In this document: positions 1 through 39,495 of the stretch, one piece after another | Layout: each line of letters begins with the position of its first letter | How positions within the stretch are numbered: the stretch's first letter is position 1 | Source: a virus | DNA length: 39,495 nucleotides | Virus record (IMG/VR): IMGVR_UViG_3300045283_000174 | Span: 1-39,495 of that record | Reading direction: 5' to 3' (one strand) | Notes under the pieces: model-generated | Databases searched by the model: none | What the model was told of the DNA's origin: nothing | What the model saw: only the letters and a program-made list of their open reading frames with translations | Translations under genes and position numbers: made by a program

Positions 1-44
1 TGCATGGCCGCATTATTTTTAGCAAAAAAAGGATTTAGCCGGTT

Positions 45-1334
45 TTGGTGAGACCTCAGAAGAAGAAAATTCTACCCCGCTGGCCGGCCGACAAAGTCGA
101 GCGGTGGGCGCTTGAGCGGCTGGTTCCGTATGCACGCAATGCGCGAACCCATTCGGACGAGCAGGTCGAGCAGGTCGCGGCTTCGATCCGGGAGTGGGGG
201 TGGACGACCCCGGTTCTGGTCGGGGAGGATGGCGGGATCATAGCCGGTCATTGCCGGGTGCTGGCGGCGACGAAGCTGGGTTTGGCCGAGGTGCCGGTGA
301 TGATCGCGGCCGGGTGGAGCGAGGCTCAGAAGCGGGCCTATGTGCTGGCCGACAACCAGTTGGCGCTGAATGCGGGATGGAACCCGGAGCTATTGAAGCT
401 TGAGCTCGGCGAGTTGCAGGGGTTGGGGTTTGATCTTGGGGTGATCGGGTTCGACGCGGCGCAGTTGGCTGCGCTGTCGGGCAATCCTGGGCTGACCGAT
501 CCTGATGAGGTGCCGGAGCCGCCGGCCGACCCGGTGACGCGCGCGGGCGACCTGTGGGTGCTCGGGCGGCATCGGTTGCTGTGCGGCGACGCTACCAATG
601 CCGGCGACGTTGCCAAGGTGCTCGGCGGGGTGCGGCCGCACCTGATGGTGACCGACCCGCCCTATGGCGTGGATTACGATCCTGATTGGCGCTCGTCGCT
701 CGATCAATGGAATCGAGCGACGAAGGTTGTTAAAAACGATAACCGGGCTGATTGGAGCGAGGCGTGGAAACTATGTTTGGTCGATGTCGCTTACGTCTGG
801 TCAGCTTCGCTGAAGCATGCCGTAGAAAGTTCCCTCGAACGTGCAGGCTTTCAACTTCGGTCGCATATCATTTGGTGCAAGCCACATTTTGCCATCAGCC
901 GAGGTGATTATCATTGGCAGCACGAGCCCTGCGTTTATGCAGTGCGCAAGGCAGCTCAATCACATTGGCAAGGGGACAGAACGCAATCAACGATTTGGCA
1001 AATTGCCAACAATACATTTCAGGGCGGCAATCGGAAGGAAGAGGACTTGGGTGGCGGCAATCACGGCACGCAGAAGCCGGTCGAGTGCATGCGCCGCCCG
1101 ATCGAGAACAACTCGGCGGCCGGTGATGCGGTCTACGATCCGTTCGTCGGCTCGGGCACGACGATCATTGCGGCCGAGATGACCGGGCGCGCGTGCTACG
1201 CGATCGAGATCGATCCGGCCTATGTCGACGTCTGCGTGGCGCGCTGGCAGGCGTTTACCGGCGAGCGGGCGACGCTCGACGGTCACCCCTTTGATGACAT
1301 TGCCGTGCAACGGCGACAGGAGACGGCCGCATGA
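45..1334 (+). CDS. ParB-like domain fused to a beta-type DNA methyltransferase
   Basis: This 429-residue protein probably methylates adenine N6 or cytosine N4 in phage DNA to evade host restriction. Residues about 20-105 resemble a ParB/sulfiredoxin-like domain, with an IIAGHCRV motif. The methylase half has DPPYG (motif IV) near residue 204 and DPFVGSGTT (motif I) near 365, followed by AIEIDPAYVDVC. Motif IV before motif I is the beta arrangement. No restriction enzyme gene lies nearby, so it is an orphan. An in-frame TAG at 36-38 limits the start to TTG 45 or GTG 48, downstream of an AAGGA at about 29-33. Its stop overlaps the next ATG as ATGA, so the two genes are translationally linked. 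Methylase identity is firm; target base and site cannot be read. Confidence 0.92.
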   Translation: MVRPQKKKILPRWPADKVERWALERLVPYARNARTHSDEQVEQVAASIREWGWTTPVLVGEDGGIIAGHCRVLAATKLGLAEVPVMIAAGWSEAQKRAYVLADNQLALNAGWNPELLKLELGELQGLGFDLGVIGFDAAQLAALSGNPGLTDPDEVPEPPADPVTRAGDLWVLGRHRLLCGDATNAGDVAKVLGGVRPHLMVTDPPYGVDYDPDWRSSLDQWNRATKVVKNDNRADWSEAWKLCLVDVAYVWSASLKHAVESSLERAGFQLRSHIIWCKPHFAISRGDYHWQHEPCVYAVRKAAQSHWQGDRTQSTIWQIANNTFQGGNRKEEDLGGGNHGTQKPVECMRRPIENNSAAGDAVYDPFVGSGTTIIAAEMTGRACYAIEIDPAYVDVCVARWQAFTGERATLDGHPFDDIAVQRRQETAA

Positions 1335-1735
1335 AAGCTGGCAGAAAACCGCACGAGCCGACTGAGCAGGGTCGCAAGCAAGTCGAGGCGATGGCGAGCT
1401 ATGGCGTGCCGTTGGTGGACATTGCGCGGGTGCTCGGCGTCTCGGCGCCGACGGTGGCCAAGTGGTATCCCTATGAAATAGAGACCGGCCACATCAAAGC
1501 CAATTCGATGGTGGCGCAAAGTCTTTACAACAAGGCGATGGGCAACGGTCAGGGCGCGGTGACGGCGTGCATCTTCTGGCTCAAGTGCCGGGCCGGCTGG
1601 GTTGAGCCGAAGCCGTGGGATCATGAGCAGCAGTACGTCGGCAAGAAGGAATTGCAGCAGCAGGCCGCGGCGACGGCGGGCGCGGCGACCGAGTGGGCCA
1701 GCGACCTGGAGTTCGAGGGTGGCCGGGCTAACTAA
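1331..1735 (+). CDS. HTH protein, probable terminase small subunit
   Basis: This 134-residue protein probably recognises the packaging site and delivers DNA to the large terminase. Residues about 15-45 form a helix-turn-helix (GVPLVDIARVLGVSAPTVAKW). A conserved segment follows (VAQSLYNKAMGNGQGAV, then IFWLKCRAGW), a pattern I know from small HTH proteins encoded directly upstream of phage TerL genes. It overlaps the methylase gene by four bases. Its 3' end overlaps the convergent immunity gene by eight bases. Position and fold support the terminase role, but such genes are often annotated only as hypothetical HTH proteins. Confidence 0.65.
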   Translation: MKAGRKPHEPTEQGRKQVEAMASYGVPLVDIARVLGVSAPTVAKWYPYEIETGHIKANSMVAQSLYNKAMGNGQGAVTACIFWLKCRAGWVEPKPWDHEQQYVGKKELQQQAAATAGAATEWASDLEFEGGRAN

Positions 1736-2018
1736 CGGCGGGGCGGCCACTTACTTCCGTACACGACCAAGCCAAAGCACCGACCCAGCCTAGCAGTGTC
1801 CATCCCAGAAACAGGTTGATCACAAAGATGGCGGCCGTGTTGGGGTGGCATCTCTTGCGCGCGTTTATGGCGGGCAAGAAGTACAGTTGGACGCATACTG
1901 CACCGATGGCAACTCCGAGAAGCGCAACAACGAGTGCTGTAAGACCTTCGCCGTTGGCGACAAGGCCGATCGCGATTACAAGGCCTACGATCCAGGCCGT
2001 CACTATTATTTTGAACAT
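1728..2018 (-). CDS. Superinfection immunity membrane protein (Imm-like)
   Basis: This 96-residue inner-membrane protein has about three hydrophobic segments (residues about 5-20, 26-50 and 62-82). The core YFLPAINARKR, then HPNTAAIFVINLFLGWT and GWVGALAW, matches what I remember of the superinfection-immunity family (T4 Imm type). Members block DNA entry of related phages at the host membrane. A longer frame exists to 2240, but ATG 2018 is preferred: it has a GGAGA about 8 bases upstream and begins the hydrophobic part. It is transcribed against the structural genes, between the small and large terminase genes, which is a typical moron arrangement. Expression from the prophage is inferred. 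Confidence 0.8.
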   Translation of the reverse strand: MFKIIVTAWIVGLVIAIGLVANGEGLTALVVALLGVAIGAVCVQLYFLPAINARKRCHPNTAAIFVINLFLGWTLLGWVGALAWSCTEVSGRPAVS

Positions 2019-2052
2019 CCATGTTTTCTCCAATGAGGGTGCCGTGATTGCT

Positions 2053-2072
2053 AGCCCGCTATCGGCCGGGCT
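2053..2072. other. Small inverted repeat upstream of the immunity gene
   Basis: AGCCCG at 2053-2058 and CGGGCT at 2067-2072 form a 6-bp inverted repeat with an 8-base loop. It lies between the immunity-gene start and the terL start. It could be an operator or a weak terminator. No T-run follows on either strand. Confidence 0.3.
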
Positions 2073-2115
2073 GGTTTGGCGGATCGCGCCATGAAGTTGC
2101 GCAAGTAGGCCAAAG

Positions 2116-3792
2116 ATGCTGACGCGGTCCTGGTGCACGGCGGTCGTGGACTGGGAAGAGCGCATCCTGTCCGGCCGTTCGCTGGTGCCCGAGCTGCCGC
2201 TGTTCAAGGCCGAGGCGGCGAAGGCGCTGCGGGTGTTCAAGCGGTTGAGGCTGCCGGACGTGATCGGGACGCCGACGATGGGGGAGGTCTGCGGGCCATG
2301 GTTTTTCCCGATCGTCGAGGCGTTGTTTGGTTCCTACGATCCCGCAACCAATACGCGAATGATTTCCGAGGTGTTCCAGCTCATTCCGAAGGGGAACAGC
2401 AAGAGCTCGAACGGGGGAGCGGTGATGGTGACCGCGCTGATCTGCAACAGGCGCCCCGAGGCCGAGTATCTGTTCATTGCGCCGACGATCGAGGTGGCGA
2501 CGATCGCCTACCGGCAAGCGAAGGGCACGATCAAGCTGGACCCCGAGTTGACGAAACTTTTTGCCGTGCAGGACAACCTCAAGAAGATCACGCACCGGGT
2601 CAGCGGCGCGACCTTGCAGATCAAGGCGGCTGATACGGACACCATCACCGGCAGCAAAGCTGTCGGGACGATGATCGACGAGACTCACCAGTTTGCGAAG
2701 AAGGCGAACGCGGCCGACATCTTCATCGAGCTGCGCGGGGCGTTGACGAAAAGGCCGGACGGGTTTCTGTTTCAGACGACGACGCAGAGCAAGCAGTCGC
2801 CGTCCGGCGTGTTTGCGTCTGAGCTGGCGATGGCGCGCGCGGTGCGTGACGGCCAGGCGAAGATGCCGCTGCTGCCGGTGCTGTACGAGCTGCCGGATCG
2901 GCTGGCGCGCGACAATGGCTGGAAGGAGCGGCGCTACTGGCCATTGGTGAATCCGAATCTGGGGCGCAGCACGTCCGAGGACTTCCTGGCGCGCGAGGTG
3001 ATGCGGGCCGAGGCGGATGGTCCGGGCGCGGTGGCGCTGATCGCGTCGCAGCACTTCAACGTGCAAGTCGGGCTGAGCCTGCGCGAGAACGGCTGGCCGG
3101 GCGCCGAGTATTGGGAAGCGGCCGAGGACGCGGCGCTTACGCTCGAGGAAATCCTGATTCGTTCCGAGGTGGTCGTGGTCGGGATCGACGGCGGCGGCTT
3201 GGATGATTTGTTCGGCGTGGCCGTGGTTGGGAGATGCAGGGAAACCCTGGATTGGCTGGTTTGGACGCATGCGTGGTGTCATCGCAGCGTGCTCGAGCGG
3301 CGCAAGTCGATCGCGTCGCGGCTCGAGCAGGCGCAAGGCGCGGGCGAGCTCACCATCGTTGAGCACGCGGCCGAGGACATCGAGCAGATCGTGGCGCTGA
3401 TCGCCGACATCGACGAGCGCAAGCTGCTGGCCTGCGTGGCGGTCGATCCGGCCGGGCTCGGGGAGTTCATCGAGGCGTTGCGCGCCATCGACATCACGCA
3501 GGAGGGCGATCGCGTGGTCGGCGCGCCGCAGGGCTACCAGTTGATGAACGCGATCAAGACGACCGAGCGCAAGACGGAGAACGGCACGCTGAAGCATGCG
3601 CCGTCCGCGCTGATGGATTGGTGCGTGGGGAATATCAAGATCGAGCCGACGGCGACGGCAATTCGCGCGACCAAGGCCAATGCTGGCGACGCGAAAATTG
3701 ATCCGGCGATGGCCTTGTTCGATGCGGTCACGGTGATGGTGCGCGATCCACAGCCGCAGTGGAAGGTCGACATCGCGGCTCTCATCGCCTGA
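2116..3792 (+). CDS. terL: Terminase large subunit
   Basis: This 558-residue ATPase-nuclease packages DNA into the procapsid. The N-terminal ATPase has a degenerate Walker A (IPKGNSKSS, residues about 92-100) and a Walker B with catalytic acid (GTMIDETHQF, near 185-194). The motor-nuclease coupling motif FQTTTQS follows at about 217-223. The C-terminal RNase H-like nuclease begins with VVVVGIDGGGLDDL (about 354-367) and ends with an acidic DAVTVM (near 536). Length and motif order fit the Terminase_1 family of HK97-like cos phages. The start ATG 2116 has only a weak upstream purine stretch. Confidence 0.93.
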   Translation: MLTRSWCTAVVDWEERILSGRSLVPELPLFKAEAAKALRVFKRLRLPDVIGTPTMGEVCGPWFFPIVEALFGSYDPATNTRMISEVFQLIPKGNSKSSNGGAVMVTALICNRRPEAEYLFIAPTIEVATIAYRQAKGTIKLDPELTKLFAVQDNLKKITHRVSGATLQIKAADTDTITGSKAVGTMIDETHQFAKKANAADIFIELRGALTKRPDGFLFQTTTQSKQSPSGVFASELAMARAVRDGQAKMPLLPVLYELPDRLARDNGWKERRYWPLVNPNLGRSTSEDFLAREVMRAEADGPGAVALIASQHFNVQVGLSLRENGWPGAEYWEAAEDAALTLEEILIRSEVVVVGIDGGGLDDLFGVAVVGRCRETLDWLVWTHAWCHRSVLERRKSIASRLEQAQGAGELTIVEHAAEDIEQIVALIADIDERKLLACVAVDPAGLGEFIEALRAIDITQEGDRVVGAPQGYQLMNAIKTTERKTENGTLKHAPSALMDWCVGNIKIEPTATAIRATKANAGDAKIDPAMALFDAVTVMVRDPQPQWKVDIAALIA

Positions 3793-3827
3793 AGCGTGAT
3801 CACAAAGCCGAAGGAAGGAAAACGTCC

Positions 3828-4172
3828 ATGCCACTCAGCATTGTCGACGGACCAACTATTCTTGCGGGCGAGGCGCTCTCGGATGGGGTCGATTGCTCGG
3901 CGGGCACCATTGTCCGCATCACGGTGCCGCAGGAATTCACCCCGGCTAATTTGACCTTTCAGGTGAGTACAGACGGCAACTTCTACAACGACCTATTCAC
4001 GGCAAGCGGCGCCGAGGTCACCCTTGTGGCCAGAGGCAGCACCGGCATTGTGGTGCCTGAGCCTTGGACGAAGTCGATCAACTTCATCAAGTTTCGGTCG
4101 GGCTCGCGCACGCATCCGATTGCGCAGAAGGTTGATTGCAAGTTCGCGATCGCGGTCGAGGCCGCGCAATAA
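3828..4172 (+). CDS. Small beta-rich protein, possible head decoration or structural protein
   Basis: This 114-residue protein has no recognised family. It is rich in predicted beta strands and Thr/Val, with no membrane segment or Cys pair. ATG 3828 is chosen because AAGGAAGG lies about 8 bases upstream; a longer frame starting at 3759 overlaps terL and lacks a site. It follows terL and precedes the capsid gene. A virion role such as decoration is inferred only from position and composition. A short hairpin follows its stop. Confidence 0.6.
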   Translation: MPLSIVDGPTILAGEALSDGVDCSAGTIVRITVPQEFTPANLTFQVSTDGNFYNDLFTASGAEVTLVARGSTGIVVPEPWTKSINFIKFRSGSRTHPIAQKVDCKFAIAVEAAQ

Positions 4173-4178
4173 AGGGGT

Positions 4179-4194
4179 GGGGGCTTACGCCCCC
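4179..4194. terminator. Short G/C hairpin between convergent genes
   Basis: GGGGGC, TTAC loop, GCCCCC is a perfect 6-bp stem. It lies between the stop at 4172 and the converging TAA at 4185-4187 and includes that stop codon. It could end transcripts from both sides. There is no clear T-tract, so intrinsic termination is uncertain. Confidence 0.4.
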
Positions 4195-4352
4195 AGTGCT
4201 CGTTCCCTGGCCTTGGAGCCGTCCCAGTGGCCTCTGTCGATTGCCTGCTGCTCGTATCCGTTCTTTGCGATCGGCAGCGCCCATCCATTGAATGCTGCGC
4301 AATGTGCGTCGAGGTAGGCGCCGGTCTGCTTGATGGGGTCTTGCTTGGTCAT
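4185..4352 (-). CDS. Small unknown protein, 55 residues, antisense moron candidate
   Basis: The frame begins MTKQDPIKQTGAYLDAHC and ends DRGHWDGSKARERALGA. It has a good ribosome binding site (AGAGGA about 8 bases before ATG 4352). It is soluble, weakly charged and not a family I recognise. It runs opposite to the head operon. An AT-rich segment lies upstream of its start and a hairpin sits at its stop, so it looks like an independently transcribed cassette. Base use is as GC-rich as its neighbours. Confidence 0.6.
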   Translation of the reverse strand: MTKQDPIKQTGAYLDAHCAAFNGWALPIAKNGYEQQAIDRGHWDGSKARERALGA

Positions 4353-4464
4353 TGGTCTGTGTTCCTCTGTTCTGATAAAATTAAAATATAGTATTTACCT
4401 AAGTAGTCAATAGTATTCGCGCACTATTATTTGGACAATACAGTAAAGGCAAGTCAAGCAAACA
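4353..4464. promoter_or_regulatory. AT-rich divergent intergenic region
   Basis: This is a markedly AT-rich stretch between a leftward and a rightward gene start. On the minus strand a TTGACT (about 4406-4411) is followed by TACTATATTTTA, a plausible but imperfectly spaced promoter for the leftward 55-residue gene. A rightward promoter cannot be assigned with confidence. Confidence 0.4.
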
Positions 4465-4557
4465 ATGACCGACCGCGACGTGGTGAAGGCCGTGGGGCTC
4501 ATCGCGCTCACGGCCGCGCTCGCGATCGTGTTCGTCGCGCTGATGTTCACGTTCTGA
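4465..4557 (+). CDS. Small single-span membrane protein, 30 residues
   Basis: The frame MTDRDVVKAVG leads into one hydrophobic helix (LIALTAALAIVFVALMFTF) that reaches the C-terminus. It sits between the AT-rich intergenic region and the capsid gene, which starts 16 bases later. The upstream purine stretch (AAAGGC) is rather far from the ATG. It may be a genuine micro-protein or a leader. No function can be assigned. Confidence 0.45.
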   Translation: MTDRDVVKAVGLIALTAALAIVFVALMFTF

Positions 4558-4573
4558 AAAAAGGTCATCAGTC

Positions 4574-6700
4574 ATGCCCAATCGCGCCCAGCGTCAGGCG
4601 GACCTCTACCCCGCGCTCGACGAATCCTACATCGATTTCATGAGTCGCTGCGGCAGTGAGATCGGCGATCAGGACGTGTGCCAACTGATCTGGGACGACG
4701 CCTGGGACAAGGGCGCGCCGGCTTCGACGACGAAAGACGTCGTCTATAAAACCCACGCCGCCAAGGTCAACGGCCAGGAGTTCGTGCTCTCGGACGAGAC
4801 GCCCGACCGCATGGATGACGTGATCATGTCGGATGGCTGGGACCTGGCATCGTTTCAGCGGAACCCGATCGCGCTGTTCAATCACAACAGCAATGCGCCG
4901 ATCGGCAAGTGGGCGAACGTGCGCGTCGTCGACAAACAACTGCGCGGCCACCTCGAGCTCGCGCCCGCCGGCACCAGCGACCGCATCGACGAGATCCGCA
5001 AGCTGATCGACGCCGGAATTCTGCGCGCCGTCAGTGTCGGTTTCCGCCCGAAGGAGTCCAAGCCGCGGCCGGAATCCGATTTCGGCATGTTCTTCACCAG
5101 GGCCGAATTGGTGGAGACTTCGCTGGTCAGTGTTCCAGCGAATCCCAACGCCTTGGCGATCGCCAAGTCGCTCAAGATTTCACCCGTGACCATCGATCTC
5201 GTTTTCGCCGGGAAAGGCAAAGAACGCGGGATCAGACGACGCGGGTTCACCGGCGGGCAAGCCGACACGTCATCGCGAATAATTGGAAAGGGCGCGACCA
5301 TGTCGCTCGCTCAAAAGATCAAAGAGAGAGAAGCCTCTATCCTCGACAAGACCGGCAAGCTCGATGCGCTGCACGACGCTGTCGGCGACGGCGACTATCC
5401 CAACGATTTGCTCGAGACGGTGAAAAAGGCGAACGCCGAGATTGCGCACGACCGGGAGATCCTGGCGACGCTGCGCGACAGCGAACGCAATCTCGCCGTG
5501 AACAGTGACGACGGCGGCCGATTGCCTGCGGTGATCAAGCAAGGCAACGGCAGCTATAGCGCGCCGCAACTGCAACGACCGTTCGGCGTCGAACGCAAAA
5601 AGCTCGATCCGATCGATCTGCTTTGCCGCTCGGCCGCATTGCGCCTACTCGCACATCACGAGCACAAGTCGCCGATGGAGGTCACGCGCGCGCTCTATGG
5701 CAACGACGAGCCGCTCGCGGCGGTGGTCGATTGGCAGACCAGGGCGGCCTCGGCCGCAGCCATGACCACGGTCACCGGCTGGGCGAAAGAGCTGGCGCAA
5801 CAGGTCGTCGCCGACTTCATGCAAATCCTGATGCCGGCCTCGATATTCGGGCCGCTGTCGAACATGGGCGTGGCGCTCGGGTTTGGCCGCAACGCCAAAA
5901 TCATTGTCCCGACACGGTCAAGGACGCCGACCATCGCCGGGTCGTTCGTCGGGGAAGGGTTGCCGATTCCGGTTCGCCAGGGTGCGTTTACATCGCTCTC
6001 GCTGACGCCGATGAAAATGGCGGTCATTACGACCTGGACGCGCGAGCTCGACGAGCATTCGATCCCGGCGATCGAGGGGTTGTTGCGTGATGCCATCGTC
6101 TCCGACACCGCGGTTGCGACCGACGCCGTTCTGCTCGACGCCAATCCGGCGACGACGATCCGGCCAGCCGGCATCCTCAACGGCGTCGCCGGCCTGACCC
6201 CGACGGCCGGCGGCGGCTTTGCCGCACTCACCGGCGACATCAAGCAATTGTCGGGGGCCTTGCTGACCGGCACGCTCGGCAACGTGCGCAAGCCGGTCTG
6301 GTTGATGAACCCGCAACAGGTCAACAGCGCGGGCTTTGCCATCGCCACCGGCGCCGGCGTATTCCCGTTCCGGGACGAGATTGGCCAGGGCCGCCTCGGC
6401 GGCTGGCCGATCATCCAGAGCGGCACGGTGCCGGCGGGAACTGTCATCGTCATTGACGCCGCGGACTTCGTCAGCGTCACCGGTGATGGGCCACGGTTTG
6501 AGATCAGCGACCAGGCCACGCTGCATATGGAAGACACCTCACCCTCCGACATCTCGACGACGGGCACGCCTGCCGTGGTCGCCTTCCCGGTCAAGAGCAT
6601 GTTCCAGACCGACATGCTGGCCTTGCGGCTGATCATGCCGATGACCTGGGCGATCCGCCGCACTGGTACGGTCGCTTGGGTCGCCGGCGTGACCTGGTAA
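4574..6700 (+). CDS. Fused HK97-type prohead protease and major capsid protein
   Basis: This 708-residue polyprotein carries the maturation protease, a coiled-coil scaffold segment and the shell protein in one frame. Residues about 50-205 are an S78-type protease with candidate catalytic His104 (LFNHN) and Ser154 (RAVSVGF), then ELVETSLVSVPANPNA. Residues about 243-320 are charged and helical, like the HK97 delta domain. From about 370 the HK97 capsid fold follows (GFGRNAKIIVPTR, FVGEGLPIPV, TRELDEHS, PVWLMNP). Separate protease and capsid genes are commoner, though fusions are known. An in-frame ATG at 5300 with its own ribosome binding site could yield a scaffold-capsid protein without protease. 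Confidence 0.9.
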   Translation: MPNRAQRQADLYPALDESYIDFMSRCGSEIGDQDVCQLIWDDAWDKGAPASTTKDVVYKTHAAKVNGQEFVLSDETPDRMDDVIMSDGWDLASFQRNPIALFNHNSNAPIGKWANVRVVDKQLRGHLELAPAGTSDRIDEIRKLIDAGILRAVSVGFRPKESKPRPESDFGMFFTRAELVETSLVSVPANPNALAIAKSLKISPVTIDLVFAGKGKERGIRRRGFTGGQADTSSRIIGKGATMSLAQKIKEREASILDKTGKLDALHDAVGDGDYPNDLLETVKKANAEIAHDREILATLRDSERNLAVNSDDGGRLPAVIKQGNGSYSAPQLQRPFGVERKKLDPIDLLCRSAALRLLAHHEHKSPMEVTRALYGNDEPLAAVVDWQTRAASAAAMTTVTGWAKELAQQVVADFMQILMPASIFGPLSNMGVALGFGRNAKIIVPTRSRTPTIAGSFVGEGLPIPVRQGAFTSLSLTPMKMAVITTWTRELDEHSIPAIEGLLRDAIVSDTAVATDAVLLDANPATTIRPAGILNGVAGLTPTAGGGFAALTGDIKQLSGALLTGTLGNVRKPVWLMNPQQVNSAGFAIATGAGVFPFRDEIGQGRLGGWPIIQSGTVPAGTVIVIDAADFVSVTGDGPRFEISDQATLHMEDTSPSDISTTGTPAVVAFPVKSMFQTDMLALRLIMPMTWAIRRTGTVAWVAGVTW
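5285..5302 (+). promoter_or_regulatory. Internal ribosome binding site and in-frame ATG in the capsid fusion
   Basis: GGAAAGGG at 5285-5292 lies seven bases before ATG 5300, codon 243 of the fusion. Initiation here would give a 466-residue delta-domain plus capsid protein, a usual size for HK97-like capsid precursors. This resembles the nested in-frame start of lambda C/Nu3. Confidence 0.55.
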
Positions 6701-6730
6701 GGCCAAAAGAACTCAACAGGAGCAAACACA

Positions 6731-7006
6731 ATGACTGACAACGAACAGACGACCGCCGCGAAAAAGCGGCTCGCCGACGACCGCGCGGCGCGCGACAAGG
6801 CCAACGAGCAGCAGGCCAAAACGGCTTCGGGAATCAAGCCGACGCCGACGCAGGAAGAGAATGATCTCGCTGCCTTGGGTGTTCATCTTATGGAGCACGA
6901 GCACGACGGCAGCGCCGACCCGAATGAGCCGCAGACCAAGCAGGCCGAGGCCTCCAAACGCGAACGCGGCAACTACCAGACCAGGACCGCGACGCCAGCA
7001 ACATGA
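6731..7006 (+). CDS. Small hydrophilic protein between capsid and portal
   Basis: This 91-residue protein is rich in Lys, Glu, Asp, Gln and Ala and is probably disordered or helical. Residues 1-35 have coiled-coil character, and HLMEHEHDGS lies in the middle. CAGGAG sits about 9 bases before the ATG. Its stop overlaps the portal start as ATGA, so the two are probably co-translated. A head-assembly role is inferred from position only. No family recognised. Confidence 0.6.
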   Translation: MTDNEQTTAAKKRLADDRAARDKANEQQAKTASGIKPTPTQEENDLAALGVHLMEHEHDGSADPNEPQTKQAEASKRERGNYQTRTATPAT

Positions 7007-8433
7007 CCGTCCGCGGGTTTCTGGCGCGCGTTGCGGGCCAGATCATCGGCAAGGGTGAGGGCCAGTACCGGCCCGGCCCTTACTATTTGCCGGTCACCGG
7101 CGGGTGGTTGCCCGCCGGTGTTGCCGACAACTGGTGGCAGCAGGGCTACACGCCGGTCAGCCTCGGCGCTCAGTCGGCCATGGTCGAGGCTTGTGTCTCG
7201 GCCTATGCGCAGACCGTCGCCATGTGCCCCGGCGACCACTGGCGGCTGAACGACAAAGGCGGGCGCGAGCGCGTCAAGACCTCGGCGCTCTCGCGCCTGC
7301 TGCGCCATCCTAACGACTATCAGTCGATCTCGGATTTCCTGCTGAACGTGACGCGATCGCTCTATCTCGAGGGCAACGCCTACGCGCTCGGGTTGCGCAA
7401 CGACCGCTTCGAGATCGACGAGCTGCACCTGATGGACCCGCTGCAGTCCCATCCGCGGCTCGCGTCCACCGGCGACATTTTCTATCAACTGCACGGCAAC
7501 CAGGTGATTGAGAAACGGCTCGGTGCCGAGCCGCTGATCGTGCCGCAGCGCGACGTCCTGCACATCCGGCTGCATACGGTGCGGCATCGCTGGCCGGTGC
7601 CGCTGATCGGCGAAAGTCCGATCGTCGCGGCCTACAGCGACATCGGCATCAACGCCGCGATCGAGCGCCAGCAGTTGGGGTACTACCTCAACGAGGCGCG
7701 GCCCTCGGCGGTGCTCTCGACCGACCTGAAGCTCAAGCAGGAAGAGGTCCAGCAGTTACGCGACCGCTGGAACGATCAAACCAAAGGTTTGCACCAGGGC
7801 GGCACGCCGATCCTCACCGCCGGGTTGAAGGTCATGCCGTGGGCGCAGAGCGGCAAGGATGCCTCCACCGTCGAGATGAAGAAATTGTCGAACGAGCAGA
7901 TTGCGCTGGCGTTCCGCATCCCGCTGCAGATCCTCGGCATCGGCGGCACCGCATACAGCTCGACCGAATTACTGATGCAGAGCTGGGTCGCGAGCGGGCT
8001 TGGCTTCGCGCTCAATCACATCGAGGAAGCGTTCGGCCTGCTGTTCGATCTGAAAGGCCAACCCGACGAGTATGTGGAATTCGACACCGCGGCGCTGCTG
8101 CGCTCGGCGATGAAGGACCGCATCGAGAGCCTGGCGCGCGGTGTGCAAGGCGGCATCTTCGCCCCGAACGAAGCGCGCGCGCTCGAAGGCTACGAGGCAG
8201 TTCCGTTCGGCGACGAGCCTCGCGTCCAGCAGCAGGTCGTCCCCTTAAGTCAGATCGGGAAGACACCTGCTCCGGCAGCGCCGCCTAGTCCTCCCGCGGC
8301 GCTGCCGGCCGCGGCGTCGGATGCCGCCGGCGATCCGGCAAAGCCACCGCCGCCACCGCCCGCAAAGATGCTGAACTGCGATGAAATAGAGATGGTTGCT
8401 AAATCTAATTGGCACCTGTTGGACGCCGCATAA
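7003..8433 (+). CDS. HK97-family portal protein
   Basis: This 476-residue protein forms the dodecameric vertex ring through which DNA enters and leaves. Family signatures include the N-terminal SAMVEACVSAYAQTVA segment, SDFLLNVTRSLYLEGNAYAL (near 110-130), and VLHIRLH with PLIGESPI (near 185-205). The C-terminal half has GTPILTAGLK and AFRIPLQILGIGGTAYSS. The last about 70 residues are Pro/Ala-rich and probably flexible. The start is coupled to the preceding gene by an ATGA overlap. It lies downstream of the capsid gene, unlike the standard terminase-portal-protease-capsid order. Confidence 0.92.
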   Translation: MTVRGFLARVAGQIIGKGEGQYRPGPYYLPVTGGWLPAGVADNWWQQGYTPVSLGAQSAMVEACVSAYAQTVAMCPGDHWRLNDKGGRERVKTSALSRLLRHPNDYQSISDFLLNVTRSLYLEGNAYALGLRNDRFEIDELHLMDPLQSHPRLASTGDIFYQLHGNQVIEKRLGAEPLIVPQRDVLHIRLHTVRHRWPVPLIGESPIVAAYSDIGINAAIERQQLGYYLNEARPSAVLSTDLKLKQEEVQQLRDRWNDQTKGLHQGGTPILTAGLKVMPWAQSGKDASTVEMKKLSNEQIALAFRIPLQILGIGGTAYSSTELLMQSWVASGLGFALNHIEEAFGLLFDLKGQPDEYVEFDTAALLRSAMKDRIESLARGVQGGIFAPNEARALEGYEAVPFGDEPRVQQQVVPLSQIGKTPAPAAPPSPPAALPAAASDAAGDPAKPPPPPPAKMLNCDEIEMVAKSNWHLLDAA

Positions 8434-8469
8434 AAAGGCGGCCGAAAGGTTTGAGCCCTTTCGACCGCC
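8432..8469 (-). terminator. Strong hairpin; reads as an intrinsic terminator on the minus strand
   Basis: Arms 8437-8449 and 8457-8469 pair at 12 of 13 positions around a 7-base loop. Five A residues (8432-8436) precede the left arm. On the minus strand this becomes a stem followed by TTTTT, the canonical intrinsic-terminator form. On the plus strand the hairpin directly follows the portal stop but lacks a T-run. Confidence 0.6.
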
Positions 8470-8471
8470 GT

Positions 8472-8538
8472 CCTTGCCTTGCCTTGCCTTACCGCGCCAG
8501 GCCGCACCGTACCATGACGTGCCTCGCCTCGCCTCGCC
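8472..8538. repeat. Degenerate pentanucleotide repeats
   Basis: Three CCTTG units plus CCTTA (8472-8491) and three CCTCG units plus CC (8522-8538) flank a less regular GC-rich stretch. The whole non-coding gap 8434-8582 holds this low-complexity tract and the hairpin before it. I see no gene in it. Confidence 0.6.
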
Positions 8539-8582
8539 ATGCTCCAACCTTTTAAGCGTAATGATCCAAGGCCAGTCAAGAT

Positions 8583-8837
8583 ATGAATGAAAATGAGGTT
8601 ATAGCTTTGATCCGAGGACTTGCTCCACGAATCCGCGACTGCGTTGCGGATGCGGTTGCCAATATCCCGGTCGTCATGCTGCCGCCTGAGCTCGCCACCG
8701 AGGTTGCCAGTGCGGCCCGGATGCTGCACGAGCTGCCGCCGATTGTGTCACGTGAAATACCGGCCGCCAGGGTCACGCGCATCGAGCGGGACGAGAACGG
8801 TGCTCTGGTGCCGATCTACGACGAGCCGCAACCGTGA
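8583..8837 (+). CDS. Hypothetical small protein opening the first fibre module
   Basis: This 84-residue soluble protein begins MNENEVIALIRGLAPRIRDC and ends with an acidic, Pro-rich tail. The first 60 residues are mostly helical; the end (RIERDENGALVPIYDEPQP) looks extended. The ribosome binding site is weak. Its stop overlaps GTG 8834 of the next gene, which supports it as a real member of the operon. No family recognised. A fibre or tail accessory role is only inferred. Confidence 0.6.
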   Translation: MNENEVIALIRGLAPRIRDCVADAVANIPVVMLPPELATEVASAARMLHELPPIVSREIPAARVTRIERDENGALVPIYDEPQP

Positions 8838-9196
8838 TCGTCAACCTGTCCGAGGCAGCGAGTAACGCCATGCTCGATGCGCTTGCCGAGATGATGAACG
8901 GCGGCAGCATCGAACTGCTATCGGACACCGGCACATTGGCAGTGCTGCCATTGTCCAACCCGGCGGCGCAGGAGGCCGTTGGTGGTGTACTGGTGTTCAA
9001 CAGGATCGCCGAGGAAGACGCCGCAGTTGCGCAAGGCAACGCGACGGGCGCGCGCATCGTGGCCGCCGATGGGAGCCTGATCTTTGCCTGCGATGTCGGC
9101 GATGAGAATTCCGACGCCGTGATCAAGCTCAACACGACCAGGATCTTCCGCAACAGCCCGGTGCGGTTGCACTCGTTCCGATTGGTGATGCCATGA
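8834..9196 (+). CDS. Hypothetical beta-rich structural protein
   Basis: This 120-residue protein starts at GTG 8834, overlapping the previous stop by four bases. It in turn overlaps the next ATG (9193) by four bases. The second half (GARIVAADGSLIFACDVG, then LNTTRIFRNSPVRLHSFRL) suggests a small beta fold as in virion accessory proteins. It lies directly before the S74 fibre gene, so it may be a fibre-anchoring or tail-associated protein. I cannot name a family. Confidence 0.6.
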   Translation: MIVNLSEAASNAMLDALAEMMNGGSIELLSDTGTLAVLPLSNPAAQEAVGGVLVFNRIAEEDAAVAQGNATGARIVAADGSLIFACDVGDENSDAVIKLNTTRIFRNSPVRLHSFRLVMP

Positions 9197-10764
9197 TCGC
9201 CGACCGCGTCAAGGAACTCTCAACATCGACCGGCACCGGCTTTGTTGTGCTGGCGGGCGCCGTCACCGGCTTTGAGAGTTTCAACACGGCCTTCGGCGTC
9301 GGCCCGTCGTTTGATTATTGCATCGAGTCCGTTGACGGCACCACCGGCATGCCGAGCGGCGCCTGGGAGATCGGCAGCGGGCATCTGTCGGACCCCACCA
9401 CGCTGGTGCGCAGTACCGTGCGGCAGTCGTCCAATGCCGATGCGCTGGTGGCCTTCGCGGCCGGCACGAAGAACGTGTTTTGCACGCTGCCGGCGAGCGT
9501 CGTCATCGCGCTGCAAGCCAAGCTCGACGACGCGCCATCGGACGGCAAGACCTACGGCCGCAAGGATGCGGTCTGGTCCGAAGCGGCTGGCGTGTCTGCC
9601 CTCAATGCGAAAGAGGACAAGGCAAGCAAGGGCATCGCCAACGGCTATGCATCGCTCGATGCGAGCACGAAGGTGCCGGCCGCCCAGCTCCCTAGCTATG
9701 TCGACGACGTGTTGGAATTTGCCAACCTTGCCGCGTTCCCGGCCACGGGTGCGACAGGCATCATTTATGTCGCGCTCGATACCGGTAAGATTTATCGCTG
9801 GTCAGGCTCGGCCTATATCGAGATCTCGCCGTCGCCTGGCTCAACCGATGCGGTGCCAGAAGGCTCGATCAATCTTTATTACACCAGTGCTCGGGCATCG
9901 GCCGCCGCGCCGGTTCAGAGTGTCGCCGGCCGCACCGGCACGGTGACGCTGACGAAGTCCGATGTCGGCCTGGCGAACGTCGACAACACCAGCGACGCCA
10001 GCAAGCCCGTCAGCACGGCGACGCAGGCTGGCCTGGACGGCAAGGTGTCGAAGGCCGGCGACACCATGACGGGCGACCTGACGATCGCGAAGGCTAGTCC
10101 CGCGATTGTCCTGAACAAGTCCGGTAGCGCAGAAAGAACTGCGATATGGCTGCAGAAGGCTGGCATCAATCGATGGACGATAGCGGCCGGCGACAACGCC
10201 GCAGAAGCTGGCAGCAACTCTGGATCGGATTTTTCGCTTTATCGATGGGACGACGCCGGTGCTTATCTCGACGCGGCGCTCTTTATCACCCGCGCCACCG
10301 GCAACGTCGGCATCGGCACCAGCACGCCTGGCGCCAAGCTGGATGTGGTGGGCGACCTCAACATTACCGGCGTTGCTTACAAGCCTGGCGGCGGCTCTTG
10401 GACTGCACCGTCCGATGTACGCATCAAGGACGTGCTTGGGGACTACACGCACGGGCTTGCCGAGGTGCTGCAGCTTTTGCCCGTTCGCTACACGTTCAAA
10501 GGCAACTATTCAAAATCGAAACCGTCCGATGACGAGCCACCTCCACACCAAAAACTTGCAGAAGAGAAAACAGAATTTGTCGGCCTGATCGCGCAGCAGG
10601 CCGAAAAGCCGATGCCCGAGATGGTGACGACTGAGGTCGGATTCATCGACGGCAAGCCGGTCGCCGATCTGCGCGTGCTCGATACGACTGCGCTCGTTTT
10701 TGCATTAGTAAACGCCTGCAAGGAACTGGCGGCGCGGGTCGCGGCGCTGGAAGGGGCGGCATAG
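9193..10764 (+). CDS. Tail fibre with C-terminal S74 intramolecular chaperone
   Basis: This 523-residue fibre protein has an N-terminal attachment region (GVGPSFDYCIESVDG near 36-50). Shaft-like repeats follow: GRTGTVTLTKSDVGLANVDN and DASKPVSTATQAGLDGK (about 245-285), then GDTMTGDLTI. The GNVGIGTSTPGAKLDV motif (about 369-384) precedes the endosialidase-type autoprocessing chaperone: PSDVRIKDVLGDYTHGL, LLPVRYTFKG and FVGLIAQQAEK. In this family the Ser of the SDxR motif cleaves the chaperone off after trimerisation. The protein should be a trimeric receptor-binding fibre. Position inside the head genes is unusual. Confidence 0.88.
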   Translation: MIADRVKELSTSTGTGFVVLAGAVTGFESFNTAFGVGPSFDYCIESVDGTTGMPSGAWEIGSGHLSDPTTLVRSTVRQSSNADALVAFAAGTKNVFCTLPASVVIALQAKLDDAPSDGKTYGRKDAVWSEAAGVSALNAKEDKASKGIANGYASLDASTKVPAAQLPSYVDDVLEFANLAAFPATGATGIIYVALDTGKIYRWSGSAYIEISPSPGSTDAVPEGSINLYYTSARASAAAPVQSVAGRTGTVTLTKSDVGLANVDNTSDASKPVSTATQAGLDGKVSKAGDTMTGDLTIAKASPAIVLNKSGSAERTAIWLQKAGINRWTIAAGDNAAEAGSNSGSDFSLYRWDDAGAYLDAALFITRATGNVGIGTSTPGAKLDVVGDLNITGVAYKPGGGSWTAPSDVRIKDVLGDYTHGLAEVLQLLPVRYTFKGNYSKSKPSDDEPPPHQKLAEEKTEFVGLIAQQAEKPMPEMVTTEVGFIDGKPVADLRVLDTTALVFALVNACKELAARVAALEGAA

Positions 10765-10767
10765 CCG

Positions 10768-11412
10768 ATGCTGGGGTTCTGTCCGGTCTCGGCGGCGCCA
10801 CTCGCGACGGCGCCGGTCGTCCAGCCACCGCAGGCGGTTCAGCCGCCGACCCGTAGTTTTGGCGGTGCGCTCGGCTTCGGCCCGGTCTCGGCGGCACCGC
10901 TTTCGGCGGTCCCGACAGTCGAGCCGCCGATCGCCATCAGTGCGGCAGAGGTGGTCGAGGCCGCGTCTGCGGCGGACATCACCGATGCAGTCGTCCAGCC
11001 GGCGACGATCGTCGTCACCATCCCTGGCGGTCGTCGCGAACAGTTGCGGCCGGACCTCGTCGAAGGGGTCGGCTATGCCATCCTGCCCGAGCTCAAGGGC
11101 GAGGCGCACGGCGTCGTTGCCGCGGTCAGCACCGGCGCTGCAGTGCTGCGCAGTCTCGCTGGCGAGGCCGCTGGTGCGGCCGGCGCCGGTGGGCGGGGGA
11201 ATGCGCCGCTCACGGTCAAGGCGGCGGCCCGCGGCGCTCTGGGCGCGAAGGGCGCGGCGGTGGCCGTTCTCGGACTTGAGGTCGACGGCGCAGGTTCCAT
11301 CGGCGTGCGCGGCAAGGGAGTCGGCGTGATCGGTGCCCTGGAAGCCGTCGCGACTGGCCGGCAGGACGATGACGAGGCGGCCGCCGCCCTCGTATGGCTG
11401 CTGGCGGCATGA
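10768..11412 (+). CDS. Ala/Gly/Pro-rich protein with duplicated LGFxPVSAAPL motif
   Basis: This 214-residue low-complexity protein contains LGFCPVSAAPL at its N-terminus and LGFGPVSAAPL about 32 residues later. The middle is acidic-helical with VVTIPGGRREQLRPD. The C-terminal half is Ala/Gly/Val-rich. It lies between two fibre genes, so a fibre linker or adaptor role is likely. A similar motif starts the tail hub protein at 17606. It may act as a docking peptide, but that is inference. Confidence 0.6.
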   Translation: MLGFCPVSAAPLATAPVVQPPQAVQPPTRSFGGALGFGPVSAAPLSAVPTVEPPIAISAAEVVEAASAADITDAVVQPATIVVTIPGGRREQLRPDLVEGVGYAILPELKGEAHGVVAAVSTGAAVLRSLAGEAAGAAGAGGRGNAPLTVKAAARGALGAKGAAVAVLGLEVDGAGSIGVRGKGVGVIGALEAVATGRQDDDEAAAALVWLLAA

Positions 11413-11429
11413 CTATTATGGGAGACGGC

Positions 11430-12203
11430 ATGAGCGACAAACCGGCCGTCCCCGTTCCGCAATACACGCTCTTCGAAGCGGTCGGCACTTGCCTTGCCCT
11501 TGGGCGGCGCGCCTTGGAAGAGGTTCGGGCGCTGGCGCGAATGCCTGGCCCGGAAGGCAAGCGCGGGCCGAAAGGCGATGCCGGCGACAAAGGCGACCGT
11601 GGCGAGAAGGGGTTGCCTGGGCCGGCAGGCGCGGCGGGCCTCGACGGCAAGGACGGCGCGCGCGGCCAGAAGGGCGAGCCTGGCGCACTGCCAGCGGTGC
11701 GGGAATGGTTGCCCGAAACCATCCATTACGCTGGTGCCGTGGTGGCCCATGCCGGCGGGACTTGGCAGGCCAGTTGCGACACCGCGCAGGCGCCGGGGGC
11801 TCATATTGATTGGATCTGCCTCGCTTGCGCCGGTCACGACGCCGCGATGCCGAAGGTGCGCGGCACCTGGAGCGAAGCCGAGACCTATGCGGCGCTCGAC
11901 ATCGTCGCGCTCAGCGGATCGAGCTTCATCGCGCGGCGCGCGGCGCCTGGCGCGTGCCCAGGCGAGGGCTGGCAGTTGATCGCGTCCGCCGGCAGGCAGG
12001 GTGGCAAGGGGCCGCCAGGCGAGCGAGGCGAGTCCGGCGCCAGAGGCGAGCGCGGTCTGCCGGGGGTTTCTGCGCCGGTGATTATCGGTTGGAAGATCGA
12101 TCGCAAGGCCTATGCCGCGATCCCGATCCTGTCCGACAAGAGCGAAGCGCCGCCGCTTGAGCTGCGCAGCCTGTTCGAGCAGTTCCACGACGAGGCGCGC
12201 TAA
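11430..12203 (+). CDS. Collagen-like tail fibre protein
   Basis: This 257-residue protein has two Gly-X-Y blocks, about residues 39-85 (GPEGKRGPKGDAGDKGDRG onward) and about 190-213 (GPPGERGESGARGERGLPG). They flank a globular part with the carbohydrate-module-like pattern WSEAETYAALDIVALSG. Collagen-like stretches form trimeric rods in phage fibres. ATG 11430 is preferred because GGGAGA precedes it by about 6 bases. ATG 11409, overlapping the previous stop, is an alternative. It shares an operon with the S74 fibre and may form a second fibre or a side arm. Confidence 0.8.
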   Translation: MSDKPAVPVPQYTLFEAVGTCLALGRRALEEVRALARMPGPEGKRGPKGDAGDKGDRGEKGLPGPAGAAGLDGKDGARGQKGEPGALPAVREWLPETIHYAGAVVAHAGGTWQASCDTAQAPGAHIDWICLACAGHDAAMPKVRGTWSEAETYAALDIVALSGSSFIARRAAPGACPGEGWQLIASAGRQGGKGPPGERGESGARGERGLPGVSAPVIIGWKIDRKAYAAIPILSDKSEAPPLELRSLFEQFHDEAR

Positions 12204-12205
12204 AA

Positions 12206-12847
12206 ATGGCCGACATCTGGGTCAAGGTGCTGACGCCTGCCACCAGCTACGCGCTGCTGACGGTGGACGAGCTGAAGGCCATCCTTAACGTGCCGCTGAC
12301 CGACACCAGCGAGGATGCGCAGTTGCAGATGTTGATCGATCAGTACAGCGACGTGGTCGCGACCATGTGCAATCGCGTGTTTGCCTATGAGACAGTCGAA
12401 GAGACCTGGCGCGGCGACTTGCCGCCGCTCGACACGCCGCGATTGTTCCTGACGCGATATCCGGTCGCCGACGCCGACCTCGTCTCGGTGGAATCGCCGC
12501 GCGGCAGTGTCCTCGACCCGGCGAACTATGAACTCGAGAACGCATCCGGCAAGTTGCGCATCGAAGGCGCCTGGTCCGAGCCGGTCACCGTGACCTATAG
12601 CGGCGGCTATGTGTTGCCCGATGCCGCGCCGCCGGCACTCAAGGCGGCGACCGGGATGCTGATACAAGCGGCGCGGGGGCAGGCACGCATGACGAGCGGT
12701 CTGCGGTCGGTCATGCATGGCGACACACGCGTGCAGTATTTCGATCCGGTGCAGATGTTCGGCAAGGCCGGCCTCGCCGCGCCGTTGCAGACGGCGACCG
12801 ATACCATCGACTCCATGCTCTACAAATACATGCGAATCTATGTTTGA
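12206..12847 (+). CDS. Head-tail connector (gp6/gp15-like adaptor)
   Basis: This 213-residue protein resembles the helical adaptor ring that binds the portal. An N-terminal LLTVDELKAILNVPLTD is followed by DAQLQMLIDQYSDVVATMCNR (about 38-58). A beta insert follows (RLFLTRYPVADADLVSVE), and then a helical C-terminus (PALKAATGMLIQAARGQ). This is the usual pattern of HK97 gp6-like connectors. It restarts the head-completion genes after the fibre module. Confidence 0.8.
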   Translation: MADIWVKVLTPATSYALLTVDELKAILNVPLTDTSEDAQLQMLIDQYSDVVATMCNRVFAYETVEETWRGDLPPLDTPRLFLTRYPVADADLVSVESPRGSVLDPANYELENASGKLRIEGAWSEPVTVTYSGGYVLPDAAPPALKAATGMLIQAARGQARMTSGLRSVMHGDTRVQYFDPVQMFGKAGLAAPLQTATDTIDSMLYKYMRIYV

Positions 12848-12856
12848 GGTGCCGCC

Positions 12857-13102
12857 ATGTCGCTGACCGGATTGCTGCTCGGCGTGCTCAATGCCGCAAT
12901 CGTGGCCGCCATCTTCGTGCTGATCGGCGCGATCATCGTTATGGTCGCAAAGTGGTTCAGCTACAGCATCGACTGGAACGTGCAGCGGCTGTACTTGCTC
13001 GTGGTGCTGCTGATAGTTCTGTACATGATCGTGGCCATGCTGCTGGGACTGCCGACGTGGCGCATCGTCCACGCTGATCTGGCGTTGCGGCTCATCGCCT
13101 GA
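12857..13102 (+). CDS. Small membrane protein in the tail-completion operon
   Basis: This 81-residue protein has two clear hydrophobic helices (about residues 4-32 and 43-65) separated by KWFSYSIDWNVQR. Its topology would suit a holin or a membrane-targeted moron, but it sits far from the endolysin, between connector and head-completion genes. The last base of its stop is the first base of the next ATG (13102). I recognise the type from other alphaproteobacterial phages without a known function. Confidence 0.6.
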   Translation: MSLTGLLLGVLNAAIVAAIFVLIGAIIVMVAKWFSYSIDWNVQRLYLLVVLLIVLYMIVAMLLGLPTWRIVHADLALRLIA

Positions 13103-13470
13103 TGGCTCTCGACTACAGCGCACTGCTGTTCGACCCGGTCTATGCCGAGCTCGGCGTGCCGGCGACAATGACTGTAGGCGCCGCCGCCGCGGTCGATATC
13201 ACGGTCATCGACGATACCAAGCCGAAGACGCTGCCGATGGCGGTGACCGGCTCTGCGGGGCCGGCCGAGGCGCGCAGCGTCGGGCCGGGTGCGTTTGCCC
13301 GCATCTATGAGCTTGCCGGAAAGGGCATCGCCCGCGCCGACTATGCTGACGCCGCCCTTTCCTTCAACGGCCGCGCCTGGCTCGTGCGCTCGTGGGAATT
13401 GCGCGGCAGTCCGATGGGCGAGGACTGGGGCGAGGTGAGGTTTATGCTCAAAGAGGCGGCGCTCGGGTGA
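13102..13470 (+). CDS. Head-completion or head-tail joining protein
   Basis: This 122-residue protein has the arrangement expected of small beta-barrel stopper proteins (lambda FII-like): DPVYAELGVPATMTVG, DITVIDDTKPKTLP, then AALSFNGRAWLVRSW. It follows the connector and precedes a tail-terminator-like gene, the usual place for a stopper. Sequence similarity is loose, so the call rests mostly on order and size. Confidence 0.5.
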   Translation: MALDYSALLFDPVYAELGVPATMTVGAAAAVDITVIDDTKPKTLPMAVTGSAGPAEARSVGPGAFARIYELAGKGIARADYADAALSFNGRAWLVRSWELRGSPMGEDWGEVRFMLKEAALG

Positions 13471-13907
13471 GAGACGTCCGCGAGGAAATCCTGGCGCGAC
13501 TGCTCGAGGTGATCGCCAGCATTCCGAATATCAAAACGGCATATCGCAATAACGTCGATATCCCGGAAGAGGCGTTGCCGGCGGCGATCGTGTTCGACGG
13601 CGACGAGGAAACCAGTGGTGCAGACGATCGCTCGGCGCGGCCGTCCAATCGGCCCTATGTCGTGCGGATGACGCCGGAAATCCTGGTCGCACAACAGGCC
13701 GACCAGGTTGGGCCAGAGTTGACTGTCCTGCGGCGCGAGCTGATCCGGCGGGTGCTCACCGACACGCAACTGATCGCGCTCGTCGGCGGCAACGGCGCCA
13801 TTCGCTATCTCGGCTGCCACACCGACGTCGGCTGGATGCGCTCGCTGCACGGCGTGCTGATGGCGCTATTCATGTTCCAGTATTCCCTGAAAATAGAGGA
13901 GCTATAG
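13467..13907 (+). CDS. Tail terminator-like protein
   Basis: This 146-residue protein starts at GTG 13467, overlapping the previous stop by four bases. It begins MRDVREEILARLLEVIASIP and contains ALPAAIVFDGDEE, LIRRVLTDTQLIALVGG and a terminal beta hairpin. Size, helix-strand pattern and location just before the tube protein fit the lambda U / HK97 gp10-type tail terminators that cap the tail tube. An upstream ATG at 13392 lies inside the previous gene and is rejected. Confidence 0.55.
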   Translation: MRDVREEILARLLEVIASIPNIKTAYRNNVDIPEEALPAAIVFDGDEETSGADDRSARPSNRPYVVRMTPEILVAQQADQVGPELTVLRRELIRRVLTDTQLIALVGGNGAIRYLGCHTDVGWMRSLHGVLMALFMFQYSLKIEEL

Positions 13908-13909
13908 CC

Positions 13910-14443
13910 ATGCCCGTGAGCCCGAGCGTCCAAAATTACCACATAGGTAAGGGGGTTGTTACTTTCAAAGAGGATGGCGGTAGTACCTTCGTCGACCTCG
14001 GCAACGCGCCGTCGTTTGTCTGGACTCCCAAGGTTGAGAAGAAGGAGCATTTCTCAAGTCGCGAGGGGGTTAAGGTGAAGGACTTCACCGCCATCACGCA
14101 AGTCGGTGCGACCATCAAGATGACGCTCGACGAGATCACCCCGGCAAACCTCGCCATCTTCACTTTGGGTGAGGCCGGGGCTCCCGACGTTGACGGCAGC
14201 GTTCAGGTGTCGGCATTCAAGAAGCTGGAGATCTCCGGCATCATCCAGGTCGATGGCACCAACGATATCGGCCAGCACGTCGACTTCACCGGGCGCATCA
14301 GCATCAACCCGACCGGCGACTTCAACTTCATCACCGACGCCGACGACTTCTCCAAGCTGGAGATCGAGGCCGAGGTGCAGAAGGACGACGTGGACGGCAC
14401 GTTCGGCGTGTTCACCGTCCATGAAGCCGTGGTGGTGCCGTAA
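13910..14443 (+). CDS. Major tail tube protein
   Basis: This 177-residue protein forms the stacked rings of the tail tube. It shows GKGVVTFKEDGGSTFVDLGN, FVWTPKVEKKEHFSSREG, IKMTLDEITPANLAIFTLG and a C-terminal DGTFGVFTVHEAVVV, typical of siphovirus tube proteins. It is followed, with a one-base TAATG overlap, by the tail chaperone, the standard order. Confidence 0.85.
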   Translation: MPVSPSVQNYHIGKGVVTFKEDGGSTFVDLGNAPSFVWTPKVEKKEHFSSREGVKVKDFTAITQVGATIKMTLDEITPANLAIFTLGEAGAPDVDGSVQVSAFKKLEISGIIQVDGTNDIGQHVDFTGRISINPTGDFNFITDADDFSKLEIEAEVQKDDVDGTFGVFTVHEAVVVP

Positions 14444-14913
14444 TGGCCGATCTCCTCGACATAGCAACACTGACGGCGTCCGAGGTCGTGCGGATCAACG
14501 GCGAGCGGATCGTTGTGCGCGGGTTACATGGCAATGCGGTTGCATCCATCGTGTCGCGGTTCCCGGATCTCAAGCGGCTCGCGAGCGGAGACTTCGGCAA
14601 CAACATCGTGCCAGTCCTGATCGAACTGTTCGGCGCCTCGATCGGCTCGATCATTGCCGCAGGATGCGGCCATCTCGGGGAGGATAAATACGAACAGCAC
14701 GCCAACGTGAATTTGTTGATGGAAGACCAATTAAAACTGCTGGACGCAATTATGAGGCTCACATTCCCAAACGGTTTTGGCTCTTTCGTCAATCGGCTGA
14801 CGACCCTCGGCGCGCCGGGCGAAGGAGCAAAGGCCGTCAAAGTGCGCTTGAAGAAATTGCCCTCGGTATCACCGCCCTCATCAGACGAGGCTTCCCGCCC
14901 GACTATGCAATGA
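14443..14913 (+). CDS. Tail assembly chaperone, upstream part (G-like)
   Basis: This 156-residue protein should coat the tape measure during tail assembly. It contains LTASEVVRINGERIVVRGLH and a helical region LLMEDQLKLLDAIMRLTFPNG. After about residue 137 the sequence (LPSVSPPSSDEASRPTMQ) looks like non-native frame. The minus-one frame across the same DNA encodes a plausible helix, SALEEIALGITALIRRGF. This indicates a programmed minus-one frameshift into the next gene, giving a fused protein of about 207 residues. Confidence 0.8.
   Translation: MADLLDIATLTASEVVRINGERIVVRGLHGNAVASIVSRFPDLKRLASGDFGNNIVPVLIELFGASIGSIIAAGCGHLGEDKYEQHANVNLLMEDQLKLLDAIMRLTFPNGFGSFVNRLTTLGAPGEGAKAVKVRLKKLPSVSPPSSDEASRPTMQ
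14766..14772 (+). other. Candidate minus-one slippery heptamer CCCAAAC
   Basis: C CCA AAC sits in the correct phase (X XXY YYZ) within the G-like frame: codons TTC, CCA, AAC. The minus-one frame is open from here through the next gene to 15065. Translation of the first 26 codons after this site in the shifted frame is Arg/Trp-rich, so the real slip might be nearer 14850. Confidence 0.4.
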
Positions 14914-15065
14914 CGCTGACCTGGCGCCAGATCGATGCCTACCGCGAGCTCAACGAAAGGCTCGACCGCATGGAGCGGGCGGACGATCTCGCAATCACCG
15001 CCATCGGCGCGCAGGGCGACGGCAAGACCATCGAGAAAACCATCAAAGAACTGGGAACGCCTTAG
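14910..15065 (+). CDS. Tail assembly chaperone, downstream part (T-like)
   Basis: This 51-residue frame (MTLTWRQIDAYRELNERLD and onward) overlaps the preceding stop as ATGA and lies in its minus-one frame. The motif TWRQIDAY is typical of the downstream tail-chaperone piece. It is probably produced mainly as the C-terminal part of the frameshift fusion. Its TAG shares one base with GTG 15065 of the next gene. Confidence 0.7.
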   Translation: MTLTWRQIDAYRELNERLDRMERADDLAITAIGAQGDGKTIEKTIKELGTP

Positions 15066-15607
15066 TGGCCGTCCGCGTCCGCCTCAAATCACAGTCGATA
15101 AAGCCGCAACTGGATGAAACCGTTGCAAAGCTGAAGCAGCGCATCCAGGCGGCGGCGACGTCGTCCACCCAGCAACTCGCCGATAACGTCCTTCGCGAGG
15201 GCCGCGCCGACATTGCCGCCGCCGGCAGGTTTACCGGCAAGTGGATATCCGGCTTTACCTATGACATCACGGGTGAGGGCGGCAAGAGCAGGTCGATCGT
15301 CTTTCGTCATTCGAACCCGTTGTGGCGAGTCTTTCAGAGCGGGGCCACCATCAAAGGCAAACCATTGTTGTGGATACCGGTGGAGCCGGGCGGGCCGCCT
15401 GCGCGCGAATTCTCTGGCCGCCTGTTCCAGGTCAAGCGCAGCAGGAAGCGCGACACACCGTTGCTGATGTCGGCCGACGACAAGCAGGTGAAATACATCG
15501 GGGTCAAAAAGGTCATCATTCGCCGGAAATTCCACCTGCTGCGGATCATCCGTGACGAGGCAAAGAAGCAACGTGATCTGTTCATGGACGAGATGAAAAA
15601 GGCTTAG
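15065..15607 (+). CDS. Minor tail protein, unknown family
   Basis: This 180-residue basic protein (GTG start) has an N-terminal helix region (LDETVAKLKQRIQAAA), then GRFTGKWISGFTYDIT, a Gly/Pro-rich middle (PVEPGGPPAREFSGRLFQ) and a helical Lys-rich end. The fold could be HK97 gp10-like, but I cannot be sure. It sits between the chaperone and tape measure genes, so a tail-tip or completion role is likely. Confidence 0.6.
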   Translation: MAVRVRLKSQSIKPQLDETVAKLKQRIQAAATSSTQQLADNVLREGRADIAAAGRFTGKWISGFTYDITGEGGKSRSIVFRHSNPLWRVFQSGATIKGKPLLWIPVEPGGPPAREFSGRLFQVKRSRKRDTPLLMSADDKQVKYIGVKKVIIRRKFHLLRIIRDEAKKQRDLFMDEMKKA

Positions 15608-15612
15608 GGCAC

Positions 15613-17208
15613 ATGGCGGATGACATAGTTCAGACCATCAAGATCGAGGTCGACGGCGCGGACCAGGCCGCCGCCGAGATCAAGAAGGTCGGCCAGGCGA
15701 CCGAGGAAGTCCAGGCCACCGCAGCAAGCACGGCTGGCGGCACGCAGGCATTCGGCAAGGGGCTGGACGAGGTTTCGCAGAAGTCCGGCATCTCCAGCCG
15801 CGAGATGCGCGCCCTCGGCAAGGTTATGAAGGAGTTTGGCGCGGGTGAGCTCGCCAGCACTGCGGTCGGGTTTGTCAGGGTCGGGTCGGCACTGGGGTCG
15901 GTTGGCATCGCCCTGTTCGCGGCGGCGGCAGCATTCTCCTTTATCAGGGGCAAGATTAAGGAAGCGGACGATCAGTTGAAGGCCACGACTGCGACGATGG
16001 CCAACCTCGCCAAGATCGGCGCGGAAATACTGCCGCAGCAAATGTGGGGGGCGACTGCCGCTGGAGCTAAAGAGGCTGCCAACAATATCATCCTCGTCGC
16101 CGACCAACTCGACAGAATAAAAAAGGGGCAGAAGGAAGCAATCAGCCCGCTGACTTCGCAGGAAACATTGGGGAAGGCATTCGTCCTCAACCTGGACGAG
16201 GCCGGCATAGCCATCAACGACGTCCTGGCCGATACGGAGAAGCTCGGCAAGGCAGCTCAGCAGGCGGCGCTGGAAGCGGCCAAGCTGTACGAGAAGATGT
16301 CGCCGATCGAGAAATTGAATTTAGAGAAAGTCTTGAAGGGGTTTGGGTTCTCAGAGAGCGACATAAAGAACATCGAGAAGGGGTCGGTGGCACTCAAGAA
16401 ACTCCAAGCCGATGCTGCCGCGTTCAAGATCAGTCCACAGGGGCAAGCCCTCGATGCGTTCAACGCAGCCGTCTTAGCATCGGAAGAGACCGTGAAGGGC
16501 TGGGGAGAAACCCTCAAGATACTGTTTGCCGAGTCTGTTCTTGGCTGGAAGATCATAGGACAGGCCGTCGCGCAATTTGTCACGACTGCGCCGGGCAACG
16601 CCTGGCAGTGGGTCAAGGATACGGCGGCCAGTGTATGGCAGGAAGTCAAGTCACTTGCCCAGCAGGCCTATGATGCCGTCGTCAAGTTCGTGACCACGGC
16701 ACCTGGCAATGCCTGGCAGTGGATAGTCGATACGTTTAAGGCAGTGCTGGCGAAGCTGGGGTTCACCGGCCCTCTACCGGGTGCCGGGGCGGCGGGGGGG
16801 CAGGTTGGCGGCAGTGCTGGATTTGCCGGTGGCGGCCTGCTCGGCGGCCGTGGCACCGGCACCTCCGACAGCAACCTCGCCTGGGTCTCGCGCGGCGAGC
16901 ACATCATGCCGGCGCGGGCCGTGAGCCAGCCGGGCGTGCTGGCGCTGCTGGAGGCGCTGCGGTTCTCGGGCGGCAACCTGCGCGCCGTGCTCGGCGGGAT
17001 GGGGCGCTTTGCGTTGGGCGGCATGGTCGCGCCCAGGCTGTCGATCCCGGCCCTTGCCGGCGGCATGAACCACGTCAGCATCCATTTTCCTGGCTTGCCG
17101 GAAATCACCGGGCTGCGCGCGTCGTCTGCCGTTGTCGATCAGTTGCGCAACGCTGCGGCGATGGCGCAGGTGCGCTCGGGCGGGCGCAAGCCGAGCCGGT
17201 ATTCCTGA
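15613..17208 (+). CDS. Tape measure protein
   Basis: This 531-residue protein sets tail length. The N-terminus (DDIVQTIKIEVDGADQAAAE, coiled coil) and long helices precede a hydrophobic patch (VGIALFAAAAAFSFI near 96-110). The segment FVTTAPGNAWQW occurs twice, at 16576 and 16687, exactly 37 residues apart. The C-terminus has AGGGLLGGRGTGTSDSNLAW, SRGEHIMPARAV and LLEALRFSG, common at tape-measure ends. At about 0.15 nm per residue the tail would be near 80 nm, a short siphovirus tail. Proteolytic trimming could shorten this. Confidence 0.85.
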   Translation: MADDIVQTIKIEVDGADQAAAEIKKVGQATEEVQATAASTAGGTQAFGKGLDEVSQKSGISSREMRALGKVMKEFGAGELASTAVGFVRVGSALGSVGIALFAAAAAFSFIRGKIKEADDQLKATTATMANLAKIGAEILPQQMWGATAAGAKEAANNIILVADQLDRIKKGQKEAISPLTSQETLGKAFVLNLDEAGIAINDVLADTEKLGKAAQQAALEAAKLYEKMSPIEKLNLEKVLKGFGFSESDIKNIEKGSVALKKLQADAAAFKISPQGQALDAFNAAVLASEETVKGWGETLKILFAESVLGWKIIGQAVAQFVTTAPGNAWQWVKDTAASVWQEVKSLAQQAYDAVVKFVTTAPGNAWQWIVDTFKAVLAKLGFTGPLPGAGAAGGQVGGSAGFAGGGLLGGRGTGTSDSNLAWVSRGEHIMPARAVSQPGVLALLEALRFSGGNLRAVLGGMGRFALGGMVAPRLSIPALAGGMNHVSIHFPGLPEITGLRASSAVVDQLRNAAAMAQVRSGGRKPSRYS

Positions 17209-17609
17209 TGCTGACGCACGTTCCGGCCTATACGCTGCTCGCGATCGATGACATTGACTTCAGCGATTATGCCGTGCGTGGGATTACGATGACGCTGGCG
17301 CCGATCGACCAGGCAGCAGCTCTGGCGCGCGATTGCCGCGGGGCGCTCGCCGACATCTCGCTGGCGCAGTTCCGGCAACACAAGGTGACGATCAGTTGCA
17401 CGGACCATGAGGCGCCGACGCTCACCGACGTGTGGCCGGGAACGGACATCACCATCACCTGCATCCCCGGCCTCGGCAGCGGCGGCACCGATGGCGCAGG
17501 CGAGGTGTTGACGATTTTGGCCAAGGTGACGAGCTGGAACACCTCGCGCGACGAGTGGGCGGCCGAGGTGGCGTGGACGCTCGAGGCCGAGCAACGGGCG
17601 GTCGCATGA
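17208..17609 (+). CDS. Distal tail or tail-tip protein
   Basis: This 133-residue protein follows the tape measure with a TGATG overlap. It begins MLTHVPAYTLLAIDDIDFSD and has several predicted strands with two conserved-looking Cys near the middle. In tail operons this slot holds a small distal-tail or hub-accessory protein. No family is recognised. It overlaps the hub gene by four bases, supporting its reality. Confidence 0.6.
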   Translation: MLTHVPAYTLLAIDDIDFSDYAVRGITMTLAPIDQAAALARDCRGALADISLAQFRQHKVTISCTDHEAPTLTDVWPGTDITITCIPGLGSGGTDGAGEVLTILAKVTSWNTSRDEWAAEVAWTLEAEQRAVA

Positions 17610-19753
17610 TCCTCGGCCACTTCCCGGTTTCGGCTACCAGGGACTCGCCGCCCGCGGCCGTTCCGTCAACTACTGCCACACCTGGGATGCCGTACTTCGC
17701 CTGGATCGATCCGACCGAGACGGTGTTCCTGCCCGAGCATCTGCGCTGGGACGAGAACATCTTCAGCTTCACGCTGCATCAGGACGAGGGCGACCCGGCA
17801 TCATTGACCGTGGTCGTGCGCCGCCCGCGCAACGATGCCGGCGACCCGATCGGGCTGCTCGGTCCTGGCCGCAAGATCTGGGCTTGGTTCGCGCTCGACT
17901 GCGGGCCGGACCTGATGCGGTTCCGCGGGCGCCTGGTGGGGGTGCCGACCTCGATATTCGAGGAACTGGTGACGCTGGAATTCGTCGCGCGGCCGGTCGA
18001 TCTCGTGGCGCAGAAGGAAGCACTCGCCGAGACGCTGCGGGTGCTGCCATATTATGACGAGGTCGTCATCGACAAGGATCGTCGCACCGATCCCGAGGTC
18101 GTGCTGGAGGGTTACAGCGCGATCTGGCACTACGACCGCGAGACGCACGAGCTGACCATCTCGGACGAGGTCACCGGCGAGGACGGCCTGGTCGAGTTCG
18201 ACGGCGCCAGCGAAGACGGCAAGGTGCTCTACGACGGGCTCGGCCTCAACCTCACCAGCGGACCGCTGGCGCGCGTCGACGTCAAGGCCGAGTTCACCTG
18301 GACCCAGCAGGCGCGCGGCAATGTCGACCTGACGAATTACCTGATGCGCAACTGGCCGGAAGTGGAGGATGGCTGCATCACATCGCTGACAATGAAGGCC
18401 GATAGCTGGCCGAAGGCTGGGGCCGGAATTGGCGACGGCTGGGTCGTCACCGGGGCAACCGCCAGCACCCCGTATAGCGACGCGGTCACTAGCGTGACCA
18501 GCGGCAGCACGATGAAGGTCGTGTTTCCTGACACGAGCTGGTTCGGTGGTTCAACCACGACCACGACCTATACGGAAACGAAGAGCCACACCGCTATCCC
18601 GGCAGCCTTGGCCTTCCCAGGAATGGTTACCGACAACATAAGTGTGACTCACTCGCCGGGAGATACGACGGACGTCGTCGGAAGAACCGGCTTCGGGGCA
18701 GGGACATACACAGCGGGTTACAGCCGCAACTACTCGGAGGTGAGGGCCATCCTTCCGATCAACTTCATCTCGGTCACCCTGCTGGCAGGCTACACCGCGA
18801 ACCGGCAATGCAGCGAGCTGGTGTCGTTCTCGCTCTACGCCGACGTGCAGCATGTTCTGACCGATCCCGAGGACGGCGAGGCGCTGCGGGTCGACGACGT
18901 CAAGTCGGTCAATCTGAGCGAGGTTATCGGCGAGGGGACGGATGCCTATGTGCCGATTGGCGACCCGCGGCGGCGGTCGTACATCGCAACCGGCCGCGGC
19001 AACCAGAGCATCGAGCACCTGATTGCGCTGGCGCGGGCGCATCTGATGAAGCGGGCGCGGGTGGTGGAGATCACGTTCGCGCCCAAACTGTCGCGGATGC
19101 CGGAAATCACGCTGCGCAAGAATGCCTTCCTGGTCGAGCCTCGGATCGGCGAGGCGCTCGGCAAGGTCATCGGATACTCACTGGCGCTGGACGGCTCGGA
19201 TGGTCGCGTCAAGTGCGAGGTGCGCATCGGCTGCACCATCGGTCGCGGCGGGTCGGCGGTCGCGGCCGGCGGAAACCCGACCTATTGCGCGATCGGCTAT
19301 ACCGGAGCCGATTATCAGCAGTTCACCGGGCGCACGGTTTTGTTCGACACGTCGGTCGGTTATCAGCCACCAAACGCGGACCCGAACGACGATGGGCTCA
19401 ACTTCCTGTTCCCTCTCACGACAGCAGATGTGATCGAGATAGGGCTCGTCGTCGAGAACCCGACGTCGGTGCAGACAGACTACGTGGCGATGCATGTCGG
19501 TGACTGGGATACGGCGGCGCCCCTCGACAGCCCCTTCGATCCCACGGCCAGCAGCAGGTGGATCGTCGCCACCGACGCGCAAAAGCAGGCATCGATTGAC
19601 GCGCGGAACCAGTCGGTCATCAACGCCTTGAAGAATGTTCCTACTAAAGCGACGTTTAAGCTCAAGAGCATGTCTCGCGAGTTTTCCAGCGATTACGAGA
19701 TTGCGGTTAGCGATTTGAAGGTTCCGACCGGCTACGATCTGGAAGCTGTGTGA
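17606..19753 (+). CDS. Tail hub/tip protein
   Basis: This 715-residue protein is probably the central tip structure that meets the host cell. ATG 17606 overlaps the previous stop and begins MILGHFPVSATRDSPPAA, related to the LGFxPVSA motif at 10768. A beta-rich N-terminal half (HLRWDENIFSFTLHQDEGDP, VVVRRPRNDAGDPIG, RFRGRLVGVPTSIFEE) resembles hub proteins. LVAQKEALAETLRVLPYYDE follows. A Thr/Ser-rich segment (about 310-400) could be a surface insertion. The C-terminus contains helices and PTKATFKLKSMSREFSSDY. Call from size, position and beta content; precise family not certain. Confidence 0.65.
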   Translation: MILGHFPVSATRDSPPAAVPSTTATPGMPYFAWIDPTETVFLPEHLRWDENIFSFTLHQDEGDPASLTVVVRRPRNDAGDPIGLLGPGRKIWAWFALDCGPDLMRFRGRLVGVPTSIFEELVTLEFVARPVDLVAQKEALAETLRVLPYYDEVVIDKDRRTDPEVVLEGYSAIWHYDRETHELTISDEVTGEDGLVEFDGASEDGKVLYDGLGLNLTSGPLARVDVKAEFTWTQQARGNVDLTNYLMRNWPEVEDGCITSLTMKADSWPKAGAGIGDGWVVTGATASTPYSDAVTSVTSGSTMKVVFPDTSWFGGSTTTTTYTETKSHTAIPAALAFPGMVTDNISVTHSPGDTTDVVGRTGFGAGTYTAGYSRNYSEVRAILPINFISVTLLAGYTANRQCSELVSFSLYADVQHVLTDPEDGEALRVDDVKSVNLSEVIGEGTDAYVPIGDPRRRSYIATGRGNQSIEHLIALARAHLMKRARVVEITFAPKLSRMPEITLRKNAFLVEPRIGEALGKVIGYSLALDGSDGRVKCEVRIGCTIGRGGSAVAAGGNPTYCAIGYTGADYQQFTGRTVLFDTSVGYQPPNADPNDDGLNFLFPLTTADVIEIGLVVENPTSVQTDYVAMHVGDWDTAAPLDSPFDPTASSRWIVATDAQKQASIDARNQSVINALKNVPTKATFKLKSMSREFSSDYEIAVSDLKVPTGYDLEAV

Positions 19754-20145
19754 TGGCAGGCTTTGAAGTCGTCGTCCGACCGGCCATCTTGCCCAACATC
19801 CGGCCGGCACCGCCGCGCGTGCTGCCGCCCGTAAACGATCCCGCGCAGGGCATGGCTGTGATCACCGGGTCTGGCGGCAACCTGATCGACTTGCCGCACT
19901 CATTTAGTGTCAGCCTTTCGCGTTCGTTGCCGCAGCAGGAAGAGACCAGGGTGGTTAACAAGGAGAGGGTCTATCAGAAGGACAAGAACGGCAAAATCAA
20001 CAAGAGCAATTTCATCGATGTCGAGCGTCTGAAGAAGGTCAGGTTCAACAATGCGGACGGGGCTACTAAAGTGCTTTATGCCGATCCGCCAAAACTCCCC
20101 AATGTTGAGACGCTGGAGACAGACGTGACGCGGACACCAGCATGA
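19753..20145 (+). CDS. Hypothetical tail protein
   Basis: This 130-residue protein begins MAGFEVVVRPAILPNIRP and is Pro-rich for 35 residues. A basic helical part follows (NKERVYQKDKNGKINKSNF). It has TGATG coupling to the hub gene and ATGA coupling to the next fibre gene. It may connect hub and fibre proteins; this is inferred from place. No family recognised. Confidence 0.6.
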   Translation: MAGFEVVVRPAILPNIRPAPPRVLPPVNDPAQGMAVITGSGGNLIDLPHSFSVSLSRSLPQQEETRVVNKERVYQKDKNGKINKSNFIDVERLKKVRFNNADGATKVLYADPPKLPNVETLETDVTRTPA

Positions 20146-20933
20146 CAATCGTATATGTCACGACCGGCGCTTGGGGCACTGGCAGCAGCACTCCCAACAG
20201 CGCCGGCCAGGTCGACGGCAATTTCTACGATCTCGACCAGCGCATCGTCGCGCTGAACGCCGACCTGGCCGAAGGCAAGAGCATCGAGAGTATCAGTTCG
20301 ACGCCCAATTCGATGACGATCCACTTCACCGATGGAACGACGCAGGTCATCCCGCTCCCGATCGCCGTCGTCACTTATGTCGGGCAGTGGACCAACGGCA
20401 CGCCATACACCACCGGCCAGATGATCTCGGTGCCCGGCCTCGGCATGTTCCAGGTGCTCGTCGCCCATACGACGCCGGCGCTGCCGGCGGTCTTCGATCC
20501 GAACGCGGTTGATGGTTCCGGCAACCCGCTCTATTCATTCTGGCTGCCCCTGTACGACGTGAACTATGATGCGGCGATCTTCGTGCCGGGCAGCGTTCAG
20601 CGCACGGCGGGCGAGGTCTTGTTCCAGGCGGTCGCCGGCAGGACCATGCAGATCGTGAGCGGCGATGCTCATGCCTACGCCTATCTCGACGTCGGCATTG
20701 CTACGGGCACCGACATCATCCTGTCGATCCAAAAGAACCGCGTCGAGATCGGTACCATCACGTTTGCGGTCGGCGGCCTCGATGCCGGCGGCGGCAAAGC
20801 CGGCACGTTCAACATCCCGGCCACCGTGCAGTTTGCCGAGGGCGACACCTACGCCGTCAAGGTCACGCAATCCAACAACGCGGCGTCGGCGGGCCTGTCG
20901 GTGACGCTGCCGTTCCTGCGCACAGATATCTGA
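20142..20933 (+). CDS. Tail fibre/adhesin protein with carbohydrate-module-like segment
   Basis: This 263-residue protein has an N-terminal part with coiled-coil-like DLDQRIVALNADLAEGKSIE (about 30-50). A segment YVGQWTNGTPYTTGQMISVP (about 78-97) matches the W..G..Y..G..V pattern of small carbohydrate-binding modules. The C-terminal domain is beta-rich (TDIILSIQKNRVEIGTITF; FNIPATVQFAEGDTYAVKV). It is a likely receptor-binding or fibre-base protein in the second fibre module. Genes on both sides overlap it. Confidence 0.65.
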   Translation: MTIVYVTTGAWGTGSSTPNSAGQVDGNFYDLDQRIVALNADLAEGKSIESISSTPNSMTIHFTDGTTQVIPLPIAVVTYVGQWTNGTPYTTGQMISVPGLGMFQVLVAHTTPALPAVFDPNAVDGSGNPLYSFWLPLYDVNYDAAIFVPGSVQRTAGEVLFQAVAGRTMQIVSGDAHAYAYLDVGIATGTDIILSIQKNRVEIGTITFAVGGLDAGGGKAGTFNIPATVQFAEGDTYAVKVTQSNNAASAGLSVTLPFLRTDI

Positions 20934-21835
20934 TGGCAGATAATGCCGGGTCGTACTCTCAGGATGTGCTGACGCGCATCTACAATGTGCAGTGGGCGGG
21001 TGGCAAAGGAGTGTTTGTCAGCGGGGACGGCGCTGGGTATGCCCGTTATTCAAAAGATGGGCAAATTTGGACAGGGCTTGGCAACCTGGATTTCTTCGAT
21101 GCGTCGCCCCACGGCGGCTCCGGTCAAATTATTGCCAGTTCGTATGCTCTTGCCGGCACTGAAGAGACGCCCGTATTTTTGTTGGGCGGGAATGCGGCGC
21201 CGAAACCGGATGTCGAGATTTATCCTTCCGCAGTAATCATGGCGTCGCGCAACGGCTCGAACTGGACGAATGTTTTTAATCTCAAATCCGACCATAGCCA
21301 CGCTACCGTCGTGACGGGTCTCGTCCGGGATGAAACCGACAAGACGTTCTATGCCAACATCAATTTTTTTGACAGCGATGGGCACCTCTTGAAGAAGTGT
21401 TACCGCTCCAGCGACGGATTCGGTTGGGCGGAGGGTGGCGGTACTTTCGAGAGCCACTGCAAGGGCAAACTCCCTGGAAAACCAGATGGCTATTATGGAT
21501 ACGACGAAGCAAAGGACATATTGATCCGGCCGAGCGACGACGGAAGCGGCGTCATTGTGAAGAAGCGAGTCGGGGTTTCCGATCCGCCGGTCTATGAGAC
21601 AACGCTGGTCACCTCCGGGGCGATGGTCGATATGACGCCCGCCGCTGTGGCTTATGCTGCAGGCACCTGGGTGACGGTAGGAGGTGGCGATCCAACGGTG
21701 GCCCGTGCTTGCACGGCCTCGTCGATAGACGACGGCACGACCTGGATCATGGTAAGCAAGGGCAATCTCGGGATGAAGCAGGATGCAGATATCCGCACCG
21801 TAATAGGCGGCGCGCCTCTGGTCGATGCCTCATAA
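20933..21835 (+). CDS. Probable beta-propeller receptor-binding protein with Asp-box-like repeats
   Basis: This 300-residue protein shows four spaced S-x-D/N-G-x-x-W-like motifs: SKDGQIW (about 40), SRNGSNW (about 104), SSDGFGW (about 160) and SIDDGTTW (about 264). Such Asp boxes occur in sialidase/BNR-type beta propellers. Catalytic residues of a sialidase are not apparent, so binding rather than hydrolysis is more likely. It lies between two other adhesin-like genes, with TGATGG coupling upstream. Base composition is less GC-rich than flanking genes, compatible with exchange of receptor-binding cassettes. Confidence 0.6.
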   Translation: MADNAGSYSQDVLTRIYNVQWAGGKGVFVSGDGAGYARYSKDGQIWTGLGNLDFFDASPHGGSGQIIASSYALAGTEETPVFLLGGNAAPKPDVEIYPSAVIMASRNGSNWTNVFNLKSDHSHATVVTGLVRDETDKTFYANINFFDSDGHLLKKCYRSSDGFGWAEGGGTFESHCKGKLPGKPDGYYGYDEAKDILIRPSDDGSGVIVKKRVGVSDPPVYETTLVTSGAMVDMTPAAVAYAAGTWVTVGGGDPTVARACTASSIDDGTTWIMVSKGNLGMKQDADIRTVIGGAPLVDAS

Positions 21836-22692
21836 TGCTCGTCTGTAACGTCAGCCAACTGCAGCGGCGGGCGGGCATCGCGGCCGATCTCGCTGAGGTT
21901 GCTGCGGCACTGGACGCGCCTGGGACTGGGAATGTCGTCTTCGCCACGTTGGTCGACGACCCGGCCTCGGTGAACGATCGCGTCGATGCGTTCCTCGGGC
22001 AGATCATGCGCGAGGCGGCGAGTGCTACGGACAGCGTCAGCCAGGGGTTTGTCTATGTCGCGGCGATCGGCGAGGCGGCGACCGCGCTCGATAGTGCCAG
22101 TGCCTCGGCGACCTCGCCGATTGTGCCGACAACATTAAACCCGGCTGACAAGGACAGCCATATCACGCTGTCGGGGGGCAACCTGACGGCGGCCGGGACG
22201 GCCGGGTGGACTGGTTTGGTGCGTACTGTGGCTGCGAAGTCGGCGGGCAAGTATTATTGGGAAGCTACATTCACTGTTGGTGCTCAAAGTCAGAGCGGCG
22301 TCGGATTCACTATTGGATCGCTTTCGGTATCAACGCAGACGTTTGGCAATGCGGGGACTGGCAAAAGCGGAACGACAATAGGTACTGGCACTTTGGTGGA
22401 TGGCGCCAATGTCGGTGTCGGCATTGGTACTATTACCAGCGGCTCAGTGGTTTGTCTTGCCGTCGATCTCACCGCGAAGCTGATCTGGTTCCGTCTCGGG
22501 GCGGGCGGAAATTGGAATGGCAGCGGCACTGCCAACCCGGCAACGGGTGTTGGCGGCATCAGCATCTCAAATGCAGGGACGGCTTACCCGACGATTTGCA
22601 TGGGTGGGGCAGACACGATCACCGCCAATTTTGGCGCAACGGCGTTCACCGGCGCGGTGCCGTCCGGCTTCACGGCGGGCGTGCCATCCTGA
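21835..22692 (+). CDS. SPRY-like domain tail protein
   Basis: This 285-residue protein has an N-terminal helical part with repeated Ala/Ser/Asp phrases (REAASATDSVSQ, GEAATALDSAS). From about residue 100 it resembles a SPRY beta sandwich: GKYYWEATF, GVGFTIG, VVCLAVDLTAKLIWFRLG, NPATGVGGISI, DTITANFGATAF, VPSGF. SPRY-like domains in phage tail proteins probably bind host surface ligands. ATG 21835 overlaps the previous TAA and is chosen over a longer frame inside the previous gene. Confidence 0.7.
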   Translation: MLVCNVSQLQRRAGIAADLAEVAAALDAPGTGNVVFATLVDDPASVNDRVDAFLGQIMREAASATDSVSQGFVYVAAIGEAATALDSASASATSPIVPTTLNPADKDSHITLSGGNLTAAGTAGWTGLVRTVAAKSAGKYYWEATFTVGAQSQSGVGFTIGSLSVSTQTFGNAGTGKSGTTIGTGTLVDGANVGVGIGTITSGSVVCLAVDLTAKLIWFRLGAGGNWNGSGTANPATGVGGISISNAGTAYPTICMGGADTITANFGATAFTGAVPSGFTAGVPS

Positions 22693-22709
22693 AATAACCA
22701 AGGAGAATA

Positions 22710-23297
22710 ATGATGACCGATGAACGCGCGCAGGCGCGCGAATGCAATGACGCGTCCGTAATCCGCGGCTCTGGCCTCGGCGAGCATGCCGAGGCGCATG
22801 GACGCTATGAGATCGAATGCATCGGCGCGGACGGCAAGCTCAAATGGCGCGAGGTGATCGACAACGTCGTCGCCACCGTCGGCAAGAACTTGATGCTCGA
22901 CTCGTCCCTCGCGGGTGCGGCTTACACCGTGGTCGGGCCGTTCATGGGGCTGATCTCGTCGGTGTCCTACACGGCGGTCGCTGCCGGGGACACCATGACG
23001 TCGCACTCGGGCTGGCTTGAGGCCGGCGGCGCCAACGCGCCTACCTATACCGGCAACCGCCAGACCGCAGTGTGGTCGGCCGCCTCGGCGGGATCGAAGG
23101 CGCTGTCGGCGGCGCTATCGTTTGCCATCACCAGTACCGGCACCGTCAAGGGTGCGTTCCTGGTCTTCGGCACCGGCGCGGTCAACACCAAGGACAACAC
23201 CGGCGGCGTGCTGTGGTCGGCCGGCACGTTCTCGACCGGCGACAAGGCGGTGGTGAATGGCGACACGCTCAACGTAAATTACAGCACGAGTTTGTGA
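22710..23297 (+). CDS. Tail fibre-associated protein
   Basis: This 195-residue protein has a strong ribosome binding site (AAGGAGAATA before ATG 22710, with a second ATG next). The phrases GRYEIECIGADGKLKWRE, NVVATVGKNLMLDSSLAG and GPFMGLISSVSYTAVAAGD belong to a family common in siphovirus and cyanophage tails. Length and beta content fit a virion surface protein. Function beyond structural is unknown. It ends the fibre module just before the lysis genes. Confidence 0.65.
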   Translation: MMTDERAQARECNDASVIRGSGLGEHAEAHGRYEIECIGADGKLKWREVIDNVVATVGKNLMLDSSLAGAAYTVVGPFMGLISSVSYTAVAAGDTMTSHSGWLEAGGANAPTYTGNRQTAVWSAASAGSKALSAALSFAITSTGTVKGAFLVFGTGAVNTKDNTGGVLWSAGTFSTGDKAVVNGDTLNVNYSTSL

Positions 23298-23303
23298 GGC
23301 ACC

Positions 23304-24245
23304 ATGAGAGTCGTCATATCGAGCGGTCACGGTCTCTACGTCCGCGGCGCTTGCGGCATCCTCGACGAGGTCGACGAGGCCCGCAGGGTCGTCAACCGCG
23401 TCGCGGAGGAGCTGCAGAGCCGTGGCGCCGACGTGATGGTGTTCCACGACAACAGCAGTCGCAGCCAGAATGAAAACCTGAATGCGATCGTGAACTTCCA
23501 CAACGCGCAGGAACGCGACCTGGATGTGAGTTGCCACTTCAACGCATTTGAACAGCGGGAAGGCCCGGTCGGCACCGAGGTGTGGTACGTGACGCAAGAG
23601 GCGCTCGCCGCCGAGATGTCGGCCGCCATTGCGTCCTGCGGCTTTATCAATCGCGGCGCGAAGCGGACCACCGACCTGTTCTTTCTCAACAACACCGAGA
23701 AGCCGGCGCTGCTCCTCGAGGTCTGCTTCGTCGACAGCGAGGCCGACGCCAAGCTCTACGAGGCGAAGTTCTTTGATATCTGCGCGGCCATTGCCGACGA
23801 GCTCGGCGGGGAGCCTCTGGACGGCATCGCCGAGGCGCCGGCGCCGTTGTTCAAGGCCACCGGCAAGTGCTCGAGCTTCGGCGGCCCGGACGACACCGGC
23901 GTCTCGCCAAGCGAAGGGCTGGCGTTCATCTCCGAGGTCGAGCAGGCGCCGCATCTGTTCCTGCCGTATCAGCCGGAAGGGACGACCGGCTTGGCGCGGC
24001 GGCTCAATCCGCACATCCACTACGTTGCCTGCCGCTGGGACTACAACGTCACGCCGAAGGCGATGCTGCGCGAGGAGATGGCGCTGGTACGCGCGGGTGG
24101 CATCGAGCTGACGGCATTCCCGGCCGACTGGGGACCGAACGAGGCCACGGGGCGAGTGGCCGATCTCAGCCCTGGCCTGCTGGCCGACCTTGGCCTGACG
24201 ACCGACGACGAGGTCGAGGTCATCTTTCCGTACCACCGGCTCTGA
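23304..24245 (+). CDS. Endolysin: N-acetylmuramoyl-L-alanine amidase (Amidase_3) plus accessory domain
   Basis: This 313-residue enzyme cleaves the amide bond between muramic acid and the stem peptide. The Amidase_3 domain (about 1-170) shows the likely zinc ligands His9 (SSGHG), Glu25 (DEVDEARR) and His78 (SCHFNA), and catalytic Glu139 (LLLEVCFVD). A C-terminal domain (about 185-313) begins CSSFGGPDDTGVSPSEG and includes TTGLARRLNP and WGPNEATGRVADLSPG. The last motif recalls double-psi beta-barrel (RlpA-like) proteins. No signal peptide is visible, so a holin is needed. A shorter copy of the accessory domain lies at 24540. Confidence 0.88.
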   Translation: MRVVISSGHGLYVRGACGILDEVDEARRVVNRVAEELQSRGADVMVFHDNSSRSQNENLNAIVNFHNAQERDLDVSCHFNAFEQREGPVGTEVWYVTQEALAAEMSAAIASCGFINRGAKRTTDLFFLNNTEKPALLLEVCFVDSEADAKLYEAKFFDICAAIADELGGEPLDGIAEAPAPLFKATGKCSSFGGPDDTGVSPSEGLAFISEVEQAPHLFLPYQPEGTTGLARRLNPHIHYVACRWDYNVTPKAMLREEMALVRAGGIELTAFPADWGPNEATGRVADLSPGLLADLGLTTDDEVEVIFPYHRL

Positions 24246-24249
24246 AAAA

Positions 24250-24525
24250 ATGATCGACAAGGTCAGGTCGTGGTTCAACGAGAACCAGACGTTGGTCTAT
24301 TTCCTGGTGGCGCAGGCGATCGCGATCGGCGCGGCGGTGCTCTCGATGACGGCCTACATGGTCCGGCTGGAAACGCGCGTGGTCACGCTGGAGGTGCGCG
24401 GTTCGCCGCACCTGACCGTTATCGACAATCGGCTGACCGTGTTGGAGTCGCAGACCAAGGAAAACAAGGAACGGCTCGAACGGATCGTTGACGTCATGAC
24501 AAAGCGCCTCAACATCAATCCTTGA
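24250..24525 (+). CDS. Membrane protein of the lysis cassette, holin or spanin-like candidate
   Basis: This 91-residue protein has one membrane helix (about residues 14-38, VYFLVAQAIAIGAAVLSM) and a charged coiled-coil tail (about 40-88). It starts four bases after the endolysin stop. An N-terminal single-span protein with a long coiled tail could be a holin, a holin partner or an i-spanin. The endolysin lacks an export signal, so a holin must exist and this is the nearest candidate. No o-spanin frame was found. Confidence 0.6.
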   Translation: MIDKVRSWFNENQTLVYFLVAQAIAIGAAVLSMTAYMVRLETRVVTLEVRGSPHLTVIDNRLTVLESQTKENKERLERIVDVMTKRLNINP

Positions 24526-24539
24526 TCGGAGAAACCCAA

Positions 24540-24785
24540 ATGACAACTTTGCGCGGCAAGGTGAGTTCATTCGGAGGCCCAGACGACACGGGCGTATCCG
24601 CATCCGAGGATTTGGCGTGGTGGGAGACCTGGGATCAGGTTGCTGCTGACGGCGCTGAGGACTTGTTCCTGCTGCAGCAGCCCCCAGGCACCACCGGGTT
24701 GGCGCGGCGGCTCAATCCAGAGGCGTTCTACATCGCCACCCGAGCCGATCTTGTTCCCACTTCAGAATTCCAATCAATTTATTGA
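24540..24785 (+). CDS. Truncated stand-alone copy of the endolysin accessory domain
   Basis: This 81-residue protein begins MTTLRGKVSSFGGPDDTG and contains TTGLARRLNPEAFYIATR. It parallels endolysin residues about 185-250 closely. Similarity ends abruptly after ATR, and the frame stops 15 codons later, so the distal half (with WGPN and the DLSPG motif) is missing. GGAGAAACCCAA precedes ATG 24540. The DNA differs at many synonymous sites, so the duplication is old. It may be a functional short domain or a decaying paralogue. Confidence 0.65.
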   Translation: MTTLRGKVSSFGGPDDTGVSASEDLAWWETWDQVAADGAEDLFLLQQPPGTTGLARRLNPEAFYIATRADLVPTSEFQSIY

Positions 24786-24843
24786 TCGGAAAAATGAAGC
24801 CGCCGAAAATCTGCCCGAACATGCCCGGCCGCGGTCATGCGGG

Positions 24844-25050
24844 CTAGAACTCGGGAATGGCGGCCTCGAACCAGCGCCATTGGCCGTTGCCAAACCTGTA
24901 TTCTCCGATCTCAATTGCGTCGACTGGAGAGTTCTCCATGTTCATGGTGAAGCCGATCATCGGTCGATAGAATTTTTTGGTGTCGCTCCAATGCGCCATG
25001 TGCTGCTTGTCTTGTGGGCCTCCGCAACATTCGCCAACAAATTGTTCCAT
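24844..25050 (-). CDS. Hypothetical small protein, 68 residues
   Basis: The protein begins MEQFVGECCGGPQDKQHM and ends with an aromatic segment, YRFGNGQWRWFEAAIPEF. ATG 25050 is chosen because AAAGGTGA lies about 5 bases upstream; a longer frame from 25122 overlaps the previous gene. It is the last leftward gene of the repressor transcript and is separated by four bases from the gene before it. The CC pair and Trp/Phe-rich tail suggest a small folded domain. No family recognised. Confidence 0.55.
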   Translation of the reverse strand: MEQFVGECCGGPQDKQHMAHWSDTKKFYRPMIGFTMNMENSPVDAIEIGEYRFGNGQWRWFEAAIPEF

Positions 25051-25054
25051 TTGG

Positions 25055-25222
25055 TCACCTTTCTTGCTCCTCTGACGGCTTCCGGTCGTAGATCTCCACC
25101 AGCTCGCGCACGAATTCGACATGGCGGTGCAACATCTCCTCGCGGAACTGTTTCAAATTGCGCAGCGAAAGTTTTTTGGGATCGAGCGTCTGGTGCCCGT
25201 GCAGCCAGAAATTGGCAGTCAC
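25055..25222 (-). CDS. Hypothetical small helical protein, 55 residues
   Basis: This GTG-started frame reads MTANFWLHGHQTLDPKKLSL, then a charged helix (REEMLHRHVEFVRELVEIYD). A GAGGG about 9 bases upstream supports the start. It begins nine bases after the repressor stop and ends four bases before the next start, so all three are probably one transcript. Composition is strongly protein-like (amphipathic helix). Function unknown. Confidence 0.55.
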   Translation of the reverse strand: MTANFWLHGHQTLDPKKLSLRNLKQFREEMLHRHVEFVRELVEIYDRKPSEEQER

Positions 25223-25231
25223 CGCACGCCC

Positions 25232-25474
25232 TCATTGGTTAGCCCTATGGTTGCGAGGTGGCGGGATCGGGCCGTCGACGTCGAGCAGGTCAACTTCGGT
25301 AACGCCGAGCGCGGCGGCGATGTCGGGCAGCCGGCTGCGTGGATTGCTTTGATCGGATTCCCATCGTTTGATCGTTCTGACTGTGGCGTTGAGTAGGGCG
25401 GCGAGCTCGGCCTGTGTGACGGGTGGGATGCGACTGCAACGGACTGCGTGAAGCCTTTGACCTAGGCTTACCAT
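25232..25474 (-). CDS. XRE-family (Cro/CI-type) transcriptional regulator
   Basis: This 80-residue protein is a lambda-repressor-like HTH: TQAELAALLNATVRTIKRWE (about 23-42) with SRLPDIAAALGVTEVDLLD after it. It has only the DNA-binding domain, with no cleavable dimerisation domain, so control would not be by RecA-type autocleavage. ATG 25474 has AGAGGA about 5 bases upstream; a longer frame to 25636 adds 54 non-conserved-looking residues. It diverges from the ribbon-helix-helix gene at 25743 across a palindrome. It is the best lysogeny repressor candidate. Confidence 0.8.
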   Translation of the reverse strand: MVSLGQRLHAVRCSRIPPVTQAELAALLNATVRTIKRWESDQSNPRSRLPDIAAALGVTEVDLLDVDGPIPPPRNHRANQ

Positions 25475-25742
25475 TTGATCCTCTCGGGTGCGGCGAGGGT
25501 GTTGGTGCGACCTCATTTTTGCCTCTGGCGGGTGACACTTCTTTTCTGATGCTTTCCTGACAGGAAAAACCGTTTTGGACGGTTCGTCAACTGCCGATAG
25601 GCGACGCCACTTATCCAAACGTATATTTTTTTCCATGCCGAGTTCCCGCTCTATTTTGTCTATTGATGAGATAATCGGCGTCGCTTATGGGTGACATAAG
25701 CGATGTCGTGTTTACCGCCATATCCCTATTGGCGGGGGGTTG
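25475..25742. promoter_or_regulatory. Divergent control region with a palindromic operator candidate
   Basis: This gap separates the leftward XRE gene from the rightward RHH gene. It is AT-richer near 25620-25680, where promoters are likely. At 25679-25705 arms CGTCGCTTATG and CATAAGCGATG pair at 10 of 11 positions around GGTGA. GGCGGGGGG at 25731-25739 precedes the RHH start and may be its ribosome binding site. Apart from the possible N-terminal extension of the XRE frame I see no gene here. Confidence 0.6.
25679..25705. promoter_or_regulatory. Operator-like inverted repeat
   Basis: Eleven-base arms (one mismatch) with a five-base spacer form a 27-bp dyad between two divergently transcribed DNA-binding-protein genes. 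Dyads of this size are typical for HTH dimer binding. Which of the two proteins binds is unknown. Confidence 0.55.
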
Positions 25743-25994
25743 ATGGCAATTCAGGTGTCGGTTAGTGCGGTGCGCATGGGACGCCCGCCGTTGGGATTGG
25801 AGCCGGCCATGCCGGTACGATTTCCGAAGGGGACCAGTGAGCGGATTAACGCCCTGGTTGGCGCCAACAGGCGCGCCCTGTTCATCCGCCTGGCGGTTGC
25901 AAGCGTGTTGGACGCTATCGAGGTGGTGGCGAAGCTGCGGAAGCCGCCGAATTCGCAGAAGCCGCGGAAGCGGCGGCGCAAGGCGAAGCAGTAG
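25743..25994 (+). CDS. Ribbon-helix-helix-like DNA-binding protein
   Basis: This 83-residue basic protein contains AMPVRFPKGTSERINALVG followed by RRALFIRLAVASVLDAIE, the strand-helix-helix pattern of Arc/MetJ-like repressors. The C-terminal 20 residues are Lys/Arg-rich. It is the only rightward gene between 24.8 and 34.2 kb. It diverges from the XRE gene, so the pair could form the lysogeny switch. TTG 25740, ATG 25743 and ATG 25776 are possible starts; 25743 follows a G-rich stretch. Repeat copy A begins just after its stop. Confidence 0.6.
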   Translation: MAIQVSVSAVRMGRPPLGLEPAMPVRFPKGTSERINALVGANRRALFIRLAVASVLDAIEVVAKLRKPPNSQKPRKRRRKAKQ

Positions 25995-26006
25995 TGGCCC
26001 TTCTGG

Positions 26007-26193
26007 GGTGCGAACGTCGTTGCGGTTTTGCCTATGAAATGCGGGTCGGGAAACGTTCTCACTTTCGGCCAAGCCTTTGATCTTGGCCGCTTTTCGCAGT
26101 CCCTCCACTCCTGCCAGGCGGTCACTTTTGTTCTGCATTTTCAATCACTTAGCAAAGGTGCGAACGCTGGGTGCGAACGTCGGACTCGCATGC
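26007..26193 (-). repeat. Structured intergenic repeat, copy A
   Basis: This is the most diverged of three related intergenic segments. It shares the 17-bp block at 26102-26118 (CCTCCACTCCTGCCAGG) and an identical 33-bp block at 26134-26166 with copies B and C. It carries three GGTGCGAACG units (26007, 26157, 26170). It follows the methyltransferase stop but has no recognisable leftward gene after it. It lacks the GTGGCATCAC/GTGATGCCAC dyad of the other copies. Confidence 0.8.
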
Positions 26194-26201
26194 TTGACAC
26201 T

Positions 26202-26741
26202 TTAGGGGTCGGTTTCGTTCTCAAACAACCGCATCGGGCGATGATCGCCGGACCATTCCTGCCAAGCGGCGGTAACCGCCCCGGTCCCAGGAAATAGATC
26301 AACAAATTCGTCGCCACGTTGTAGGCCCAAGATCTCGAATAGCCATCGGCAGAAGGCGCGCGGCTTCGCGCCGGTAAGTCCGCGTTTGAGTGTGATCGAT
26401 TCCGCAACCCAATCCCGCACAGTGTCTTGCTCGCGCGACCGGCGTCTACCGCCGCGCCAGATCACGGGTTCCCAGGCATAGGCAACACCCACGTTGGCCT
26501 TGAAGGCGGCGAACGGTTTGACCCATGCGCTGACGCGACAATCAGGCGGGCACATGGGGAGGATCGTTGCAAGCGATGGTGAGCTAAGCGACAATGCCCA
26601 CCCGTCGGGGAAACCACCGCACAGTCCCGCAATCAGTCTTTCGTGTACGCTCGGTCGATCCCAATCGAGCGCGTCAAGATGCTGTGCCGCGTATAACTTA
26701 CCGCACCCGAGGTACGGCGGGTCAGCATAGGCAATTTTCAT
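26202..26741 (-). CDS. Small DNA methyltransferase, probable N6-adenine type
   Basis: This 179-residue protein opens MKIAYADPPYLGCGK, with motif IV (DPPY) within ten residues. It has motif I-like DLFPGTGAVTAAW near 147-159, again a motif IV before motif I arrangement. The middle carries AWEPVIWRGGRR. ATG 26741 is preferred though no clear Shine-Dalgarno is present. The same frame is open to 26897 through repeat copy B, but that part is shared non-genic repeat. It lies between copies A and B. Compact phage enzymes of this kind methylate DNA against restriction. Confidence 0.8.
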   Translation of the reverse strand: MKIAYADPPYLGCGKLYAAQHLDALDWDRPSVHERLIAGLCGGFPDGWALSLSSPSLATILPMCPPDCRVSAWVKPFAAFKANVGVAYAWEPVIWRGGRRRSREQDTVRDWVAESITLKRGLTGAKPRAFCRWLFEILGLQRGDEFVDLFPGTGAVTAAWQEWSGDHRPMRLFENETDP

Positions 26742-26760
26742 GTTGTTATCTGGTTTGTCG

Positions 26761-26945
26761 GTGGCATCACGTTGCGGGTTTCCAGCGGGATTCGGGGGTG
26801 TTCCGGTGATGCCACTTTCGGCTAAGTCCTTGTTCCAGCGGCATTTCCGCGTAGCCTCCACTCCTGCCAGGTGGTGGTTTTTCTTCTGCATTTTCAATCA
26901 CTTAGCAAAGGTGCGAACGTCAGGTGCGAACGCCGGACTCGCATG
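26761..26945 (-). repeat. Structured intergenic repeat, copy B
   Basis: It contains GTGGCATCAC (26761-26770) and GTGATGCCAC (26806-26815), a perfect 10-bp dyad with a 35-base loop, 20 bases upstream of the methyltransferase ATG. The 17-bp block (26855-26871), the 33-bp block (26887-26919) and two GGTGCGAACG units 13 bases apart (26910, 26923) follow. It is collinear with copy C almost throughout. Confidence 0.9.
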
Positions 26946-26997
26946 CAGGGTCAGTTTTGTTCTCGGGTTCGGCGCCATTCAGCAAGATAGCCACCCC

Positions 26998-27312
26998 TCA
27001 CGTCCTATCTTCGCTTAAACGCTTCGTGTGTTTTTCCACTACCTTCATCAGCTTCGCTTGCACGCGCCGATCCAACTTATCTCCCTCGATCCCGAAACAC
27101 CGCGCCAGCAATTCGAGGTACACGCGGATGTCGGCGATCTCGTCGCGGATTTCTTCGGTGAAGTCTGCATCATCGCGCCAGCGCTTCTTGATGTAATTGG
27201 CGAGTTCGCCAGCCTCGCCGCAAAGTGCGAGCGCAAGAAAGCGCTCATCCTTGGATAAATATGCCGGGAAGAGATGGGCGGTCATTCGTTCGTGAAGCTC
27301 GAAAAGGCCCAT
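26998..27312 (-). CDS. MazG-like nucleotide pyrophosphohydrolase
   Basis: This 104-residue protein has the all-alpha NTP-PPase pattern: LALCGEAGELANYIKKRWRD (about 29-48), then EEIRDEIADIRVYLELLA. The acidic residues of EAGE and EIADI would bind magnesium. Such enzymes hydrolyse (d)NTPs to monophosphates. In phages they may blunt ppGpp signalling or cleanse non-canonical nucleotides; the substrate here is not known. GAGGG about 6 bases before ATG 27312 supports the start. Repeat copy C ends 19 bases upstream of that ATG. Confidence 0.8.
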   Translation of the reverse strand: MGLFELHERMTAHLFPAYLSKDERFLALALCGEAGELANYIKKRWRDDADFTEEIRDEIADIRVYLELLARCFGIEGDKLDRRVQAKLMKVVEKHTKRLSEDRT

Positions 27313-27331
27313 GATAACCCTCGTTCGTTGG

Positions 27332-27508
27332 GTGGCATCACATATCGGGTTTGCGGCCCATTTCGCGGGTGTTCCGGTGATGCCACTTTTGGCTAAGTGA
27401 TTGTTCCAGCATCATTTCCGCGTAGCCTCCACTCCTGCCAGGTGGGTAGTTTTCTCTTGCATTTTCAATCACTTAGCAAAGGTGCGAACGTCAGGTGCGA
27501 ACGTGGAC
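27332..27508 (-). repeat. Structured intergenic repeat, copy C
   Basis: It has the same elements as copy B: dyad 27332-27341 / 27377-27386 with a 35-base loop, 17-bp block 27426-27442, 33-bp block 27458-27490, and GGTGCGAACG units at 27481 and 27494. It starts, in the leftward sense, directly at the integrase stop codon and ends 19 bases before the MazG start. It fills practically the whole intergenic space. Confidence 0.9.
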
Positions 27509-28585
27509 TCACCCCCGCTGCGCCAGGAACGGCATCGCAGCCGCGGCCCCGCGCCCTCGCTCGGCGAGATTGATGTACGCCTGCGCCTGCGCCGGGGTCG
27601 ACCAGTCGTACACCGCCATGAGCTGGTAATGGCTGGCGCCGGCCATCGCCGCCCGCATGGCGCCGAGCTTGCGCAGGCCGTGCGCGGTGCAGTCGTCGAG
27701 GCCGACCTTGCGGCATTGGTCGGCGAACCAACTCCCGAACCCCGCAACGCTGAACGGCTTGCCGTAGTCGGTCACGAGAAACGTGTCGCGGCCCTGCAGC
27801 TTGGTCGCCGCAACGATGCGGGCGAGCTCGGGCAGGAAGGGCTTCGGGGTGGCCTGGTTGCGAATGCGCTTCGTCTTTCGCGGCACGAAGCGGATCATGC
27901 CGTCGCGCACGCAGGCAGGGCCGAGGCCGACGACGTCGCTACGGCGCGCGCCGGTGAATAGCAACAATCCCAATGCCAGCCGTTGTTTGGTCCCGACCGG
28001 ATAGGCGTCCTCGAATTTGACCAGGTCGGTCTCGGTCCAGGGGCGGAAGCCGGTCGACTCGTATTTCAGCTTCTGGACGTCGCGCACCGGGTTCGATGCG
28101 ACCGAGTCCGGCAGGTTTTCGAGACCCCATCCGAACATCGCCGATAGATATTTCATGCGGTTGTTGGCGGCGCCCGGCTGCGCCGCTCGGCGATCGCGCA
28201 GCAGCCTGACTTGGCTCGGCCCGAACAGCGTCAGCGGACACTCGGCCATGAGCCGCGAGCTACCCGCGACGGCGACCTCGCGCAAGCAACTCTCGATAAC
28301 CGACATGCGGGTGCCCTGCGACTTGACGTCGAGGTTGCGGAACATCGGCGAGGCAAAGTATTGGCCGGCGAGCCAGCGCAGCGTGCCTTTGCGAATCTCT
28401 GTGGACTTGCCCAGCGGCTGCCCGAGCTCGGCGACGGCGCTCTCGTAGCTGGCCATGAAGCCGGGGGCGCCGAACGGCTCGCGGATTCGGATGCGGCGGC
28501 GCTTGCCGGTCCCACCGATCACGTAGACGACCTCGCGTCCGTGGCGGTTGCGCTCGACGCTTAGATACTTCAGCCGCACCTTCAT
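27509..28585 (-). CDS. int: Tyrosine site-specific integrase
   Basis: This 358-residue recombinase integrates and excises the phage. The catalytic set is visible: Arg214 in FTGARRSDVVGL, Lys near 237-239 (RKTKR), His302 and Arg305 (AHGLRKLGAM), Trp328 in the second-His position (VYDWST), and nucleophile Tyr337 (AQAYINL). An N-terminal arm-binding/core-binding part precedes. The ATG overlaps the stop of the upstream gene as ATGA. No attP core could be recognised. The position close to repressor and MazG fits a lysogeny region. Confidence 0.92.
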   Translation of the reverse strand: MKVRLKYLSVERNRHGREVVYVIGGTGKRRRIRIREPFGAPGFMASYESAVAELGQPLGKSTEIRKGTLRWLAGQYFASPMFRNLDVKSQGTRMSVIESCLREVAVAGSSRLMAECPLTLFGPSQVRLLRDRRAAQPGAANNRMKYLSAMFGWGLENLPDSVASNPVRDVQKLKYESTGFRPWTETDLVKFEDAYPVGTKQRLALGLLLFTGARRSDVVGLGPACVRDGMIRFVPRKTKRIRNQATPKPFLPELARIVAATKLQGRDTFLVTDYGKPFSVAGFGSWFADQCRKVGLDDCTAHGLRKLGAMRAAMAGASHYQLMAVYDWSTPAQAQAYINLAERGRGAAAAMPFLAQRG

Positions 28586-28785
28586 TTGACTTTCTCCCAG
28601 AATTCGCGCTCGGCTTCGTCCTCGGTCTGTGGCGCGGTCGGGATCACGTCCGTGGTTTCGATCGGCTGTTTGCCGACCACCACCGTGCCGTCCGGCCTGA
28701 TGGCGAGCACATGCAGCCCTTCCTTGCGAGCGGCGGCGATCGACCGCCGGATGCTCATTTGGCTTGCTGGTGCTTTTACCGTCAC
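28582..28785 (-). CDS. Hypothetical small protein upstream of the integrase
   Basis: The confident part reads MSIRRSIAAARKEGLHVLAI then RPDGTVVVGKQP, a helix followed by a beta hairpin. This is a pattern I recall from small rhizobial phage proteins. GTG 28785 is chosen as start (67 residues); ATG 28758 is an alternative, and a TTG at 28887 gives a longer, basic, Pro-rich N-terminus. It overlaps the integrase start by four bases, so the two are translationally coupled. An excision or regulatory role is possible but unproven. Confidence 0.55.
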   Translation of the reverse strand: MTVKAPASQMSIRRSIAAARKEGLHVLAIRPDGTVVVGKQPIETTDVIPTAPQTEDEAEREFWEKVK

Positions 28786-28873
28786 AGGACCAGATTCCGC
28801 CTTACTCGACTTGGCCGGGACTGGGAAGCCCGGCCGGGGGACAACTGGAGGGCATTTTTTGGACTTACGCTGC

Positions 28874-29377
28874 CTATGCCTTTGCAATTTCCGTATCGGT
28901 CTTGAACACCTCGCCGACTGTCTGCTTCGGCCCTACCATGTCGGCGAGGTGGCCGAGTTGATCGCGCCATAGCGTGATCTCAGCGCCAGTGCATTCCCGC
29001 AGTGGCTTGTTATTCGGCATGATTGTAGACAACGTGTATTGTTTGATGATGATTGCCTTGGCTCGGACGACCGTTTCAGACACCCTTCGGTCACGTTGTT
29101 CTTTCTGTTCTTTCTTTTCTTCGGCTGTCATTCGTCGCGGTGGGGTGACGAGCGTGTTGTAATGCAGGCGATACCAGCTTTCCGTAAATTCGGCGTGGAA
29201 CAGATTGCGCGATACGCATTCATCGATAAACTTCCCCATCAGTCTGTCGCGGTCCTCGTTAGGATACTCGTGGTGTAGTTGGATCAGGAACTCGGCTGGT
29301 GTGGCCGACGTGCTTTGTTTGGTTCGTCGTCGACCTTGAATTTTACGTTCGTTAGCCGTGGTGTGAGTGTGTGTCAT
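28874..29377 (-). CDS. Hypothetical helical protein, 167 residues
   Basis: The N-terminus is basic (ERKIQGRRRTKQ). A helical centre includes PNEDRDRLMGKFIDECVSRN and a Glu/Lys-rich coiled region (MTAEEKKEQKEQRDRRVSE), and GAEITLWRDQLGHLADMVGP lies near the end. No motif gives a function. Its DNA is visibly less GC-rich than the surrounding genes, as is the adjacent Cys-rich gene with which it shares an ATGA overlap. The two may have arrived together. Confidence 0.6.
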   Translation of the reverse strand: MTHTHTTANERKIQGRRRTKQSTSATPAEFLIQLHHEYPNEDRDRLMGKFIDECVSRNLFHAEFTESWYRLHYNTLVTPPRRMTAEEKKEQKEQRDRRVSETVVRAKAIIIKQYTLSTIMPNNKPLRECTGAEITLWRDQLGHLADMVGPKQTVGEVFKTDTEIAKA

Positions 29378-30114
29378 TGGTGACCGTCCTCCTGTTTTAA
29401 GAGCCTGAGCATCGCATGAACTAAGACTGCCCGTTTTTGCGCATTGCGGACATTATGTTTTCTCATGTATGCTTTTTTGCATTCCGCCTTCGCGCACTTC
29501 GTTTGTGCCGGATGCCGCTTGGGGCACAACTGGCCGCAGAATTGGCAAATGAATTTCACGCCCGCGAGTTTGCGAATACGAGAACGCCTCCCATATTCTC
29601 TCGCTTGGTACGCTGAGTAATCCCTTTGGCATTTGCTACAGGCCTTGTGGTTCCGATTGAGTGCCAAAAACCTTTGCGCGCAAACAACGCAAGGTTTCCA
29701 CTCTCTGCCGGGCCTTCCACTCCTGCGGGCAGACGCCAAGACCGTTTGGTTATTTCTAGTTCGTCCGCATTCTAGCTTATTACACAGCTTGTGTTTGTAA
29801 TCATGTGGCTTGAGTGGATCGTTGCAGACAATGCAGCGTCGTCTTTCATTAAGAAATCCGGCTTTGGCCCAGCGCGGGCGATTCCTGCGAACCCTTTGAC
29901 ACTCAGTTTCGGCGCACGTTTTATGCCGGGCGTCGCGGGCAGTGAACGGATCGCCGCAGACGCTACAGGGCGTCAATTGAGGGAATTGTGACGGGGGTCG
30001 CTGTCGTCTCAAGTCTAGCCTTTTGGTTTGCCTGCATTCACTCGAGCATATTCTGTGCCGAACAAACTTGGCGCAGAACTCCACCCCACACACGATGCAA
30101 TTGACGAGCCTCAT
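29374..30114 (-). CDS. Protein with five regular Cys4 zinc-binding modules
   Basis: This 246-residue basic protein contains five modules of form CxxC-x13-C-x(2-4)-C. The Cys positions are 6/9/23/27, 50/53/67/72, 94/97/111/116, 142/145/159/162 and 190/193/207/212. Module starts are 44, 44, 48 and 48 residues apart. In the first four a His lies exactly three residues before the third Cys (HRIC, HKTC, HKLC, HKAC). The linkers are Arg/Lys-rich. A nucleic-acid-binding protein is likely; the family is unknown to me. It overlaps genes on both sides as ATGA. Lower GC than its neighbours suggests transfer. Confidence 0.75.
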   Translation of the reverse strand: MRLVNCIVCGVEFCAKFVRHRICSSECRQTKRLDLRRQRPPSQFPQLTPCSVCGDPFTARDARHKTCAETECQRVRRNRPRWAKAGFLNERRRCIVCNDPLKPHDYKHKLCNKLECGRTRNNQTVLASARRSGRPGREWKPCVVCAQRFLALNRNHKACSKCQRDYSAYQAREYGRRSRIRKLAGVKFICQFCGQLCPKRHPAQTKCAKAECKKAYMRKHNVRNAQKRAVLVHAMLRLLKQEDGHQ

Positions 30115-30323
30115 GTCGGCCTCAGATTTTCCTGCAGCACGCCATGGACAACATATTCATCGCCCCATTGAAACGGCCCCATGATCCGCAGCCACGCCCG
30201 CTCGGCGTTCAGAGCACCAACGATGCGATCGAGCTCGGCGTCGACGAATGCCCTAGACCCGGCAATGCGGAACTCGGTGGCCTCGCCGTCGCGGCCGGTG
30301 CTGAAGGTCGTGGGCATGTTCAT
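30111..30323 (-). CDS. Hypothetical small protein, 70 residues
   Basis: The protein begins MNMPTTFSTGRDGEATEFR, has a helix (DAELDRIVGALNAERAW) and ends with short strands. It overlaps the Cys-module gene downstream and a 58-residue gene upstream, each by four bases, so it is well placed in a translationally coupled operon. No function can be assigned. Confidence 0.6.
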   Translation of the reverse strand: MNMPTTFSTGRDGEATEFRIAGSRAFVDAELDRIVGALNAERAWLRIMGPFQWGDEYVVHGVLQENLRPT

Positions 30324-30496
30324 GGGGCGGGCCTGGACGCATCTTTGAGCAGCTCACAAACCTTTGAAACGAGCTGGTCGACGCACTCACGAAGCACGCC
30401 CGGCTTCTTGCTGAGGGTGGCGAGACAGAGGTTTATGATGTGTAGCTGGAGCTCAAGTTCAATCTGCTCGGCCGTCATGGGTGTGTGCTTGTTCAT
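30320..30496 (-). CDS. Hypothetical small helical protein, 58 residues
   Basis: The frame reads MNKHTPMTAEQIELELQLHI and continues as amphipathic helices with three Cys (LCLATLSKKPG, LRECVDQLVSKVCELL). Both ends overlap neighbouring genes as ATGA, which strongly supports translation. An inner ATG at codon 7 is an alternative start. No family recognised. Confidence 0.6.
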   Translation of the reverse strand: MNKHTPMTAEQIELELQLHIINLCLATLSKKPGVLRECVDQLVSKVCELLKDASRPAP

Positions 30497-30717
30497 GGTC
30501 GTTTGCGCGCCCTCGTCTTGGCCGCTGCAATCCAGTCCTCGAGCGGCGCCTTCGGGTTAGGGAGAAGGGCTAACAGCCGATATGGCCAGGGGGCACTCTT
30601 CGCCAGCTCTGCGCGGCGCAAGGCAGGCGCGGCACGGAAGCGAGCATAGTCGGCCTCGGTCAAACGGTCGGGAAAGGGCGGGGCGAAGCCGCGCTTGTCG
30701 TCCTCATGATTTTCCAT
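30493..30717 (-). CDS. Hypothetical small protein, 74 residues
   Basis: It begins MENHEDDKRGFAPPFPDRLT, followed by a helical, Ala/Arg/Leu-rich part and a basic C-terminus (AAAKTRARKRP). It is coupled to the gene after it by ATGA and lies 12 bases after the stop of the gene before it. No function can be assigned from sequence. Confidence 0.55.
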   Translation of the reverse strand: MENHEDDKRGFAPPFPDRLTEADYARFRAAPALRRAELAKSAPWPYRLLALLPNPKAPLEDWIAAAKTRARKRP

Positions 30718-30729
30718 TCAGTGCCTCGG

Positions 30730-30909
30730 TCAATGGCTCGATGCCGTGCGCTCGATGGTGATGGTCCAGGTCTCTTTGCCGCCAGCGGTCAGATCAATCT
30801 CACAATCGAACTCGGCGTGAGTTGAGCGGTCTCCCTCGGCGCGTTCCACATCGCGCACAACGCTGATCAGTAGGCGCGCGGCCTCAGCGATGCACTCCTC
30901 GCGTTTCAT
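30730..30909 (-). CDS. Hypothetical small protein, 59 residues
   Basis: ATG 30909 gives MKREECIAEAARLLISVVRD, followed by an acidic segment and a beta hairpin (GGKETWTITIERTA). It overlaps the stop of the DnaA-like gene by four bases. A longer frame reaching 31170 is a shadow of that gene and is rejected. Function unknown. Confidence 0.55.
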   Translation of the reverse strand: MKREECIAEAARLLISVVRDVERAEGDRSTHAEFDCEIDLTAGGKETWTITIERTASSH

Positions 30910-31349
30910 CGCAAAGCCTCGTCGATCATGGCGCGATACTTTCGGATCGAGTGGATCACCGTCGAATGGTCGCGCCCGAAGACGTGACCGATCCGCGTGG
31001 TCGACCAGCCGCAGAACAGGCTTGCGAATGCGATGGCCTGCTGCCGCGCTTGCGCGATCGGCTTGCTTCTGCGGCGCGAGGCCAGCACGGCCTCGTCGAT
31101 GCCGAATGCCGTCCCGGCAACCCGGCGCAGGATCATGCCGCGGGACGCCCAGGCTGGCGCGCGCGCGCATCGCGCCTGGTACTCATTGCGCATCCAACGC
31201 AGCCGCTCGTGGTCGTCATCAAAGGATTTCTGCGGCGGCGGCTCCTTCTTCTGCGCCGGCTTTGCGTAGGCAAGCACGAGCGCAAACTCAGCATGCCGGC
31301 GCTGCTGCTCGGCGCGGCCGACGAGGAGATGATCAAGATGATGCTTCAT
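30906..31349 (-). CDS. DnaA domain-IV-like DNA-binding protein
   Basis: This 147-residue protein ends with a clear DnaA C-terminal domain: ARQQAIAFASLFCGWSTTRI followed by GHVFGRDHSTVIHSIRKYR (about 121-139), containing the GRDHSTV signature. Domains I-III, including the AAA+ ATPase, are absent. The N-terminal 95 residues are charged and not recognisable. It could bind DnaA boxes in the host or phage origin and so compete with, or recruit, host initiation. It sits in the leftward recombination operon, away from the primase-helicase. Its start overlaps the next upstream gene by 17 bases. Confidence 0.8.
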   Translation of the reverse strand: MKHHLDHLLVGRAEQQRRHAEFALVLAYAKPAQKKEPPPQKSFDDDHERLRWMRNEYQARCARAPAWASRGMILRRVAGTAFGIDEAVLASRRRSKPIAQARQQAIAFASLFCGWSTTRIGHVFGRDHSTVIHSIRKYRAMIDEALR

Positions 31350-31524
31350 GGGCCGCCTCTGTGTGGAGCCGGTTCACATGAACATCCCAGAATATAGCTG
31401 CCTCGATTAGAGTGCGGAGGTCCGCATTGAGTTGGGCCGGCAGATAGTGGGAGTCGATCGCCATGCTGGCGCGCTTGGCGGCGGCCTCGATTGCGCTCGG
31501 GATTTCAAGTTCAATGTCGGGCAT
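31333..31524 (-). CDS. Hypothetical small protein, 63 residues
   Basis: ATG 31524 (GAAAGGCTGACC upstream) gives MPDIELEIPSAIEAAAKRAS and a mostly helical protein ending TEAAHEASS. The longer frame starting at 31611 lies inside the zinc-ribbon gene and is rejected. It overlaps the DnaA-like gene by 17 bases. No function assigned. Confidence 0.55.
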   Translation of the reverse strand: MPDIELEIPSAIEAAAKRASMAIDSHYLPAQLNADLRTLIEAAIFWDVHVNRLHTEAAHEASS

Positions 31525-31526
31525 GG

Positions 31527-31748
31527 TCAGCCTTTCGGTGTGATCGGTTCGATTGCTTCGCATGTCCACGACGTACTGTGATAGACTTCGACCTTGAAGG
31601 TTTTTTCGCATTCGTCGCAGTCTTGTTCCGTGTATCTCTGTTCGTCGTAATAGTGCGCTTCGTCAGGAATGAATCTCTGACCGCAGTGTGGGCACTCGGG
31701 GCCGTTGAGCGAATAAGTGCGTTTTCCAATTTTCTCTGCCCCCGTCAT
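31527..31748 (-). CDS. Small zinc-ribbon protein
   Basis: This 73-residue protein has two Cys pairs, CPHC (residues 19-22) and CDEC (44-47), a zinc-ribbon knuckle pattern. Acidic, Tyr-rich sequence lies between them. A GGGGAGG precedes ATG 31748. It lies two bases upstream of the next gene in the same transcript. Such small ribbons often bind nucleic acid or proteins; nothing more specific can be said. Confidence 0.6.
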   Translation of the reverse strand: MTGAEKIGKRTYSLNGPECPHCGQRFIPDEAHYYDEQRYTEQDCDECEKTFKVEVYHSTSWTCEAIEPITPKG

Positions 31749-31749
31749 T

Positions 31750-31989
31750 TCAGCCTCCCCTCGGTTTCGGCGAATAGGTGCGCTTGAGCTCGGCCGGCGG
31801 CAGGCCGGTCATCATCGCTCGCAGCGAAGCATCAGTGACGCGCGTCTGGCCGCCGAACTTCACCAGCTTCAAGCTGCCGGCTTCATAGAGCTTGTAGATT
31901 TTCTGCCGCGAGCACATGAGGATTTCTTGCACGCGCGGCAGCGGCAGCAGGCGGCCGTAGTCGTCATCCGGGCTTGTTGACGGCGGCAT
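31750..31989 (-). CDS. Excisionase-like winged/MerR-type HTH protein
   Basis: This 79-residue protein has RLLPLPRVQEILMCSRQKIY, KLYEAGSLKLVKFGGQTRV and TDASLRAMM, the HTH_17/excisionase pattern. Such proteins bend DNA at att sites or act as small regulators. ATG 31989 is chosen; ATG 32034 is possible but would overlap RecT more deeply. It overlaps the RecT stop by 26 bases. Its distance from the integrase (over 3 kb) leaves the excisionase role uncertain. Confidence 0.65.
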   Translation of the reverse strand: MPPSTSPDDDYGRLLPLPRVQEILMCSRQKIYKLYEAGSLKLVKFGGQTRVTDASLRAMMTGLPPAELKRTYSPKPRGG

Positions 31990-32767
31990 CGGTTTTCTTT
32001 TTCGCCGCGGGCTGGTCGATGGCTTGGTCGTCATTGGTTTTGCTTTCTATAGCGTGCTGCCGATCGTCGAGGATCGGGCCTTGATCGAAGATCTCGTCGG
32101 CATCGAGTGCGATGATTTGGTCGCGCGCTGATGGCAGCACTTTTGCTAAGCGTCGCAGCGCGGTTTTTTTCAGCATCTCGGACTCCCACATCTTCCACGG
32201 CGCATCATCGCGTGTGGCCTTCGACATCGCGCGGATCTTGTTAGCCTCGGCCATGGTCATCACGGTCGCGAACACGCCGCCATCCTTGGTGGTCGCGAGC
32301 GCATAAATTTTCTCGATCGGCGCATCAAAGCTGTCCCCAGGGACATGCAGAAAATGCTCGCCGTTTTCGTCGATGTGATGGGAGAATTCTTCGCCCTTTC
32401 GGACCAAGCCAGCCGTGATCCACTTGAACTGGCCCGAGCGGCGGAACCGGCGCAGCAGGCCTTGGTACATCGGGATGAAGTTCGCCGTGTTCTTGTAGGG
32501 GACGATCGCACCCTCGACGCCATCTGGCAGCAGACCGTCGCGACAGGCCCTCATGCACGCGAGCCAGAGACTCGACCATTCGCAGGCGAGAATGTCGGGG
32601 TTGAGCTGCACGCTGGTCATCACTGCGCGCACAAACGCTGCAACGGGAATGTCCGATGGCAGTGCGGCGCGCAGTTCGGCTTCGCGCGACTGTAGACGAT
32701 CACGCAAAACAACCATCGGCGATCGATCTTCACGTTTGGTGAGCTCGGAGTTTGTCATTGCCATCAT
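31964..32767 (-). CDS. recT: RecT-like single-strand annealing protein
   Basis: This 267-residue protein anneals complementary single strands in phage recombination. Signature stretches are LACEWSSLWLACMRACRDGL, GAIVPYKNTANFIPMYQGLL and RRFRRSGQFKWITAGLVRKG, and later DAPWKMWESEMLKKTALRRL. The C-terminus is acidic and Lys-rich. The start at 32767 follows the exonuclease stop by one base, so the two are coupled. A longer frame to 32938 overlaps the exonuclease gene and is rejected. Confidence 0.9.
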   Translation of the reverse strand: MMAMTNSELTKREDRSPMVVLRDRLQSREAELRAALPSDIPVAAFVRAVMTSVQLNPDILACEWSSLWLACMRACRDGLLPDGVEGAIVPYKNTANFIPMYQGLLRRFRRSGQFKWITAGLVRKGEEFSHHIDENGEHFLHVPGDSFDAPIEKIYALATTKDGGVFATVMTMAEANKIRAMSKATRDDAPWKMWESEMLKKTALRRLAKVLPSARDQIIALDADEIFDQGPILDDRQHAIESKTNDDQAIDQPAAKKKTDAAVNKPG

Positions 32768-32768
32768 C

Positions 32769-33740
32769 TCATGCAGCTCCCTGTTGTTGGTCCTCGCCGC
32801 CGTCCGGCCGCTCGTGCGCCGGGCGCCGATCGTAGATCCGCAGCGAGCGGATGGATTTGGGCGGCACCTGATAGCCGGCGCGCTCGGTGGTCTTGAACGT
32901 GATCCGCCAACCGTCGAGGCCCACGCCGCGTTCGGCATCGCCGAGCGTCAGCTTGATCTCGTTCTCGATCTCCTCGCAGCGGGCCTCGTCGTTCTTGATG
33001 CGCGCCATCAAGGCGGCGCGCTGGGCAAGGATGACCGGCAGCTCGTTGGCACCGGCGAGGTCGAGTTCTTTGCCGGATTGCTCGCGGCGTGTGAGCTCGC
33101 GGATCGCGTCGCTGTCCCTTGCGAGGTCGGCCGGCGGCTCGCGCCCGGCCTCGACGTCGGCCCAGAATTTTTGCACGGCCTCGATGATCTCGGCCTCGAT
33201 CTCTTTGTCGCGCACTACCTCGATCAGGTGCACGTCCATTGCGTAGGGGTCGACCACGAGGGCGCCAACGAAACCGAAGGCGGCATCGGCGAGCATCATC
33301 TCGACCATGACCTGCAGCTTGATCCAGAATGGCAGCTCGCGCCCTTCGTCCCAGTCACGTTCGAAGACCGATGGTGCGCAGGTTTTCGTCTGCAGCACGC
33401 AGAAGCCGCGCGGGTTCTCATTCGCGTCGATAAAGAAGTCCGGCGTTGCGCCGAGCCGCAGATCAGGATCGCGCAGGTAGACGCCGGCGGGGATCACGCG
33501 CCAGTCGGGACGCTGCTCGCCCACGGCTTTTGCCACCGCGGGCTCGAGCCAGCGACCGCGGCGGGTGACGCGATTGTCGGGTTTTCTGGGGAAGTCGACG
33601 CCGCGCTTTTCCAGATGCAGATGCAGTGCCGTGGTGTAAGGGTGCCGGCCGAACAGCGCGGCGATCGTCGAGGCGGTGACGTCGGCCTTGCGCCAGGTGA
33701 GCCACTCGGCTTCGGACGCGATCAGTTTTCGCTCGATCAT
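32769..33740 (-). CDS. YqaJ-type recombination exonuclease
   Basis: This 323-residue nuclease should make 3' single strands for RecT. It shows SEAEWLTWRKADVTASTIAA, FGRHPYTT, RRGRWLEPAVAKAVGE, the catalytic LGATPDFF (Asp) and VLQTKT (Gln-x-Lys, in place of Glu-x-Lys), and a helical KLQVMVEMMLAD. These are the PD-(D/E)XK motifs of the YqaJ family. The C-terminus has a charged coiled region (ARIKNDEARCEEIENEIKL). ATG 33740 with GGAG upstream is chosen over a 128-residue longer frame. It is the first gene of the leftward operon. Confidence 0.88.
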   Translation of the reverse strand: MIERKLIASEAEWLTWRKADVTASTIAALFGRHPYTTALHLHLEKRGVDFPRKPDNRVTRRGRWLEPAVAKAVGEQRPDWRVIPAGVYLRDPDLRLGATPDFFIDANENPRGFCVLQTKTCAPSVFERDWDEGRELPFWIKLQVMVEMMLADAAFGFVGALVVDPYAMDVHLIEVVRDKEIEAEIIEAVQKFWADVEAGREPPADLARDSDAIRELTRREQSGKELDLAGANELPVILAQRAALMARIKNDEARCEEIENEIKLTLGDAERGVGLDGWRITFKTTERAGYQVPPKSIRSLRIYDRRPAHERPDGGEDQQQGAA

Positions 33741-34198
33741 CACGCAGACTCCAACTCTATTACCGACCGCCGCGTCCACCGGAGTGGGCGGCAGGTGAGC
33801 GCGGCGGCCGGCCGTGCCTGGCGTGTGCGGCACTGCCAGGATTCGATCTCTCGGGGGAATTGTCTTGTTGAGTTCCGTGGAGTTCAGGTTTGTCTTGGTT
33901 TGAATTTGTAAAGGGAAAAATCCGCGGCCGGCAAGATCAAATTTTGACGGATTTATTTTCGCGGTGGTATCTCCGCGCCGATGAAATGGCAATTTGCAGT
34001 TGGTTTGAAGGGGCTTGCGCGAAGTCTCAGCAATCATGGGCGCGCCCAAAAGGTGACACGTAGTGTCATCAAAGGGGACCAGGTAAAAAGTCGCCATCTT
34101 CCCGGTAAAAAAGACCTGTGCCACCCTTACCCTCTAACTCACGACACTCATTAGAAAAGTTTTGCGCGGTTTTCGCCGCCATCATGGAGAACTTTGCC
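33741..34198. promoter_or_regulatory. Divergent early control region
   Basis: About 460 bases separate the leftward exonuclease from the rightward GapR-like gene. No convincing gene lies here; open frames are extensions of the flanking genes. It must hold promoters for both early operons. A dyad TGACAC-GTA-GTGTCA lies at 34055-34069, and the perfect palindrome GGGCGCGCCC at 34040-34049. AT-rich stretches near 33895-33960 could contain the leftward promoter, but I cannot fix boxes. Confidence 0.5.
34055..34069. promoter_or_regulatory. Operator-like dyad TGACAC-N3-GTGTCA
   Basis: A perfect 6-bp inverted repeat with a 3-base spacer, extended to 7 of 8 by flanking bases, sits in the divergent region between the two early operons. 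It differs from the dyad at 25679-25705, so another regulator probably binds. Confidence 0.4.
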
Positions 34199-34582
34199 AT
34201 GGCTAGAAAGTCTAAGCAGGTAAGCAATGGTTATGACCGAAAACTTCTGGAAGGGTATCTCGTCGAGATCGATGCCGCCGACGAGCAGCTCGAGACGTTG
34301 CGGTCCCAGTACATGAGCAAGTGCAAAGTTCCACGCGAGGATATTGCCGGGGTGTTCGAGGCAGCGAAAGAGGCCGGCATCCCGATGCGGGCGTTCAAGA
34401 CCATCGTCATGAATCGTAGGCTCGAGCGGCGCCAGGCCGGCAACGTCGCCAAGCTCGAGGCCGACGACGCGGACAATTACGACAGCCTGGTTGCCTCGCT
34501 CGGCGACTTCATCGACCTGCCACTCGGCCAGGCCGCGGCCGGGCGGCGCGCCGGCGCCGAGCATCTCGACAGCCTGGCCTAG
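34199..34582 (+). CDS. GapR-like (DUF2312-like) DNA-binding protein
   Basis: This 127-residue protein begins MARKSKQVSNGYDRK and has two long helices: LLEGYLVEIDAADEQLETLR, and EDIAGVFEAAKEAGIPMRAF then KTIVMNRRLE. That layout is the same as GapR, an alphaproteobacterial protein that binds overtwisted AT-rich DNA ahead of forks. Similarity is by pattern, so the call is moderate. GGAG about 9 bases before ATG 34199 supports this start. It opens the rightward replication operon, where a chromosome-structuring protein would fit. Confidence 0.55.
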   Translation: MARKSKQVSNGYDRKLLEGYLVEIDAADEQLETLRSQYMSKCKVPREDIAGVFEAAKEAGIPMRAFKTIVMNRRLERRQAGNVAKLEADDADNYDSLVASLGDFIDLPLGQAAAGRRAGAEHLDSLA

Positions 34583-34586
34583 AAAA

Positions 34587-34877
34587 GTGCCCCCGGAACT
34601 TTGCCGGTCCTGCGGGCAGCCTATTCGTCTCCAGCGGGTCGGAATTCGGCTGCCGCCGCTCAAGGCCTCGATGTTCGATCTGGTCAAGCGGGCCGGCGAC
34701 CTCGGCATCAGCACGGAAGAGCTCATGCGCGAGCTCTACGTCGAGCGGGTGCCGCCCAAGGCGAACACCGTCAAGGTGCACATGTGGCAGATCAACGAGC
34801 TGCTGGTCGAGACCGACTATTCCATCGTGTCCGACCGGCGGCGGTGGTTTCTGCGGAAGGTGAGGCCATGCCGATGA
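34587..34877 (+). CDS. Winged-helix regulatory protein
   Basis: This 96-residue protein starts at GTG 34587, four bases after the previous stop. A single CRSCGQ knuckle lies near the N-terminus. A winged-helix domain follows: MFDLVKRAGDLGISTEELMR, then NTVKVHMWQINELLVETDYS, and DRRRWFLRKV as the wing. The NTVKVHMWQIN helix resembles OmpR/PhoB recognition helices, but no receiver domain is attached. It may regulate early genes. It overlaps the nuclease start by 10 bases. Confidence 0.6.
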   Translation: MPPELCRSCGQPIRLQRVGIRLPPLKASMFDLVKRAGDLGISTEELMRELYVERVPPKANTVKVHMWQINELLVETDYSIVSDRRRWFLRKVRPCR

Positions 34878-35314
34878 CTAGCAACGTGCGGCAACTCCAC
34901 CTTTTCAGCTCAAAGCGGCAGCGGGGCATCAAGCCGCCGGCGCCGCTCGAGTTCGCCGTGCATTGCATGGTCGCCGATACGCTGCGGCGGTGGGCAACGC
35001 CGGGGTGGATCTGGACGCATCTACCGATGGGCGAGCTCCGGGATGCCGTGACTGGCGCGCGGCTCAAGCGGATGGGCACGCAGGCAGGGTGGCCTGATCT
35101 GATTCTGATCCCGCCCGCGGGGCCGAAATTTTGGCAGCGGCCGCATTTCCTCGAGCTCAAGCGCCGCGGCGGCAAACTCACCGAGCCGCAAGCCGGCTTT
35201 GCCCTTTGGTGCAAACTCAACGGCTGCCCGCACGAGGTTTGCGATACCTATGACGCGGCGGTGAAGATACTCAAGCAATGGGGTGCGCTGATGGACAGGG
35301 TGAAGATGCAATGA
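34868..35314 (+). CDS. VRR-NUC domain nuclease
   Basis: This 148-residue protein has the compact VRR-NUC fold of the PD-(D/E)XK superfamily: GTQAGWPDLILI (catalytic Asp), HFLELKRRGGKLTEPQ (Glu-x-Lys) and ALWCKLNGCPHEVCDTYDAA. Phage members are thought to act as structure-specific or Holliday-junction nucleases. GGAAGG precedes ATG 34868 by about 7 bases. Its stop overlaps the next start as ATGA. The position between regulators and primase suggests a replication-recombination job. Confidence 0.85.
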   Translation: MPMTSNVRQLHLFSSKRQRGIKPPAPLEFAVHCMVADTLRRWATPGWIWTHLPMGELRDAVTGARLKRMGTQAGWPDLILIPPAGPKFWQRPHFLELKRRGGKLTEPQAGFALWCKLNGCPHEVCDTYDAAVKILKQWGALMDRVKMQ

Positions 35315-35754
35315 CGGACTTCTTCGAAACATTGCGGGCAGAGATCACCAGGGCCAATGCTCTGGAACTGCTGCGCGATGTTGCGTGTCCATATTGCGCA
35401 AACGTCGGTGAGTATCAGTTGTTCGATGAGATCAACAACAATGGCGTCGGGATTAGATGCCGCGGTTGCGACAAGCACCATCCGTTCGTCAAGCAACACA
35501 TCATGTGGCTGCGCAGCGGCGAAAAGCGCCGATCGAATGACATTGTTGCAGTGACCAAGGAATGCGGCGCCTATTGCTGGGGGTGCGGGATGACGTTCGA
35601 TGACCTCATGCGATACGGCATCGGCATTCAGGTTCATCATACCCGTCCATTCGCCGAGCACGGCGAGACTTACAAAAAGATACCGATGTGCGCCGACTGC
35701 CACGAGGCGGCTAACCTGATCCAGAGAATTCATCGTCGGTTGGCGCAGAGGTAG
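35311..35754 (+). CDS. Zinc-binding HNH-like protein
   Basis: This 147-residue protein has Cys pairs CPYC (27-30), CRGC (51-54) and CWGC (90-93), then VHHTRPF and IPMCADCHEAANLIQRIH. HH plus CxxC...H recalls a degenerate HNH/beta-beta-alpha-metal nuclease, but the usual N of the motif is not clear. It may be a nuclease or a zinc-stabilised DNA-binding protein in the replication operon. The DNA is less GC-rich than the neighbouring nuclease gene. It ends four bases before the primase-helicase start. Confidence 0.6.
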   Translation: MTDFFETLRAEITRANALELLRDVACPYCANVGEYQLFDEINNNGVGIRCRGCDKHHPFVKQHIMWLRSGEKRRSNDIVAVTKECGAYCWGCGMTFDDLMRYGIGIQVHHTRPFAEHGETYKKIPMCADCHEAANLIQRIHRRLAQR

Positions 35755-35757
35755 AGA

Positions 35758-37668
35758 ATGAACCTGTCGGCGCAAACAGAATTGCGATCACAGTTATTGC
35801 GGGGGGGTTACTCCCCGATCCCATTGCAAGGCAAAATACCGCCCATGGAGGGATGGCAGCAAAAAACCCAGACGAATACTGATGAAATAAAGCTATGGTC
35901 AAACCTTTATCCTTACTGCGGCAATACCGGAATTCTAACCCGACTCTCACCCACAATCGACATCGACATTATGGATCAAGCCGCCGCTGAGGCGGTGGAG
36001 GAACTGGCGCGGGATAGGTTTGAAGAGCGCGGGTGGTTTCTGGTGCGAATAGGTAAAGCACCCAAGCGCGCGGTGGTGATGAGGACTTTAACACCCTTCA
36101 AAAAGGATCAGCTCAAGCTAGTCGCACCCAATGGCACCACGGGCAAAATCGAGATTCTCGCCGATGGGCAACAGGTCGTTGTCGACGGCATCCATCCCGA
36201 TACACAACGACCGTATACTTGGCACGGCGGCGAGCTTTGGAGCATTGCCGCTGAGGAATTGCCCTACATTTCCGAGGCGGAAGCGCACACCTTTCTCGCC
36301 GATGCGGGCGAGCTGCTCGCGCGGGATTTTGGCTACACGCTCGTCGAGGCCGCAAAATCAAACGGCACTAATGCTGACCACGCCGCGGGCGCCGATTGGA
36401 GCGACCACATCAATGCAATTCTGACCGGCACGGATCTGCACGATTCGACAACGGCGTTAGCCGGTAAATTGGTTGTTGGCGGCCTTAACAACGGACCTGC
36501 CGTGAGGCTCCTGCGCGCCATCATGGGCGCGTCCACCGCACCACACGACGAGCGATGGCGGCTCCGCTATGACGACCTGCCGCGCGCGGTTCGCACTGCG
36601 AGAGAAAAGCTTGTCCCGATTGGCGAGCCCAGCAAGCCGACGATCGGGGCGTTGCTGCAGACCTTGGCCCGGTTCGTGGCTGGGTTCACACCGCCGGCCT
36701 ACAGCATCGACGGCATCACGCAGCGGGGCTACCTCTACAGCCTCACGGCGCGAACCAACCATGGCAAGACCACGATCGCCATGTTTGTCACCATCTGCAT
36801 CGACCGCGGCGTGCCCATTCACGGAAGAGAGGTGCTAGGAGGGACGGTCCTGTTCCTGGCCGGCGAAAACGCGGACGACATCCGAGCTCGATTTCTGGTG
36901 GCGGCCGACTATTACGGCTTCGATCTCAACACCAGCAGGATCAGGGTTATCGATGGCGTCCTCAATCTTGAGGAACGGATGCCGATCATCCGGGCCGAGA
37001 CGGATCGTATCGACGATCTTGTGCTCGTGATTGTCGATACGGCGGCAGCCTACTTCCCAGGCGACGAGACCAACAGCAACAGCCAGCAGGCCGCCTATGC
37101 CCGCCAACTGCGCCAGTTGACCTTGTTGAGAGGCAAGCCGACCGTCATCGTGAATTGCCACCCCATCAAAAACGCCGCCAAGGACAACCTGCTGCCGGCC
37201 GGTGGTGGAGCCTTTCTCAACGAGGTGGACGGTAACCTGACCCTCTGGGCAGACGAAAAACAGGTCACCTTGCACTGGCAGGGCAAGTTCCGCGGGCCAG
37301 AGTTCGAGCCCCTGCTGTTCGAGCTGGTCAAGACCGAGAGCCCCCGCGTGGTCGATGCCAAGGGTCGGCCGATGCCGGCGGTGGTTGCCGTGCCGATTGC
37401 TGACACTGCTTTTGAAGCCGGCGACCGCAAACGGGAGGACGAGGAAAACAGGGTGCTATGGATCCTGGCTGAAAACCCGCGCGCGTCATTCATGAGGATT
37501 GCGCAAAAGGGCGACTTCGTCATCGACGGCCGGGAGCAGAAGGCCAAGGTCCAACGGATCATTGGTCGCCTGGCGGCGGACAAGCTCGTGGCCAAGCATC
37601 GGGGCAAGTATCGGATCACCGAACTGGGGCGAAAAGAGCTCGGATTGAAGGATGAGGGAAGTGACTGA
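35758..37668 (+). CDS. Primase-helicase (Prim-Pol domain plus RepA-like ATPase)
   Basis: This 636-residue protein should prime and unwind phage DNA. Residues about 1-180 resemble a bifunctional primase-polymerase: GGYSPIPLQGKIPPMEGWQQ, with the catalytic acid pair in IDIDIMD (about 67-73). A RecA-fold helicase follows, with Walker A TNHGKTTI (about 334-341), GGTVLFLAGENADDIR and Walker B LVIVDTAA (about 424-431). IVNCHPIK is a further motif. The C-terminal 80 residues form a winged helix (FMRIAQKGDFVI...; YRITELGRKEL). A repeat-rich, origin-like region follows directly. Confidence 0.85.
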   Translation: MNLSAQTELRSQLLRGGYSPIPLQGKIPPMEGWQQKTQTNTDEIKLWSNLYPYCGNTGILTRLSPTIDIDIMDQAAAEAVEELARDRFEERGWFLVRIGKAPKRAVVMRTLTPFKKDQLKLVAPNGTTGKIEILADGQQVVVDGIHPDTQRPYTWHGGELWSIAAEELPYISEAEAHTFLADAGELLARDFGYTLVEAAKSNGTNADHAAGADWSDHINAILTGTDLHDSTTALAGKLVVGGLNNGPAVRLLRAIMGASTAPHDERWRLRYDDLPRAVRTAREKLVPIGEPSKPTIGALLQTLARFVAGFTPPAYSIDGITQRGYLYSLTARTNHGKTTIAMFVTICIDRGVPIHGREVLGGTVLFLAGENADDIRARFLVAADYYGFDLNTSRIRVIDGVLNLEERMPIIRAETDRIDDLVLVIVDTAAAYFPGDETNSNSQQAAYARQLRQLTLLRGKPTVIVNCHPIKNAAKDNLLPAGGGAFLNEVDGNLTLWADEKQVTLHWQGKFRGPEFEPLLFELVKTESPRVVDAKGRPMPAVVAVPIADTAFEAGDRKREDEENRVLWILAENPRASFMRIAQKGDFVIDGREQKAKVQRIIGRLAADKLVAKHRGKYRITELGRKELGLKDEGSD

Positions 37669-37686
37669 AATCATTAAACAATCACC

Positions 37687-37840
37687 GTATCACCCCCGTT
37701 TGATACGCCAAATACACTGTATCAGGGTGATACGGGACCGAGATACGATTGTCAGATTTCCCATAACCCCATGAAAATAAACCACCAATTAGTATCAGAA
37801 CCGATCGAACGGTCATCCACTATGAAACCGTATCGTATCG
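37687..37840. repeat. GTATCA/TGATAC repeat cluster, origin or operator candidate
   Basis: GTATCA or its complement occurs at 37687, 37701, 37719, 37728 and 37792. Related GTATCG units lie at 37830 and 37835, and GATAC at 37742. The first four form two dyads (37687-37706, spacer 8; 37719-37733, spacer 3). The segment is AT-rich and immediately follows the primase-helicase gene. Iteron-like replication origin and repressor-operator cluster are both possible. Confidence 0.55.
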
Positions 37841-37941
37841 GGGTTCTTACTATTGGTTCTTACTATTGGTTCTTACTATTGGTTCTTACGGTCGGTTTTT
37901 TATTCGGTGTCCGGGCGGACCCACTCGGCCCGGCCCGATAG
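37822..37941 (+). CDS. Possible 39-residue membrane peptide encoded across the tandem repeat
   Basis: ATG 37822 opens MKPYRIGVLTIGSYYWFLLL, then VLTVGFLFGVRADPLGPAR and TAG. One continuous hydrophobic helix follows a basic start, like a small membrane protein or signal anchor. No good Shine-Dalgarno is present. The 13-bp tandem repeat lies inside it, and three 13-bp units equal 13 codons, so the frame repeats (VLTIG ... VLTVG). It may be coincidental. Confidence 0.35.
   Translation: MKPYRIGVLTIGSYYWFLLLVLTVGFLFGVRADPLGPAR
37844..37895 (+). repeat. Tandem 13-bp repeat TTCTTACTATTGG
   Basis: Three identical head-to-tail units occupy 37844-37882, and a fourth, degenerate unit (TTCTTACGGTCGG) reaches 37895. 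It follows the GTATCA cluster. Tandem units beside a primase-helicase gene are usual for phage or plasmid replication origins, but the repeat may also only serve the small reading frame. Confidence 0.85.
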
Positions 37942-37979
37942 GGGTGCGCTGGAACTTGTCAGGAGAACCAGCGCACCCC
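37941..37979 (+). promoter_or_regulatory. 12-bp hairpin with a Shine-Dalgarno-like loop
   Basis: GGGGTGCGCTGG (37941-37952) pairs perfectly with CCAGCGCACCCC (37968-37979). The 15-base loop contains AGGAGA. The hairpin lies 24 bases before the next start codon (38004). No T-run follows, so it is not a standard terminator. A translational control element or processing site is possible. Confidence 0.5.
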
Positions 37980-38003
37980 GACCAACGCGAAGGACATGAA
38001 AAC

Positions 38004-38180
38004 ATGACCGCACAACAGATTGGCGAACTATCCGTGCAATTGACCGCCGTGGCTTACATCGCGCGGGCCAATGGCGACCACATGCACGCGCTGTTCTTTG
38101 CCATCAAGGCGGCAGAGTGCTTGCAATTGGCGAAGCTGCTCGGTTGGACCCCCGATCCTAACACGGGCGGCGTGTCATGA
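38004..38180 (+). CDS. Hypothetical small protein, 58 residues
   Basis: The frame begins MTAQQIGELSVQLTAVAYIA and continues with HALFFAIKAAECLQLAKLLG, mostly amphipathic helix. AAGGACATGAAAAC precedes ATG 38004. A longer frame from 37866 crosses the hairpin and is rejected. Its stop overlaps the next ATG as ATGA. No function known. Confidence 0.6.
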   Translation: MTAQQIGELSVQLTAVAYIARANGDHMHALFFAIKAAECLQLAKLLGWTPDPNTGGVS

Positions 38181-38497
38181 CCGTGTTCCGCCATGCATTG
38201 CCGCAACGCCGCGCCGCCGAAACCTTCGAATTGCGGCACGGCCAGCAGACCGTGACCGTCACCACCGGTTACTACGCCGATGGCTCGCTCGGTGAGGTGT
38301 TCGTGAGCGCGCCCAAGGCTGGCAGCAGCATGGAGGCGATCGCCCGCGACGCTGCGGTGCTGCTGTCGATCGCCATCCAGTACCGCGTCCCGCTCGACAC
38401 CTTGCGCCACGCGATAACCCGCGAACAGGACGGCTCGGCGTCCAGCATCATCGGCAAAGTCGTGGATAGGCTGGCAAGGGAAGAACCATGCGCCTGA
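38177..38497 (+). CDS. TSCPD-like domain protein
   Basis: This 106-residue protein reads AAETFELRHGQQTVTVTTGY, YADGSLGEVFVSAPKAGSSM, then EAIARDAAVLLSIAIQYRVP and DTLRHAITREQDGSASS. That succession fits the TSCPD domain seen at the C-terminus of some ribonucleotide reductases and as stand-alone phage proteins. The role of stand-alone copies is unclear. It is coupled by overlaps to both neighbours (4 and 10 bases). Confidence 0.6.
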   Translation: MTVFRHALPQRRAAETFELRHGQQTVTVTTGYYADGSLGEVFVSAPKAGSSMEAIARDAAVLLSIAIQYRVPLDTLRHAITREQDGSASSIIGKVVDRLAREEPCA

Positions 38498-38970
38498 GCA
38501 CGATCGCGGTCGATAGCCAGGGCCTGGCGCCGCTGCAGTGGTCCGCCGAGTGGGTGCAGCGGCGCCTGATCGAGGCGTACAGTGTGGAACGCAGATTGCC
38601 GCAGGCACGGCGCCGTTTGTTGATTGCATCTGCCTGGCCCAGCATGGCGGTCGAATTTTCCGATATAGTCGGGCGCGCCGACGACGATCGCAAAGACCGG
38701 TTTCATAGTTGGGAATTCACCCGGCTCGGCGTTTCGGCTACCGACATTTCCCGCATGGAACAGGCGCACGACTGGCTGGCCATGCTGGCGCCATATCCCG
38801 AGGAGCGGCTATGCCTCGCCCAATGGGCTGCGGCCGTAGCCTATCGCCGGTCAGTGCGGAAAATGCTGGCCAAACGAGGTTGGTCGCGGTCGACGTTCTA
38901 TCGATATGCGAACGGTGGCGCCCATGTCATTGCGCTGGTACTCAATCGGCAGGGGCTACCCGTGGTGTAG
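38488..38970 (+). CDS. Hypothetical HTH-type protein (DUF6362-like)
   Basis: This 160-residue protein begins MRLSTIAVDSQGLAPLQWSA. Its C-terminal half has HDWLAMLAPYPEERLCLAQW, and RSVRKMLAKRGWSRSTFYRY reads as a recognition-helix region. The layout recalls the DUF6362 family of alphaproteobacterial phages, a possible DNA-binding protein. In the last gene pair before the packaging region it might bind packaging or late-promoter DNA. Confidence in the function is low. Confidence 0.5.
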   Translation: MRLSTIAVDSQGLAPLQWSAEWVQRRLIEAYSVERRLPQARRRLLIASAWPSMAVEFSDIVGRADDDRKDRFHSWEFTRLGVSATDISRMEQAHDWLAMLAPYPEERLCLAQWAAAVAYRRSVRKMLAKRGWSRSTFYRYANGGAHVIALVLNRQGLPVV

Positions 38971-39008
38971 GGATTGATTTACGCACCATGCAGTGGTACC
39001 AGATTTGC

Positions 39009-39056
39009 GCCTTGGTAGGGTTGAGTGGGATAGACCGCCCCTACCCGGACCAAGGC
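39009..39056. other. Inverted repeats in the gap before the HNH gene
   Basis: GCCTTGG (39009-39015) pairs with CCAAGGC (39050-39056), and GGTAGGG (39014-39020) pairs with CCCTACC (39039-39045). The two stems overlap and are alternatives. The gap 38971-39112 holds nothing else that I recognise. Confidence 0.4.
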
Positions 39057-39112
39057 CACCCCAGATAAACGCACCAGCGGCCTTCCCTGCTCGATTGCGG
39101 GCCTATCCAGCG

Positions 39113-39445
39113 ATGACCAAGGTTCGGTCCCTACCACCGTTGTTCCGTACCCTGGACGGACGTACCACTCCACTGCTGAAGGATGACGACCGAGCCTACC
39201 GCACCCCTGCCTACCGTGCATGGCGTGCTGCGGTGGTGGGTAGGGCAGGCGGTCAGTGCGAGGCCAACGACGACGATGGGTTCCGCTGCACCAGGGCATC
39301 GCCCGAGCATCGGATGTTCGCCGACCACATCCATGAGTTGCGTGATGGTGGGTCGGTGCTCGATCTCCACAACGGCCAATGTCTCTGTGCTTCACACCAT
39401 CGGCGCAAGACAATCGAGGCGCAGGTTAGGAGAATAAAATGCTAA
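39113..39445 (+). CDS. HNH endonuclease of the packaging region
   Basis: This 110-residue protein has Cys pairs for structural zinc (GGQCEAND..FRC and CLCASHH) and the HNH core: FADHIHELRDGGSVLDLHNGQ, then LCASHHRRKT. ADHI supplies the first His, N of LHNGQ the Asn, and HH the last His. HNH proteins encoded next to terminase genes assist cos cleavage and packaging in HK97-like phages. ATG 39113 is chosen; no clear ribosome binding site is visible, and a longer frame from 38993 crosses the inverted repeats. Confidence 0.88.
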   Translation: MTKVRSLPPLFRTLDGRTTPLLKDDDRAYRTPAYRAWRAAVVGRAGGQCEANDDDGFRCTRASPEHRMFADHIHELRDGGSVLDLHNGQCLCASHHRRKTIEAQVRRIKC

Positions 39446-39446
39446 G

Positions 39447-39488
39447 CGTGCGGGGGGGCGTATCCAAAACATACAAAAACCCCCCACG
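39447..39488. other. G7/C6 inverted repeat at the right end of the window
   Basis: CGTG and seven G (39447-39458) face six C and ACG (39480-39488). Inside lies a small GTAT/ATAC stem (39460-39463 with 39471-39474). It starts two bases after the HNH stop. It could terminate the rightward transcript or belong to the packaging site between HNH and terminase. Confidence 0.5.
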
Positions 39489-39495
39489 GGAAGAG

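Follow-up and report, generated by a model that had tools for sequence, protein, structure and literature searches.

By what route a temperate phage comes to carry single accessory genes beside its integrase gene is an old question, and the usual answer is illegitimate or homologous recombination. The locus described here raises this question again. In the window (the whole stretch of DNA that was analysed, 39.5 kb), an integrase gene is followed on the minus strand by an array in the order int - site C - mazG - site B - methyltransferase gene - site A, in which three related repeats of about 180 bp alternate with single genes. What are these repeats, and how did they come to surround single genes? 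As set out below, each of them is, with near certainty, a lambda-type phage attachment site (attP).

Three related repeats alternate with single genes

The source record is a metagenomic contig without end repeats. The first-pass annotation had noticed three repeats in the gaps between its genes, and these are real: they are direct copies, all on the minus strand. The components of the array are the following.

26007..26193, minus strand: site A, ordinary attP of this phage group, with left arms, core, and right arms of the same motif
26202..26741, minus strand: cargo gene 2, small DNA methyltransferase-like protein, 179 aa, with DPPY and FPGTG motifs
26760..26945, minus strand: site B, hybrid, of the same type as C
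26998..27312, minus strand: cargo gene 1, MazG-like pyrophosphohydrolase, 104 aa (Pfam PF12643, E 5.6e-7; PHROG, E 5.5e-9)
27331..27508, minus strand: site C, hybrid, with the left arm of this phage group, the core, and a right arm with GTGGCATCAC
27509..28585, minus strand: tyrosine integrase gene int, 358 aa (Pfam PF00589, E 2.9e-8; PHROG integrase, E 3.7e-27)

B and C match each other at 88% of positions over 173 nt, and A and B are 68% identical. The three copies have in common the 33-bp block CGTTCGCACCTTTGCTAAGTGATTGAAAATGCA and the 17-bp block CCTGGCAGGAGTGGAGG, both as first described, and a further 12-bp block, GACGTTCGCACC; the longest exact match among them is 46 bp. The motif CGTTCGCACC has seven exact matches in the window, and all seven lie inside the repeats. 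Site C does start at the stop codon of int, and the next ATG does follow 19-20 nt beyond the ends of B and of C, as had been stated. The proposed collinearity holds in full for B and C, whereas A is collinear only on its left side through the 17-bp block, past which it is about 47% identical to B and C. The core-to-core segments measure 571 and 753 bp, and each contains one gene and no integrase. For cargo gene 2, the Pfam match to D12 methyltransferases is weak (E 0.0028, below the cut-off), and among its ten phage relatives one bears the annotation DNA methyltransferase. To the left of attP, at 25235-25636 of the window, lies a small HTH repressor-like gene, in what is likely a lysogeny regulator region.

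The repeat accompanies the integrase gene

A scan with the integrase identified five viral contigs (L007-L011) with 85-95% identical integrases, L006 being the same contig as L008. Each related contig carries one A-type copy downstream of int, with no gene or one gene between them (L006, L007, L009-L011). No gene separates int from the attachment-site copy in L009 and L010, and a single gene, different in each, occupies the int-attP interval of L006, L007, and L011. As the related phages keep the element downstream of int, it belongs to int and not to the accessory genes. In phage phi2LM21, whose integrase is 38% identical, the annotated attachment site lies about 105 bp after int. In the tRNA-Trp-integrated contigs L059, L064, L065, L067, and L073, an integrase of 32-49% identity stands just before the arm sites, the core, and the tRNA. 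A broader integrase alignment against bacterial genomes gave 39 relatives, many of them beside tRNA-Phe, Leu, Tyr, or Met, and these distant relatives keep the order int - arms - tRNA end.

The core corresponds to the 3' end of tRNA-Trp

Read in reverse complement, the 17-bp block common to the three copies is the 3' end of tRNA-Trp(CCA), and in A-type copies this block extends to the 19-mer TGGCAGGAGTGGAGGGACT. The cores are located as follows.

26098..26116, minus strand: core of site A, 19 bp, TGGCAGGAGTGGAGGGACT, identical to the tRNA-Trp 3' end in reverse complement
26855..26869, minus strand: core of site B, 15 bp
27426..27440, minus strand: core of site C, 15 bp, TGGCAGGAGTGGAGG, tRNA-Trp 3' end in reverse complement

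The peptide LAGVE, present in the open frames that run through the repeats, had been regarded as incidental, and it is indeed the translated tRNA 3' end. Scanning viral sequences with the 19-mer returned 23 matching stretches, and in six viral contigs (L059, L064, L065, L067, L070, and L073) the 19-mer is the reversed 3' end of a tRNA-Trp(CCA) gene. In the family of Azorhizobium, the 19-mer is present exactly once per genome in 50 of 101 genomes, and the bacterial loci fetched for it are full tRNA-Trp genes (30/30). The core followed by a G was found in none of 397 genomes of the order. Contigs G009, G010, and G015 each have two core sites, as expected for the two ends of an integrated element. 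A core of 15 bp suffices, since the att ends of the 11.3-kb element of G015 have these 15 bp in common. Judged from these sequence matches, the host target of the adjacent tyrosine integrase is almost certainly the 3' end of the tRNA-Trp gene.

Other elements were seen at the same tRNA gene. Contig 3300040946_000026 (L065) contains an 11.3-kb element, lying between two tRNA-Trp att ends and encoding its own integrase (32% identical). This element could represent a satellite or a small genomic island. The bacterial genomes G599 (L146, L147) and G614 (L148, L149) carry tRNA-Trp elements whose integrases are 46-50% identical and whose arm motif is TGCCCCACC, with the same spacing.

Each repeat has the anatomy of an attachment site

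In every copy, the core is flanked on the left by an IHF-like site and, farther out, by two tandem arm-type sites, and on the right by another IHF-like site followed by two arm-type sites. The 33-bp block contains one of the two tandem arm-type sites CGTTCGCACC together with one IHF-like site.

26157..26179, minus strand: tandem left arm-type sites CGTTCGCACC of site A (26170-26179 and 26157-26166)
26910..26932, minus strand: tandem left arm-type sites CGTTCGCACC of site B
27481..27503, minus strand: tandem left arm-type sites CGTTCGCACC of site C (27494-27503 and 27481-27490)
26141..26151 (A), 26894-26904 (B), and 27465-27475 (C), minus strand: first IHF-like site, TAAGTGATTGA, consensus match only
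26070..26079 (A), 26823-26832 (B), and 27394-27403 (C), minus strand: second IHF-like site, inverted relative to the first, consensus match only
26007..26062, minus strand: right arm pair of site A, GTGAGAACG (26054-26062) and CGTTCGCACC (26007-26016)
26761..26815, minus strand: right arm pair of site B, GTGGCATCAC / GTGATGCCAC
27332..27386, minus strand: right arm pair of site C, GTGGCATCAC (27377-27386) and GTGATGCCAC (27332-27341)

The IHF-like consensus matches are found at fixed places in the three copies (YAANNNNTTGA on the left and CAANNNNTTR on the right), at -35 and +37 and in opposite orientation. By analogy with lambda Int, the integrase and IHF would bind at these predicted sites. 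Among the phages and elements compared, each has its own short arm motif on both flanks of the core (GTTCGCACC, TGTCTAACC, TGCCAAACC, TGTCTCACC, or TGCCCCACC), and the places of the arms are kept despite the unrelated motifs, mostly at about -62 to -73 and at -49 on the left, and at +50/+53 and +101/+102 on the right. The right arm pair is direct in some phages, including L057, L058, L061, L063, L068, and L069, and inverted in others. In the only ordinary attP of this phage, the site at 26054-26062 reads GTGAGAACG, one base off the GTGCGAACG of five relatives.

The lambda attP has the layout P-core-P', with arm-type sites and IHF sites (PMC4880445). The repeats resemble it in lying beside int, in being near 200 bp long, and in having two clusters of arm sites that flank the core (PMC4880445). 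The core is copied from a tRNA 3' end, as in lambda-type attP sites, and candidate IHF sites, consensus matches only, lie between it and the arms. What differs is that one phage genome has three such sites and that two of these have unlike left and right arm motifs. The repeats are thus attP-like in kind and ordinary; it is their arrangement, three sites of which two are hybrid around single genes, that is unusual.

The first-pass annotation had instead proposed a portable 5' leader attached to each accessory gene, similar to start-associated repeats, and a regulatory RNA, perhaps structured, would be a variant of this idea. Such a reading could draw on the inverted repeats in each copy, on the start codon 19-20 nt past the ends of B and C, and on the right-arm pair, which changes on both sides between A and B/C. 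However, the dyad symmetry that hints at an RNA structure is due to the opposed IHF-like sequences and the inverted arm pair, and no hairpin is conserved, as the direct right arm sites of several relatives cannot form one. Relatives also show no gene start at a fixed place after the element, which follows int and is itself followed in several of them by convergent or non-coding DNA, and conservation is highest in a block that is a tRNA 3' end. A leader or regulatory RNA is therefore hardly tenable. Rfam returned no family at the gathering score (best permissive E-value 0.64), and BLASTN of copy B against phage and plasmid collections gave no real match. An HTH-like protein encoded by the open frame through the repeat (LAGVE..LAES..) was also considered and rejected: its Pfam matches are weak (TetR, E 0.03-0.05), tblastn with this frame found no relative, and the tRNA end explains the frame.

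Sites B and C are hybrids joined at the core

Site A has one and the same motif in its left and right arms, apart from a single altered base in the first right arm. B and C carry CGTTCGCACC on the left and the pair GTGGCATCAC / GTGATGCCAC on the right, at the usual distances from the core, and GTGGCATCAC is absent from their left halves. When B or C is compared with A, L007, or L006, the identity is 0.76-0.90 through the last base of TGGCAGGAGTGGAGG and then falls to 0.47-0.52. The best change-point is this last core base in four comparisons (B-A, C-A, B-L007, and C-L006), and a switch as strong was observed in 0-3 of 2000 permutations; in the comparison of B with L011, the change-point lies further right. 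The right halves of B and C are 81% identical to each other. The left halves of A, B, and C are 76-81% alike and are no closer to each other than to those of other phages. The left half of C is nearest L006 in 85% of bootstraps and that of B is ambiguous between A and L007, affinities that rest on few sites. B and C are hybrids joined at the core, whose left half and core are those of this phage group, and they are best explained as composed of halves of two different viruses. A search for the second parent by arm motif gave no phage with the GTGGCATCAC arm pair.

A junction of a related kind may exist in a chromosome. At 9855-9873 of L060 (contig 3300036820_000021, G010), an att site at the far end of an integrated prophage has arm-like repeats on both sides. 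Its left-arm-like half has no adjoining integrase and is fused with the right half that belongs to the prophage next to it, the arm motifs there being similar. This is only suggestive of a hybrid junction left at tRNA-Trp by an older neighbour.

The int-attP interval is a cargo hot spot

In the related phages, the interval between int and attP is a hot spot for cargo. Its single genes lie at L006:8643-9065, L007:5074-5275, and L011:5081-5441, and their frames end within the left arm, with the C-terminus ...ESDVRT and a stop from CACCTGA or CACCTAG. When the mazG frame of the window is read past its TGA (26920-27000), it gives the tail CESGVRT, like the C-termini of the L006, L007, and L011 cargo. 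This tail suggests that the gene plus its left arm is an older unit, as though mazG had once ended in the left arm as well.

Origin of the array

The position of the hybrid joint at the core suggests that the parts were joined at the sequence which the integrase itself targets. We consider it probable that the repeats are attachment sites of the adjacent integrase and that B and C were built by integrase-mediated recombination at att cores, and site-specific assembly of the array is accordingly the likely course of events. Related elements with a common tRNA-Trp target would have sat side by side in the host chromosome or met in one cell. Recombination between att cores, mediated by the integrase, would then have added a gene with an att half on either side to the end of the phage, and this would have happened at least twice, leaving int-C-mazG-B-methyltransferase-A. 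This history suggests a stepwise gain of single cargo genes beside the integrase through recombination at a tRNA-derived site, and the integrase may still excise or exchange the one-gene segments. An alternative offered in the first-pass annotation, boundary sequences that allow single-gene cassettes to be exchanged, fits well, the mechanism being recombination at the tRNA-derived att core.

Alternatively, a single hybrid att site could have arisen once, after which unequal crossing-over, within the left arm that the copies have in common (about 85-100 bp), produced a second hybrid and exchanged genes between the copies, the integrase playing no part after the first hybrid event. The common hybrid form of B and C and their similar right halves agree with this, the 46-bp exact repeat is enough for RecA-type or phage annealing recombination, and the left halves, 85 bp in length, could have been shuffled by homologous recombination once the first hybrid existed. 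On the other hand, the hybrid joint lies at the core, where the parents need only 15 bp in common. A recent local duplication is moreover unsupported, because the copies within this genome are as diverged as those of different phages and the left half of C is nearest L006. A single local tandem duplication, named in the first-pass annotation as a finding that would count against its reading, likewise disagrees with the different affinities of the halves and the switch at the core. Duplication after one hybrid event is therefore unlikely, although it is the strongest of the rival accounts. It is far less probable that the array is an assembly artefact, in which the contig merges phages of one population that differ in their int-attP gene. 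The metagenomic record without end repeats and the different genes at the same place in related phages would allow for such a merger. However, a chimeric contig is unlikely because the longest exact repeat is only 46 bp, and the right half of B and C is found in no relative, so a mix of known phages would not create it.

Each accessory gene of the array is bounded by attachment sites, two of them joined exactly at the tRNA-derived core, and the question of accessory gene gain is now testable with one integrase and three short sites. Sites B and C also provide natural hybrid att sites for the study of the arm-type specificity that controls which sites recombine.

Comparison with known systems

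In integrons, cassettes carry attC sites of 57-141 nt, which are folded as single strands and have R and L boxes, and the integrase is of the IntI type. The array resembles them in that a tyrosine recombinase gene is followed by single genes alternating with recombination sites. In contrast, the sites here are not attC but attP-like and double-stranded, with arms on both sides and a tRNA core, and int matches PHROG phage integrases. An integron-like phage system, in which circular one-gene cassettes are captured or exchanged at the attP of a temperate phage by its own integrase, is improbable. Each cassette would then have a hybrid att site, composed of the left arm of the resident integrase and a foreign right arm, and accessory genes would collect one by one between int and attP.

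The resemblance is closer to tandem accretion. CIMEs and tandem elements accrete at tRNA genes in chromosomes (PMC5704250), tandem mycobacterial prophages arise by attP x attL or attR recombination (PMC9934374), and in such systems a defective segment with att sites at its ends can be moved in cis (PMC5704250, PMC9934374). The array has in common with tandem ICEs, IMEs, CIMEs, and prophages the chimeric att junctions between elements that share attB: the junctions in B and C are joined at the core, and their arm motifs differ between left and right. In contrast, tandem accretion is known for chromosomes and multi-gene elements, whereas the present case is a phage-genome record with single-gene segments. 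Our literature search found tandem accretion described, and no phage array of single genes. The GIsul2 integrase excises a small CR2-sul2 unit separately via an internal third site, attLR (PMC9376610). GIsul2 thus combines an integrase with an internal third att site, as does the array, but it is a genomic island and not a phage, and it has neither a tRNA-Trp core nor an arm-type switch.

Among the 22 other records with the core or a close integrase, none has a three-site array, the number of sites being at most one or two. Near the integrase relatives, only 2 of 36 tRNA ends recur inside their locus. In L041, a 15-nt tRNA-Leu end is present twice (positions 4667 and 7188); the extra copy, on the side of int, is 2.5 kb away from the tRNA gene, and the pair is perhaps another multi-att arrangement or a small element.
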